Virus record (IMG/VR): IMGVR_UViG_3300028553_000055 | Span: 1-44,312 of that record | Origin: a virus | Length of the DNA: 44,312 nucleotides | Direction: 5' to 3' (one strand) | Part shown: positions 1 through 44,312 of the stretch, piece after piece | Position numbering within the stretch: position 1 is the stretch's first letter | Layout: each line of letters begins with the position of its first letter | The notes under the pieces: model-generated | What the model was told of the DNA's origin: nothing | What the model saw: only the letters and a program-made list of their open reading frames with translations | The model's database searches: none | Program-made: the position numbers and the translations under genes

Positions 1-31
1 TATCGGTTAGTATATCATCACTCCAGGGCAT
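1..31 (-). CDS. Start of a gene running off the left edge (partial)
   Basis: An ATG at 31 opens a frame that stays open to the window edge and gives only the first ten residues (MPWSDDILTD). It follows the gp6-like gene by one base, the spacing used throughout this operon. In T4-type order a further wedge protein (gp7/gp8) would be expected here, but ten residues cannot show that. Confidence 0.5.
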   Translation of the reverse strand, partial: MPWSDDILTD

Positions 32-32
32 A

Positions 33-1865
33 TTATGAATTTTTAATTAAATTTTTATTGTTATACATTTTTCTATTGCTTATAGAATCAGATACTGTAC
101 CGTTAAAGTAAATATTTAATGATGAAGATTTTCCTTCAGTTGGTGTATCTTCATAATACACACCGTCTCTGTCTTGCCATCCGCCTCTTATTACAGCTAA
201 GTCCGTTAAGCCAATTGTTATATCACCGAACTCATCTAAACCAAGATTAGGATCTTGGTTAGCAGCTATCGTAATTTTAGTTTCAATAAGTTCTTTATTA
301 AAGAAAACGTATCTCTTTTTATTACCTTCACCTTCTTGTAAAAAAGGAGTAGTAGGTGAAACTTTATATGTCTTCTTTATGTAGTAACCATTTTTAATTG
401 CTGTCTCATTTTCTTCAGAAACAAAAAATACATTAACAGAGTCTACTCCTTCAATTCCTTCTATAATTGCTATAAGATCACTTTTTGGAATTTTATCACG
501 TCTTTTTATATTTAAGAAATAATCATTAAGAGATGTTCTGATTTTATTTCTAATTACACCTACATCATATCCTTCAATTGTCCTTAATACTACATTAACT
601 GCATATTTTTTAATTAGAGGATCTATGAATTGTAATTCAGTACTTGTTAATTGTCTACCACTTTCATTTATTGCTGCTACGATTATTTTCTTTTCGTCGC
701 CTGTTATTGTAAATTCAGACAATGGTAAAGAAAAATAATCTTCATCAGAACTTAATTTTCTACTTATATCTGGAAGTAAGAATAAGTAAATGATATTATC
801 ATCGTCTAAATATTCATCGTCAGTTTGATTGAAAGCATCAATATATGAAAAGTAATTAAATTTAGAAAGGAAATATTCATAATTTTCAGGATTAGCAAGT
901 ACAAAAGATTTACTAGCAAGAGGTGCTATTAATTTTGTAAATGAAGGATTCTCCTCATCTGAACCCAATGTTGGATTTTTTGAAGTTTCTATTAATAAAA
1001 ATTTATTTAAGTCAACTTCATCACCGTTTACATCTCGGCCAGTATCTTCAAATTTGAAAATAACAGGTTCTGCGTTTGCACTTGTATTACCGGCTGAGCC
1101 TGCTGTTACTAAATACTCGACATCTATGAATGAACCAAGTCCTGGTACCATTCCAAAAAAACCATTACCAAAGAATATATCTATACCGCCTCCAAGCCCT
1201 GTTCTTACAAGTGCACCTTTTGCTCCCTTAGTCATATCATACAAAGAATCATATAATTGCCAAAGTTCACCATTGACATAAACTCTTATATTATCATTTT
1301 CTACAAGCCCAGGTGTAGTTAAATTAAAAGATTGAAGCGGAGCACCGTTTCCAATTACACGCTGCGATTCAAATTCACCTTGAATAATATTAGCATATAT
1401 AAATTGAACATTATTTTTCTCAACTTTTATATAGTCAGTATTAAAACGTACAGTATATTTAATACCATTTCCAGAATTCCTTAAAACGCATTTATTAGGA
1501 ACTAGTATATAAGCACCTGGAAATTCTGCCTGTTTACCTGGTTTAAATTTAAAGCGAACTTCACCTAGTGCACTTACAGGCCTAGATGGAATATGCCCTG
1601 TTAATGCAGAAAGGCCATATATTGATTCTAGATTATTAGCAGTTATGATATTGTTCTCATTGGTGGCATCCGTGATATAATACATTATCAGCTCGCCTAT
1701 GTTACTCATAACAGACAGTAGCTGGCCAAACGGTGAACTTGGAGTAAATATTTTTGAAAAATTCTGATAAGACCTAGTAAGATAATTAACAGAATCTTCA
1801 TAGATCTGTTCACCTAATATTCTTGCTTTATTTAAAAACGTATAGTTATCTTTTTTAGTAGCCAT
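33..1865 (-). CDS. Baseplate wedge protein, gp6/baseplate-J-like
   Basis: This 610-residue protein is close in size to T4 gp6 (660 aa), which with gp7 forms the core of each baseplate wedge. The N-terminal third carries the S-P-F-G-Q-L and Y-Y-I-T-D-A-T-N-E-N-N pattern typical of large-phage gp6 homologues. The middle resembles the baseplate-J fold: residues 410-480 run from a FIDPLIKKYAVNVVL segment to GIEGVDSVNVFF. Residues after about 540 probably form a small peripheral domain. It lies directly downstream of the gp25-like gene, as expected for a wedge module. Family assignment comes from pattern and context; a generic baseplate-J protein is the alternative. Confidence 0.8.
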   Translation of the reverse strand: MATKKDNYTFLNKARILGEQIYEDSVNYLTRSYQNFSKIFTPSSPFGQLLSVMSNIGELIMYYITDATNENNIITANNLESIYGLSALTGHIPSRPVSALGEVRFKFKPGKQAEFPGAYILVPNKCVLRNSGNGIKYTVRFNTDYIKVEKNNVQFIYANIIQGEFESQRVIGNGAPLQSFNLTTPGLVENDNIRVYVNGELWQLYDSLYDMTKGAKGALVRTGLGGGIDIFFGNGFFGMVPGLGSFIDVEYLVTAGSAGNTSANAEPVIFKFEDTGRDVNGDEVDLNKFLLIETSKNPTLGSDEENPSFTKLIAPLASKSFVLANPENYEYFLSKFNYFSYIDAFNQTDDEYLDDDNIIYLFLLPDISRKLSSDEDYFSLPLSEFTITGDEKKIIVAAINESGRQLTSTELQFIDPLIKKYAVNVVLRTIEGYDVGVIRNKIRTSLNDYFLNIKRRDKIPKSDLIAIIEGIEGVDSVNVFFVSEENETAIKNGYYIKKTYKVSPTTPFLQEGEGNKKRYVFFNKELIETKITIAANQDPNLGLDEFGDITIGLTDLAVIRGGWQDRDGVYYEDTPTEGKSSSLNIYFNGTVSDSISNRKMYNNKNLIKNS

Positions 1866-1878
1866 TATTAGTATTTAT

Positions 1879-2238
1879 TTATGCAAAAGTCATACCCATT
1901 ACAAGATTATCATTTATGATTATATCTAATAGTGCGACATCTCTTTCGACACCCTTAAAAAAATTACAAGATGCCTTTACATTGTATGTATTTGAAAGCG
2001 GGCAGTAAGACCTTATTTGCTCTGTTATTATTTCCTCAATCATTGATGCAGATATATTAGTTTCAAATATCATTCTGTTAAGATCAGCTCCAAGTAAATG
2101 AGAACCTAAGACTTCAGTCTTTTCAGTAAAGAGAATTATTTCAATTTGAGTCAAGAGATATTCAAGATCGGTAGTGATCTCTATTTTATCTTCAGTGAAT
2201 CCTGGGTCACCTTCTATTTTAGTATAAAGATCTGCCAT
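1879..2238 (-). CDS. Baseplate wedge protein, gp25/GPW-like
   Basis: The 119-residue product has the length and layout of the GPW/gp25 family, the sheath-initiating wedge component of contractile tails. Features include an N-terminal tract on the tube side, a helix with LLTQIEIILFTEKTEVLG (compare the L-x-T-x-x-G-E-R-x-x-x-P region of gp25), and a C-terminal strand pair ending in a short Phe-Ala tail. Its start overlaps the stop of the ATP-grasp gene as TAATG, implying coupled translation. Confidence 0.85.
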   Translation of the reverse strand: MADLYTKIEGDPGFTEDKIEITTDLEYLLTQIEIILFTEKTEVLGSHLLGADLNRMIFETNISASMIEEIITEQIRSYCPLSNTYNVKASCNFFKGVERDVALLDIIINDNLVMGMTFA

Positions 2239-3740
2239 TATTTTATGAATTCTATTCCATGGTGATTTTTACCTTTACTTTCAGCCGGGTTATAATTAAC
2301 AGGGGCTTCTGTAAGTATAAAAGTTTTTCCAGGGTCTACTGTACAACCTATTCTTTCCATGAAACCTCTATTTGCCAAAAATTTAGTAGACTTTTCAGTT
2401 CTGTCAACCAAAGATATATTAACATCTTTATATAATCTTCCAGCAAATATTATATCAATTTCAATAACAGGTCTTTTTTGAACACTGTCTCCTACCTCAG
2501 GTGTTGAATAGCCTATAAGTTTATTTTTGAAACTTTTATTACCTAGTTTCCAGCTTACTGTTTTCTTCTTTTCATCTACATCAATTTCATCATAAGTTAT
2601 AGAACTGGAAGCACTTCCGTTGCCTGTGTCGAACTTAGCAACCATTTTACCTATACCGGGTACTTCTATAAGTTCTCTATAACCTATTATACTATGATTT
2701 CTTGTCCAATTTTCTTTGTCAGAAATAAATTCAACAATATCTTTTACGATATTTATACCTGTAGCTTCTTTGATACCTTTTGTACCAGGCGAAGAGTTAA
2801 CTTCTAGCACATAGTTGTTTTTATTCTTGTCAACTATAATATCTACACCACACCAGTTGCAACCTGTAGCTTTAGCTGCATCTATTGCAATCTGTTCTTG
2901 TTCCTTTGTTAATTTAACCTTTTCTACAGTTCCTCCTAGCGAATAATTAGTCCTGAAATCCTTTTTAATTTTATTTCTCTTCATTGCACCCAGGATAACA
3001 AAGTCATCTTTTTCAGGTACAGGTGAATTAAATTTTTTACATAGTACATGTATACGCAGGTCATAAGTAGAGTTTATCATCTCCTGTACCATAACTTCTA
3101 TGTTATTAGATACTTTCCAAACAGTCTGTAAAACAGACCTAAGAGACTCTGCTGATTCTATTATTGACACACCTATTCCATGTGAGCCAGAAAGCGTTTT
3201 TAGTATAACAGGAAATTTACCTCCTATTTCTTCGACTGCACTTTCTATATAATTTTCATTTTCGATAATTGCAGATTTTGGCGTAGGCACATCTGCTTCT
3301 ATTAGTTTATTAGATGTAATGTATTTGTTCTCGCAAATCATTATAGATTCAATCGTATTCAAAACAAAAAATCCTGAATTTTCTAATGTCTCTACTAGGT
3401 TTCTTGTGTATGTACTTCTTATTACGCCTCTTCTGGTTAGAATTACAGTATCTTGACCGTTGATAATAAAATCTTTAGTGTTTTCGTCACTTATTATGAA
3501 ATCACCAGTATCTGCTTTACCCTTTTTAAGTTTACAAGAACCAATATTAATTATTTTGTAATCTATACCATTTCTTTTAAACTCTTTTTCAAATTCTTTT
3601 ATACTATATGAGCTACTGTTCATATTAGAAAGCAATACCACTTTCATAGCATCTTCCTTTTTAGCCTCGTTTAACGCATCAGTATTTTTAAATTTCGATG
3701 AATTTAAACTCTCTGTAATATATGTAGTAAATTTTTGCAT
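2238..3740 (-). CDS. RimK-type ATP-grasp ligase fused to a retropepsin-like (RimB/Zn-protease-type) domain, with packaging-type leader
   Basis: Three parts are visible in 500 residues. Residues 1-31 are a leader beginning MQKFTTYITE that resembles the T4 capsid-targeting sequence. Residues 32-345 are a RimK-like ATP-grasp enzyme: a MKVVLLSN start, the ATP-binding loop KTLSGSHGIGV at 181-191, and the metal site VLEVNSSPGTKGI at 311-323. Residues 350-490 carry a DTG motif (D371-T372-G373), matching the aspartic-protease-like domain that accompanies RimK proteins in bacteria. ATP-grasp ligases of this type add amino acids such as glutamate to protein or peptide ends; the partner domain may trim or process. 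The gene sits inside the baseplate operon, two genes from an amidoligase-like protein. Substrate unknown. Confidence 0.85.
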   Translation of the reverse strand: MQKFTTYITESLNSSKFKNTDALNEAKKEDAMKVVLLSNMNSSSYSIKEFEKEFKRNGIDYKIINIGSCKLKKGKADTGDFIISDENTKDFIINGQDTVILTRRGVIRSTYTRNLVETLENSGFFVLNTIESIMICENKYITSNKLIEADVPTPKSAIIENENYIESAVEEIGGKFPVILKTLSGSHGIGVSIIESAESLRSVLQTVWKVSNNIEVMVQEMINSTYDLRIHVLCKKFNSPVPEKDDFVILGAMKRNKIKKDFRTNYSLGGTVEKVKLTKEQEQIAIDAAKATGCNWCGVDIIVDKNKNNYVLEVNSSPGTKGIKEATGINIVKDIVEFISDKENWTRNHSIIGYRELIEVPGIGKMVAKFDTGNGSASSSITYDEIDVDEKKKTVSWKLGNKSFKNKLIGYSTPEVGDSVQKRPVIEIDIIFAGRLYKDVNISLVDRTEKSTKFLANRGFMERIGCTVDPGKTFILTEAPVNYNPAESKGKNHHGIEFIK

Positions 3741-3754
3741 CTACTTAGTTTTTT

Positions 3755-4570
3755 TTATGAAGTTAAGAAATAATCAACGCCTTCGTCGCCTTTAATTTCC
3801 TCTTTAATACCATCAAGTTCAGTCTGTCCAGCATCTCGTATCATATCAGCGTTTAATGTGACGTTACCAGGTAAAGTAAAACCAAATGTCATCATCATTG
3901 TGCCAAGTTGAACTTTAGATTTTGCCGCAACATATCTATGAAATATCTCATCTGAATAAAGTGAACAATCATCTATTGTCTCATATACACTTAATACACA
4001 ATTATGCTTAGGCGTTTTACCTAGTATAGTTAAAGTATGCGATAAACGATTATAACTATATGACACTTTAGGTTGAAGAACCTGTCTTGCCATGTCAAAC
4101 AAATTTTCATTTGCTACATAGTACATTAAATTTTCACCGAGTACAGTGGTTCCTCCGCCTAGTGCATAAGCATTAGCAAATATAAATTTATCAAGTGTAA
4201 AGTCAGCATCCATACTAAATCCATTGTTACCGGCGCCTATTAGCATCTCACCTGCTTGCATAAAATCATTTATGCTTATTACATTTCCTGAACCATCAGC
4301 TTTAGATGTTGGTAAAGGTATTTGCCTTACACTTTTAAAAAGATCGGTATTAAAGGCTGTAGTCGGTACTACATAATATGCTTCTCTAACAGAATCTTCG
4401 TAGTTTTTATAAAACCACTTCTTGGCTTCAGTTACTATCCTAACCATTTCTTTCTTTGGTATAGTAATAGGTATCATGCATGCGCTTGTAAGCTCAGAAT
4501 TTACATTTGATATAAGCTTATCCATGCATCTGCCTGCATTAGCGGCTAATTCATCATTAATATTTGGCAT
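3755..4570 (-). CDS. Probable virion structural protein, unrecognised family
   Basis: 271 residues, soluble, with no signal peptide or membrane segment. The N-terminal half has an amphipathic helix followed by an EAKKWFYKNYEDSVREAYYV segment, a pattern I associate with structural proteins of large phages but cannot name. It overlaps the 3' end of the amidoligase-like gene by 14 bases and precedes the ATP-grasp gene, so it is co-expressed with both. Its position between two peptide-ligase-type genes makes it a candidate substrate or partner, which is inference only. Confidence 0.6.
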   Translation of the reverse strand: MPNINDELAANAGRCMDKLISNVNSELTSACMIPITIPKKEMVRIVTEAKKWFYKNYEDSVREAYYVVPTTAFNTDLFKSVRQIPLPTSKADGSGNVISINDFMQAGEMLIGAGNNGFSMDADFTLDKFIFANAYALGGGTTVLGENLMYYVANENLFDMARQVLQPKVSYSYNRLSHTLTILGKTPKHNCVLSVYETIDDCSLYSDEIFHRYVAAKSKVQLGTMMMTFGFTLPGNVTLNADMIRDAGQTELDGIKEEIKGDEGVDYFLTS

Positions 4571-5870
4571 TTGAACCAGGTCTTATTTTTTCGTATTCAA
4601 TTACTTCTGTATCTTCAAATTTAGATATATCAGTAATTCTACCCTTTTTAAAAACTCCGCCTTTCATTAAACCATTCATAATGGTATTAGGTCCATTTAC
4701 GAATGAATTTTCAAGTATAGACGATCTGTTAATATAGCAGTTACCAAGTTTACATTTATTAACCCTGGTACCATTAAAAAGATTGCTTTCGTTTATTTCA
4801 GCACCTATAATAGTTGTGCCGAAAATATCACACTTGTTTAAAAGTCCTGTAGCGTTATCGCAGTTCACGATATCAAAATTCTCAAGCAAAAAAGAGTTAC
4901 TAAGATCAGCATCCTTAAGCTGTACTTTGCCGGTATTAGAATCATAATTGATTATACCTTCTGTTACGCCACCTTCTGTTAGGAGGTCAAATATTCTGTC
5001 ACGTATTTTAGGCCAGAATGCGGTTATGTTATTGTTATCAGTATCTAAGTTAACCATTAAACCCAGATTAGGATAATTGTTCTTGAAACCCTTTAAGGAT
5101 GAATATGCCTCCAGTACTTTTTTAAACTCAATTATAACTTTACCAAGAGTTTGTTTATTACCCTGTGAAAAAGTCGGGTTATTAACTACTTCAGAAATGC
5201 GTTCTATGAAGTAATCTTGTGTTTCTAATATTCTATTTACTTTTTTCTCATAACCTGCTCCGCCGATATAGTTAAATCTCAGATAATTTTCATGTATCTT
5301 ATCGAAATTTACACCGTAAAATTGTTTGTTAGGATAAATAAAGTCAGACTGTAATACGGTTTTTGAAGTATTATAATTTAGCTTGTCAGCCGGCATTATA
5401 AATTTTATAGACTTTGAATATGGTGAATTCTTTCTTTCAGGGAAATCTTTCCAGACTTTATCTTCATTAAATTCTAAAATAAATTTAATGATATTCATTT
5501 GTGAAATTTGCCTGTTACTAGAGCTCTCGTTTATAGAAATATTTATATGAAGACCACACTCCTTATTAGTAAAGCCGTTTTCTCCTATATAATTCAATAT
5601 TTTTATTAACTCTATTCTTGCTTCTTGATAGGGCAGGTAACTTGTTGAAAGTTTTATAACTTTATCGCCGTCAGCGTACTCGCGTTCCAGTTTGTAATGA
5701 TCGACTGATAGATCTATACCAGTGTTTTCATCACAAACTGAAACTTTTTTACCTAAGCTTTTTGAGAGATTTTCTGAAACCTCTTGTATTTTAATTTTAG
5801 AACAAAATTCCAAATCATAGCTTATACGAGACTTTAATAAAATATCTAACGTACGCTCACTAATTAACAT
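4557..5870 (-). CDS. Amidoligase-like protein with C-terminal pentapeptide/beta-helix tail
   Basis: Residues about 18-110 show the layout of COOH-NH2 amidoligases: a DLEFCSK strand (usual F-E-x-E), a later E-R-E-Y-A segment, then YIGENGFTNKECGLHINISI, matching the family's C-G-L-H-V-H/N signature (G106-L107-H108). The first acidic pair appears degenerate (LEF in place of E-x-E), so activity is uncertain. Residues about 320-410 form stacked short repeats (NSFLLENFDIVNCD, LLNKCDIFGTTIIGAEI) typical of a pentapeptide or right-handed beta-helix. Family members make amide or peptide bonds and often pair with ATP-grasp ligases, as here. The leader at 5876-5900 contains a recurrent TTAAATATATAC element. 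Confidence 0.65.
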   Translation of the reverse strand: MLISERTLDILLKSRISYDLEFCSKIKIQEVSENLSKSLGKKVSVCDENTGIDLSVDHYKLEREYADGDKVIKLSTSYLPYQEARIELIKILNYIGENGFTNKECGLHINISINESSSNRQISQMNIIKFILEFNEDKVWKDFPERKNSPYSKSIKFIMPADKLNYNTSKTVLQSDFIYPNKQFYGVNFDKIHENYLRFNYIGGAGYEKKVNRILETQDYFIERISEVVNNPTFSQGNKQTLGKVIIEFKKVLEAYSSLKGFKNNYPNLGLMVNLDTDNNNITAFWPKIRDRIFDLLTEGGVTEGIINYDSNTGKVQLKDADLSNSFLLENFDIVNCDNATGLLNKCDIFGTTIIGAEINESNLFNGTRVNKCKLGNCYINRSSILENSFVNGPNTIMNGLMKGGVFKKGRITDISKFEDTEVIEYEKIRPGSNAKY

Positions 5871-5896
5871 GTTAAGTGTTTATTTAGTGTATATAT

Positions 5897-7057
5897 TTAA
5901 TTAGCTTTGGCTTTAATAGAACCAATTTTAAAATCATTATTTACACTTAAATAAACTTTCTTGTTAATTTTATCAATCTTGTTTATGCGTATACCAATTG
6001 AGTCACCTTCTTTAAAGCTTCCTTTAACTTCAGATGACGGAATAAGACCAGATATACCAGGCTCAAGTTCAACGAAAGCACCATATTCTTTAATGCTAGT
6101 TATTTTACCAAATGCAATCTGAAATGGTTTATATTTTTCATCAGCATTATCCCAGGGGTTTTCTTTATAGAATTGAGTTAAAGTGATTTTGAAATTATTG
6201 ATAATCTCTTTTATATAAAACTCAAGTTTGTCACCTGGCTTAATTTTACCAGCAGCATGTGCACTCTTTAATTCATCAGAAAGATCTGCAGCATGTATCA
6301 TACCTGTTAAACAGTTATTAAACTCGCAGAATATTCCGTACTGTGTACTACCTGTTACAAATCCTGTTTGTAATTTGCTCATATTACTTCTTAAATCATC
6401 AATAGCACTAGGTATTAAGAAATGTAAGTATTGTCTATGAGATACTACCGCAGTATTTTTTTCTTTAGAATAGTTTACAGCACATACAGGAAGTTCTTTA
6501 CCTAATAGAGCAGAAAAGTCTGTAATCTTATTTAAGCCTGCAAGAGAACCTGGCATAAAAGCTTTAATTCCATCAATGTCAAGCATATAACCTGCTGATG
6601 CTAATTCAACTACACGAGCAGTGAACGCTGTAGGTTTATTAATAGAGCCAATAAGCTCTTTTAATTTATTCTCATTCGCACTGTCAGTAAATGAAACGGA
6701 AATGAATTCTTTCTTGAGATTACCTAGTTTTACCGAAATGGTATTACCAACTTTAAAATACTCAGAATAAGAAGAGGACTCTTTTTTAAGATCCATGTAA
6801 GCAAACTCCCTATACCCAATATCAAGTACTGCAGTTTCTCCTGTAATAGAAACAAGCTTAGCTTCAGTAAGTTCACCTGTTTTAGGTTGCTTGTAATCTT
6901 TGGTGTAGCCGTAGTAAAGGTCATATCTACCCTGAGCATCTTTACCGTAATAATAAACTTTGTCTTTTCCGTTAACTTTAACGGCTCTGTTTTGTGTTTG
7001 CTTAAGTTTAAGCTGTTCTGACTCTATTTCTAGCCAGAAATTTTCATCAATATGCAT
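5897..7057 (-). CDS. S1-domain RNA-binding protein (ribosomal protein S1-like, four repeats)
   Basis: After an N-terminal region of about 60 residues, four S1/OB repeats are visible at roughly 60-125, 142-205, 225-293 and 308-376. The last is the clearest: FGKITSIKEYGAFVELEPG followed by SGLIPSSEV and a final KKVYLSVN strand. Bacterial bS1 usually has four to six repeats and brings mRNA to the 30S subunit; in hosts that lack Shine-Dalgarno pairing it is particularly important. A phage copy could steer ribosomes to phage messages or bind RNA in another role. It is the first gene of the run leading into the amidoligase and ATP-grasp genes. Confidence 0.85.
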   Translation of the reverse strand: MHIDENFWLEIESEQLKLKQTQNRAVKVNGKDKVYYYGKDAQGRYDLYYGYTKDYKQPKTGELTEAKLVSITGETAVLDIGYREFAYMDLKKESSSYSEYFKVGNTISVKLGNLKKEFISVSFTDSANENKLKELIGSINKPTAFTARVVELASAGYMLDIDGIKAFMPGSLAGLNKITDFSALLGKELPVCAVNYSKEKNTAVVSHRQYLHFLIPSAIDDLRSNMSKLQTGFVTGSTQYGIFCEFNNCLTGMIHAADLSDELKSAHAAGKIKPGDKLEFYIKEIINNFKITLTQFYKENPWDNADEKYKPFQIAFGKITSIKEYGAFVELEPGISGLIPSSEVKGSFKEGDSIGIRINKIDKINKKVYLSVNNDFKIGSIKAKAN

Positions 7058-7105
7058 TAATGTGTTTTTAAAAGTGAATAATTAATATAATTTATATATC
7101 GTATG

Positions 7106-7348
7106 CTATGAAATAACTGCAGGAAGTGACGGTGAACTTGTAACACCTGATACTACTGCTTGCCCTGGTGGAGTAATTATAGTAGCAGTTTTTATATAAA
7201 TATCAATTGCTGTAGATGCTTGCTTTGCAAATTTTTCTGCAGATTCGTTTAGTTTAGCATCCAATCCGGGATATGCTGCTAAAACATCCAGGCCGTCTTT
7301 GAATGCCTGTTTTAATGCTAACTCAAGTGTATTTTTTACTAATGGCAT
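7106..7348 (-). CDS. Small baseplate-operon protein, unknown
   Basis: 80 residues: an N-terminal amphipathic helical region rich in Lys and Ala, then a Pro/Gly/Ser-rich tail (TPPGQAVVSGVTSSPSLP). It begins two bases after the gp5-like gene ends and is probably a small component near the spike. No zinc- or PAAR-type signature is visible. Confidence 0.65.
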   Translation of the reverse strand: MPLVKNTLELALKQAFKDGLDVLAAYPGLDAKLNESAEKFAKQASTAIDIYIKTATIITPPGQAVVSGVTSSPSLPAVIS

Positions 7349-7350
7349 AG

Positions 7351-8160
7351 TTATATTAATTTTGATGGACCGTCTATTGTTACTGTAGAACTTCTGGTCC
7401 TTGGTATTGTTACTGTTTTAATAGGTGCTTGTAACTGTGCAATAATAGGCGCTACCTGTGCAGACAGTGCAGTAAGCGCAGGTGTCAGAGGTGAATAAAT
7501 CACAAGCGCTCCTGTAATTGCAGCCTGTGCAGCTGAATATGTAGTAATTGCCGTGGCAAGAGCATTAATCTGATCCGCGAGAGCATTTAATGCATCTACA
7601 TTCTTGTCGCCAAGGACTGCAGGCTCGTCAGATTCATTTTCTTTACCTATACTAATTTTGTTATTTTGTATATGTATAACTTTACCTCCTGAATGCTCCA
7701 GATAAATTGTATTATCTGGTCTTATATTAATTTGACTGCCGTTATAATCCAGCATCAAACCCTTCTCTGTAGTAAAAAATATTTTGATACCGCCATCTAC
7801 TTCTGTGTCATAAATAAGTGAATGTGCATTTTCATAAGAGTTTTCAATTTCACTTTTCAGTTCATCTGAAATGTGTTGCAGGTAAAAATATTCAAGCTCA
7901 TATAAATCTCCATTATCGAAAGATATACCTACTACTGAATCTACTTTAGGAACAGAATGAAATCCTGAACCTGTTGCTGAACCTCCTGTTATCATAACAC
8001 AGGGTCTAGCCCATGGTAAATCTTCATCTGTTATGTCATCGAATTTACCAAACACTCTGACTTTTATTTTACCCTCATAATCAGGATCCTGGTTATCAAT
8101 AACCTTTCCTAACCATCTAGAAGTTGTTAAATCATCAGAAAATAAATTGCTCAGTCCCAT
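7351..8160 (-). CDS. Baseplate spike/hub protein, gp5-OB-fold-like, no lysozyme domain
   Basis: Residues about 15-100 fit the OB-fold of gp5/VgrG proteins: SRWLGKVIDNQDPDYEGKIK, then LPWARPCVMITGG and VPKVDSVVGISFDNGD. Short beta repeats follow (YNGSQINIRPDNTIYLEHSG, VIHIQNNKISIG), matching the start of a triple-stranded beta-helix. The C-terminal 90 residues are Ala-rich and probably helical, then TVTIPRTRSSTVTIDGPSKLI. The lysozyme domain found in T4 gp5 is absent. Its start overlaps the upstream stop as TAATG. Confidence 0.8.
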   Translation of the reverse strand: MGLSNLFSDDLTTSRWLGKVIDNQDPDYEGKIKVRVFGKFDDITDEDLPWARPCVMITGGSATGSGFHSVPKVDSVVGISFDNGDLYELEYFYLQHISDELKSEIENSYENAHSLIYDTEVDGGIKIFFTTEKGLMLDYNGSQINIRPDNTIYLEHSGGKVIHIQNNKISIGKENESDEPAVLGDKNVDALNALADQINALATAITTYSAAQAAITGALVIYSPLTPALTALSAQVAPIIAQLQAPIKTVTIPRTRSSTVTIDGPSKLI

Positions 8161-9413
8161 TATGTATCATAGATATTACCTAAATCCACAGGATTGTTTT
8201 GATCCTGTTGATTAGATTGATTGGATATATTTTGCACCTGAGGCCCTAGTGAAAGAAGAGATCCCTGTTGCAGTGACGTTAATATATTACTAGGTGAAAA
8301 TCCATACACATTACCTAATAAAAGTCTAGAAAGTCTACCTTGTATGTTATTTGCAGCACTTGCAGCTAAAGAATCAACAGCATTTAATGCTGCACCTGCT
8401 GCAGCAGCACCAAGATTTTTGGCAAAACCGCTCATTTTATCTTTTATAAAATCTGGATCATCTTTAAGACTATTTACAGTGTCTGATAAACTAGCTCCTC
8501 CGTCGGTTTCAGGTGAAGGTAATTTTGCAAACTCAGGGAAATAATTACCAGATGGGCTATAACCAGATGCTACATTGAATGCAGTAGGGTTAATATAAGA
8601 CTCGTCAATATTTTCATAAGATATTACAAGCTGTTGAACCATTTGCTGAGCTTCAGAATTACTAAAATTGCTATATACAGAAGCTGATTTGTCCGTTTCA
8701 AATTCACAGAATCTTAATGTATACATAAGATTGGCACCGAACTCATTTGTAACAGATGCTGTTTCAGCTGCAGCTTTTTGAGCAGGCGTTTCGAATGGTA
8801 GTTTAAGATTACCAGGTCCGCCGAATGCACTTGTGACGCTATTTATAGTATTTAAAGCATTTCCAACACTACCGTAATCTACTTGTATATTTCTTATCTC
8901 TTGTACAAATACCGATAACTGAAACATTCTTAGATTTACAGGTAGTATTTCCCTTCTATATTCATAGTCAAAACAGGCTTTTCTATAAAGATCCATCATG
9001 GCAGTTATTCGCATATCTATTGATTCAAGCGTTTCAATAGTTAATATAGATTCATCTCCTCCTTTATAAGGATCTTTCAATTTATTATAATCCCATACTT
9101 TATCAATACCGCTAATAGATTGCCAAAACCAAGGCATCCAGTAATTGGTATCAAATAAAAGTCTTTGAAATGCTTTTAAATATTCAAACCTCTGCGGCTG
9201 ATTTATGTTTTTTAGATAATTTAATGCAGAACCAACCTTTTCGCCATTATCATCTCTAACCAGTAACGGGCTTTCAAGCACGTCATAGTCGTTAAAGAGA
9301 AATACAAACCCCAAATATGTAGGATCATTGTATTTCCCATAATCATTCTGTAGACCTTTTTTATATCTCTCTAATGACCCTAGGTCAAATGTTCTAGTAA
9401 ATTTATTAGCCAT
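8160..9413 (-). CDS. Baseplate/tail structural protein, unassigned
   Basis: I chose the ATG at 9413 (MANKFTRTF), one base after the hub gene's stop; a longer frame from 9452 would overlap that gene. The 417-residue product has an aromatic N-terminal domain (LGFVFLFND, NYWMPWFWQSI) and a C-terminal third rich in Ala, Ser and Asn that looks disordered or helical. It lies between the gp27-like hub and the gp5-like spike, suggesting a hub or tube-junction role. I cannot name a family. Confidence 0.7.
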   Translation of the reverse strand: MANKFTRTFDLGSLERYKKGLQNDYGKYNDPTYLGFVFLFNDYDVLESPLLVRDDNGEKVGSALNYLKNINQPQRFEYLKAFQRLLFDTNYWMPWFWQSISGIDKVWDYNKLKDPYKGGDESILTIETLESIDMRITAMMDLYRKACFDYEYRREILPVNLRMFQLSVFVQEIRNIQVDYGSVGNALNTINSVTSAFGGPGNLKLPFETPAQKAAAETASVTNEFGANLMYTLRFCEFETDKSASVYSNFSNSEAQQMVQQLVISYENIDESYINPTAFNVASGYSPSGNYFPEFAKLPSPETDGGASLSDTVNSLKDDPDFIKDKMSGFAKNLGAAAAGAALNAVDSLAASAANNIQGRLSRLLLGNVYGFSPSNILTSLQQGSLLSLGPQVQNISNQSNQQDQNNPVDLGNIYDT

Positions 9414-9414
9414 G

Positions 9415-10914
9415 TTATGGTGTATTAGGCCACTCTCTTCTAAAGAGTGCAAGTTTTTGTTTAAGTCTACCTTCTACTTCATTATATGTATATGATATTC
9501 TACCTATAATATATGTGCCGGTAAGTTTTTCGTCAATTTTATTATTTATTGTACCATTCTTTATATCACCCTTATCTCCAACTTTATCTTTCATTGATGT
9601 GCCGTTGTCTTGTGCATTCTTTTCTTTCTGGTCCTGAATGGTTGCAGCCTGGTTACTTTGTTCATATACAATAATTGGAAGTATCTGATATTTATATAAA
9701 GCCATATTTGCAGTTTCTAATTCTACCTCAAGATACATCTTTTCAAGCTCAAGCATGTTTTTATAATTAAGCATTTGTGCAAAATAATAATTTAAGTGCA
9801 CATTTTTACCTTGCTTTCCGACATACTTATATTTTTGCTGAGTCTCGTACATTTTTGTACCTTCTGCATCGTATTTACCTTTAAGAGGTGCCTGATCAGC
9901 GGGAAGACTTTCACTTGTAAGAGGTTCTACAGAAAACGTTCTATATTCTTTATCTACAGTGTCATAGTATTGTATAATTCTTCTATATCCGTCACCCAGT
10001 GTTATTGATGCCGCATTGTTTTTTATAGAATATTTTGACATAAAAGTAGCAGATCCTTTTTTATAAAAGTGATTTGTTAAATATAATTTATCCTCTATTT
10101 TAGCTGAAGCTCCATCTTCTACTGATGCTTGTGTACTAGCATCTTGTATGAGACTATTTAAAGTGTCTTCTATTTCTGTATTAAATTTTATTTGCTTGTT
10201 AACATTTACTAGATTCAAATAATAATAAGGATCTATATAAGCTGTAAAAAAACTATTATCATCTTTATATACAGAGTCTGTAACATCTTTTAAAAGTTTA
10301 TATAGTGTATCAAATGCACATATTCTTTTCATGCTGTCATCGGTAGAATCTTCATTTGAAGCAAACCCTATTTCAAGCTCTTCAGATAAGTCTATCATAA
10401 AATTATAAGAAGTGTCTTGTGTATACGTCTTACATTTTTCAGCAAACAAGCCAGGCAATCTAATAACACCTCTCAGGGAAATTTGAACAGGTCCTCCGCC
10501 TGAAGGCCCAGAATATTGTTCAGCATTAGAATTTGGTATAACAGATATTTCAGTTATGTCAAAGTCCATTCTAATAGGCTTATAAATAGTTTCATCTTTA
10601 CTTCTTATATAAATAGAAACAACATCACCATCTTGTGGGTATTGACCCTTTGTGAAAAGACCTTTGCTATCTTTTAGCACAGCGCTCATGACAGGAAACA
10701 TTCCACTTAAGTCAAGTGAAAATGCAATAATGTCCTCTTTGTTAAAGTCGAATTTATTAATACGTATAGCAGGATATTGATCGCCAGTAAATTTACTCAT
10801 TCTGTCGTTGTTCTTATTAGGACCATCGGCAGTTTCAGTATTACCTATCTCAAATTTTTCAAGTTTGATAACAGGTTCAGTTATGGTTAGTATATTATTG
10901 CTTATGATACCCAT
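9415..10914 (-). CDS. Baseplate hub protein, gp27-like (tentative)
   Basis: 499 residues. It sits immediately upstream of the spike module, and its N-terminal half shows beta-rich segments (YPAIRINKFDF, IIAFSLDLSGMFPVMSAVL, GDVVSIYIRSKDE) like the first tube-like domain of gp27/gpD hub proteins. The C-terminal part has a Lys/Asp/Asn-rich linker, then TYIIGRISYTYNEVEGRLKQKLALFRREWPN, consistent with a terminal beta-sheet. The start overlaps the stop of the LysM gene as TAATG. The assignment rests on order and secondary-structure pattern and is not proven. Confidence 0.65.
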   Translation of the reverse strand: MGIISNNILTITEPVIKLEKFEIGNTETADGPNKNNDRMSKFTGDQYPAIRINKFDFNKEDIIAFSLDLSGMFPVMSAVLKDSKGLFTKGQYPQDGDVVSIYIRSKDETIYKPIRMDFDITEISVIPNSNAEQYSGPSGGGPVQISLRGVIRLPGLFAEKCKTYTQDTSYNFMIDLSEELEIGFASNEDSTDDSMKRICAFDTLYKLLKDVTDSVYKDDNSFFTAYIDPYYYLNLVNVNKQIKFNTEIEDTLNSLIQDASTQASVEDGASAKIEDKLYLTNHFYKKGSATFMSKYSIKNNAASITLGDGYRRIIQYYDTVDKEYRTFSVEPLTSESLPADQAPLKGKYDAEGTKMYETQQKYKYVGKQGKNVHLNYYFAQMLNYKNMLELEKMYLEVELETANMALYKYQILPIIVYEQSNQAATIQDQKEKNAQDNGTSMKDKVGDKGDIKNGTINNKIDEKLTGTYIIGRISYTYNEVEGRLKQKLALFRREWPNTP

Positions 10915-11432
10915 TATGAAGTTTTAATATTCATATTAGCACCTAGTATAATTTCATTGCTTTTTATAACCTTGCTCTGTTGATTAGTCTTAAGCATATT
11001 AGGCGGTAGATTTTCAGAAGATCCATTATTTTTAGCAGAAGACTTCTGCGCAAGAAATTGAAGACGTTTTTTGTCAATAGGCGTAATTCTTTTAATATCT
11101 TGAAATTGTGTTCTAGGTTTTAGATTTTTAGAAATAGGTTTATAATTTCTAACAGCACCTGTAATTTCAGGTATTAATAAAATCATTCCTTCTTTTATAC
11201 AAAATGGATTTGATATACTATTCGCTTTCAGTATTATGTCAATATATTCAGTCGTTCCGTAATATTGAAGTGATATTAAGTCAGGTCGCATAATCTGATA
11301 TGGCTGAACGTAATGTACGCTTATGATACTACTTGTAGCAGCTATCTTAAAAGAAGGTATAGCTATGTTTATTTTAGCTTCACCACTTTCAGTATCTAGT
11401 TTTATTAAATTCTGTAAAGATTTTATATTCAT
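10914..11432 (-). CDS. Baseplate wedge protein, gp53/LysM-like
   Basis: Residues about 40-90 form a LysM-type segment: VQPYQIMRPDLISLQYYGTT, then DIILKANSISNPFCIKEGMILLIP, with the usual pattern of a Tyr-rich opening, A-N-x-I and a closing L-x-I-P. T4 gp53 contains such a domain and joins neighbouring wedges. The tail (residues 100-172) is basic and low-complexity. Context inside the baseplate operon supports the call. Confidence 0.75.
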   Translation of the reverse strand: MNIKSLQNLIKLDTESGEAKINIAIPSFKIAATSSIISVHYVQPYQIMRPDLISLQYYGTTEYIDIILKANSISNPFCIKEGMILLIPEITGAVRNYKPISKNLKPRTQFQDIKRITPIDKKRLQFLAQKSSAKNNGSSENLPPNMLKTNQQSKVIKSNEIILGANMNIKTS

Positions 11433-11435
11433 ATG

Positions 11436-13307
11436 TTATCCGTGTTTTACAGCCTGGGCTATTACTTTAACTCCTGCTACTATATTTTCAGTTACATTGG
11501 GGAATTTATTATTAACCCAGTTAAATGATCCTGAATCTTTTGCCTGGTCGTATACTTTATTTGCAGCTTCTTGTATAGTTTGTAATTTATCAGATGATGG
11601 ATTATGACCTCTAAATAACTTTGGAAGGCTATTAGATTGACTCTGTGCAAGTTTAGCATTATTATAAGCATTAACTACGTTTGGTTGAAGTCCGGATATA
11701 TTCGCATAATCGTCCATTCCTTCTGGTACTTGATAAAGTCTTCCTCTACCACCATTAAACATATTTTCAATATCTCCCTTATCTCTATCACGACCTGATT
11801 TTAAGGTAACAGATATATTCAATGTCGTCGGGAAGTCATCTTTACCAAGTGGTCCTTCAAATGAATATTCAGCCTGTGTGCAAACTAGATTACCTATCAT
11901 AGCAATAGGATTAAGAGGATTACCTATTGTTAAATGCCATGTACCAGTTGGCGCACCCGATAAAAAAGCATGAGTACCCTGTGCACCCTGAGGTGTATTA
12001 AAGTTTTTAGATAACCAGCCGCCTAGCATATCTCCTGCTATTTTTCCAGCACCGCCTGCTATAGAATCAATACTAAATCCGCCTTGGCCGTCTCCAAAGA
12101 CTTTACCCATTATTGAACCTGCGTCTTTTACTAGGCTGCTTAAAAACCCACTTAAATTTCCTGATGCAAGAAGTGCATGGTTACCAAGAGGTTTACCAAA
12201 TTTACCATTTGAAATATAACGAACAGCTCCGCCCCAGAAAGGTGCGCTATTATAAGTTAAAACTAAAAAGTTAGCAAGTATATCTAGTAATGCCATTTTA
12301 GGATTAACATTACCGTAAGATCTCAATTCATAATTAAAGTTAATTTTAAACTCCTGTGCGCAATAAATGCCACTGTCTTTAACCATGATTCTTTTTATTA
12401 TATACAAAGGTCCTTCAACATAATTCGGATATGTACCTTTAATTGGGTCAAATCCAGCTGTTGCTTCAAGTTCTCTTGCGTTTGCTGATGATTGATTAGA
12501 ACCTACTGTTGCTGTAGATGCTAGACCGCCTAGTAAACCAAGTGAACCATTATTTACACCTACTCCTAGTATAGAACTTCCTTGTATGCCTTGTGCCTTT
12601 GATTCTAGAACCTGTAATTCAGATTCAACTTCCTTAAATGGCAATTCTGTTGTGAATTTAATTATATCTTCAAGCTTATTACCTGTCACTTCACTCATCC
12701 ATGTTACTGCTCTGGCAATATCAGGCTGTCTTGTATCTACTAATTCTTTAGATGTTACATTACCGTCACCGTCTTTAACATAGTTCATAGTAAACCCACT
12801 CAGCAAGTCATCGGCAACTGGCATGTGAAACCTCCTTAAGGTTAATAAATAGTTATTAGGTATTTTTCCATGATACTTACAATACAGGAAGTCAGAATGG
12901 CTATAAACCATTGCTATGTTACCTGGTGTATCATTAAAGAATTTGATTATATTAGTTGTAGTAGGTTCTAATGCAAGTCTATACTGATTATCATTTACAA
13001 ATCTAGAATCAGGATTATCTTTATAATCACTGATATTAAGTTCACTTCCACCTAGACCTCTAAATTGAAAAAGAACATAACGGTTTGCAATCGACGAAGG
13101 AGCTGTACCCTGTGAGTCAACTTCTTTACCGTCAACTTTATATTTCTTAGTAGGATAAGATTGATTGTACTGTGAATTTATAAAAATGTCAGCTGCATCA
13201 GATGAGTATTGATTTTTTAACCTACTCTGTATTTCAAGCGCAGCATCTGGTGATATCTGAGAACTTGACAATGAAGGTGAGTTTAGACCTGTTATGCGTC
13301 CAGCCAT
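11436..13307 (-). CDS. Tail-tube/baseplate protein, gp48/gp54-like (tentative)
   Basis: 623 residues. The region from about 455 to 540 (TWHLTIGNPLNPIAMIGNLV, then DDFPTTLNISVTLKSGRDRD, then GGRGRLYQ) resembles the tube-like domain of tail-tube initiator proteins, where a measured strand is followed by a statement of in-plane beta strands. A glycine/serine-rich segment (residues 385-440) sits before it. The gene is the largest of the baseplate run and precedes the LysM gene. A TATAAATA sequence (T4 late-promoter-like) lies 16-23 bases upstream. Family is inferred; it could be another hub component. Confidence 0.6.
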   Translation of the reverse strand: MAGRITGLNSPSLSSSQISPDAALEIQSRLKNQYSSDAADIFINSQYNQSYPTKKYKVDGKEVDSQGTAPSSIANRYVLFQFRGLGGSELNISDYKDNPDSRFVNDNQYRLALEPTTTNIIKFFNDTPGNIAMVYSHSDFLYCKYHGKIPNNYLLTLRRFHMPVADDLLSGFTMNYVKDGDGNVTSKELVDTRQPDIARAVTWMSEVTGNKLEDIIKFTTELPFKEVESELQVLESKAQGIQGSSILGVGVNNGSLGLLGGLASTATVGSNQSSANARELEATAGFDPIKGTYPNYVEGPLYIIKRIMVKDSGIYCAQEFKINFNYELRSYGNVNPKMALLDILANFLVLTYNSAPFWGGAVRYISNGKFGKPLGNHALLASGNLSGFLSSLVKDAGSIMGKVFGDGQGGFSIDSIAGGAGKIAGDMLGGWLSKNFNTPQGAQGTHAFLSGAPTGTWHLTIGNPLNPIAMIGNLVCTQAEYSFEGPLGKDDFPTTLNISVTLKSGRDRDKGDIENMFNGGRGRLYQVPEGMDDYANISGLQPNVVNAYNNAKLAQSQSNSLPKLFRGHNPSSDKLQTIQEAANKVYDQAKDSGSFNWVNNKFPNVTENIVAGVKVIAQAVKHG

Positions 13308-13322
13308 TCCATATATTTATTT

Positions 13323-13330
13323 TATTTATA
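13323..13330 (-). promoter_or_regulatory. TATAAATA element upstream of the 623-residue structural gene
   Basis: The minus strand reads TATAAATA in the 31-base gap before the start at 13307. It matches the T4 late -10 consensus, but the whole region is AT-rich, so chance is possible. No sigma-factor gene is visible in the window to support a T4-type late switch. Confidence 0.3.
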
Positions 13331-13338
13331 TATTGAGT

Positions 13339-13899
13339 TTAGAGCTTTTCAGAATAGTCAATCCAGCTTCTATCATCATCTGTAATTTTATCGCCTATAA
13401 ACTTGCGCAATCTTAGATGAAACTCATTATATGTTGGAATTTTATACTTGCCAGTATAGTGTGTTCTTGTTATATGTCTTTTTAATGATCTGATATATTT
13501 TTCAATAACATGATCTTCTATCTTATTAAATACGTCTAACATTTCTTTTCTATATGCAAATGTCATAACAGAATCGACAATAAAAGTAAATCTATGTTCA
13601 CGTTCTCTAATATCCCTGAAAAAATCCTCATGTGTTAAAAGAGGATTATCTTCTCTGAATTTTAATTTTCTAGGTCTATCGCCGAAGGTTTGCACAAAGC
13701 TCATTTTAGAGAAATTCATTCTTAGAAAATCTGGAGAGTCAAAAAATTTAATTATATCAACTCTGTACTCAGGATTGATTTCATCTAATCTAACATCTCT
13801 AATGATGCATTTTACAGGTATTAATATATTAGGATGTGAATACGAAATTAGCAAAGTATAAACTTCTTGACCTTTGACAAATAATCTGTGTTTAATCAT
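13339..13899 (-). CDS. Unknown protein of the structural operon
   Basis: I start this gene at the ATG at 13899 (MIKHRLFVKGQEVY); the frame is open further up, but that would overlap the upstream gene by 50 bases instead of 8. The 186-residue product is basic, with a C-terminal helical region (EKYIRSLKRHITRTHYTG) and no recognisable catalytic motif. It may be a virion component. Confidence 0.65.
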   Translation of the reverse strand: MIKHRLFVKGQEVYTLLISYSHPNILIPVKCIIRDVRLDEINPEYRVDIIKFFDSPDFLRMNFSKMSFVQTFGDRPRKLKFREDNPLLTHEDFFRDIREREHRFTFIVDSVMTFAYRKEMLDVFNKIEDHVIEKYIRSLKRHITRTHYTGKYKIPTYNEFHLRLRKFIGDKITDDDRSWIDYSEKL

Positions 13900-14275
13900 T
13901 TTTAATATAAAAAACGTTTGTAAATTTTGTACAAAGCCCACTGTCGATTTCTTCCTTGTCAGGAATTATAAGATTAAATTGAATGCAGCCAGTGTTTTTA
14001 ATTATAAGTGATTTAATAGAATCGACTGTATCATGGTCCAGGTTTTTGATTGCATACAATATACTATTAGATTCACAGAGTGCTTTTGATAACCTTTTTG
14101 TGATATAAGAATTGACTACATATTCGCTTGGCTTTAAGCCCTGGTCATCGCTTTTTGTAAGTTTTGAAATAATATCATAAAAGCTAATAATTTCCTGATA
14201 TTCGTTTACTTTGGTGTATTTTTTAAAGTCAATTTTATTCTTGACGTATATACAGTCAAATCTTTTTTGATGCAT
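13892..14275 (-). CDS. Unknown small protein of the structural operon
   Basis: 127 residues, mixed alpha/beta, no membrane segment or metal motif. It overlaps both neighbours (20 bases at its 5' end, 8 at its 3' end), consistent with a tightly coupled unit running from 15410 to 13339. Confidence 0.65.
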   Translation of the reverse strand: MHQKRFDCIYVKNKIDFKKYTKVNEYQEIISFYDIISKLTKSDDQGLKPSEYVVNSYITKRLSKALCESNSILYAIKNLDHDTVDSIKSLIIKNTGCIQFNLIIPDKEEIDSGLCTKFTNVFYIKND

Positions 14276-14603
14276 TATCCAGTTTAGCTTTTAATATTTT
14301 TAGTTCTTTGAGTACAGAAGATATTTCTTTAATTCTATTATTAACTTCTTGTAATACAGGCGTATAGTTTACACCCCATTCTACCGTGAATATTAGAGTA
14401 TCTTTATCGTATGTATTACCTGTTTCAATGCCAATCTCTTCGCACAGTTCATATAAAAATTGAATACGTTTTTCAAATGACTCATCGTCTTCAAAATTAT
14501 ATACATTTTTTCTTTCAAATATATCGCCTGCCCCGTTGATGTTATTGTCTGTAACAGTTTTAATTACACCATTAGATGCTATGTCAAGCAATATTTTTAT
14601 CAT
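14256..14603 (-). CDS. Unknown small protein with C-terminal coiled coil
   Basis: 115 residues. The N-terminal half is an acidic alpha/beta segment. From about residue 83 to the end there is a heptad-like helix (VNNRIKEISSVLKELKILKA). Its ATG overlaps the preceding stop as ATGA. Confidence 0.65.
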   Translation of the reverse strand: MIKILLDIASNGVIKTVTDNNINGAGDIFERKNVYNFEDDESFEKRIQFLYELCEEIGIETGNTYDKDTLIFTVEWGVNYTPVLQEVNNRIKEISSVLKELKILKAKLDNASKKI

Positions 14604-14941
14604 AACTTATAATTAGGCCATGGCTTTAAAGACTCTTGCCAAGATTGCAAGTATGCATCAGTTTCTTCTTTAGAATAACCTGCCTGATTACAATTTAAAA
14701 TTAAAGACTTTTCAATTTGTGCCAATTGTTCTTCAATTCCAGTTCTTACTAAAATTTCATATTCACTGCTGCGCTTTTTTCCATTTTCAATATTAGAAGA
14801 GACTATTGATGCCCAGTCCTTAAAATTAAGTTTGCTTTTAGATTTTAAGATGCCAGCTCTTTTAAGATACTGTCTGCGATTGCTTCTATTAACCCATTGC
14901 TTAAGCGCGGATTTGGTTACTTCAAGATTTTCTTGTTCCAT
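14600..14941 (-). CDS. Unknown small basic protein
   Basis: 113 residues, basic N-terminal half (QWVNRSNRRQYLKRAGILKS) and a Trp-containing C-terminus (LQSWQESLKPWPNYKL). The gene ends in TGA followed directly by TAA in frame. It overlaps the upstream gene by 20 bases. No family recognised. Confidence 0.65.
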   Translation of the reverse strand: MEQENLEVTKSALKQWVNRSNRRQYLKRAGILKSKSKLNFKDWASIVSSNIENGKKRSSEYEILVRTGIEEQLAQIEKSLILNCNQAGYSKEETDAYLQSWQESLKPWPNYKL

Positions 14942-15410
14942 TTTTATAAAAATTAATTATCTGTTCTTTAATACTTGTTTGAATTTCTTCGTATAGTGTA
15001 CTTTTATTAATATTTTCGAATATCAATTCTTTTATTAGCTCGTCTATGTCGCACTCAAAAGAATCTTTAATTAGTTCATACACTGTTTGTTTAGGTATAT
15101 TTACAAGTATTTTATAATTAAATTCCTCTTCTGTTTTAGTAGACTGTTTAAGCAAAGTTTTAACAGGATCCATTGTCTTAACGGGTACATCTTGTATAAC
15201 AGCATTATTAATAGGCTGTTCCTTTCGTGCATGTTTAGTAATTTCAACTTCAAATCCATTGCCGTCATATTGCATCATATATTCATTTATAAGATTGTGA
15301 TTTATACGACCGCCTCCGGCGAAATAAACCCAGTCATCGTCATGTGATATATAATTTTCAATATTTCCGGCTTTTTCGCCTTTTACCCATTGATATTTTT
15401 CAGAATACAT
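14922..15410 (-). CDS. Unknown protein, first gene of the small structural run
   Basis: 162 residues. The N-terminal third contains DDDWVYFAGGGRINHNLINE; the C-terminal two thirds are acidic and helical (DSFECDIDELIKELIF). No catalytic motif is recognised. It follows the fibre gene by 29 bases, so it may be part of the same transcript. Confidence 0.65.
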   Translation of the reverse strand: MYSEKYQWVKGEKAGNIENYISHDDDWVYFAGGGRINHNLINEYMMQYDGNGFEVEITKHARKEQPINNAVIQDVPVKTMDPVKTLLKQSTKTEEEFNYKILVNIPKQTVYELIKDSFECDIDELIKELIFENINKSTLYEEIQTSIKEQIINFYKNGTRKS

Positions 15411-15439
15411 AAATTTTATATCAAGAAATAATTAAATGT

Positions 15440-18307
15440 TTATAGTCTTACTGCGCCAATTGAATCAGTTGCCTGATTATGATATAAATAAGTATTGCCT
15501 GCTATACCTGTTCCGGATATAGCAGCATTTGCAGCAGCATGGTTAACATAAGATGGTAAGCTACTATTACTTATTATAAAAGCTGTAGAAATGATATTTC
15601 CTATACCAGCATCTCTACCAATTGCCACTACATCATTACCTGTATTATTCTTAGCTGCATTATTACCAAATGCATTAACATCATTACCTGTATTACTTTC
15701 TGATGAATTTCTACCAAGAGCATTGACATCACTTCCTACGCTATCATAAGCTGCATGATAACCAAGCGCATTAACATCATTACCGAATACTGAGCCAGGT
15801 TCAGCAGTACATAAAGCTGCATTATCACCGAAAGCATTAACGTCACTTCCGAGATTATTATTTGCGGCATTCATTCCGAATGCAATTACACGGTCGCCTG
15901 AGTTATTTTCACATGCGCCTTTTCCTATTGCAATAACATGATCGCCGACATTATTAATAGCAGGTTCTTGCCCAAGTGCAATAAGATTAATTCCAGTATT
16001 GCCATCACCTGCTGAATACCCAAGTGCAATTATATGATCTGCTGTGTTATCCTGTGCAGCAATATAACCCATTGCTATAACATTGTTACCTGAATTGTTT
16101 TTAGCACTGGTATTTCCAAGAGCAATGACTTCATCGCCTGTATTAGAATATGCTGCTGAATAACCAAAGGAATTAACATCGTTACCTGTATTGCCATAGG
16201 CTGCTGAATATCCAAGCGCATTAACATTATTTCCTTCAGCAGTACCAAATGATGTATTACCGTGTGCTGCAGCATATCCAAAGGCATTTATATTGTCACC
16301 AATGTTATTATATGCAGCGCTGTCGCCAAATGCGTTTACATCATTTCCTATATTATCAAGAGCTGAATATTGTCCAAATGCGTTAATATTACTTCCTGCA
16401 TTTGATATGCCAGCATTAAAACCCATTGCATTAATGTCAGAACCTGTGTTGTTGAATGCTGCATCATTTCCAAGGGCATTAATATTGGAACCAGTATTAC
16501 TTTTACCTGCTCTGTTTCCAAACACATTTATATCATTTCCGATATTATTATAAGCTGAATGGTAACCCATTGAGTTTATTCTAGCACCAGTATTACCTCT
16601 GGCAGATGACTGACCTAATCCATTAATATGGTCGCCAGTATTGTTATAAACAGATTCATTACCTAAGCCATTAACATGGCTGCCAGAATTATTCCGTGCT
16701 GAATTATTACCAAGTGCATTTACATTTGAACCTGTACCATTTTCAGATGCGCTATAACCCAGCGCATTTACATTTGAACCTGTATTATTTATATTAGAAT
16801 TATAACCAATTGAATTTACATAGTCTCCTGTGTTACTTTCAGAGGCATGATAACCAATTGAATTTACATGTTCACCGGAATTTGTATAACCAGCATAGGT
16901 TCCTATGCTTACTATATCAGAGTTTGCATTGTCATAAGCTGCACCGTAACCAATTGCTATAACATCATCGTTTATATTATTATATGATGAATAGTCTCCA
17001 AATGAAATAACATTTGCTCCAGTGTTACCTGCTAAAACATTAGCACCTATACCAATTGTAGTTTGACCAGATGTAAGACTTTCAATAACTACATCAACCC
17101 CGTTGACTACATTATCGTTATCATAACCAACTTGTAAAGTATAAAAAACACTTGATAAAGATATATCTATGACATTAGATGTAGCTGTGCTTATGTCTAT
17201 GCTACCATTAGATGAAGTTAGAACTCTATATGAAGTTAAATTTAATGGTGAACTAGATACTGGTGCAGTTGCTAATAAATATTCTCTGGCATCATTAGGT
17301 TTTGACGTAACGTTATTCCAATGAACTAAACCGCCACCTCCCGATGTATTTAATTGTGTCTTTGTATAATATAAAGTATTGTGACTGTGAACAAACGGGG
17401 TAGTACTTATACCATTATTAGCGTCTGCGCTGATTGTAAAATTTTGCCATTTAGCTAAAGTACTATTATATCTCAATAATTGATTATTCGAAGGCGATGT
17501 AATAGAAGTATCTGAAAGCGTAGCAATTGAATATGATAATGGTGCACTATTTACCCAGCGCTTAGAAGAATTATTCCAGGTTAAAATATGCCCGTTTACA
17601 AGGGTTGTCGTGTTAATATTAAAATCTGCTAAGCTTGTTGTAGCATCCGGGAATAAACTGCCATAATTAGCATAGGTAGTAGGTAGCGCAGTATGTTGAT
17701 GAATAAGATAATCTGCTGCTAAATTAGAAATATCAACATTATTAATAGTACCACCTAAAGTTAAGTCACCTGTTATATTTACTGTTCCGTTTACCGCTAA
17801 TTTATATACACTTGGAAATGTACCAGCGCCTATTACTACATCACCTGTATGAATTATAGATGCATCGTTTTCAACGCCTCCTATATTCGTGTCACCTGGT
17901 AATAACCAGTATGGATTGACAGCAGATGTATTAACTTGAATAAGTGCTGTACTGCCTGGGTTTGTAACAATAAAGTGTGTGCTATCAAACTCTACAACAT
18001 TTACGGTATACTGTATACTAGTACTTTCTACTAATATACTTCCTGAACCAGCATTAAATGCACCTATTGATTCCCATGAACCAAGGTCGAAGGTTGAATT
18101 AGGGCCATTGTCTATAGTAGCCCTCCACCAGGATTTACCTTCACTTCCTGAAAGTCCAGCATCATGATATACTATGAACCCCTTTTTATATCTTCTTTGT
18201 GCGTTCCATTCATTAGCAACGTATAGAAAGTTGTCGTCTAACTCCTGTGTAGTCAAAGCTCTTCCTAGTTCGCTGCGTAATTTAATATATTCTCCTAATA
18301 GTGGCAT
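15440..18307 (-). CDS. Tail fibre/adhesin with thirty YadA-head-like 16-residue repeats
   Basis: 955 residues. The first 85 (MPLLGEYIKLRSELGRALTT and the KKGFIVYHD segment) look like the virion-attachment domain shared by fibres of Bacteroidota phages. Residues 90-410 are beta-rich with Ser/Thr/Asn linkers. Residues 414-905 are thirty tandem units of 16 residues (typical unit GSNVNALGYSASENGT); two units, 17 and 26, carry a six-residue extension. The A-L-G/A-F-G core at fixed spacing resembles the left-handed beta-roll of trimeric YadA-type adhesin heads, so a trimeric shaft is likely. The last 50 residues form a tip ending IGAVRL. Probable receptor-binding fibre. Confidence 0.85.
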   Translation of the reverse strand: MPLLGEYIKLRSELGRALTTQELDDNFLYVANEWNAQRRYKKGFIVYHDAGLSGSEGKSWWRATIDNGPNSTFDLGSWESIGAFNAGSGSILVESTSIQYTVNVVEFDSTHFIVTNPGSTALIQVNTSAVNPYWLLPGDTNIGGVENDASIIHTGDVVIGAGTFPSVYKLAVNGTVNITGDLTLGGTINNVDISNLAADYLIHQHTALPTTYANYGSLFPDATTSLADFNINTTTLVNGHILTWNNSSKRWVNSAPLSYSIATLSDTSITSPSNNQLLRYNSTLAKWQNFTISADANNGISTTPFVHSHNTLYYTKTQLNTSGGGGLVHWNNVTSKPNDAREYLLATAPVSSSPLNLTSYRVLTSSNGSIDISTATSNVIDISLSSVFYTLQVGYDNDNVVNGVDVVIESLTSGQTTIGIGANVLAGNTGANVISFGDYSSYNNINDDVIAIGYGAAYDNANSDIVSIGTYAGYTNSGEHVNSIGYHASESNTGDYVNSIGYNSNINNTGSNVNALGYSASENGTGSNVNALGNNSARNNSGSHVNGLGNESVYNNTGDHINGLGQSSARGNTGARINSMGYHSAYNNIGNDINVFGNRAGKSNTGSNINALGNDAAFNNTGSDINAMGFNAGISNAGSNINAFGQYSALDNIGNDVNAFGDSAAYNNIGDNINAFGYAAAHGNTSFGTAEGNNVNALGYSAAYGNTGNDVNSFGYSAAYSNTGDEVIALGNTSAKNNSGNNVIAMGYIAAQDNTADHIIALGYSAGDGNTGINLIALGQEPAINNVGDHVIAIGKGACENNSGDRVIAFGMNAANNNLGSDVNAFGDNAALCTAEPGSVFGNDVNALGYHAAYDSVGSDVNALGRNSSESNTGNDVNAFGNNAAKNNTGNDVVAIGRDAGIGNIISTAFIISNSSLPSYVNHAAANAAISGTGIAGNTYLYHNQATDSIGAVRL
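15593..17068 (-). repeat. Tandem 48-bp coding repeats (30 units) in the fibre gene
   Basis: The 16-residue protein repeat is written as a 48-bp DNA repeat over nearly 1.5 kb. Units have diverged at the DNA level but keep the G-[ND]-x-[VI]-[NI]-[AS]-[LFM]-G spacing. Such tracts can change copy number by recombination and so alter fibre length. Confidence 0.9.
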
Positions 18308-18312
18308 TGTAA

Positions 18313-19029
18313 TTAATTATTTTGTGTTCTTAGATACGTTTTGTTAAATACATCATTTGTGATTCCGGCATTTAAACCTCTTTTATTTATAAAAAAGAAT
18401 AGTTTATATAATTCAAATGTAAATTTAAAATATCCTATCTCTGCATAGCATATATCAACATTACTACCTTGTATAAAAAGATATTTAAGTTTTATATAAA
18501 TTTCATTGTATATTTTTATGTAGTCAGTAACGCTACTCTTAAATCTATCAAGAACTGTTTTAATTTCACTTTGCCTTCTCAGGTCAAATTTAGAATTTTC
18601 TAATATCTTAATATTGCTTGTAACGTCCTTAACTATAAAAGAGAAATTATATTCTTTTAGGTAGCTTTGTAAATTAAAACTTTCAAGAGTAACAAGACTT
18701 CCTACTGTACAAAATGTCTCTTTGAAAAAATTAAATTCATTTTCAGCAATGTTACTAATGAGTATTAAATCACCTACTGTTGTGATAAAGTCATTGCTTG
18801 CAGCTAGTGCAGGATCTTCGGTAAATGGACTTCTTCTGGAGTTGACTAAAGTATTATAGTCTTTGGTATAAAGAGCCTTGAGTTCATCAAGACTATTAAA
18901 CGTCACGTATTTTTTTAACCCACCATAATTAGTGTAACTGAGACGTATGCTAGTTGCACTAAGTGAATTTTTTCTAAGTGATTCTAAAAGATCAATTACC
19001 GTCTTAAGACTGGTTGACTCAATTATCAT
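18313..19029 (-). CDS. Unknown protein upstream of the fibre gene
   Basis: 238 residues, largely helical after residue 110, with several aromatic-rich stretches near the C-terminus (YFKFTFELYKLFFFINKRG) that do not form a clear membrane span. It ends five bases before the fibre gene begins and could be a fibre assembly or attachment protein, by position only. Confidence 0.65.
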   Translation of the reverse strand: MIIESTSLKTVIDLLESLRKNSLSATSIRLSYTNYGGLKKYVTFNSLDELKALYTKDYNTLVNSRRSPFTEDPALAASNDFITTVGDLILISNIAENEFNFFKETFCTVGSLVTLESFNLQSYLKEYNFSFIVKDVTSNIKILENSKFDLRRQSEIKTVLDRFKSSVTDYIKIYNEIYIKLKYLFIQGSNVDICYAEIGYFKFTFELYKLFFFINKRGLNAGITNDVFNKTYLRTQNN

Positions 19030-19056
19030 TAATATATAGTCGTTTTTACTATATAT

Positions 19057-19473
19057 TTAGCATTGCATGCATTGTATGCCAGCTTTTTCTAAAAGTTTGA
19101 TACCGTCATTTATTCTATATAGTTCTCTGTAAAAAACTCTTTTTATACCTGACTGTATGATTAATTTAGAACATTCAAAACATGGGGAAAGTGTAACATA
19201 AAGATCTGCGTCATCTGAACAGTTAGGTGACTTGGCAACCTTTGCTATGGCATTTGATTCAGCATGCAAGACTTCGGGCCTGGTAACCAATTCACCATTT
19301 TCAATTGTCTCGCATTTATTATCAAACCCAGCGGGTGTTCCATTATATCCCATGCTAATAATAGAAGCATCTTTTACTATGACACATCCTACTTTTTTTC
19401 TTTGTGCATAAGATAATTCGGCTATTTCAACCGCAACATTCATGTATACTGAGTTAATATTTATTCTAGGCAT
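19057..19473 (-). CDS. Deoxycytidylate (dCMP) deaminase
   Basis: The zinc site of the cytidine/deoxycytidylate deaminase family is plain: HAE (VLHAESNAI) for the first ligand and catalytic Glu, then SPCFECSKLI for the P-C-x-x-C pair. The enzyme turns dCMP into dUMP and feeds dTMP synthesis, which suits an AT-rich phage. I prefer the ATG at 19473 (MPRININSVYM), giving 138 residues; the ATG at 19497 would overlap the upstream stop. T4 gene cd encodes the same activity (193 aa); this one is shorter, without the additional zinc-finger loop. Confidence 0.9.
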   Translation of the reverse strand: MPRININSVYMNVAVEIAELSYAQRKKVGCVIVKDASIISMGYNGTPAGFDNKCETIENGELVTRPEVLHAESNAIAKVAKSPNCSDDADLYVTLSPCFECSKLIIQSGIKRVFYRELYRINDGIKLLEKAGIQCMQC

Positions 19474-19483
19474 TTGCTGTGTA

Positions 19484-19738
19484 TTAAAATTCAACACCTA
19501 CTATATCATAAAAATTAATTTGTATCTTGTCACCATCTTTATTTAATACAGAAAGACCAGCTCCTTGTTCTTCAAGTTTACCATCTTTATGCATGTGAGG
19601 TGCAATAAAATATCGCTGACCGCCTCTTACTATAACATCGATTTCACCGTGTTCTTTAAGTAGTTTTTCTATGTTCTTTTTATCGAACTCGATAATTTCA
19701 GATTTTTGCTTTTCAAGCAGTTTGCTAAATTTTTTCAT
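19484..19738 (-). CDS. Unknown small protein
   Basis: 84 residues. A charged helical N-terminus (MKKFSKLLEKQKSEIIEFDK) leads into a beta-rich part with IDVIVRGGQRYFIAPHMH. It is in the metabolism run between the Fpg-like and dCMP deaminase genes. No function recognised. Confidence 0.65.
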   Translation of the reverse strand: MKKFSKLLEKQKSEIIEFDKKNIEKLLKEHGEIDVIVRGGQRYFIAPHMHKDGKLEEQGAGLSVLNKDGDKIQINFYDIVGVEF

Positions 19739-19741
19739 AAT

Positions 19742-20584
19742 TTATATATTAGCGTAATAGGCCCATTTCTCATTATACCAAAACCTGCGACTTTTGTTGT
19801 CGTCAATCGATAACATTTTGCCATAACACTGTAACCATTCTCTGAAAGACGTGTCTGCAAGTTTATTCATTTTTTCATTTATACGCCCTCTGCCGTATCC
19901 GGTTTTAAAAGGATTATGCCAATCTTTTAGTTCGCCACCGCCTACAAGATAAGCTTCCTGGCATACATCATGGCATAATCTAAGCAACTCTTCACCTTTA
20001 TCTAGTTTAACAATTACATTCCATGCCGACTGAAATGGATTAATATCCAGTCTATATAATATTTCAGCTCTTAAGTAGTTACCTATACCATTGAAATATG
20101 ACTGATTCATTAAAACCTCATAAATAGGTTTAGTAAAAGCGCGCTTATGTGCGTTTATGTTTATATGATTTCTAAAATTGTCAAAATCTGACAATGGACA
20201 AGGACCTCTTTTATTATTCCAAGATTTAGTCCACTTCCATTTTGCAAAACGCCTGGCATCAACTAAACAAAGAGATCGCTTACTAATAGCATTGAATTTT
20301 AGATGAGTATGTTTAGGCGGATTGTCACGATCGGATATGGTCCAATGCCCTGACATACCCATTGCACATGAAAGGCGATACTTATTCTGACCTGACAACA
20401 GATTCAGTATTAGTTCTTTGCCTCTGGCTTCAGCAGTAATACTAAATACTTGCAATTCACTTGGTTGAACAATACCTAATCTATTTACAACTTCAGATGA
20501 TACAGAAATGCTAGTAAAGTCTTCATTTGCACAAGTAGAATTAATATACTCGGCCATTATTTTAATCTCTGCTAATTCCGGCAT
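19742..20584 (-). CDS. Formamidopyrimidine/endonuclease VIII-type DNA glycosylase, zincless
   Basis: The start MPELAEI gives the Pro-Glu pair (P2, E3) that forms the Schiff base and acid in Fpg/Nei enzymes. K56 sits in the A-R-G-K-E-L-I-L strand as in Fpg. The helix-two-turn-helix is clear: NQSYFNGIGNYLRAEILYRL at 160-179. The C-terminal region that normally has four zinc-binding cysteines lacks them: CYGKMLSIDDNKSRRFWYNE keeps an antiparallel hairpin and arginines, as in zincless-finger members such as NEIL1. At 280 residues it is full length. Role: removal of oxidised bases. It overlaps the preceding gene by 23 bases. Confidence 0.9.
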   Translation of the reverse strand: MPELAEIKIMAEYINSTCANEDFTSISVSSEVVNRLGIVQPSELQVFSITAEARGKELILNLLSGQNKYRLSCAMGMSGHWTISDRDNPPKHTHLKFNAISKRSLCLVDARRFAKWKWTKSWNNKRGPCPLSDFDNFRNHININAHKRAFTKPIYEVLMNQSYFNGIGNYLRAEILYRLDINPFQSAWNVIVKLDKGEELLRLCHDVCQEAYLVGGGELKDWHNPFKTGYGRGRINEKMNKLADTSFREWLQCYGKMLSIDDNKSRRFWYNEKWAYYANI

Positions 20585-20765
20585 TTTTAGTAAAAGTATA
20601 TTTGGGTAAATGTAAAAAATTTTCTGTTTTACTTATTGTAAAATGTTTTGATAATTCAACAAGTTCAGCCTCGTTTAATTTAGAAGCAACTGTATACACA
20701 TCTTGTTTTTCGAGAATATCTTTTACGTGTTTTATAAATTCAGAAAGGTGTTTGGGATCGAACAT
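20562..20765 (-). CDS. Unknown small protein
   Basis: 67 residues, helical, with HLSEFIKHVKDILEKQ near the start. It starts one base after the ligase gene stops and overlaps the Fpg-like gene. A role in DNA repair is only suggested by position. Confidence 0.55.
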   Translation of the reverse strand: MFDPKHLSEFIKHVKDILEKQDVYTVASKLNEAELVELSKHFTISKTENFLHLPKYTFTKNAGISRD

Positions 20766-20766
20766 T

Positions 20767-22077
20767 TTATTTTATATTTTCTATATCGTCAGCGACCATT
20801 TTATCACTTCTTACGTCAATAAATCTAGGCAAGAATAGACTATGATTGCCATACTTATCTTGAATACGCATATTATATTGCACTGTTATAATCTTGCCCA
20901 TAAGCTCACCTGATGCAATCATATCATTAAACATTTGTAAATCACCATCACTAAAACCTGAACCAACGCCTACTTGTAAGGTCCTGGTTTTATCTTCACA
21001 TACAAGGCCTCCTATAAAACCTGTTCTGCGACCTTCGCCTGGGATCCAGCCTGTTACAACAAGGTCACAGTCATTAACTTCTTTAAGTTTAATCCAATTC
21101 CTGCTGCGCTTACATTCATAGACACCGTTGTTTTTACAAATTACTCCTTCGCCACCATCGTTCAATATGCTATTGAAGCGTTTCATCATTTCAGAAACAT
21201 TATCAAATTCCCAACGTTCAGAAATGCAAATATGCTTAACACCATCGATTATAAAGTGCTCTAACATTTCTCGTCTTTGTAAATATTTTACAACACCTTT
21301 TCCGGCTCTTAAGACGTTTTCATGTTCTATGTCAAATATATTAAACATAAATTCTTTGGAAATTTCACTGTCAACTTTGCCTTTAAGCATGCGGTTCAAT
21401 TTACCTGAAACTGACTTGCGATCATGGTCTGTTAGTTCTCCGTCAAAGAACCAGCCTTCAAAATCGAATGACGGATGCGCGTCAATAATGCGATGCAATT
21501 CATTATCTACATACTTCATATATTCAGTAGATATTTGATTGAAATTTCTGGTAAAATATTGAAATTCACCACCTTTATAAATTGCAATAATACGAACACC
21601 GTCATATTTATGCTCGCAGTAAATTTTATCCCAGGTTTCAATTAGCTCGACATCGTCTTCAGAAAGCATTAAACTGGGATTGGGTATCAACTCACGTCCT
21701 GCTGCTTTATTGATAGACTTGGCCTGTATGCCTATATTCAAATTTTTGGTAATTATATCCAACATTGTCTGACGTAATTCAGACGGGAATTTTGCAATAA
21801 ATTCACCTGCATCTTTACGCAGATCGTTATTTGCAGCCTTTGTCTTTCTTAAAATATCGATTAGTTTTTTAAATTCAGCGAATGTAGGTTCACCTTCACC
21901 TGAATCAGGCACAGTCAACTTATTTAATTTAGTTGTAATAAATGGGTTATATGCAACATCTAGCATAAATTCCATTTCAGGTGTTAAATTGCTTTTTAAT
22001 ATGGCCTGCATTTTATCCTGTGAGCCTTTTCCTTCACATTGTGAAATTTGCTGGAGTGTCTTTAATTCTTGTATCAT
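20767..22077 (-). CDS. ATP-dependent DNA ligase, T4 gp30-like
   Basis: The nucleotidyl-transferase motif I is EHKYDGVRI, with the adenylated Lys in KYDG; further motifs are DGELTDHDR, EGVICKN and WIKLKE. An OB-type C-terminal domain ends VQYNMRIQDKYGNHSLFLPR, matching motif VI-like positions. I start at 22077 (MIQELKTLQQIS), because this aligns with the N-terminus of T4 ligase and leaves a clear leader; the frame is open to an ATG at 22158 that would overlap the upstream stop. The enzyme seals nicks during replication and repair. Product 436 residues, close to the 487 of T4 ligase. Confidence 0.9.
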   Translation of the reverse strand: MIQELKTLQQISQCEGKGSQDKMQAILKSNLTPEMEFMLDVAYNPFITTKLNKLTVPDSGEGEPTFAEFKKLIDILRKTKAANNDLRKDAGEFIAKFPSELRQTMLDIITKNLNIGIQAKSINKAAGRELIPNPSLMLSEDDVELIETWDKIYCEHKYDGVRIIAIYKGGEFQYFTRNFNQISTEYMKYVDNELHRIIDAHPSFDFEGWFFDGELTDHDRKSVSGKLNRMLKGKVDSEISKEFMFNIFDIEHENVLRAGKGVVKYLQRREMLEHFIIDGVKHICISERWEFDNVSEMMKRFNSILNDGGEGVICKNNGVYECKRSRNWIKLKEVNDCDLVVTGWIPGEGRRTGFIGGLVCEDKTRTLQVGVGSGFSDGDLQMFNDMIASGELMGKIITVQYNMRIQDKYGNHSLFLPRFIDVRSDKMVADDIENIK

Positions 22078-22145
22078 CTTATTGTAATTGTTATATTGTA
22101 AATCTACAAAATATTTTTTAATAATGAAAGTATGTTGCAGACTTT

Positions 22146-22709
22146 CTATTTTTTCCAATTACGAAATACCCAATTTACGTCATCTGATACTTCAGATTTT
22201 TCAAACCTGGGTTCAGACCTGGCGTAAGGATTGTGTGATAATTTAACTGGAGGTTTTTTAATGTCTGAATTCAGTTTATGTAGTATTGAGTATAACTTAT
22301 TCATCTGTGATAAACTAATAGTTCTTAAAGAATAGGCGCTTGTTATATACTTTATTGCATGTTCAATACCTTGTTCATCAAGTATATTTGTTGCAGACTC
22401 TCCTACTATATTAAAATTTTCTTGGGTTTCAATTATGGGTTCTTCAAATTTAGGTACAGAAAGTGAAAATTCTGAACCTCTTGATTTTGAACCAATAATA
22501 CCTCGCATGACACCAAATCCGCTTCGGTGTGCAAGTTTATTAATACGAGCTGCCGTTTCTTTATCTACTATTTCAAGGGTATTGCCAGTCTTATGATATA
22601 CAACATCTATACAACTATATGACTCTGTAGTGCTGCAGTTGATGCACTCTTTATAACCAAGGTTAGCTCTACGCTCAGGTATGCTATTTTTACATTTAAT
22701 ACATTTCAT
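22146..22709 (-). CDS. Protein with DksA-type four-cysteine zinc finger
   Basis: Residues 3-26 (CIKCKNSIPERR then CINC) fit the C-x-x-C...I-P-x-x-R...C-x-x-C finger of the DksA/TraR family. The remaining 160 residues have no recognised fold; a helical stretch covers 105-145. DksA proteins bind RNA polymerase through the secondary channel, but here only the finger is recognisable, so a transcription role is a guess. It precedes the DNA ligase gene. Confidence 0.7.
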   Translation of the reverse strand: MKCIKCKNSIPERRANLGYKECINCSTTESYSCIDVVYHKTGNTLEIVDKETAARINKLAHRSGFGVMRGIIGSKSRGSEFSLSVPKFEEPIIETQENFNIVGESATNILDEQGIEHAIKYITSAYSLRTISLSQMNKLYSILHKLNSDIKKPPVKLSHNPYARSEPRFEKSEVSDDVNWVFRNWKK

Positions 22710-22776
22710 AGTGTAAAAATAACAAATATATTTGATAACTAAAAATAATTTGCAGCTTTTTAGAAATTAAATATTT

Positions 22777-22896
22777 TTAATTTATAACCCTTGAATAGTT
22801 AATTTTAATTCCTTCTTTTATAATAGAAACAGTGTCGTAATTTTCAAATAAGTAGCCTTCATTTATAAAGCCCTCAAATGTTTTAATGTATTTCAT
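22777..22896 (-). CDS. 39-residue protein with packaging-type leader
   Basis: A complete small frame (ATG at 22896, TAA at 22777-22779) in the gap after RNase HII. Its first residues are MKYIKTFEGFINEGYLFEN, which match the T4 internal-protein leader pattern (K-x-F/Y-x-x-F-I-x-E). Only about 25 residues follow. The gap between it and the RNase HII stop is 21 bases, so it would be co-transcribed. Confidence 0.6.
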   Translation of the reverse strand: MKYIKTFEGFINEGYLFENYDTVSIIKEGIKINYSRVIN

Positions 22897-22917
22897 ATTA
22901 GTTTATTTTTATTATAA

Positions 22918-23562
22918 TTAGAAAAGATGTGAGTGTGTATTTTGCACATAATTGCTAATAAAAGTCTTTCTGTGATAGGGTGCTGGGCCATGTTCAAGCA
23001 AGGCCTTTCTGTGTTCAAGAGTACCATATCCTTTATTTTTATCCCAACCATACAGCGGATATTCCTTTGATAGTCGAGTCATATAACAATCGCGTTCAAC
23101 TTTTGCTAAAATCGATGCAGCGGCAATTGAATAATAAGTTGCATCACCTTTTACAACACATGTATGAGGTATACCACGATAGCTTTTAAATTTATCGCCG
23201 TCGACTAAGATGTGTTCAGGTTTAATTTGCAAACCATCAAGTGCCCGCCACATGGCCTGAAAAGTGGCTTGTAAAATATTTATACTGTCAATTTCCTCTA
23301 CTGTACTATATGCTATGCTATATGCAAGTGCATTGGCTTTAATTATTTCACAGGCCTCAAGTCTTTGCTTTTCAGAAAGCTTTTTAGAATCTTTTACCAG
23401 AGGGTGTTCAAAATCTTTTGGTAATATAACTGCAGCTGCGACGACGGGACCTGAAAAGCACCCACGTCATCGACCCACTTCATCAATGCCGACTTCAACG
23501 CAATCGCGAAAAAAAGATTTTAAAGGCATTAATGATAGTGGGCTTTTATTTGCTTTTTTCAT
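22918..23562 (-). CDS. rnhB: RNase HII, reading frame interrupted by an in-frame TGA in the catalytic motif
   Basis: From the ATG at 23562 the frame reads GIDEVGR, then TGA (23467-23469), then RGCFSGPVVAAAVILP and a complete RNase HII to the TAA at 22918. The C-terminal half has the expected LVDGD, ATYYSIAAASILAKVERD and KNKGYGTLEHR motifs. The family consensus is G-x-D-E-[AV]-G-R-G, so the product matches exactly if one stop and one Arg codon are skipped. The local sequence is CGA TGA CGT, with two Arg codons flanking the stop. Without recoding only a 111-residue fragment from the internal ATG at 23253, lacking the first catalytic Asp-Glu, could be made. Pseudogene, sequence error or recoding are the options. 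Confidence 0.8.
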
Positions 23563-23634
23563 TATTTATAAAATTTATTATTGTTTTTAAGTTTTCAGAT
23601 GCGTTAATAACAGTCATTGAAATATGGTTTTAAT

Positions 23635-25047
23635 TTAGTCAAGGTTTTCATTGTATATCATAAAATAAAGTTCATTCTTGGGTCTGGTTACTGCAACATA
23701 GTGCACGTTTTTTGCCTCTTCGTCGTCTATGTCAGCTGGATCAAATGAGATTGCTTTCAATTCTTTCTTGTCAAGATCCAGTGAATTATATTCAATGATT
23801 TCAGGAGAAAGGCAATTTACTACTACACATCTTGGAAATTCACGACCCTTGCTCTTGTGAATGGTTGTTATAAAACTTCCGCTGGTTGAATTTTCATCTA
23901 GAAAAGTTAATAGTTCACTTGGTTTACCAAAATTAGGTAGAATGCGTTTCAGTTTGCTATTAAGCTGAGGTGTAACACCTGTACGCTTTCTAATTATTTC
24001 TATTTCATCCTTGGAGAAAATATTCAAATATCTAATAGGTATTTTTTTAAATAAGAACTTTTCCTCTAACTGCCTGATAACCTGATTGGTTCTTGCAAGC
24101 AACACAACATCATTACCTTGTTTTATCATTTTAATCACATCGTATTCATCTATCAAGCCCAATTCAACTTTACCCTGTTTATTACTTTCAGCAATTGCAA
24201 ACAGTGAGCTATATTTATTTGAATTTTCGACAATTGAAAGGTCAGACCTGAAATTTTTAGATAATGAATATTCAGCTACAGGTTTGTCCTGCTTTAAAAG
24301 CTTTTCAATCATATAGCAATTAGAACCTGAAAAACCGTAGATACTTTGATTTCTGTCGCCTATTAAATGATATACACGAGCTCTAAGTTTAAGTAATATC
24401 TTCATTTGAAGTGCAGAAGTGTCCTGATATTCATCAACAAATACATAGTCATACTTCTTAAAGAAATTATCATCCCACATATTACTGTCAGTTAGTTTAA
24501 GAGTTTCAGTTAACATGTCGACAAAATCTCGGCTGTTTGTAGATTTTAGAAACTTACAATAGTCGATGTAATAATCCGGCAACCTTGACTTAACGTTATC
24601 TAACTGCAGCATCTTGTACTTTGAGATTTGTGATGCATAATATTCAGGATCGTCTTCAAGCTTCTCTACTCTACGCTTATATGCCAGCTTTTCATCGAAT
24701 CTGGCCTTTGGCCCAGGATTAGATTTCTTTTTATACCAATTAATAAAATGGCGGAAGTCGGCAATAGATTTGAATTTCTTACATTTTGCAAGAGCAGAAA
24801 GACAGAAACTGTGAATCGTCGTTATATGAATTTTATCGTCCTTAATACGATTTCTTAATTCATCTACTGCGTCATTTGTAAAACTGAAGAAAATAATTTT
24901 GCCAGGTTTAACACCCTGTTCAAGTAACCATAGTAGTCTACCTGTTGCAGATGCTGTTTTACCTGAGCCTGCAGTTGCAGTTAATATAACGGATTCAGGA
25001 CCGGTATGTTTAATAAATGCGAGTTGTTCGTCGGTAAATTTAGCCAT
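23635..25047 (-). CDS. Superfamily 1 DNA helicase, UvrD/Rep-like
   Basis: Motif Q and Walker A are TDEQLAFI and TAGSGKTAS (residues 25-33). Motif Ia is FFSFTNDAVDELRNR, motif II is VDEYQDTS (204-211), motif III GDRNQSIYGFSGS, motif V TIHKSKGREFP, and motif VI YVAVTRPKNELY. At 470 residues it is smaller than UvrD (720), lacking most accessory 2B sequence. It probably unwinds DNA in replication or repair. A 9-bp inverted repeat lies just upstream of its start. Confidence 0.9.
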   Translation of the reverse strand: MAKFTDEQLAFIKHTGPESVILTATAGSGKTASATGRLLWLLEQGVKPGKIIFFSFTNDAVDELRNRIKDDKIHITTIHSFCLSALAKCKKFKSIADFRHFINWYKKKSNPGPKARFDEKLAYKRRVEKLEDDPEYYASQISKYKMLQLDNVKSRLPDYYIDYCKFLKSTNSRDFVDMLTETLKLTDSNMWDDNFFKKYDYVFVDEYQDTSALQMKILLKLRARVYHLIGDRNQSIYGFSGSNCYMIEKLLKQDKPVAEYSLSKNFRSDLSIVENSNKYSSLFAIAESNKQGKVELGLIDEYDVIKMIKQGNDVVLLARTNQVIRQLEEKFLFKKIPIRYLNIFSKDEIEIIRKRTGVTPQLNSKLKRILPNFGKPSELLTFLDENSTSGSFITTIHKSKGREFPRCVVVNCLSPEIIEYNSLDLDKKELKAISFDPADIDDEEAKNVHYVAVTRPKNELYFMIYNENLD

Positions 25048-25053
25048 ATCATT

Positions 25054-25076
25054 TTTAGATATGAATTATATCTAAA
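25054..25076 (-). promoter_or_regulatory. Inverted repeat just upstream of the helicase start
   Basis: The arms TTTAGATAT and ATATCTAAA pair perfectly around a five-base loop, ending six bases before the helicase ATG (25047). It could be a protein operator or an mRNA hairpin that controls translation. Confidence 0.45.
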
Positions 25077-25091
25077 CAGGCATAAAAGTTT

Positions 25092-25817
25092 TTATAGCTT
25101 ATGGTTTTCTGATTTCCATTTTTCATACCTGTCGGTAATTTCTATAATAATCTTATCGCGCATAATATCTGTCTTCTCAAAAACAAAGTGCCCAATGCCA
25201 TCAATACCCTCAAGCATTTTTACAAAACTAGGTAATGCAACCTTATTTTTCTCAATATCATATTGACTTACGTCACCTGAAACTACCATTTTTCCGCCTT
25301 TACCCATTCTGGACACAAAAAGCATTAATTGTCTGAAGTCAGCATTCTGTGCTTCGTCTAATATCATAATACAGTCGTGGAAAGTTCTACCTCTCATATA
25401 AGCAAGTGGTTCGTATTTAATTATGCCTGTTGTTAATAACCAGCTTGTAAGATTTTGTCCAAGGATTTGAGTAAGATTATCTACATAACTTTCCATGAAA
25501 GGCTTTATCTTCTCTTCTACATCACCTGGTAAAAAGCCAAGTTTTTCTCCTGACTCCTGTATGGGTTTAGTTAAAATGATTTGACTAATCTTCTGTTCGG
25601 CTAATAATTCAAGCGCTGAAAAGATTGTTGTAAATGTTTTTGAAGTACCGGCAGGACCATGGCAAAATGTAATTTTGTTTGACATGATTATATTTTTGTA
25701 CTCCTGTTGCCTGGGCTTAAGACTAACTCGAGAAAGATTTTCTTTTGTTATTTCAGGCTTATTTGATTTAGGTTTAGGTTTAGCCTTATTTAATTTAGGT
25801 TTATTCTTGTTTGTCAA
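25092..25817 (-). CDS. PhoH-like ATPase
   Basis: The Walker A is GPAGTSKT (54-61), the Walker B is IMILDEAQNA, and the RGRTFHDC and SGDVSQYD segments are typical of PhoH. The N-terminal 30 residues are a Lys/Pro-rich extension of repeated KPK units (KLNKAKPKPKSNKPE), possibly for RNA or DNA binding. PhoH proteins are common in phages; their role in infection is not settled. Length 241 is normal for the family core. Confidence 0.9.
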   Translation of the reverse strand: MTNKNKPKLNKAKPKPKSNKPEITKENLSRVSLKPRQQEYKNIIMSNKITFCHGPAGTSKTFTTIFSALELLAEQKISQIILTKPIQESGEKLGFLPGDVEEKIKPFMESYVDNLTQILGQNLTSWLLTTGIIKYEPLAYMRGRTFHDCIMILDEAQNADFRQLMLFVSRMGKGGKMVVSGDVSQYDIEKNKVALPSFVKMLEGIDGIGHFVFEKTDIMRDKIIIEITDRYEKWKSENHKL

Positions 25818-25818
25818 T

Positions 25819-26052
25819 TTAATTCGCGTTTTGTTTAATTTTTAAAAGTTCTTGGCACTTTTCATATTCTTCGATATCTTCAAAGAACTTAATTAGTTTA
25901 TCAATAACTTTAATTCTTGATTTCATATTATATGGTATTTCAACTATTTCATTAGATTCTTCATATATTATGAAAATGTCGTTTATGTCAGAATTGACCG
26001 CACAATCATACGATTTTCTAACAATTGCATTAAAATTACCCTTCTTTTCCAT
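25819..26052 (-). CDS. Unknown small protein, paralogue of the protein at 26294-26551
   Basis: 77 residues. The last 28 (VIDKLIKFFEDIEEYEKCQE) align with the C-terminus of the protein at 26294-26551 (ILQCLIDYYEGIKEYEKSSF), implying a duplication. The N-terminal halves differ. It ends one base before the PhoH start. Confidence 0.65.
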   Translation of the reverse strand: MEKKGNFNAIVRKSYDCAVNSDINDIFIIYEESNEIVEIPYNMKSRIKVIDKLIKFFEDIEEYEKCQELLKIKQNAN

Positions 26053-26084
26053 TTTAAGTTATTTTTTAACATGCGTTTAACTCT

Positions 26085-26300
26085 TTATTTTGTGTCTGAT
26101 GCTGTTTTTTGAGAAAAGTATTCTTTTATTTCTTGTATAAAATCTCTTTGTTCATTTTCGGGTATTTCTATTTTATTAATTTCAAAAAGCCTGAAAGACT
26201 TAACTATGGCAGCAATATTTATACCTACTGTAGTAATAATAATTATTGAACCCAAGAAATTAGTTGGGCTGCTTAATGTAAATTGTAATAATTCTAACAT
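26085..26300 (-). CDS. Small single-pass membrane protein
   Basis: 71 residues with one hydrophobic span at about 16-34 (FLGSIIIITTVGINIAAIV) followed by a charged cytoplasmic-type tail (EQRDFIQEIKEYFSQK). It sits between the two paralogous small genes. Function unknown; too little to call a holin. Confidence 0.65.
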   Translation of the reverse strand: MLELLQFTLSSPTNFLGSIIIITTVGINIAAIVKSFRLFEINKIEIPENEQRDFIQEIKEYFSQKTASDTK

Positions 26301-26551
26301 ATATTGATTTGATTAAATATACTTAATATAAATGAACTTTTTTCATACTCTTTTATTCCCTCATAATAATCTATAAGGCATTGAAGTATTTTATTTTTTT
26401 CGGATTTTGATATAAGATTTTCTAAAATAATTTCATCTTTGTATAAATTAAGTAGCATATAGCATACTTCATTTGTATGATGTTGGTCATCCTGAATCAT
26501 TTTTAAAATGAATTTATCTAAATCCCCATATTGATTATAATAATTTTCCAT
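26294..26551 (-). CDS. Unknown small protein, paralogue of the protein at 25819-26052
   Basis: 85 residues, helical and acidic; its C-terminal 27 residues match the second copy at 25819-26052. It overlaps the membrane-protein start by seven bases and ends in TAG. Confidence 0.65.
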   Translation of the reverse strand: MENYYNQYGDLDKFILKMIQDDQHHTNEVCYMLLNLYKDEIILENLISKSEKNKILQCLIDYYEGIKEYEKSSFILSIFNQINIC

Positions 26552-26597
26552 ACCTATAATTTATATATCAAATTATAACTGTCGATAGATTAGTGAA

Positions 26598-27416
26598 TTA
26601 TAAATCTTTGATGTATTCTGAGAGTTTAGAAATAATTTCAAGCTCTTGCCCAGTATACTGCGCAGGAAACATAGTATTTATTTTAATAAACAGATTTCCT
26701 TTTTTATCTGAATCATAATACGGCATACCACATCCGTTCAAACAAATGGTTTTATTACCATGCCCAGGTTCTAAATTATAAACAAGGTCGCCTTCTGGTG
26801 TTGGTATGTTTATCTTACCGCCTGCAATTAATTTATAGACATGTACATTGGCCGATGTATAAAGATCCACACCTCTTCTTATAAAATTTTCGTCATTTAA
26901 AATGGAAACAAATATCAATAAGTCACCCCTTTCAGCATTCTGTATAAAGGGATGTGGTCTGCCAAGTCCCTTGATTCTAAGTTTCTGACCGTCTGTAACA
27001 CCTCTTTTAATTGAAATTTTATATCGTTTATTTTCGATCTGTATCTCTTTAACAGTGCCTGTATAAGATTCTTTCATTGTAATCATCATTTGTAATACAA
27101 TATCGGGTCCCTTTTTAGTATTACCAAACGCCTGGTCAAACTGGTCAGACCAGGAGCCATTTGTAAAATCAAATGAAAAATTAAAATCTTGTAAATTGTC
27201 GTAAAAATTAGACCGGCAACCTCCGTCATATCGGGCCTTCTTTTCTGGGTTACTTAAAACCTCATAGGCTTCAGCTATGTTTTTGAATTTTTCTTCAGCA
27301 GATGCATCTCCTTGATTAGTATCAGGATGGTATTGCATGGCCAGTTTACGATAGGCCTTTTTTATATCGTCTGCACTTGCACCTTTTTCAACGCCAAGTG
27401 TTTCATAGTAATTCAT
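26598..27416 (-). CDS. DnaJ/CbpA-type co-chaperone
   Basis: Residues 1-65 are a J domain with the HPD motif at 30-32 and the ending [15 protein letters not shown]. The glycine/phenylalanine and C-terminal substrate domains follow ([32 protein letters not shown], then [20 protein letters not shown]). There is no cysteine-rich zinc domain, so it is of the CbpA (type II) kind, 272 residues. J proteins stimulate host DnaK; a phage copy could recruit it for head or tail assembly or replication. Start overlaps the upstream stop as TAATG. Confidence 0.9.
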
Positions 27417-27610
27417 TAAGAGTTTGGTTTAGATTCAGCAATCTGAGCCTTTAGTTTTTTGCTTGCAGCTATTTTATTTTCCTTGATGTCTTTTTCCCTG
27501 AGTGCATTACTCTTTTCAAGTGCATCAGAAAGTCTATTTATAGACTGTATTAATTTAGGCAAATCTATATCATAGAATTTTTTGCCCATTGAAGTTTTAT
27601 GAAATTCCAT
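27416..27610 (-). CDS. Small coiled-coil protein
   Basis: 64 residues, mostly one amphipathic charged helix ([20 protein letters not shown]). An internal ATG at 27589 ([11 protein letters not shown]) is an equally good start. It is coupled to dnaJ by TAATG. Function unknown. Confidence 0.65.
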
Positions 27611-27631
27611 TATTCTATTTTTGATTATACT

Positions 27632-27853
27632 CTATTGAAGTAAACGGTTTACGTAAGATTGAGGATTACTCATTGGGGGTTGAGTAACGGCACTGCTAGG
27701 TGTCTTTACCTTTTTACCCTTTCTCTTAATTACAGATGTTTGCCCTGGTACAAAAATATTTTCACGTGAGCTAGTATTTCCGACGCCAGACTGCCCTGTA
27801 AAAAGAATGGGATTATCCTCTTTAAGAAATTGCGTATAGTTTAGAATTTTCAT
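27632..27853 (-). CDS. Small protein with packaging-type leader
   Basis: 73 residues. The start MKILNYTQFLKEDN fits the T4 capsid-targeting pattern, with a predicted cut after LKE. The remainder is basic, rich in Ser, Pro and Lys (KRKGKKVKTPSS) and looks unstructured. Its ATG overlaps the preceding stop by four bases. Confidence 0.7.
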   Translation of the reverse strand: MKILNYTQFLKEDNPILFTGQSGVGNTSSRENIFVPGQTSVIKRKGKKVKTPSSAVTQPPMSNPQSYVNRLLQ

Positions 27854-28071
27854 ATTATAATGGCTTTTTCAAAAGGTATATTACCGCCTTTTATTTTATA
27901 TGTCTTTTTGTACCCCTGTTTACCACAAGAGCCACATTCAGATTTTACAAAAATAGCGTAATATTCAAATATCTGGCCCTCTTTATACTTATTACCGCTT
28001 AATGAAATGTGGTCAGAAGTTAGCTTGATTTTACCCAGTGGTTTCTTCGTTACTATACTGTGGCCGTTCAT
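27850..28071 (-). CDS. Unknown small protein with CGSCG motif
   Basis: I start at 28071 (MNGHSIVTKKPLGKIK), 41 bases inside the upstream membrane-protein gene; the frame is open to 28140. The 73-residue product has a CGSCG pair near its C-terminal third, which may bind zinc or form a disulfide. Function unknown. Confidence 0.6.
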   Translation of the reverse strand: MNGHSIVTKKPLGKIKLTSDHISLSGNKYKEGQIFEYYAIFVKSECGSCGKQGYKKTYKIKGGNIPFEKAIII

Positions 28072-28285
28072 TTGTTTCAGATTTTTTTCGACTGATGTAA
28101 TATAAAATAAAGAAGAATATTGAAATGGAATAAAAGACAAGATCTGTTATTAGAAAAGAGCCCGTCATTTTTAGTACTGCTGCAAATATTATATCGAACC
28201 CAAATGGATTGTAGAACATCGCTAGCATTAGATACAAATCGGTTTTGTCTATTTCTATATTCTTGTTTCTTAGTTTGATTATCAC
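28031..28285 (-). CDS. Small two-span membrane protein (GTG start)
   Basis: 84 residues with two hydrophobic spans: about 17-38 (LYLMLAMFYNPFGFDIIFAA) and 45-66 (LITDLVFYSISIFFFILYYI), then a charged tail (RKKSETNERPQYSNEE). The start codon would be GTG at 28285. The opposing frame from 28301 was judged the weaker. It could be a holin-like protein, but nothing shows that. Confidence 0.6.
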   Translation of the reverse strand: MIIKLRNKNIEIDKTDLYLMLAMFYNPFGFDIIFAAVLKMTGSFLITDLVFYSISIFFFILYYISRKKSETNERPQYSNEETTG

Positions 28286-28310
28286 TACTACCTGGTTCCA
28301 TGTATTTATT

Positions 28311-28604
28311 TTATTTGTCGCTACCTTTTAACTTTCCCCTGGTCTCCATATTTCTTTTTACCAATGCACTTTCACCGTCAGCGAAATCTTGGTATGGAAG
28401 CGACTTGTCGTGAGACGTACGTTTTACGGGATATTCATAGTCAACTTTTCTATGAGCCGGCGTACCAGCTTTTTTATCCCAATATTGTTTGAATTGTAAA
28501 AGACTTCCCTTAAAATGCCTGATATCTTCAAGATTAGGATCCTGTTCAGAGCTGCCTTTTAACATTTTCTCAAATAATTCGTATGACTCAACGACTAGTT
28601 TCAT
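28311..28604 (-). CDS. Small protein with leader of the packaging type
   Basis: 97 residues; the start MKLVVESYELFEKMLKG is a looser fit to the capsid-targeting pattern. The rest is basic and hydrophilic (DYEYPVKRTSHDKSLPYQDF). The leader before it contains the TTAAATATATAC element also seen near 5890. A terminator lies upstream, so it begins a new unit. Confidence 0.65.
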   Translation of the reverse strand: MKLVVESYELFEKMLKGSSEQDPNLEDIRHFKGSLLQFKQYWDKKAGTPAHRKVDYEYPVKRTSHDKSLPYQDFADGESALVKRNMETRGKLKGSDK

Positions 28605-28627
28605 GTTGTATATATTTAAGCAATAAA

Positions 28628-28650
28628 AAAGGAGGCTGGCGGCCTCCTTT
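28628..28650 (-). terminator. Rho-independent terminator after hsp20
   Basis: Nine-base-pair stem AAAGGAGGC/GCCTCCTTT with a five-base loop, followed on the minus strand by a run of T residues. It is placed 22 bases after the Hsp20 stop. Confidence 0.9.
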
Positions 28651-28671
28651 CAGTAACAGATCTTTGTATTT

Positions 28672-29127
28672 TTATTTTATTATAACTTCTATTTCTTTCT
28701 TTTCCTCGTAGTTCTTTTTCTTGACCACGAGTTTAAGAATGCCGTCTTTAAATTCAGCTTCGACTTTGTTCAGGTCAAACTCTTCGCTGAATCTAAAAGA
28801 TCTAGAAAAAGATGAACGTTTAAGTTCTCGTTTAATATAAGTTTGATTGTCTTCGGCTACTTTTCGCTTTTCGCCGCTTATTGTCAAGATGTCGTCGTTG
28901 ACTTTAATTTTAATCTCATCTTTTGTCATACCAGGTAATTCAGCCTCAATTATGGCTTCTGACCCTGCGTCAATGGCATCGACCTTTGGATAACTTTGTT
29001 TTTCAAAGAAAGATACACCGATCTCTTTTGAAAGTGCTGGAAACTGGTGTGCAATCATTTCGTCAAATAGGCGATCAAATGAATTTAAAAATTGGTCGCG
29101 CTGGTTTAGTAATAGTAAATTTCTCAT
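28672..29127 (-). CDS. Hsp20/alpha-crystallin small heat-shock protein
   Basis: An alpha-crystallin domain spans about residues 40-140: YPKVDAIDAGSEAIIEAELPG (start), KIKVNDDILTISGEKR, FSRSFRFSEEFD, then VEAEFKDGILKLVVKKK. I prefer the start MRNLLLLNQRD at 29127 over the ATG at 29148, giving 151 residues. Such proteins hold unfolding clients and are found in T4-like cyanophages. Its own terminator and leader suggest a separate, strongly expressed unit. Confidence 0.9.
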   Translation of the reverse strand: MRNLLLLNQRDQFLNSFDRLFDEMIAHQFPALSKEIGVSFFEKQSYPKVDAIDAGSEAIIEAELPGMTKDEIKIKVNDDILTISGEKRKVAEDNQTYIKRELKRSSFSRSFRFSEEFDLNKVEAEFKDGILKLVVKKKNYEEKKEIEVIIK

Positions 29128-29200
29128 AGCTTTACGTTTTTTTAACAATTTGTTTTAATCTGTTACTGTGCAACCTACAAGTAGCATTGCAATTTATATA

Positions 29201-29407
29201 TCAATTAAGTTCTATTTGTTCAAGAATTTTTTTCAATTTATCCAAGTCTCTATCATTTACTGCATTGTAACATTTTCTAAAAAGGGTGCTATTATCAGAT
29301 ATTATACTGTCAGGATTTTTGATGTAATTATACACAAATTCTGCGCCCTGTTCTTTGTATAGCTTCTTTATAGAAGCTGAGTTAATATATCTTTTGTTAA
29401 ATGACAT
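29201..29407 (-). CDS. Unknown small basic protein
   Basis: 68 residues, helical (CYNAVNDRDLDKLKKILEQI at the C-terminus), coupled to the following upstream gene by TAATG. Function unknown. Confidence 0.6.
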   Translation of the reverse strand: MSFNKRYINSASIKKLYKEQGAEFVYNYIKNPDSIISDNSTLFRKCYNAVNDRDLDKLKKILEQIELN

Positions 29408-29898
29408 TATTCATTATCTTTAAATGAGTCAATGCTATGCGGCGTGCCGCCTGAATTGGTAAAATATACAAATGGAAAATGTGTTTCAATTATATTTTTA
29501 AAATCTTCTATGGAAGTCGATGAATTAGGTTTCAATATAGCGCCAGTAGCATCTTGATTAACCAGGTCTTTCCAGCGCAATGTATTAAACATTTCCTTGT
29601 CTGTCTCGTTTTTGCAAATGAAGTATTTATAATCATCTCGCCTTGTAGAAGAGTCAAGCATTAGAGCCTGTATTTCGTTATTATATTTAATCATTTCATC
29701 TTTATCAAGACCGTGGAAAATACCTATTTTATTTAAAATCCAGCCTTCAGCGCTTCTATTAACTATTGAAAGATATGCTAGGTTGCCTTTGTCCCAATCT
29801 GTTGCATAACAATCGACTTGACTGCCATTGACATCAATTGACCCGGCAGACTCATTAAGAAAGTCGGCATATTGTTTGATATATTTATTTAATTTCAT
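29407..29898 (-). CDS. Unknown protein with packaging-type leader
   Basis: The ATG at 29898 gives MKLNKYIKQYADFLNESAGS, which matches the capsid-targeting pattern with a likely cut after LNE; the frame is open to 29916. The remaining 145 residues are mixed alpha/beta with no known motif (CYATDWDKGNLAYLSIVN). The leader suggests packaging in the head. Confidence 0.7.
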   Translation of the reverse strand: MKLNKYIKQYADFLNESAGSIDVNGSQVDCYATDWDKGNLAYLSIVNRSAEGWILNKIGIFHGLDKDEMIKYNNEIQALMLDSSTRRDDYKYFICKNETDKEMFNTLRWKDLVNQDATGAILKPNSSTSIEDFKNIIETHFPFVYFTNSGGTPHSIDSFKDNE

Positions 29899-29931
29899 TA
29901 TTCGTCTTTTTGTCACTATTAATCTACTATA

Positions 29932-30537
29932 TTATGTGATATCTTTAGATTCTATTAGAGTATAAGTAAATGAATTGCCATGTATCTTAGAAGATTTTTT
30001 ACATATCTTCATAAATTCATCAAAATCTTTTACTCTTTTAAATACCTGGCATCCAGCACTCCAGTTTTCTACCCAAGTAGAATCTTGACCTGCTTTATGA
30101 ATATTAATACCATATAAACCTTCTGTTACTAATTTTTCATCATACGAAAGGTCCATGTTAGCGTCACGATAGACTTTTACATTCCTTTGTTGTCTAAGGG
30201 CTTCGTATCTACCTTGGTGTAAACCTATACAATGCGATCCTCTATATTGATTTGCAATCAATCTTGAACAACCACCAGTGATGCCCATTTGCTTCCATTC
30301 TAACATACTTTTTTTGCCAGGATCAGTAGTAGCAGACCATATATAAAACTGCCATACCCCATTTTCTTTATAAGATAATGTTAACCAGTCATCAAATACA
30401 TTTGTTACTTTATTTCCAGTTGATGAATTTCTAATACCAACTATATTAACATCAAAACCTTTATTGACAGCATCTTCAAACCAAACATAACCTTTTGATT
30501 TTACAGCCCTTTCAATTTGTTCCCTTGTATAGCTCAT
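29932..30537 (-). CDS. Endolysin-like protein with L,D-transpeptidase (YkuD)-type site
   Basis: Residues about 145-175 contain GINIHKAG, then SAGCQVF twelve residues later, close to the H...[ST]-x-G-C pattern of YkuD L,D-transpeptidases, whose cysteine attacks peptidoglycan stem peptides. A second segment, GGCSRLIANQYRGSHCIG, lies upstream. No signal peptide is visible. I start at 30537 (MSYTREQIERAVK), giving 201 residues; an ATG at 30573 is also open. Directly upstream is a small membrane/coiled-coil gene, so this may be a lysis pair. A virion-associated cell-wall enzyme is the alternative. Confidence 0.6.
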   Translation of the reverse strand: MSYTREQIERAVKSKGYVWFEDAVNKGFDVNIVGIRNSSTGNKVTNVFDDWLTLSYKENGVWQFYIWSATTDPGKKSMLEWKQMGITGGCSRLIANQYRGSHCIGLHQGRYEALRQQRNVKVYRDANMDLSYDEKLVTEGLYGINIHKAGQDSTWVENWSAGCQVFKRVKDFDEFMKICKKSSKIHGNSFTYTLIESKDIT

Positions 30538-30582
30538 GTCGTAAAGTTTTTTATTATATATCACTTTACACAATATCTTAAT

Positions 30583-30762
30583 CTAGTTAAGATTTTCGTC
30601 CATCATTTTGCCAAGACTTTCAGTTGCATTTTTATAATTTTGAAGATCTTTCTTTTTTATTTTATCTTCAAGTACTTGTATTTCTGACTGTAGTTCCCTG
30701 GCTTTTTTCTTGTTATACATGTTTGCCACAAAGACGCCTGCTAAGAAAATCAATATGTTCAT
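30583..30762 (-). CDS. Small membrane-anchored coiled-coil protein (spanin/holin candidate)
   Basis: 59 residues from the ATG at 30762 (which overlaps the preceding TGA as ATGA). A single hydrophobic span, MNILIFLAGVFVANMY, is followed by a charged helix (ARELQSEIQVLEDKIKKKDL). This is the layout of an i-spanin or of a small holin. It lies just upstream of the endolysin-like gene. Confidence 0.6.
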   Translation of the reverse strand: MNILIFLAGVFVANMYNKKKARELQSEIQVLEDKIKKKDLQNYKNATESLGKMMDENLN

Positions 30763-31106
30763 TTTACCCATTCATTAAAACCATAGGACATGGCCTGATT
30801 GATTGATAATGCCGGATTCTCTTGCATATACTTAAGTGCAAAAACTACACACTCTGCTTCTAGTCCATGTCTTTGCGCCTTTTTAAGTAAAGTATTTACA
30901 TGGTCCAGTTCTTCAGTTACTTTATCACCTGTTGAAGATTCATAGATGCTTTTTACTAAGTAAATATGGCCAGTTGAATTTACATTTAAAATATCACAAA
31001 ATTTAGAAGCCTCGTCTCTGTTTTCAAATTCAATTACTTCATTAGACTGGTCGATTAGAAATCTACTCTTAAGAGTTTTTCTATCTTTCTTGATTATTTG
31101 ATACAT
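30759..31106 (-). CDS. Unknown protein
   Basis: I start at 31106 (MYQIIKKDRKTLKSR), 115 residues; the longer frame would translate a terminator hairpin. The product is mixed alpha/beta with a helical C-terminal half (VNTLLKKAQRHGLEAECVVF). It ends in TGA within the start of the next gene, showing that TGA is read as stop in this genome. Confidence 0.65.
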   Translation of the reverse strand: MYQIIKKDRKTLKSRFLIDQSNEVIEFENRDEASKFCDILNVNSTGHIYLVKSIYESSTGDKVTEELDHVNTLLKKAQRHGLEAECVVFALKYMQENPALSINQAMSYGFNEWVK

Positions 31107-31158
31107 GTTTTTATTTTTATATGTTGTTTTATAATTAAATTTAGCATATTCAAAAAAA

Positions 31159-31180
31159 AGGCCTGGCACATGCCAGGCCT
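31159..31180 (-). terminator. Rho-independent terminator after the HTH gene
   Basis: Ten-base-pair perfect stem AGGCCTGGCA/TGCCAGGCCT with two-base loop, then a T run on the minus strand. It ends 23 bases after the HTH gene stops. Confidence 0.92.
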
Positions 31181-31202
31181 GAGTTTTAACTTACGGCAAC
31201 AA

Positions 31203-31442
31203 TTAAGCTACGTAGTTATGGTTTTGAATACGACCACGTGTCATGTCATAGGCAGAGTTAATGATTTGCTCATTTACATAGTGGCCATTTAATACACCGC
31301 TTACGTGGGCAGTTGAATAACCAGTACGTTCAGATACGCGTGTTACGTCTCCTGTCCTTCTGCGGGAATTAATACTGGCAATTTTTGCCATTAAGCTAAT
31401 CTTGTTGTAGCTTGAAGGGCGATTTGATTGATTGTTTTTCAT
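31203..31442 (-). CDS. Small helix-turn-helix DNA-binding protein
   Basis: 79 residues. The segment TGDVTRVSERTGYSTAHVSG (residues 30-49) fits a helix-turn-helix of the Cro/XRE kind, preceded by a basic N-terminus (SRRR). It is monocistronic between its own leader and a strong terminator, as expected for a well expressed regulator. Its codons are richer in G and C than neighbouring genes. Confidence 0.75.
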   Translation of the reverse strand: MKNNQSNRPSSYNKISLMAKIASINSRRRTGDVTRVSERTGYSTAHVSGVLNGHYVNEQIINSAYDMTRGRIQNHNYVA

Positions 31443-31513
31443 AATTTATGAATTTAATTATTATAAATGTTATAGTGAATGATATATGTTTGTTTAACAG
31501 ATTTGCTAAGATT

Positions 31514-31639
31514 TTATTTTTTTACAGCATATTTTTTATTTAGATAATCTATCCATTTCTGTTGCATGTTGCCGTTTATAAAAAACCAGCCAAATTTGAT
31601 TTCGAAATACTGGTTAAATTTTTTTAGAAAATTTATCAT
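31514..31639 (-). CDS. Small 41-residue aromatic/basic protein
   Basis: A complete frame in the 204-base gap between the HTH gene and the following gene. The sequence has an aromatic core (FLKKFNQYFEIKFGWFFING) and a basic end. The density of Lys and aromatic residues and adenine-rich leader make it a likely gene, but it is short. Confidence 0.5.
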   Translation of the reverse strand: MINFLKKFNQYFEIKFGWFFINGNMQQKWIDYLNKKYAVKK

Positions 31640-31646
31640 AGATATA

Positions 31647-32018
31647 TTATTTTTTAAGTTTAATTTCACCCTGTTTTGTTATTTTGATATAAGTTATCAT
31701 ATCTTCTCTCAATTGAAATGTTCCATCTTTTTTAAATATCATGATGGCCCTATCCAACTTGGGCTTTTTCTCATTTTCAAATCTGGCATCCATTTCATAT
31801 AAAACATAAACGTCTTTGTCGAGCTCTTTTGCCAGAAAGACTAGCTTGTTTTTGTCTGTCGTTAAGTCAATATCACCATACCAGAATTTACCTTCAGTCG
31901 TACAAAGGTTTGCGTTAAAGACTGGCACGTTTTTTGGAAACTGTTTCCTATAACCTGACTTAGATCCGGATATCATACGACTATTAGGTCCAAGTACTTT
32001 TTTAATTATATTTTTCAT
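31647..32018 (-). CDS. Unknown protein
   Basis: 123 residues, basic, mainly beta after residue 40 (DKDVYVLYEMDARFENEKKP). No metal or nucleotide motif. Follows the 194-residue gene by ten bases. Confidence 0.6.
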   Translation of the reverse strand: MKNIIKKVLGPNSRMISGSKSGYRKQFPKNVPVFNANLCTTEGKFWYGDIDLTTDKNKLVFLAKELDKDVYVLYEMDARFENEKKPKLDRAIMIFKKDGTFQLREDMITYIKITKQGEIKLKK

Positions 32019-32028
32019 TTTTATTTTA

Positions 32029-32613
32029 TTAATCCCACCAGCATTCTATATTACGTTCCATAAGTGTAAATAAAATCTTTCGAGCTTTCTCATGTTGATA
32101 TCGGCACATGCTCATTGCAATGTTTTGTTTATCATCATTACCAAAGATGCCGCCGTTTTTCATAACATGGCGATAAGCTGTTTTTCTTTTAGTAAAATAC
32201 TCATCAAAATTTTCAGATATGGGAGTGATTTTTAATTCACTATAGCCCGGGGTTTCGGCTGGAACAAAGCCAAAGTCATTTTCACAATAATCCATGTATT
32301 CCATTTGATAATATTCTTCTTTCACCTTTTTCATTAAACGCGCACATGTCATCATAATCTGTGCATCTCTTTTTGCTCGAGTGTGGATATCCCTGCAGCC
32401 AATGTATTTGGCTTGATTTTTAAGCTTAAAAATCATTATTTGCCAAATAAAATAATCGTCCCAGTCTCTGTCTTTCCAAATAACAGGAAACCATTTCCAA
32501 AGATTTTTTACACCTCTAGTAAATTCCTTATGTAAATATTGACCATCAAACTTCCACCGCAAGCGAATATACTCGAAGAAGTTTATTTTTTTATCTAATG
32601 ATTTTGATTTCAT
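32029..32613 (-). CDS. Unknown phage protein
   Basis: 194 residues, Trp- and Tyr-rich, with GVKNLWKWFPVIWKDRDWDD near residue 35 and a following W-Q-I-M-I-F-K-L-K. The pattern recurs in hypothetical proteins of large phages, as I remember them, but no function is known. Overlaps its upstream neighbour by 23 bases. Confidence 0.65.
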   Translation of the reverse strand: MKSKSLDKKINFFEYIRLRWKFDGQYLHKEFTRGVKNLWKWFPVIWKDRDWDDYFIWQIMIFKLKNQAKYIGCRDIHTRAKRDAQIMMTCARLMKKVKEEYYQMEYMDYCENDFGFVPAETPGYSELKITPISENFDEYFTKRKTAYRHVMKNGGIFGNDDKQNIAMSMCRYQHEKARKILFTLMERNIECWWD

Positions 32614-32827
32614 TTTCTGTTTCTATTATAACTCTTGCACCGCAGCTAAGAAGCGGTTTAGCATCACAACCACTTCCGCAGTAAACTATTTTACTTGGAC
32701 CTAATATTTCAACTTCATTACAGTATGTGTTAGATTTGCCTCTTTTAATTGTTAAAACAGGCAGATCAGTACCGTAAGTCTTATTCGACCTTATATGATG
32801 TTGATTGACATGTATCTTTGACTTCAT
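32591..32827 (-). CDS. Unknown small Cys-containing protein
   Basis: 78 residues, with YCGSGCDAKPLLSCG in the second half: four cysteines that could form a metal site or disulfides. Start overlaps the preceding TGA as ATGA. Confidence 0.6.
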   Translation of the reverse strand: MKSKIHVNQHHIRSNKTYGTDLPVLTIKRGKSNTYCNEVEILGPSKIVYCGSGCDAKPLLSCGARVIIETENEIKIIR

Positions 32828-33108
32828 TGATAGTAGCCATATTTTTTAGCAATGGTTCTTATAATGTCTTCGTCTTCATTTGATATACTTAATCTACTGT
32901 CTGAAATAAATGAAATAAGTGTATTCCACTCGTGTTCAAGTAGGTTTAATCCGCTATCGTCAATAGAGGCAATATAACTGTTTAAACCATTTGTTAAATA
33001 GTCATTTTCTCGTAGATAGGAAATAATTTCATTTATTTCTTCATTGTCACAGTTATTTAAAAAATCATCAACTTCAATATCGAAATCGTTTTGGTAAAAT
33101 GTTGGCAT
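32824..33108 (-). CDS. Unknown small acidic protein
   Basis: 94 residues, strongly acidic (FDIEVDDFLNNCDNEEINEI). Ends in TGA with no tandem stop, further evidence that TGA terminates here. Charge could suit DNA mimicry, but nothing else supports it. Confidence 0.6.
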   Translation of the reverse strand: MPTFYQNDFDIEVDDFLNNCDNEEINEIISYLRENDYLTNGLNSYIASIDDSGLNLLEHEWNTLISFISDSRLSISNEDEDIIRTIAKKYGYYQ

Positions 33109-33112
33109 AATA

Positions 33113-33814
33113 TTATGTGTTTAAAAATTCAATTTCATTAGTTGCTTTATTCCAATCAAACGTAATTGGCTTTTGTGCATAAACATACTGTTCATTCAAT
33201 ACAGCAGCATTGAAAAAGTTTACAGCACCGTCTGTGCTTACCTTATGGCCGTAACCTGTGTGAATATGGCCACAGGCATGGATTTTAGGTTTTATCTCAA
33301 CAATTTTGTTAACAAGGTCTTTGCAACCTAAGTTATCATGACCTCTACCTATTACAGTATCTAAATAACCGTATGCAGGTCCGTGAGTTATAAGAATGTC
33401 CGTATCATTCGGTATCTTATTCCAGTGCTGTTGAATGTCTTGTCCCGGGTCAGCATTAAAAGCCCAATCATGGAATCTTGGTTGCCAAGGGCTGCCATAT
33501 ATCTTAACTATATTTTGTGCATCTTCACCAATAATAACAAAGTCATCTTGTAAATAAGTTATGTTAGTATAAAAATCTAATATCTCTTTTATTTTTATAG
33601 GATTGTGTTGAAATCCCCAATCATGATTACCTGCAATAAATATTTTATGAGTGTAATTATTGAGACCATTAAACCACTTACAAAACTCTATGATTTCATG
33701 TTCATAACCCATGCTAGAGATATCTCCTGCATGGATGAGAACATCGCCGCCTTGTAGGTACTGTGTTATTTGCTTATGCTTGTTGTGTGTATCGCTTATT
33801 AATGTTATTCTCAT
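33113..33814 (-). CDS. Calcineurin-like metallophosphoesterase
   Basis: All five metal blocks are visible: SDTHN (residues 6-10), GDVLIHAGDIS, GNHDWG, ITHGPAYG and GHIHTGYG. The short 233-residue length and the start MRITLISDTHNKH resemble small phosphodiesterases of the YfcE type. Substrate unknown; candidates are cyclic nucleotides, RNA 2',3'-cyclic ends or DNA. It lies about 900 bases downstream of the RNA ligase. Confidence 0.9.
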   Translation of the reverse strand: MRITLISDTHNKHKQITQYLQGGDVLIHAGDISSMGYEHEIIEFCKWFNGLNNYTHKIFIAGNHDWGFQHNPIKIKEILDFYTNITYLQDDFVIIGEDAQNIVKIYGSPWQPRFHDWAFNADPGQDIQQHWNKIPNDTDILITHGPAYGYLDTVIGRGHDNLGCKDLVNKIVEIKPKIHACGHIHTGYGHKVSTDGAVNFFNAAVLNEQYVYAQKPITFDWNKATNEIEFLNT

Positions 33815-33843
33815 ATTTATTATATTTACATATTTTAGAATGT

Positions 33844-34293
33844 TTAAAATACTTTATTTTTAAAATTTAAAAAGAAATTACATACAGTGTTTCTTATAGG
33901 ATAATACCACTCGTATACAAAGAAGTTATGGGGTTTAAAGTATTCATCAACGTCTTCTATAAACCTCTCGATATATGTTCTTAGTTCATGTAATTCTTTA
34001 AAAGAGATAGCCTCCTGGTCTATAACGGTTTCTTCATAAATGAATTCGCCACAATCTGTTTTTGTTAAAATAGGAACTGAATGTTGTTCGCCGTAAAAAT
34101 TTTTAACACCCATTAGTATATTAAACATACCTTCTTGTTTAATCTGGGCGTATGTTATACTATAGCCTGGAATATCACAAATTTCAAAGACCTGATTATC
34201 TTTTATAACCTGTAATGGAATTTTATACTTTAATGATTCGCCACTCGCCCAAAATGTATACCATCTGCTATTCGACCATCTGCTATATGCCAT
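33844..34293 (-). CDS. Unknown protein
   Basis: 149 residues. N-terminus is Trp/Ser-rich (MAYSRWSNSRWYTFWASG), the centre is beta-rich, and a helical region (LHELRTYIERFIEDVDEYF) precedes the C-terminus. I know no function. Confidence 0.65.
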   Translation of the reverse strand: MAYSRWSNSRWYTFWASGESLKYKIPLQVIKDNQVFEICDIPGYSITYAQIKQEGMFNILMGVKNFYGEQHSVPILTKTDCGEFIYEETVIDQEAISFKELHELRTYIERFIEDVDEYFKPHNFFVYEWYYPIRNTVCNFFLNFKNKVF

Positions 34294-34359
34294 TTTTATA
34301 TATTAATGTTACAATGTAAATATACAAAATATATGTAAGCTTTGAAAGTAATTTGCAGT

Positions 34360-34614
34360 TTACGATTTTATAGTTTTTAAAAATTCGGCGATTGAATCAT
34401 TACTGGGTTCAACATTTGCTTTAAACATAATCTTTAGCCATTCAGCGACTTCCTTGACACCAGGCGCAAAAATGGCCTCGGAATGGGTATGATAAGATGT
34501 GGTAAAAGCCATTTTATTATAAATGTTATAATAATACCCATTATGTTGCAAATAGCCTAACTTATTTAACCTTTCTGCAATTTCAAATGTTACTATGTCA
34601 TAATTATTAACCAA
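34360..34614 (-). CDS. Unknown small protein
   Basis: 84 residues, one helix-rich domain with central Tyr/His segment (HNGYYYNIYNKMAFTTSYHT). Function unknown. It is the next gene downstream of the RNA ligase, with an AT-rich gap of about 80 bases that holds a further TTAATATATAC-like element. Confidence 0.6.
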   Translation of the reverse strand: MVNNYDIVTFEIAERLNKLGYLQHNGYYYNIYNKMAFTTSYHTHSEAIFAPGVKEVAEWLKIMFKANVEPSNDSIAEFLKTIKS

Positions 34615-34693
34615 TTCATGAATTTTATTTTATTTCCAAATCATTTACACTTCTTAGATTTTAGTAGACGTGACACTGTTTATTGTGTATATA

Positions 34694-35830
34694 TTAATGA
34701 CTATCACCTACATCGTGCTTTTCTCCATAAATTAAGTAATCCGGATTGATGGCCTTGGCTATATTTTGTCTTTTACCACTTACGTGCTTAATTACAATTC
34801 CTTCATGTGGTACTTTAGTGCCTTCAATTACGTTATTAAACACATACTTGTCTTGTACCCCTTGAGACCAACAGCCAGTATACAAAACAGGAACATGAGG
34901 AAGCATTAAAGCATTTTTAACAACATGCTCAGTGCGAATTGCGTTCTCATACTCATTATTCCAGGTAACATCAAACACAGCAAACTCCAACTCTTTTAAA
35001 CCATAGTCGTAGTTTTTCTGTATGCCTGGACCATATATCTCTCCGTATATAACCACACCTGCCTCTATTTTATCAACACTTGCTCTTACCTTAACATAAT
35101 GCCAAAGTTTTTCTTTTAGCTTGTATTTATCAGCGATATCATACCAGACGTTGGTGTCATAGTATCCTTGTGAATCAGAACCTTTTTCAACATTATGGGA
35201 ACCTACCACAAATTCATAATCAATCCACTTATCTGCAAGTCGAAAAAACTTTTTGACTTTATCTATTAAAGATAGTTTAGTCTTCTTTACAATTCCATAA
35301 CGGGCATTGGTTCCATGGAGTTTGAGAGTAATCTGTACGTTATCCTTTTCAGTGAATATTCCAGGAACATTTTTAATGTTTGGAAACTTATAGTAGACAT
35401 GGAAGTTAGGATTTGATTGATATTTAATCTTTTTACCTGATGCTAATTGAACCTGCTTAATAGGCGGTTCATATTTAGAGATGCCCATTACTTCCATCAT
35501 ATCCTTACCTTCAGTGTAAGTATCAATATTACCCTTAAGTATGTAAAGCAACGGAATAATCAAACACTCTGAATATACACCTCTTAACTTTACAGTACGT
35601 ACTCGTTGACCTTTACGCAAGTAATTAGTTACATTCATCTTATCAGAAAGATTTTGCGGAATGACTGCGTCTGTTGTTGCTACTACAACTAATCCGCCTT
35701 CAGTATATTGTCCTTTTTGGATAATACAATTCCATCCTCCTACAACTGCCTGTTCAATATTATCGGCGCCCTCAATGGGTTTAATTTCATTAATTCTGGC
35801 TACATAGGCCACGCTGTTTAAATTTTCCAT
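34694..35830 (-). CDS. RNA ligase, Rnl5 (DraRnl) type
   Basis: 378 residues in two parts. The first 100 form an OB-fold like the N-terminal domain of Deinococcus RNA ligase (EIKPIEGADNIEQAVVGGWN, QYTEGGLVVV). Residues 150-375 are the nucleotidyl-transferase core: motif I KLHGTNARYG with the lysine at 170, a later EFVVGSHN strand, YGEIYG (motif IIIa), and EGIVIKH (motif IV). These enzymes seal 3'-OH/5'-PO4 nicks in RNA. Its neighbours include a cREC protein and a phosphoesterase, so RNA repair during infection is likely. Confidence 0.9.
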   Translation of the reverse strand: MENLNSVAYVARINEIKPIEGADNIEQAVVGGWNCIIQKGQYTEGGLVVVATTDAVIPQNLSDKMNVTNYLRKGQRVRTVKLRGVYSECLIIPLLYILKGNIDTYTEGKDMMEVMGISKYEPPIKQVQLASGKKIKYQSNPNFHVYYKFPNIKNVPGIFTEKDNVQITLKLHGTNARYGIVKKTKLSLIDKVKKFFRLADKWIDYEFVVGSHNVEKGSDSQGYYDTNVWYDIADKYKLKEKLWHYVKVRASVDKIEAGVVIYGEIYGPGIQKNYDYGLKELEFAVFDVTWNNEYENAIRTEHVVKNALMLPHVPVLYTGCWSQGVQDKYVFNNVIEGTKVPHEGIVIKHVSGKRQNIAKAINPDYLIYGEKHDVGDSH

Positions 35831-35832
35831 TT

Positions 35833-35985
35833 TTATTCTGTTTCTAATTTAGAATTATTTTTAAAACTCAACCAGAACGCAACTGCCACGACTGCAGCGA
35901 TTGCACTAAGTGCAATATAGTCTTCATAATGTGAACTTGTCATGTTTTTTGCTTCCTGAAAAATAAGATGTATTGTGCTGTTCAT
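35833..35985 (-). CDS. Small membrane protein
   Basis: A 50-residue frame from the ATG at 35985 with one span, YIALSAIAAVVAVAFWLSF, and a charged C-terminus. It overlaps neither neighbour and ends three bases before the RNA ligase start. A later ATG at 35943 (MTSSHYEDY) may be the start. Function unknown. Confidence 0.55.
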   Translation of the reverse strand: MNSTIHLIFQEAKNMTSSHYEDYIALSAIAAVVAVAFWLSFKNNSKLETE

Positions 35986-35994
35986 GTTTTACTA

Positions 35995-36411
35995 TTATAC
36001 CGTGTGTTCTATTTGTACTCTAACACAATTTTGCGGTAAGTGATTTATGTGTCTGAAATTGTTGATGTAGCCCATGATGTTTGCACTGCCAATAGCATTT
36101 GCTGAATGGGTGTACACATCAACAACAGATTGTCCTTCCATCCACTGTTCAACCAACCATTTAGCACAATCATAGCCTGTTTTCTCAGTAATGCTGTTGT
36201 AGTCTAATGTATAGTTGTGATACACATTTTTATGCCATTCCTTCATTGCTGAGTCGCCTAGATCATGGTCTAATGAAATAAAATCGATATTTTCTAAACC
36301 AATTTCATTTACTTTGGCTATGAACTCATCATAGCTTCTTACGACAACCCAATTCTTTTCAACCGGGGTTCTAACGTCGTCTAAATAAATTTTAATTTTA
36401 TTGTCTGTCAT
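35995..36411 (-). CDS. cREC: cyclic-phosphate-processing receiver-like domain
   Basis: 138 residues in the receiver-like family tied to RNA repair: IYLDDVRTPVEKNWVVVRSY at the start, FISLDHDLGD in the centre (the family signature S-L-D-H-D-L-G), TGYDCAKWLVEQW, and HSANAIGSANIMGYINNFR at the end (usual H-S-x-N-x-x-G). These proteins are proposed to handle 2',3'-cyclic phosphate ends left by RNA breaks. Its position one small gene from the RNA ligase supports this. Confidence 0.8.
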   Translation of the reverse strand: MTDNKIKIYLDDVRTPVEKNWVVVRSYDEFIAKVNEIGLENIDFISLDHDLGDSAMKEWHKNVYHNYTLDYNSITEKTGYDCAKWLVEQWMEGQSVVDVYTHSANAIGSANIMGYINNFRHINHLPQNCVRVQIEHTV

Positions 36412-36484
36412 AATTCAAATATACATATAATGTTTTAAATAAAAAAGTAATTTGCAATAATCCTATAAATAAAGAACAGTTGGA

Positions 36485-36675
36485 TTATCCTTGTGAATAT
36501 CGAACAACGGCCCCACTGTACATCAATGGCTCTAATAGTTTAATATTAAAAGGCCTAGTAATCAGGTGATACCTATTCTTAGTCGGGATAACACTCATAA
36601 GCGGTTCATGGCCTGCTGCAGTTTGAAGTTCTTCAATTTTTGTTCACAGATTTTGTAATAGTCAGTCTTTTTCAT
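36485..36675 (-). pseudogene. Small gene with apparent one-base frameshift at an A run
   Basis: From the ATG at 36675 the frame reads MKKTDYYKICEQ and soon stops. One base added to the run of five A (36637-36641) joins it to a longer frame, KIEELQTAAGHEPLMSV and on to VVRYSQG, ending at 36485, for 63 residues. Either a broken gene, a homopolymer sequencing error, or a slip site. The 330-base gap between cREC and the cassette region holds nothing else I can see. Confidence 0.5.
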
Positions 36676-36739
36676 GTTATAAAGTATTAATAATCAGTCA
36701 GTTGCATAGAGTTGTTTATATATAATAGTTAGGTGCAAT

Positions 36740-37063
36740 TTAGCGACCACGTTTGACCCGATACTTTACTCTTTCAAGTGTTTTAATTTCATCTCTTTTT
36801 AATTTTTGGTAGTATTTATCATCCCAATCTTTTTTCATTGTCCAATTGACGCAGTTTGAAATCAATTGGCTAATATAAGTTTCATCGTAAGCGGTTGCAA
36901 TGCTTTTAAACTTTTCAATATCTGATAATGAAACAATTTCTTTATATTCTTGTGATAGTTCAATTATGTGTTCTATCATATAATTTGGGAAAAAATAAAC
37001 TGCACCTAACACGGTATTGGCAAAATTGCCAGCTTCATCGGTTATTTTAACTTCAATTTTCAT
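36740..37063 (-). CDS. Cassette gene: unknown protein
   Basis: 107 residues, alpha-helical, basic C-terminus (ERVKYRVKRGR). It is the last cassette of the array; GTTAGGT (36728-36734) lies just beyond its stop and reads as a perfect core on that side, but no paired arm follows. Confidence 0.65.
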   Translation of the reverse strand: MKIEVKITDEAGNFANTVLGAVYFFPNYMIEHIIELSQEYKEIVSLSDIEKFKSIATAYDETYISQLISNCVNWTMKKDWDDKYYQKLKRDEIKTLERVKYRVKRGR

Positions 37064-37101
37064 ATCAACTTTTGTTTAAATTTTGAACATTTGTTTTTCA
37101 A

Positions 37102-37134
37102 ATTGGCAACATCGCCAATACTTTTCCGTTAGCA
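37102..37134 (-). repeat. Weak attC-like site
   Basis: ATTGGC/GCCAAT arms (37102-37107 and 37114-37119) beside a GTTAGCA core (37128-37134) that includes the stop of the cassette gene. A second simple core-like TTTGAAC lies at 37082-37088. Too short to be sure. Confidence 0.35.
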
Positions 37135-37323
37135 AACATAAAGCCAACCATCCTCATCAACAGTTACCTTACATTTGCAGTTTATCCCACGAACACCTTC
37201 ATCTAATTTAATTGGATGTGATTTATTCCCGTTGTGGAATATAATTTCAACATAATATGCCGACCATAATCCATCATATTCGTTTGGTATAATCATTGGT
37301 TCTTTTTCTAAACTTTTTGCCAT
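37129..37323 (-). CDS. Cassette gene: unknown small protein
   Basis: 64 residues from MAKSLEKEPMIIPN at 37323. A longer frame from 37365 is rejected because its first 14 codons run through the palindrome arm. The protein has VEIIFHNGNKSHPIKLDE and a CKCKVTVDEDGWLYVC end. Function unknown. Confidence 0.6.
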   Translation of the reverse strand: MAKSLEKEPMIIPNEYDGLWSAYYVEIIFHNGNKSHPIKLDEGVRGINCKCKVTVDEDGWLYVC

Positions 37324-37335
37324 AATAATTACGTT

Positions 37336-37428
37336 TGCTAACAAGCAATATATGTAATTGCCCATTAAGGTTTATACTAATTTGTTAAGTTTCTACATGG
37401 CAACTACATATATTGCCAGACGTTATAG
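37336..37428 (-). repeat. attC-like site (strong palindrome)
   Basis: Arms GCAATATATGTAATTGCC (37345-37362) and GGCAACTACATATATTGC (37399-37416) pair with one mismatch. Outer cores are TGCTAAC and GTTATAG. The loop holds the repeated AAGTTTCTAC motif. This is the best example with arms shared with the site at 38905. Confidence 0.65.
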
Positions 37429-37713
37429 GTAATGCTGAACAAACATATCTACCTTTGCTTTACATTCATGTTTACCTAAAAACTTTTGATACCATACCAT
37501 TTGTTTAGTCTTTGTTTCAATCACAGCAATATCCATAATTAAACCTTCATCACTTCCGTATTCTAATGATTTAATCGCATCGTCAATAGTGTCGTGTTCA
37601 TTGTAACAAGTAACCCCGAATCTATCAAAAATTGAAACAAAAGCACTACCTATAACAACAGGTATATTTAATGCCTGTTTCTGCGCAGTTTTTAACATTT
37701 GTTTATTTTTCAT
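37423..37713 (-). CDS. Cassette gene: unknown protein
   Basis: 96 residues, alpha/beta (IPVVIGSAFVSIFDRFGVTC; DIAVIETKTKQMVWYQK). The stop codon falls inside the attC core at 37422-37428, as often happens in cassettes. Function unknown. Confidence 0.65.
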   Translation of the reverse strand: MKNKQMLKTAQKQALNIPVVIGSAFVSIFDRFGVTCYNEHDTIDDAIKSLEYGSDEGLIMDIAVIETKTKQMVWYQKFLGKHECKAKVDMFVQHYL

Positions 37714-37748
37714 ATTCTCTACTATTTTGAAAGTTTCTACTATTTAAT

Positions 37749-37825
37749 CAGGCACTAAATATACCTGCGACCGTTAGGCGAAAGCACTACCGAACTGCTA
37801 ATCCGATAGTGCCTGCCCGTTAAAT
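37749..37825 (-). repeat. attC-like site, atypical
   Basis: Perfect arms CAGGCACTA (37749-37757) and TAGTGCCTG (37807-37815), with GTTAGGC (37773-37779) inside and GTTAAAT (37819-37825) at the end. Both cores point the same way, unlike a standard site; it may be a composite of two. Confidence 0.5.
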
Positions 37826-38433
37826 TACTTTTTGTCATAGTATTTAAAAACCTTTTCAAGTTGTTTAGGGTCTTTCAATACCGTGTAGTAACATTCTCCA
37901 AAACCATCCTCAATGTAATGCATCCCTCTTTTTTCCGCATCATCTTTTGTAATCGGAACACGAACCACGTCAATATAAAATGTTTTTGGTTTAAATGGAA
38001 ATCTTGCATATTGGCTACTTCCAATCAGTTCAAAATCCTTATCGTCAATGTAAACTCTGCCTGTGAATGTGTCGTGTTCTTCTTCTCCTTTCCAAACAAT
38101 AGCATCATTATAGCTACATTTCCCGTTTTGGTATTTAAACAATCCGCCACATCTTGCATTTTGATACATTGGTTCACCCATCCACTCGGCAACATCAACC
38201 CACTCATTATCGTGTCCTGTTACATCACAAATAGGCTCTTGTAAGCACAATTTTTTTACCGATTGTGCAATGGCTGATGCTGTGTATGGTGCTGAACCAC
38301 CACTTTGTCCTGATTTACCAAATGCTTCACATAAAGCTAAGATTTCTTTAGCGAATGGTGTTACAATCGCATCTGGAACTGTTGCTGCAAGAATATCCAA
38401 CTCTTGCTTTGCAAATTTTTGTGTATTTGTCAT
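37825..38433 (-). CDS. Cassette gene: unknown protein
   Basis: 202 residues, the largest in the array. The N-terminal third is helical (AKQELDILAATVPDAIVTPF), then a beta-rich C-terminal part (DTFTGRVYIDDKDFELIGSS). I recall similar hypothetical proteins in phages but cannot give a function. Confidence 0.65.
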   Translation of the reverse strand: MTNTQKFAKQELDILAATVPDAIVTPFAKEILALCEAFGKSGQSGGSAPYTASAIAQSVKKLCLQEPICDVTGHDNEWVDVAEWMGEPMYQNARCGGLFKYQNGKCSYNDAIVWKGEEEHDTFTGRVYIDDKDFELIGSSQYARFPFKPKTFYIDVVRVPITKDDAEKRGMHYIEDGFGECYYTVLKDPKQLEKVFKYYDKK

Positions 38434-38499
38434 TTTATATATGCGGTTCGCCTTTACACCACAAGGTTTTTAAGTTTCTACTAATTTAACCGTGCCATC

Positions 38500-38631
38500 G
38501 CCTAACATGCGTTTGGCTCAATGGCGGGTTTAGTGGTTAATTCAACATCGTGCCTTGCATCGGCTTTGGTGGTAACTTGAAAGTTTTTCACTCCGAAGTC
38601 CACCACTGCGCCAAGCGCAAACACGTTATGT
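38500..38631 (-). repeat. attC-like site (132 bp)
   Basis: GCCTAAC (38500-38506) and GTTATGT (38625-38631) flank imperfect arms (ATGCGTTTGGCTCAATGGCGG against the complement of CCACCACTGCGCCAAGCGCA, with bulges). Inside is GGTGGTAACTTGAAAGTT, which recurs in the site at 39458. Length and G/C content of the arms fit large attC sites. Confidence 0.65.
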
Positions 38632-38639
38632 GTAATATT

Positions 38640-38849
38640 TTAATTTCCCACCGCACCTGTTTCACCAATAATCGGTGCATCTGGTCGTTCTCCACATTCT
38701 ATAATATTTTTTATTGTCGATTCTCCTTTCACCCCAATAACTTTATCACCATTTTGTAGTTCTTTTGCCTTTAGCCAACCTCGTTCAGTCAATAAAAAAT
38801 GTTCATCACTAAACAACCAGTTTCCGTTTACTTCAATAAATTTTTCCAT
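38640..38849 (-). CDS. Cassette gene: orphan Hint/intein-like small protein
   Basis: 69 residues. SDEHFLLTERGWLKAKELQN followed by GDKVIGV resembles the H-x-x-L-T-x-x-G-W...A-x-x-L...G-D segment of Hint (intein/hedgehog) domains. The usual N-terminal Cys and C-terminal His-Asn are absent, so no splicing is expected. Its attC begins about nine bases after the stop. Confidence 0.55.
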   Translation of the reverse strand: MEKFIEVNGNWLFSDEHFLLTERGWLKAKELQNGDKVIGVKGESTIKNIIECGERPDAPIIGETGAVGN

Positions 38850-38904
38850 TTTATTTCTATTTTTAAGTTAATATTTCCCACGCACAAAAAATTAAAATAC
38901 ATAC

Positions 38905-38998
38905 ACATAACAACAAATATATGTAAGTTTTTATTAAGTTATACGTAAATTTTAAGCATTTGTTACAAAAAACCTACATATATTTGCAACCGTTATAC
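38905..38998 (-). repeat. attC-like site (strong palindrome)
   Basis: Arms CAAATATATGTAAGTTTTT (38914-38932) and AAAAAACCTACATATATTTG (38967-38986) pair with one bulge. Cores ACATAAC and GTTATAC flank them. The AATATATGTA arm is shared with the site at 37336. Confidence 0.65.
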
Positions 38999-39005
38999 AA
39001 CATAA

Positions 39006-39344
39006 TTAAATCCAATCTTCTATAAATTGTTGTAATGTTTGTCCTTTTTTACTATATTCCTTATCAAAATCTTCGTAATAATTACCATCACCATCATCAC
39101 ACCATTCATAAAATTCTAATTTATATGTACCATCTTCTTGTGGTACAATTACCTTAGTTTTATTATCATCTTCATAATAATAAAGACCAGAATTTTTTGA
39201 ATTATCTTGTGTAAATCCGACACTTCGTAAGTATTCAATATCAGATTTTGATAATAACAAATTCCGTTGTATAACACCAGATATATTCAAGTTTTTATCT
39301 GTGTTCTGTTCAAATGTTTTCAAATGTTTAAGTTCCTTTTTCAT
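39006..39344 (-). CDS. Cassette gene with packaging-type leader
   Basis: 112 residues from the ATG at 39344 (MKKELKHLKTFEQNTDKN), a variant of the leader seen on phage-packaged proteins. The body is acidic (EWCDDGDGNYYEDFDKEYSK). A longer frame from 39398 is unlikely because it runs through an AT-rich leader. A leader of phage type on a cassette gene is notable. Confidence 0.6.
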   Translation of the reverse strand: MKKELKHLKTFEQNTDKNLNISGVIQRNLLLSKSDIEYLRSVGFTQDNSKNSGLYYYEDDNKTKVIVPQEDGTYKLEFYEWCDDGDGNYYEDFDKEYSKKGQTLQQFIEDWI

Positions 39345-39457
39345 ATTAAAGTTTATTTGTATATATAAATATTCAGAATTAAATTTTCCACCGCACATTT
39401 TTAAAAAGTTTTTATTCGTGTTTCAAATCAACATTCTACCTTAATAAACCGTACTGT

Positions 39458-39550
39458 GTATAACAAGGTGTATAAGAAAGTTTGCTATCAGCAGTAGTGG
39501 TAATTTGAAAATTCATCAAAGCAAACCTTCTCATACACCCAATCGTTACC
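39458..39550 (-). repeat. attC-like site (strong palindrome)
   Basis: Arms of 20 bases: 39467-39486 and 39520-39539 pair with two mismatches that are G-T pairs on the minus (bottom) strand. Cores GTATAAC (39458-39464) and GTTACC (39545-39550). This is the clearest site. Confidence 0.7.
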
Positions 39551-39557
39551 TGCAAGG

Positions 39558-39920
39558 CTACCTTGACACTCCGATAATAGCATCAGGATATTCTTTACAG
39601 GCTTCTAAATACTTTTCGACAAAAGGAACAAAATGTTCATACATTCCCCATACGTTAGGCGAGTTGAATTTTTCAAAATGTTCAGGTCTTGCTTTTAAAT
39701 CAGCTAATCCTTTTTCAAGCAATTCAACTATTTCACTCGCCTTTGTTTTGCCAATTTCTTCTGGTCGCCAAAGTGCTTCATAAATTCCTGCTTCACGTGC
39801 CATTTTACCTAAGTTATGGGTAATGTTTGCATCGTAAACAGTTTCTTCTTCTTCTGTTAATGTTTTGCCAGCATCGTAGCTAATCCATTTTTTTCGTGTT
39901 AAATAAACATCTAAACTCAT
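39558..39920 (-). CDS. Cassette gene: unknown protein
   Basis: 120 residues, starts MSLDVYLTRKKWISYDAG and is helical after residue 25. Proteins with this start are common in metagenomes as I recall. It is the first cassette; a half-site with CAGGTAAC lies upstream at 39959-39966. Confidence 0.65.
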   Translation of the reverse strand: MSLDVYLTRKKWISYDAGKTLTEEEETVYDANITHNLGKMAREAGIYEALWRPEEIGKTKASEIVELLEKGLADLKARPEHFEKFNSPNVWGMYEHFVPFVEKYLEACKEYPDAIIGVSR

Positions 39921-40020
39921 TTTGTTTCTTTTAAAGTTCCTACTGATAAACCGCCCAGCAGGTAACAGCGGTTTTGCGTCATTGAGGGTTTTTTGCTATC
40001 TATAACCATTTATACTAAAT

Positions 40021-40677
40021 TTATAATTTTTTCTCATGATGGTCTTGAGGCAGTGCAAGCTTTACAATAGGCCTATTTTTCATTAAAGATAATACTTCAT
40101 CTAGTGATATAGGTTTCATGTAATTGCCGTCTACTCCGACATCCATTGCTTTACCTGCTGCTATTCTCTTAGCAGCAGGTAAATGAACATGGCCATGTAA
40201 GTGTACTGCGTTATTGTTCATACCGTCCCAGCTGGCAATTGGAAAATGCATTAGTATAAAATTATACTGGTCCATTTCACCCTTTTTATAAGAACTCGGC
40301 CTTCTGACATCAAGATTAATATAGTGCTGTACGGATGAAAAAAGCCTGCGTACATCATCTTTATTTCTTTCAATATGATGATCGTGGTTGCCTAGGACAA
40401 GATGTATATTTTTACACACGATCTTATTTCTAAACTCTTTTATTTTTTCAAAACCACCAAATGACCAATCACCAAGATGTATTAGTATATCATTTTCACC
40501 GACAGCATCATTAATTGATTCAACGATTACAGAGTTCATGTGGTCCAGTGACTTAAAGTCACGTGTTACATCTTCTGCATTCTCCCACTTGGTAGTTGAT
40601 CTGCAAATATTGCTATGATTATAATGCGTATCGCTTGTAAACCAAAGATGTTGACCTTTTTCTAATAATAGTTTCAT
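40021..40677 (-). CDS. Calcineurin-like metallophosphoesterase (second)
   Basis: 218 residues with SDTHYNHSNI (residues 15-24), IHLGDWSFGG, LGNHDHH, LMHFP and LHGHVHL: the full set of metal blocks. This resembles phage-type phosphoesterases distinct from the copy at 33113. Substrate unknown; it could serve RNA repair with the Rnl5/cREC pair. Confidence 0.9.
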   Translation of the reverse strand: MKLLLEKGQHLWFTSDTHYNHSNICRSTTKWENAEDVTRDFKSLDHMNSVIVESINDAVGENDILIHLGDWSFGGFEKIKEFRNKIVCKNIHLVLGNHDHHIERNKDDVRRLFSSVQHYINLDVRRPSSYKKGEMDQYNFILMHFPIASWDGMNNNAVHLHGHVHLPAAKRIAAGKAMDVGVDGNYMKPISLDEVLSLMKNRPIVKLALPQDHHEKKL

Positions 40678-40837
40678 TTTTAAATATATGAGAGCATGTT
40701 TGGAACCAACTCAATTAATGTTGATTATGAGTTATAGGCCCTGTTAAATGCTATAGAGTAAATATAAGTAATGATTCTGACAATTAAAAGATTGTTGCAG
40801 TTTTTGGCTTGTCAGGTTGCAGAAATGTCGTTTAAGA

Positions 40838-41278
40838 TTAAGACATTGTAAGAAGGTATTGCAATTTATGTATAGATGCAATTATCTCTTCGATTATATT
40901 AATAATCTCTGTGTCGTTATTGAACACAGTAGTTTTGTAATTTTCAAAAACCTGAACATAGGTTTGGGCAAATTCATCGGGGTTAACCTGGTTTAAATCA
41001 AGAAATGTAACAGGCATGCCAAGTGTGCTAACTTTAAAACGGCCATATTTACCCATTATACTTTCCATTAAATTATCAAAGCTTAAAAGAAAGGCATCAT
41101 AAAAATCACCAAGGGCTTTGTGCATATCGCCAATTTCTGTTTGCCAGTGGAAAATATGAATTTGGTCTCTTAGACAAAGGCCGTATAATGCAAGCGTGCC
41201 TATTCTATTATCTTCAGTGTATTTAGCAGCTTCATTAATTGTATTTGCAAATGAATGATATGAGTTTACGTATGCCAT
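40838..41278 (-). CDS. Dps/ferritin-like small protein with packaging-type leader
   Basis: 146 residues. The leader MAYVNSYHSFANTINEAAKY precedes a helical bundle with LRDQIHIFHWQTEIGDMHKA and a following F-Y-D-A-F helix, as in Dps-type proteins (H-W-x-x-x-G...H-x-x-x-x-x-F...D). Dps proteins bind DNA and iron; here the metal residues are only partly kept. I think this is a phage DUF5856-type family but am not certain. The leader suggests it is packaged. Confidence 0.65.
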   Translation of the reverse strand: MAYVNSYHSFANTINEAAKYTEDNRIGTLALYGLCLRDQIHIFHWQTEIGDMHKALGDFYDAFLLSFDNLMESIMGKYGRFKVSTLGMPVTFLDLNQVNPDEFAQTYVQVFENYKTTVFNNDTEIINIIEEIIASIHKLQYLLTMS

Positions 41279-41309
41279 TGTTTAAATTTATTTAGTATAT
41301 TTATCGTTA

Positions 41310-41579
41310 TTATAATTTAGGTGTATCGCCGTTATTTTCATTTTTCTTTTTTCCATATACTTCTTGATACTTACCGGTAGTGGGCGAAGGCTTAAGAGCG
41401 CTTTTGCCTTTAGTGTCACCTGGCAATTCTTTATAAGCAGCAGGATCGTCATCGGGCATTTTGGCCTGTTTTTTCATCTGTGCCTTTTTTGCACTAATTG
41501 TAGACTTACTAAGACCCTTAAAATAGGGATCTTTTGACTCTTCAGATAACCAGTCGCTATATGATTTAACTAAACTCAT
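41310..41579 (-). CDS. Small basic protein with packaging-type leader
   Basis: 89 residues. Leader MSLVKSYSDWLSEESKDP, then a Lys-rich central tract (ISAKKAQMKKQAKMPDDDPA) and a Pro/Gly-rich tail. The AAYKELPGDTKGKS stretch recurs in large-phage small proteins. Coupled to the next gene by TAATG. Confidence 0.7.
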   Translation of the reverse strand: MSLVKSYSDWLSEESKDPYFKGLSKSTISAKKAQMKKQAKMPDDDPAAYKELPGDTKGKSALKPSPTTGKYQEVYGKKKNENNGDTPKL

Positions 41580-41875
41580 TATTTAGATTTGGGATTAAAA
41601 CCTTTTTCTCGTGCCTCTTTAGCAAGATCCTTGTCTGCACCTCCCCAAGTACCTTTTTTCCCAAGTACAAATGAATTTACTCTGGCGTATGCCCATTGTT
41701 CTTGTCCAGTACCAGGTTTGTGACCACTTTTCCAAGCCGCCATACCCCTGTCAAATACTTTACGTAAAATGCCAAGCGGCGCACCAGTTTCTTCACTTTT
41801 CTTTTTAAGGCCAGATTCAATAGAACTGTCGTATTTCTCGAAAATAAAATCTGAAAAGTTTTTAAAGTTTTTCAT
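41579..41875 (-). CDS. DUF5824-like protein with packaging-type leader
   Basis: 98 residues. Leader MKNFKNFSDFIFEKYDSS, then GLKKKSEETGAPLGILRKVF and DRGMAAWKSGHKPGTG, EQWAYARVNSF, TWGGADKDLA. This block is familiar from many phage proteins (DUF5824, from memory) of unknown role. The leader suggests head packaging. Confidence 0.75.
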   Translation of the reverse strand: MKNFKNFSDFIFEKYDSSIESGLKKKSEETGAPLGILRKVFDRGMAAWKSGHKPGTGQEQWAYARVNSFVLGKKGTWGGADKDLAKEAREKGFNPKSK

Positions 41876-41902
41876 AGAAGGTTTTGGTATATATCATAAA
41901 AA

Positions 41903-41925
41903 AGGTCTGGATAATATCCAGACCT
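41903..41925 (-). terminator. Rho-independent terminator
   Basis: Ten-base-pair perfect stem AGGTCTGGAT/ATCCAGACCT with three-base loop, followed on the minus strand by a T run. It is 24 bases past the stop of the membrane-anchored coiled-coil gene. Confidence 0.9.
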
Positions 41926-41948
41926 GAATTGAGTGAGTTCTTTTGTTT

Positions 41949-42326
41949 TTACGAGTTAAGTTGTTGTTGAACGTCTTTCTTTACAAACAGAGCATCCATG
42001 CGATTGGATATAGTCTGTATGCTTTTGTCTAGGCGACTGTCAATATATTGATGTGCCTTGTTCACCTCTTCTGCTAGTTCATCCCTGAGCCTGCAAGTAT
42101 CGGCAAATAATTCAGAAGCTGTCTTCTCTGCATCATTAATTATTACGGTAAATCTTTCGTCGAAAAATCGATGGTCTTCGTCTCTTATGATATTAAGCTT
42201 TTTTACTTCATCTTTTAAAAGATGTACTGACTGTGTAATCTTAAGCACTCCTATAAAAGCGTAGATTATCCCTATAAGGAACAGGCCACTAAGAGCACCT
42301 AAAACGAATGTTGAAATTGTTTCCAT
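41949..42326 (-). CDS. Membrane-anchored coiled-coil protein
   Basis: 125 residues: a hydrophobic span at about 6-28 (FVLGALSGLFLIGIIYAFIG) and a long charged helix to the end (SELFADTCRLRDELAEEVNK). The gene is enclosed by a 13-bp inverted repeat (41931-41943 and 42356-42368) and by a tRNA upstream and terminator downstream. Function unknown. Confidence 0.7.
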   Translation of the reverse strand: METISTFVLGALSGLFLIGIIYAFIGVLKITQSVHLLKDEVKKLNIIRDEDHRFFDERFTVIINDAEKTASELFADTCRLRDELAEEVNKAHQYIDSRLDKSIQTISNRMDALFVKKDVQQQLNS

Positions 42327-42368
42327 TTTTTCTAATTTATTTTTATTTTTATTTCAAAGAACTCACTC

Positions 42369-42458
42369 GACGGGATCCAGAGACTCGAACTCTAGACGAC
42401 ATGTTCGCATGTCAACTTACGCTTTAGTAAGCCGTGTATACCAATTCACCAATCCCGT
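42369..42458 (-). tRNA. Class II tRNA, anticodon unclear
   Basis: Acceptor ACGGGAT/ATCCCGT, D-stem GTG/CAC with TTGG loop, a six-bp variable arm GACATG/CATGTC with CGAA loop, and a T-arm TAGAG-TTCGAGT-CTCTG. The anticodon arm is CTTAC-TAAAGC-GTAAG, leaving a six-base loop (or eight if the closing C-G opens), so no standard anticodon can be assigned. No CCA is encoded. The long variable arm points to the Leu/Ser/Tyr class. Confidence 0.75.
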
Positions 42459-42460
42459 TA

Positions 42461-42691
42461 TTATAAAGTTACCAAATGATTTGGCATATAGATAAAGTCT
42501 AAAACAAAATCTAAGCCAAAGACCTTCCTCACTTCAAAGGCAAAGTCAAAAACCAAGTCTCTTTTTGTTAGCCAATTTTTCCACAACGGGATAACCTGTC
42601 TAACTTTGAGTTCTATCTCAGTTTTTAGATTTTGTGAGGAAGCGGTTTGTTTTTGTAGGCCACATGAAGCGGCGAATATTAATATCCTGTA
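42461..42691 (-). pseudogene. Lipoprotein-like open frame without a start codon
   Basis: An open frame follows an in-frame TAA at 42692-42694. It contains ILIFAASCGLQKQTASSQNL, which has a lipobox (FAASC), then a charged middle and KNWLTKRDLVFDFAF and on to a stop three bases before the tRNA. No ATG, GTG or TTG precedes the lipobox in frame, and the signal peptide would be too short. It may be a decayed o-spanin-like gene or one with a lost start. Otherwise the 300-base gap between the tRNA and the next gene holds paired segments (such as AAGCGGTTTGTTTTT and AAAAACCAAACCACTT). Confidence 0.35.
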
Positions 42692-42763
42692 TTATAAAAA
42701 CCAAACCACTTGGTACAAAAGTACAGAATATAGGCTTATGCTTAATTCTGGACCACCTTTATT

Positions 42764-43672
42764 TTATTTAGATAAAAACACGTCAATCATAGCTTGAAAT
42801 CTTGGATCGACCTGGATTCTCAGTGATGCAATATTTTTAATTTCAACTTGACGAGCTTCTTCAAAGTCTTGTTTTAATTTAAGAAATTCAGCCTGATAAG
42901 ACTTATACGCATTTTCAAATTCTTTTATACGAATATTATTCGCACTATTTGTCTCAGCCATTTTAATAGAATTTTCTTTTGAGATACGTGCATTTTCTTC
43001 TGTTACCATATTTTTAACCTTGGCTTTGAAGTAATTTACACGCTGCTCATATTGACGATGCATAGCTGAAAGCTCTTCGTGTAAATCAAGCAATTCCTGT
43101 GCAGTATGGTGGATTGTAATTTTAAGAGGTGTCTTCTCACCGTCTTTAATATTAATCCACTCAAGTGTCTTGATATCAGGTAATTCTTTGCGTAATTCAT
43201 CTAGCTTACCATTTCTATGGATGAACTGGCCAATATGTGATGCAAAAGCCTCAGCTTCAAGATATTCATTATATTCGCCAATAGAAAGCTGCGACCAGCC
43301 CCATTGTTCATCAACCAATAGTGCTTCAGTGAAGCGATCTAACTCAGGTTCAGCTGGTTGTTTTAAATCAGTTACAAATTTCTTGTTTTGCAAGTCTTTT
43401 AACAAAGAGTCTTTTGCCTTGATGTTATCCATTAGAAAAGCCTGACAGGCATGTAATCTTGATTTTTGAGTTAATAGGTCTATTACATTAGAAGGCATTC
43501 TATTGCCGGCAGTTTCAATATAATTTTCATCATTCAGTTTCAACTCCTTTGTGCAGTTATTAACTATCGATAAAGTTGATTCAATTTGCTTTGCTCTCTG
43601 AAAACAAAGATTGCTAATAGATTGCGCTTGTGAAAGCGAAAGGCCTGTTGCCGAAAGACTGTTATTTTTCAT
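42764..43672 (-). CDS. Unknown coiled-coil protein
   Basis: 302 residues, almost wholly helical with several heptad runs (LLDLHEELSAMHRQYEQRVN; FENAYKSYQAEFLKLKQDFE). No membrane span or enzymatic motif. Could be a structural or scaffold protein; I cannot say more. Confidence 0.7.
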   Translation of the reverse strand: MKNNSLSATGLSLSQAQSISNLCFQRAKQIESTLSIVNNCTKELKLNDENYIETAGNRMPSNVIDLLTQKSRLHACQAFLMDNIKAKDSLLKDLQNKKFVTDLKQPAEPELDRFTEALLVDEQWGWSQLSIGEYNEYLEAEAFASHIGQFIHRNGKLDELRKELPDIKTLEWINIKDGEKTPLKITIHHTAQELLDLHEELSAMHRQYEQRVNYFKAKVKNMVTEENARISKENSIKMAETNSANNIRIKEFENAYKSYQAEFLKLKQDFEEARQVEIKNIASLRIQVDPRFQAMIDVFLSK

Positions 43673-43718
43673 GTTAATTATTTTAAAATTATACTAGTTT
43701 ATTAAAAATGTTTATTTG

Positions 43719-43862
43719 TGACCAGAGTAGGATTCGAACCTACACCACGTCTGGTAGATTTTTACTCAATATAGAAGCATTTGCGCAAAATGCACTTAGT
43801 GAGTTACTTGTCTAGCGTTTTCCAAGTTTTGAAGTCGCTTCAAAACATTCCGCAACCTGGCC
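43719..43862 (-). ncRNA. tRNA-like element of 144 nt with two insertions
   Basis: Acceptor GGCCAGG/TCTGGTC with G-T pairs, D-stem GCG/CGC, and a T-arm GTAGG-TTCGAAT-CCTAC. The D-loop holds a perfect 19-base hairpin, TTTTGAAG-CGA-CTTCAAAA. The anticodon arm TAGA/TCTA is interrupted by about 51 bases that fold as ACTCA/TGAGT with an inner GCATTT/AAATGC hairpin. A short CCA-GACG-TGG arm follows. The anticodon cannot be identified. It could be a degenerate or intron-bearing tRNA or a tRNA mimic. The 200 bases upstream hold further palindromes (CTATTGGTAA... ). Confidence 0.55.
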
Positions 43863-44070
43863 ATTTGCTCCTTATTCTCTTACCCCTTTATATAGGAGCT
43901 AGCCTGCTTATCTATCAGGGACTATCGGTAAATTACCAATAGTTTGAATAATACGAGTTTTTCAAGGGTACAGGTTATTGTAATTAATATATGTAATAAT
44001 AAAGAAATGTTTATTAAACACATGCAAATATACAATAAAAATTTAGATTAATAAAGAAATTTGCAGAAAA

Positions 44071-44312
44071 CTAGACAGTATATAAAACTGTCCATTCGCG
44101 CGGAGGTTCATTTAATTTAACTATATCCACCAATCCTTTCTCGCCTGGTGCGCCACTACCTCTTAAATCTAAAGATCCTGTAAGAATGCCAGAGTTTAAA
44201 ATGTTCTGTATTAATGAATCGACGTCTTCTGATGTTATTGGTGAATGATATGTAGTTATAATAATTCCTTCACCGGCTAAAGAATTTTCAGAAGGTAATT
44301 CAACTTTATCTA
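44071..44312 (-). CDS. Unknown protein, C-terminal part (window edge)
   Basis: The last 79 residues of a gene that continues beyond the right edge; ends in TAG. Visible motifs: GEGIIITTYHSPITSEDVDS and GSLDLRGSGAPGEKGLVDIV. Not recognised. Confidence 0.6.
   Translation of the reverse strand, partial: DKVELPSENSLAGEGIIITTYHSPITSEDVDSLIQNILNSGILTGSLDLRGSGAPGEKGLVDIVKLNEPPREWTVLYTV

Follow-up and report, generated by a model that had tools for sequence, protein, structure and literature searches.

A seven-cassette array in a phage genome very probably belongs to a phage-borne integron with a decayed integrase gene

Results

The window analyzed here is the whole 44,312-nucleotide stretch of virus record IMGVR_UViG_3300028553_000055 (positions 1 to 44,312). 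Between positions 36728 and 39966 its minus strand carries seven units of one gene each, which an earlier note on this DNA had described as an integron-type array of gene cassettes. Both the single direction and the bounds were borne out, the latter exactly to the base: on the attI side the array is bounded by GTTAGGT at 36728, and on the distal side by CAGGTAAC, whose last base is 39966. An attI-like insertion site was observed at 36717-36734, reading TATATATAATAG|TTAGGT on the plus strand and AAC|TATTATATATA on the gene strand.

Cassette 1 (36729-37128) carries a gene of 107 aa (36740-37063) and an attC-like site at 37004-37134 (score 19.2), cassette 2 (37129-37422) an ORF of 78 aa (37129-37365) with a likely start near 37323 and a site at 37336-37428 (20.1), and cassette 3 (37423-37773) a gene of 96 aa (37423-37713) and a site at 37650-37779 (21.5) that was alignable at 71% with one attC of locus L083. 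A Tad3 gene (37825-38433) occupies cassette 4 (37774-38625), with the attC-like site upstream of it at 38500-38631 (18.3); small nested repeats (GTTAAATT.../...AATTTAAC) were also seen in this cassette. Cassette 5 (38626-38992) holds an ORF of 69 aa (38640-38849), with a weak Hint-like match below the Pfam cut-off (PF07591, E 0.0028), and a site at 38905-38998 (21.5). Cassette 6 (38993-39545) has a gene of 130 aa (39006-39398) and a site at 39458-39551 (20.1), and the distal cassette 7 (39546-39966) a gene of 120 aa (39558-39920) matching phrog_4019 (E 1e-16). All of these sites lie on the minus strand, as does a weak candidate at the distal end (39967-39990, GCAAAACCGCT|GTTACC). It is probably one half of a truncated attC, and its best match to known attC right arms covers 14 of 20 bases, a level reached in 8 of 1203 control contexts.

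Sites were scanned with the pattern RYYYAAC, spacer, stem, loop, stem, spacer, GTTRRRY. The four palindromic sites of the earlier note were all present, but its count was too low, as six complete sites were found (37004-37134 and 37650-37779 being the additions), and the arm core AATATATGTA is indeed shared between two of them, at approximately 37346-37355 and 38917-38926. These six scored 18.3 to 21.5. Elsewhere in the window no score exceeded 13.5, and among 30 dinucleotide shuffles the maximum was 16.7. The scan was written after the window sites were known, which leaves the other loci as its independent tests. The R' boxes match GTTRRRY only in part (e.g. GTTATAG, GTTAGCA), and an Rfam search of the window returned no match. 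With six sites the window falls under the definition of a CALIN, i.e. at least two attC sites without an integrase.

Pairing of cassette ends is a stronger test than the site scan and is independent of the palindromes. In all seven units the start paired with the unit's own end over 8 to 10 consecutive bases (10 bp in cassettes 1, 2, 3 and 5, 9 bp in cassettes 4 and 7, and 8 bp in cassette 6), compared with 4 to 6 for non-cognate ends. The cassette start pairs with R'' of its own cassette, as would be expected for a crossover at G|TT, in 7 of 7 window units and in about 25 other phage loci.

No intact tyrosine recombinase was found in the window or in its 71 kb sibling, and to that extent the earlier statement that an integrase is missing holds. 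The start of an integrase gene does persist beside the array, as a minus-strand remnant (36595-36675) with ATG and MKKTDYYKICEQKLK..., beyond which the frame has diverged or been deleted, up to a stop. About the first 15 codons are kept (36675-36631), and these 15 aa are 87% identical to the start of the integrase at locus L080 (E 1e-4), where the same spacing to the array end was observed.

The array ends on AAC|TATTATATATA. About 30 other, non-identical viral contigs carry a phage-borne integron with this sequence as its conserved insertion site, adjoined by a dedicated tyrosine recombinase. These comparison contigs come from metagenomic assembly of uncultivated viruses and are in many cases fragmentary; no close relative of the integrase above 40% identity was found among INPHARED phages, and there is thus no cultured example. 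In about 22 of 27 phage loci the attI motif adjoins the last unit, and its AACTATTATATATA occurs a single time in the window. A position of attI next to the integrase is conserved in the integrase-bearing relatives, the window retaining attI and the remnant only. Two loci (L067 and L068) are identical across 1229 bp from AAC|attI through the integrase, and their cassettes differ: the change falls precisely at AAC|attI, and upstream of that point the two share no homology.

The sites keep a fixed relation to the integrase. An attC was present upstream in 24 of the 24 integrase loci having 900 nt of upstream sequence, and 93 sites in 30 phage loci all had the side and strand expected relative to the integrase; the opposite strand and the opposite side of these loci (147 kb) gave none. 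No site was found in 357 kb of relatives apart from the window's near-identical sibling. Where cassette-end pairing alone predicts a site, palindromes were observed in 49 instances upstream and in none downstream.

The integrase carries the catalytic R..HxxR..H..Y residues of tyrosine recombinases. In comparison with IntI1 and a true IntI of Bacteroidia, the phage and Bacteroidota integrases have no IntI-specific domain around patch III, and the match to TIGR02249 reached 142.9 bits against a cut-off of 265. The structure model was of moderate quality (pLDDT 78), with archaeal Xer proteins as the nearest folds, ranked before IntI4. The integrase is classed as an Xer-like tyrosine recombinase.

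Homology around shared attC bodies ends at AAC on one side and extends at least 60 nt into the downstream gene in 16 cases, compared with at least 30 nt upstream in one; homology of the cassette 6 attC with phage attC sites likewise runs on into the downstream gene. The classical order of a gene followed by its attC, our initial assumption, failed on Tad3, where the site family upstream of the gene is shared but the downstream attC is not, and then failed on the larger test of attC-body homology. The cassette reading of the earlier note was corrected as to order: the genes are inverted, the travelling attC being upstream of its gene, as in 80 of 90 phage units. In 54 of 54 sites the hairpin was more stable when folded from the gene-coding strand, G-T pairs favoured one strand 85 to 10, and the arms pair though their sequence varies. 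A scan that allowed no bulges gave no extrahelical bases within the first 18 bp of the stems.

The Tad3 gene matches Pfam PF25185 over most of the model (E 3.6e-23; 82 bits, cut-off 27) and belongs to an inhibitor family of type I Thoeris, with a predicted anti-defence role. In these phages Tad3 is borne as a mobile cassette: at 81-92% DNA identity it is found again in phage contigs that are otherwise unrelated, have no other window gene in common and differ in GC, and the identity stops at the cassette ends. In G010-G013 and L037, Tad3 is preceded by the same site family as in window cassette 4. A second cassette is common to L066 and G012 from AAC to AAC (90% identity), and attC bodies in different arrays are up to 96% alike. 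A search of the open-access literature, preprints excluded, found no paper on Tad3.

Discussion

Support for an integron-type array in this phage genome comes from the sites, from the pairing of cassette ends and from the finding of the Tad3 cassette in other phage settings. We consider it very probable that these are the cassettes of a phage-borne integron, the integrase gene of which decayed in the window genome. The earlier note suggested that the phage may collect host or environmental cassettes; the array is most likely a decayed copy of an integron of phages with an integrase of its own alongside, and not merely a set of pickups from a host array. Gene order was not found conserved in all relatives: some have the same flanking genes without the array, and contigs with identical integrase and attI hold different cassettes.

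In intact relatives the order is repeated attC-gene units, then attI, then the integrase, on one strand throughout. We infer that the Xer-like recombinase, without the IntI-specific domain, joins attI (TATATATAATAG|TT) to a cassette attC, leading to insertion and removal of cassettes, probably with the gene-coding strand of the attC folded into a hairpin as substrate. One attC and the gene downstream of it make up each cassette; the genes thus face attI and the integrase, and they would be transcribed by phage transcription entering from upstream. The seven cassettes of the window phage would now be fixed, unless a related integrase acts in trans.

Capture of a piece of a host integron array, moved by host IntI with no phage-specific platform, would account for a CALIN. 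Phage CALINs are known, IntI1 can recombine a subset of their attC sites (PMC9892861), and Bacteroidota genomes contain attC sites of the same family. This origin seems quite improbable, given an array end on the attI that phages share beside their own integrase, an integrase remnant in place, a gene orientation opposite to that of the bacterial arrays examined, and a canonical IntI (TIGR02249) in 1 of 395 Bacteroidia genomes. We also find it hard to credit that homologous recombination at conserved palindromes shuffles cassettes between phages, the integrase being incidental: the similarity of attC bodies between arrays could seed such exchange, but L067 and L068 switch at AAC|attI where upstream homology is absent, attC-body homology stops at AAC on one side, and site-specific cassette-end pairing requires a fixed crossover.

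The integrase may instead act on double-stranded dif-like sites in the manner of ordinary Xer proteins, leaving the hairpins uninvolved, which would suit an Xer-like enzyme without the IntI-specific domain; the pairing of arms despite sequence variation, the G-T bias and the 54 same-strand hairpins make this unlikely. That the palindromes serve to terminate transcription between ordinary phage genes can practically be dismissed: they are intergenic and stop codons are close by, but the cassette-end matrix shows each unit's start and end pairing together, the units recur in unrelated contexts, and the site class was found only beside the integrase.

Integrons are usually seen as IntI-run platforms of bacteria and, recently, archaea, and phage integrons as stray fragments. 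If our reading is correct, there exists an integron belonging to phages, with its own integrase and attI, and a counter-defence gene that moves as a cassette among unrelated phages. A search of the open-access literature, preprints excluded, gave no report of a phage-own or Xer-type integron beyond PMC9892861, which is weak evidence of novelty. More tentatively, and at somewhat less than an even chance, large phages, probably of Bacteroidota, and Bacteroidota themselves may share a non-IntI integron lineage, with an Xer-like integrase without I2, hairpin attC sites without extrahelical bases, and strand choice by G-T/A-C asymmetry. Such a lineage would be a possible living intermediate between Xer recombination and classical integrons, its phage branch carrying anti-defence genes in inverted cassettes. 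Escudero et al. 2016 (PMC4792948) described the joint origin of the I2 domain and the attC extrahelical bases as a chicken-and-egg paradox and speculated on a viral origin of integrons; a system apparently without either feature makes the question of origin testable. Very few integrons have been reported in Bacteroidetes from IntI-keyed searches (PMC9024848), a scarcity for which a non-IntI platform would account.

The phage system resembles class 1 and chromosomal integrons in its single-gene cassettes, R''/R' cores, paired cassette ends, attI beside the integrase, preferentially folding strand and tyrosine recombinase catalytic residues. It differs in the missing IntI-specific domain around patch III and in inverted genes, each preceded by its attC, and apparently also in stems without extrahelical bases over their first 18 bp, as far as a scan allowing no bulges can show. 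Qi et al. 2023 (PMC9892861) reported 17 CALINs, and 3 complete integrons, all in temperate phage genomes. Those CALINs are similar in being attC arrays in virulent phage genomes with genes mostly in one direction, but are bacterial integron fragments or integrase-less arrays, whereas the present integrase and attI belong to a phage family itself. In CTXphi, host XerCD acts on a folded single-stranded site without extrahelical bases (PMC4792948); the Xer recombinase and the type of site are alike, but CTXphi itself has neither integrase nor cassettes. Bacteroidota recombinases annotated as 'site-specific tyrosine recombinase/integron integrase' (NF040815-like) have adjacent attC sites (G269, which is locus L150 and has an integrase of 350 aa, and the Chryseobacterium plasmid NZ_CP041688.1, locus L155), and loci with the same sites and a similar integrase were observed on chromosomes and one plasmid. 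In these the integrase faces the array and has an N-terminal extension, and genes stand before their attC in the classical manner, but the attC family is the same, the integrase is 45-51% identical to that of the phages, and the cassette ends pair in the same way.

Cassette array in the virus record

The 44,312-base virus record carries T4-like genes for a baseplate wedge, a DNA ligase and a helicase. Flanked by the genes of a phosphoesterase (40021-40677) and a receiver-domain protein (35995-36411), we observed seven small minus-strand genes separated by imperfect palindromes (36728-39966), as the earlier note had described. The long-arm sites in that note, four in number, were recovered, although the count was revised to six complete attC-like sites, scoring 18.3-21.5 on our own site scanner, which was tuned on the window itself; the next-highest score elsewhere in the window was 13.5, and the top score over 30 shuffles was 16.7. 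The G+C content of the array (33%) equalled that of the remainder of the record. The 69-aa product encoded in cassette 5 (38640-38849) resembled Hint/intein domains weakly, below cut-off (PF07591, E 0.0028). In the window, ARAGORN also reported a tRNA-like gene whose anticodon, aaag, has four bases (42369-42457), and there was a protein matching a phage ribosomal protein S6 glutaminyl transferase-like family (2238-3740; phrog_2599, E 4.7e-22).

In the circular form of an integron cassette the two ends make up a single attC, and so the opening bases of the cassette pair with the R'' box at its other end. When all seven cassette starts in the window were compared with all seven ends, cognate pairs matched over 8-10 consecutive bases and all non-cognate pairs over 4-6. 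Such own-end pairing has no reason in terminators or ordinary intergenic palindromes, and together with cassette movement it bears out the earlier reading of an integron-type array inside a phage genome.

Phage-borne integrase and attI

In the relative G007 (116,881 bases), four attC sites were followed directly by a tyrosine recombinase gene. Proteins related to its product were present in some 40 viral contigs, the majority with 61-88% identity. The integrase-bearing contigs were all uncultivated and metagenomic, at least some with terminase or baseplate genes, and no integrase relative above 40% identity was found among INPHARED phages. Across 30 non-identical loci, 93 attC sites were observed upstream of the integrase on the same strand and none on the other, with none downstream in 147 kb; each of the 24 loci having 900 nt upstream of the integrase contained at least one. 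Defining sites by cassette-end pairing alone, with palindromes not used, gave 49 upstream sites in which 12 or more of the 18 arm positions paired, and none downstream. From these sequences, phages appear to carry their own integron platform, consisting of an attC array, an attI and a dedicated tyrosine recombinase. The largest phage arrays seen, in contigs L090 and L083, had nine attC sites each ahead of the integrase gene.

The motif TATTATATATA or a close variant directly followed the last unit's AAC in about 22 of 27 loci, with the integrase start beyond it, mostly about 50 nt further. The window array ends on this motif, its single occurrence in the window, and at the spacing seen in L080, an integrase-bearing locus, the window reads MKKTDYYKICEQKLK, which is 87% identical to the L080 integrase start before homology is lost. 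Because of this motif and integrase start, the window array appears to occupy the attI of integrase-bearing phages, its own integrase gene being largely deleted. An intact integrase may lie elsewhere in this phage, outside the record. Contigs L067 and L068 were 100% identical over a stretch of 1,229 bp that begins at AAC|attI and includes the integrase, whereas their sequences upstream of AAC|attI were unrelated; this is a natural exchange, and its junction is the one expected of an integron.

Cassette polarity and folding

Among 162 comparisons containing a whole attC body common to two arrays, there were 16 in which identity extended into the gene downstream for at least 60 nt, and one, a related-phage pair, in which it extended upstream for at least 30 nt. 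Because identity extends into the downstream gene, the phage cassette was read as an attC plus the gene after it; the longer reading frame was in this orientation in 80 of 90 phage units. Viewed from attI, the attI/attC geometry is classical and the genes are inverted, read toward attI and the integrase.

The attC sites varied in sequence and kept their pairing. For 54 sites, selected blind to pairing asymmetry and folded with DNA parameters, the gene-coding strand formed the more stable hairpin in every case (mean 3.0 kcal/mol), and G-T pairs outnumbered A-C mismatches on it by 85 to 10; in a wider site set these pairs clustered at stem positions 13-14. In inverted cassettes the role of recombining 'bottom' strand would fall to the gene-coding one, and the integrase, which has the tyrosine-recombinase catalytic residues, would recombine it in folded form with attI at G|TT. 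The enzyme has no IntI-defining insertion, and no extrahelical bases, which are what the IntI domain recognises (PMC4792948), were observed in the first 18 bp of the attC stems, as covered by a scan for stems free of bulges; strand choice may depend instead on the G-T/A-C asymmetry.

Cassette mobility and Tad3

The Tad3 gene of the window (cassette 4, 37774-38625; PF25185, E 3.6e-23) was also observed in viral contigs G010, G011/G012 and G013 (33 to 50% G+C), which have no further gene in common with the window, at 81-92% DNA identity. One edge of the identity block was the cassette-end AAC and the other lay a few bases beyond GTT; cassettes thus bounded appear to move between phages. The earlier note had weighed conserved order of all seven genes in related phages, without cassette exchange, as evidence against an array, and this was not what we found: relatives with the window's flanking genes lacked the array, the phosphoesterase-to-RNA ligase gene distance being about 400 bases in one of them (L001) versus about 4.2 kb in the window.

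Inside its outer ends the Tad3 cassette carries another pair of complementary ends, GTTAAATT / AATTTAAC, and a small hairpin (37774-37830 and 38480-38506), perhaps the trace of an older cassette fusion. No attC was detected adjoining the Tad3 homologues of phage contigs L021, L022, L024 and L026, and the gene therefore exists outside cassettes too. An 8.5-kb Cytophagales MAG contig (L037, DMUD01000285.1) with Tad3 and attC sites in phage-type orientation may stem from a phage and have been wrongly binned with bacterial sequence. The majority of 73 other cassette proteins had no Pfam match; those with one included DNA methyltransferases, a further Tad3, an HNH nuclease and an acetyltransferase. 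Given Tad3 and these methyltransferases, the array may plausibly serve in counter-defence.

Bacterial counterparts and known systems

Related integrases were observed in Bacteroidota chromosomes (353-400 aa, 45-51% identity), at loci whose attC sites look like those of the phages. Unlike the phage enzyme, however, the Bacteroidota integrase points toward the array: 15 of 17 bacterial attC sites were 3' of it on the opposite strand, and five of six units had the classical gene orientation. A Chryseobacterium plasmid (NZ_CP041688.1) shared the chromosomal geometry. The attC arrays of these chromosomes and the plasmid (L150, G269:C20:1-16512; L139, L141, L144, L146, L155) adjoin an Xer-like 'site-specific tyrosine recombinase/integron integrase'. 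Of 395 Bacteroidia genomes, 186 contained relatives of this enzyme, in many cases close to contig ends. These arrays are possibly an unrecognised bacterial integron class. In a tree carrying long-branch warnings, the phage integrases grouped (84/87 support), as did most bacterial ones (98/98), with IntI separate (100/100).

IntegronFinder 2 recorded one complete integron in Bacteroidetes proper (PMC9024848), a number to be expected were its integrase model to depend on the IntI domain. The finding has the cassettes, attC pairing and attI of an integron and departs from one in the IntI domain and gene orientation, and was therefore classed as integron-like. No published report of this phage integron platform was found in the literature searched, preprints being outside its scope. 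A 2023 paper described CALINs in phages, along with a few phage integrons, and IntI1 used five of six attC sites tested (PMC9892861). Those phage arrays had no integrase or a bacterial-integron origin, whereas the platform described here would have the phage's own integrase.
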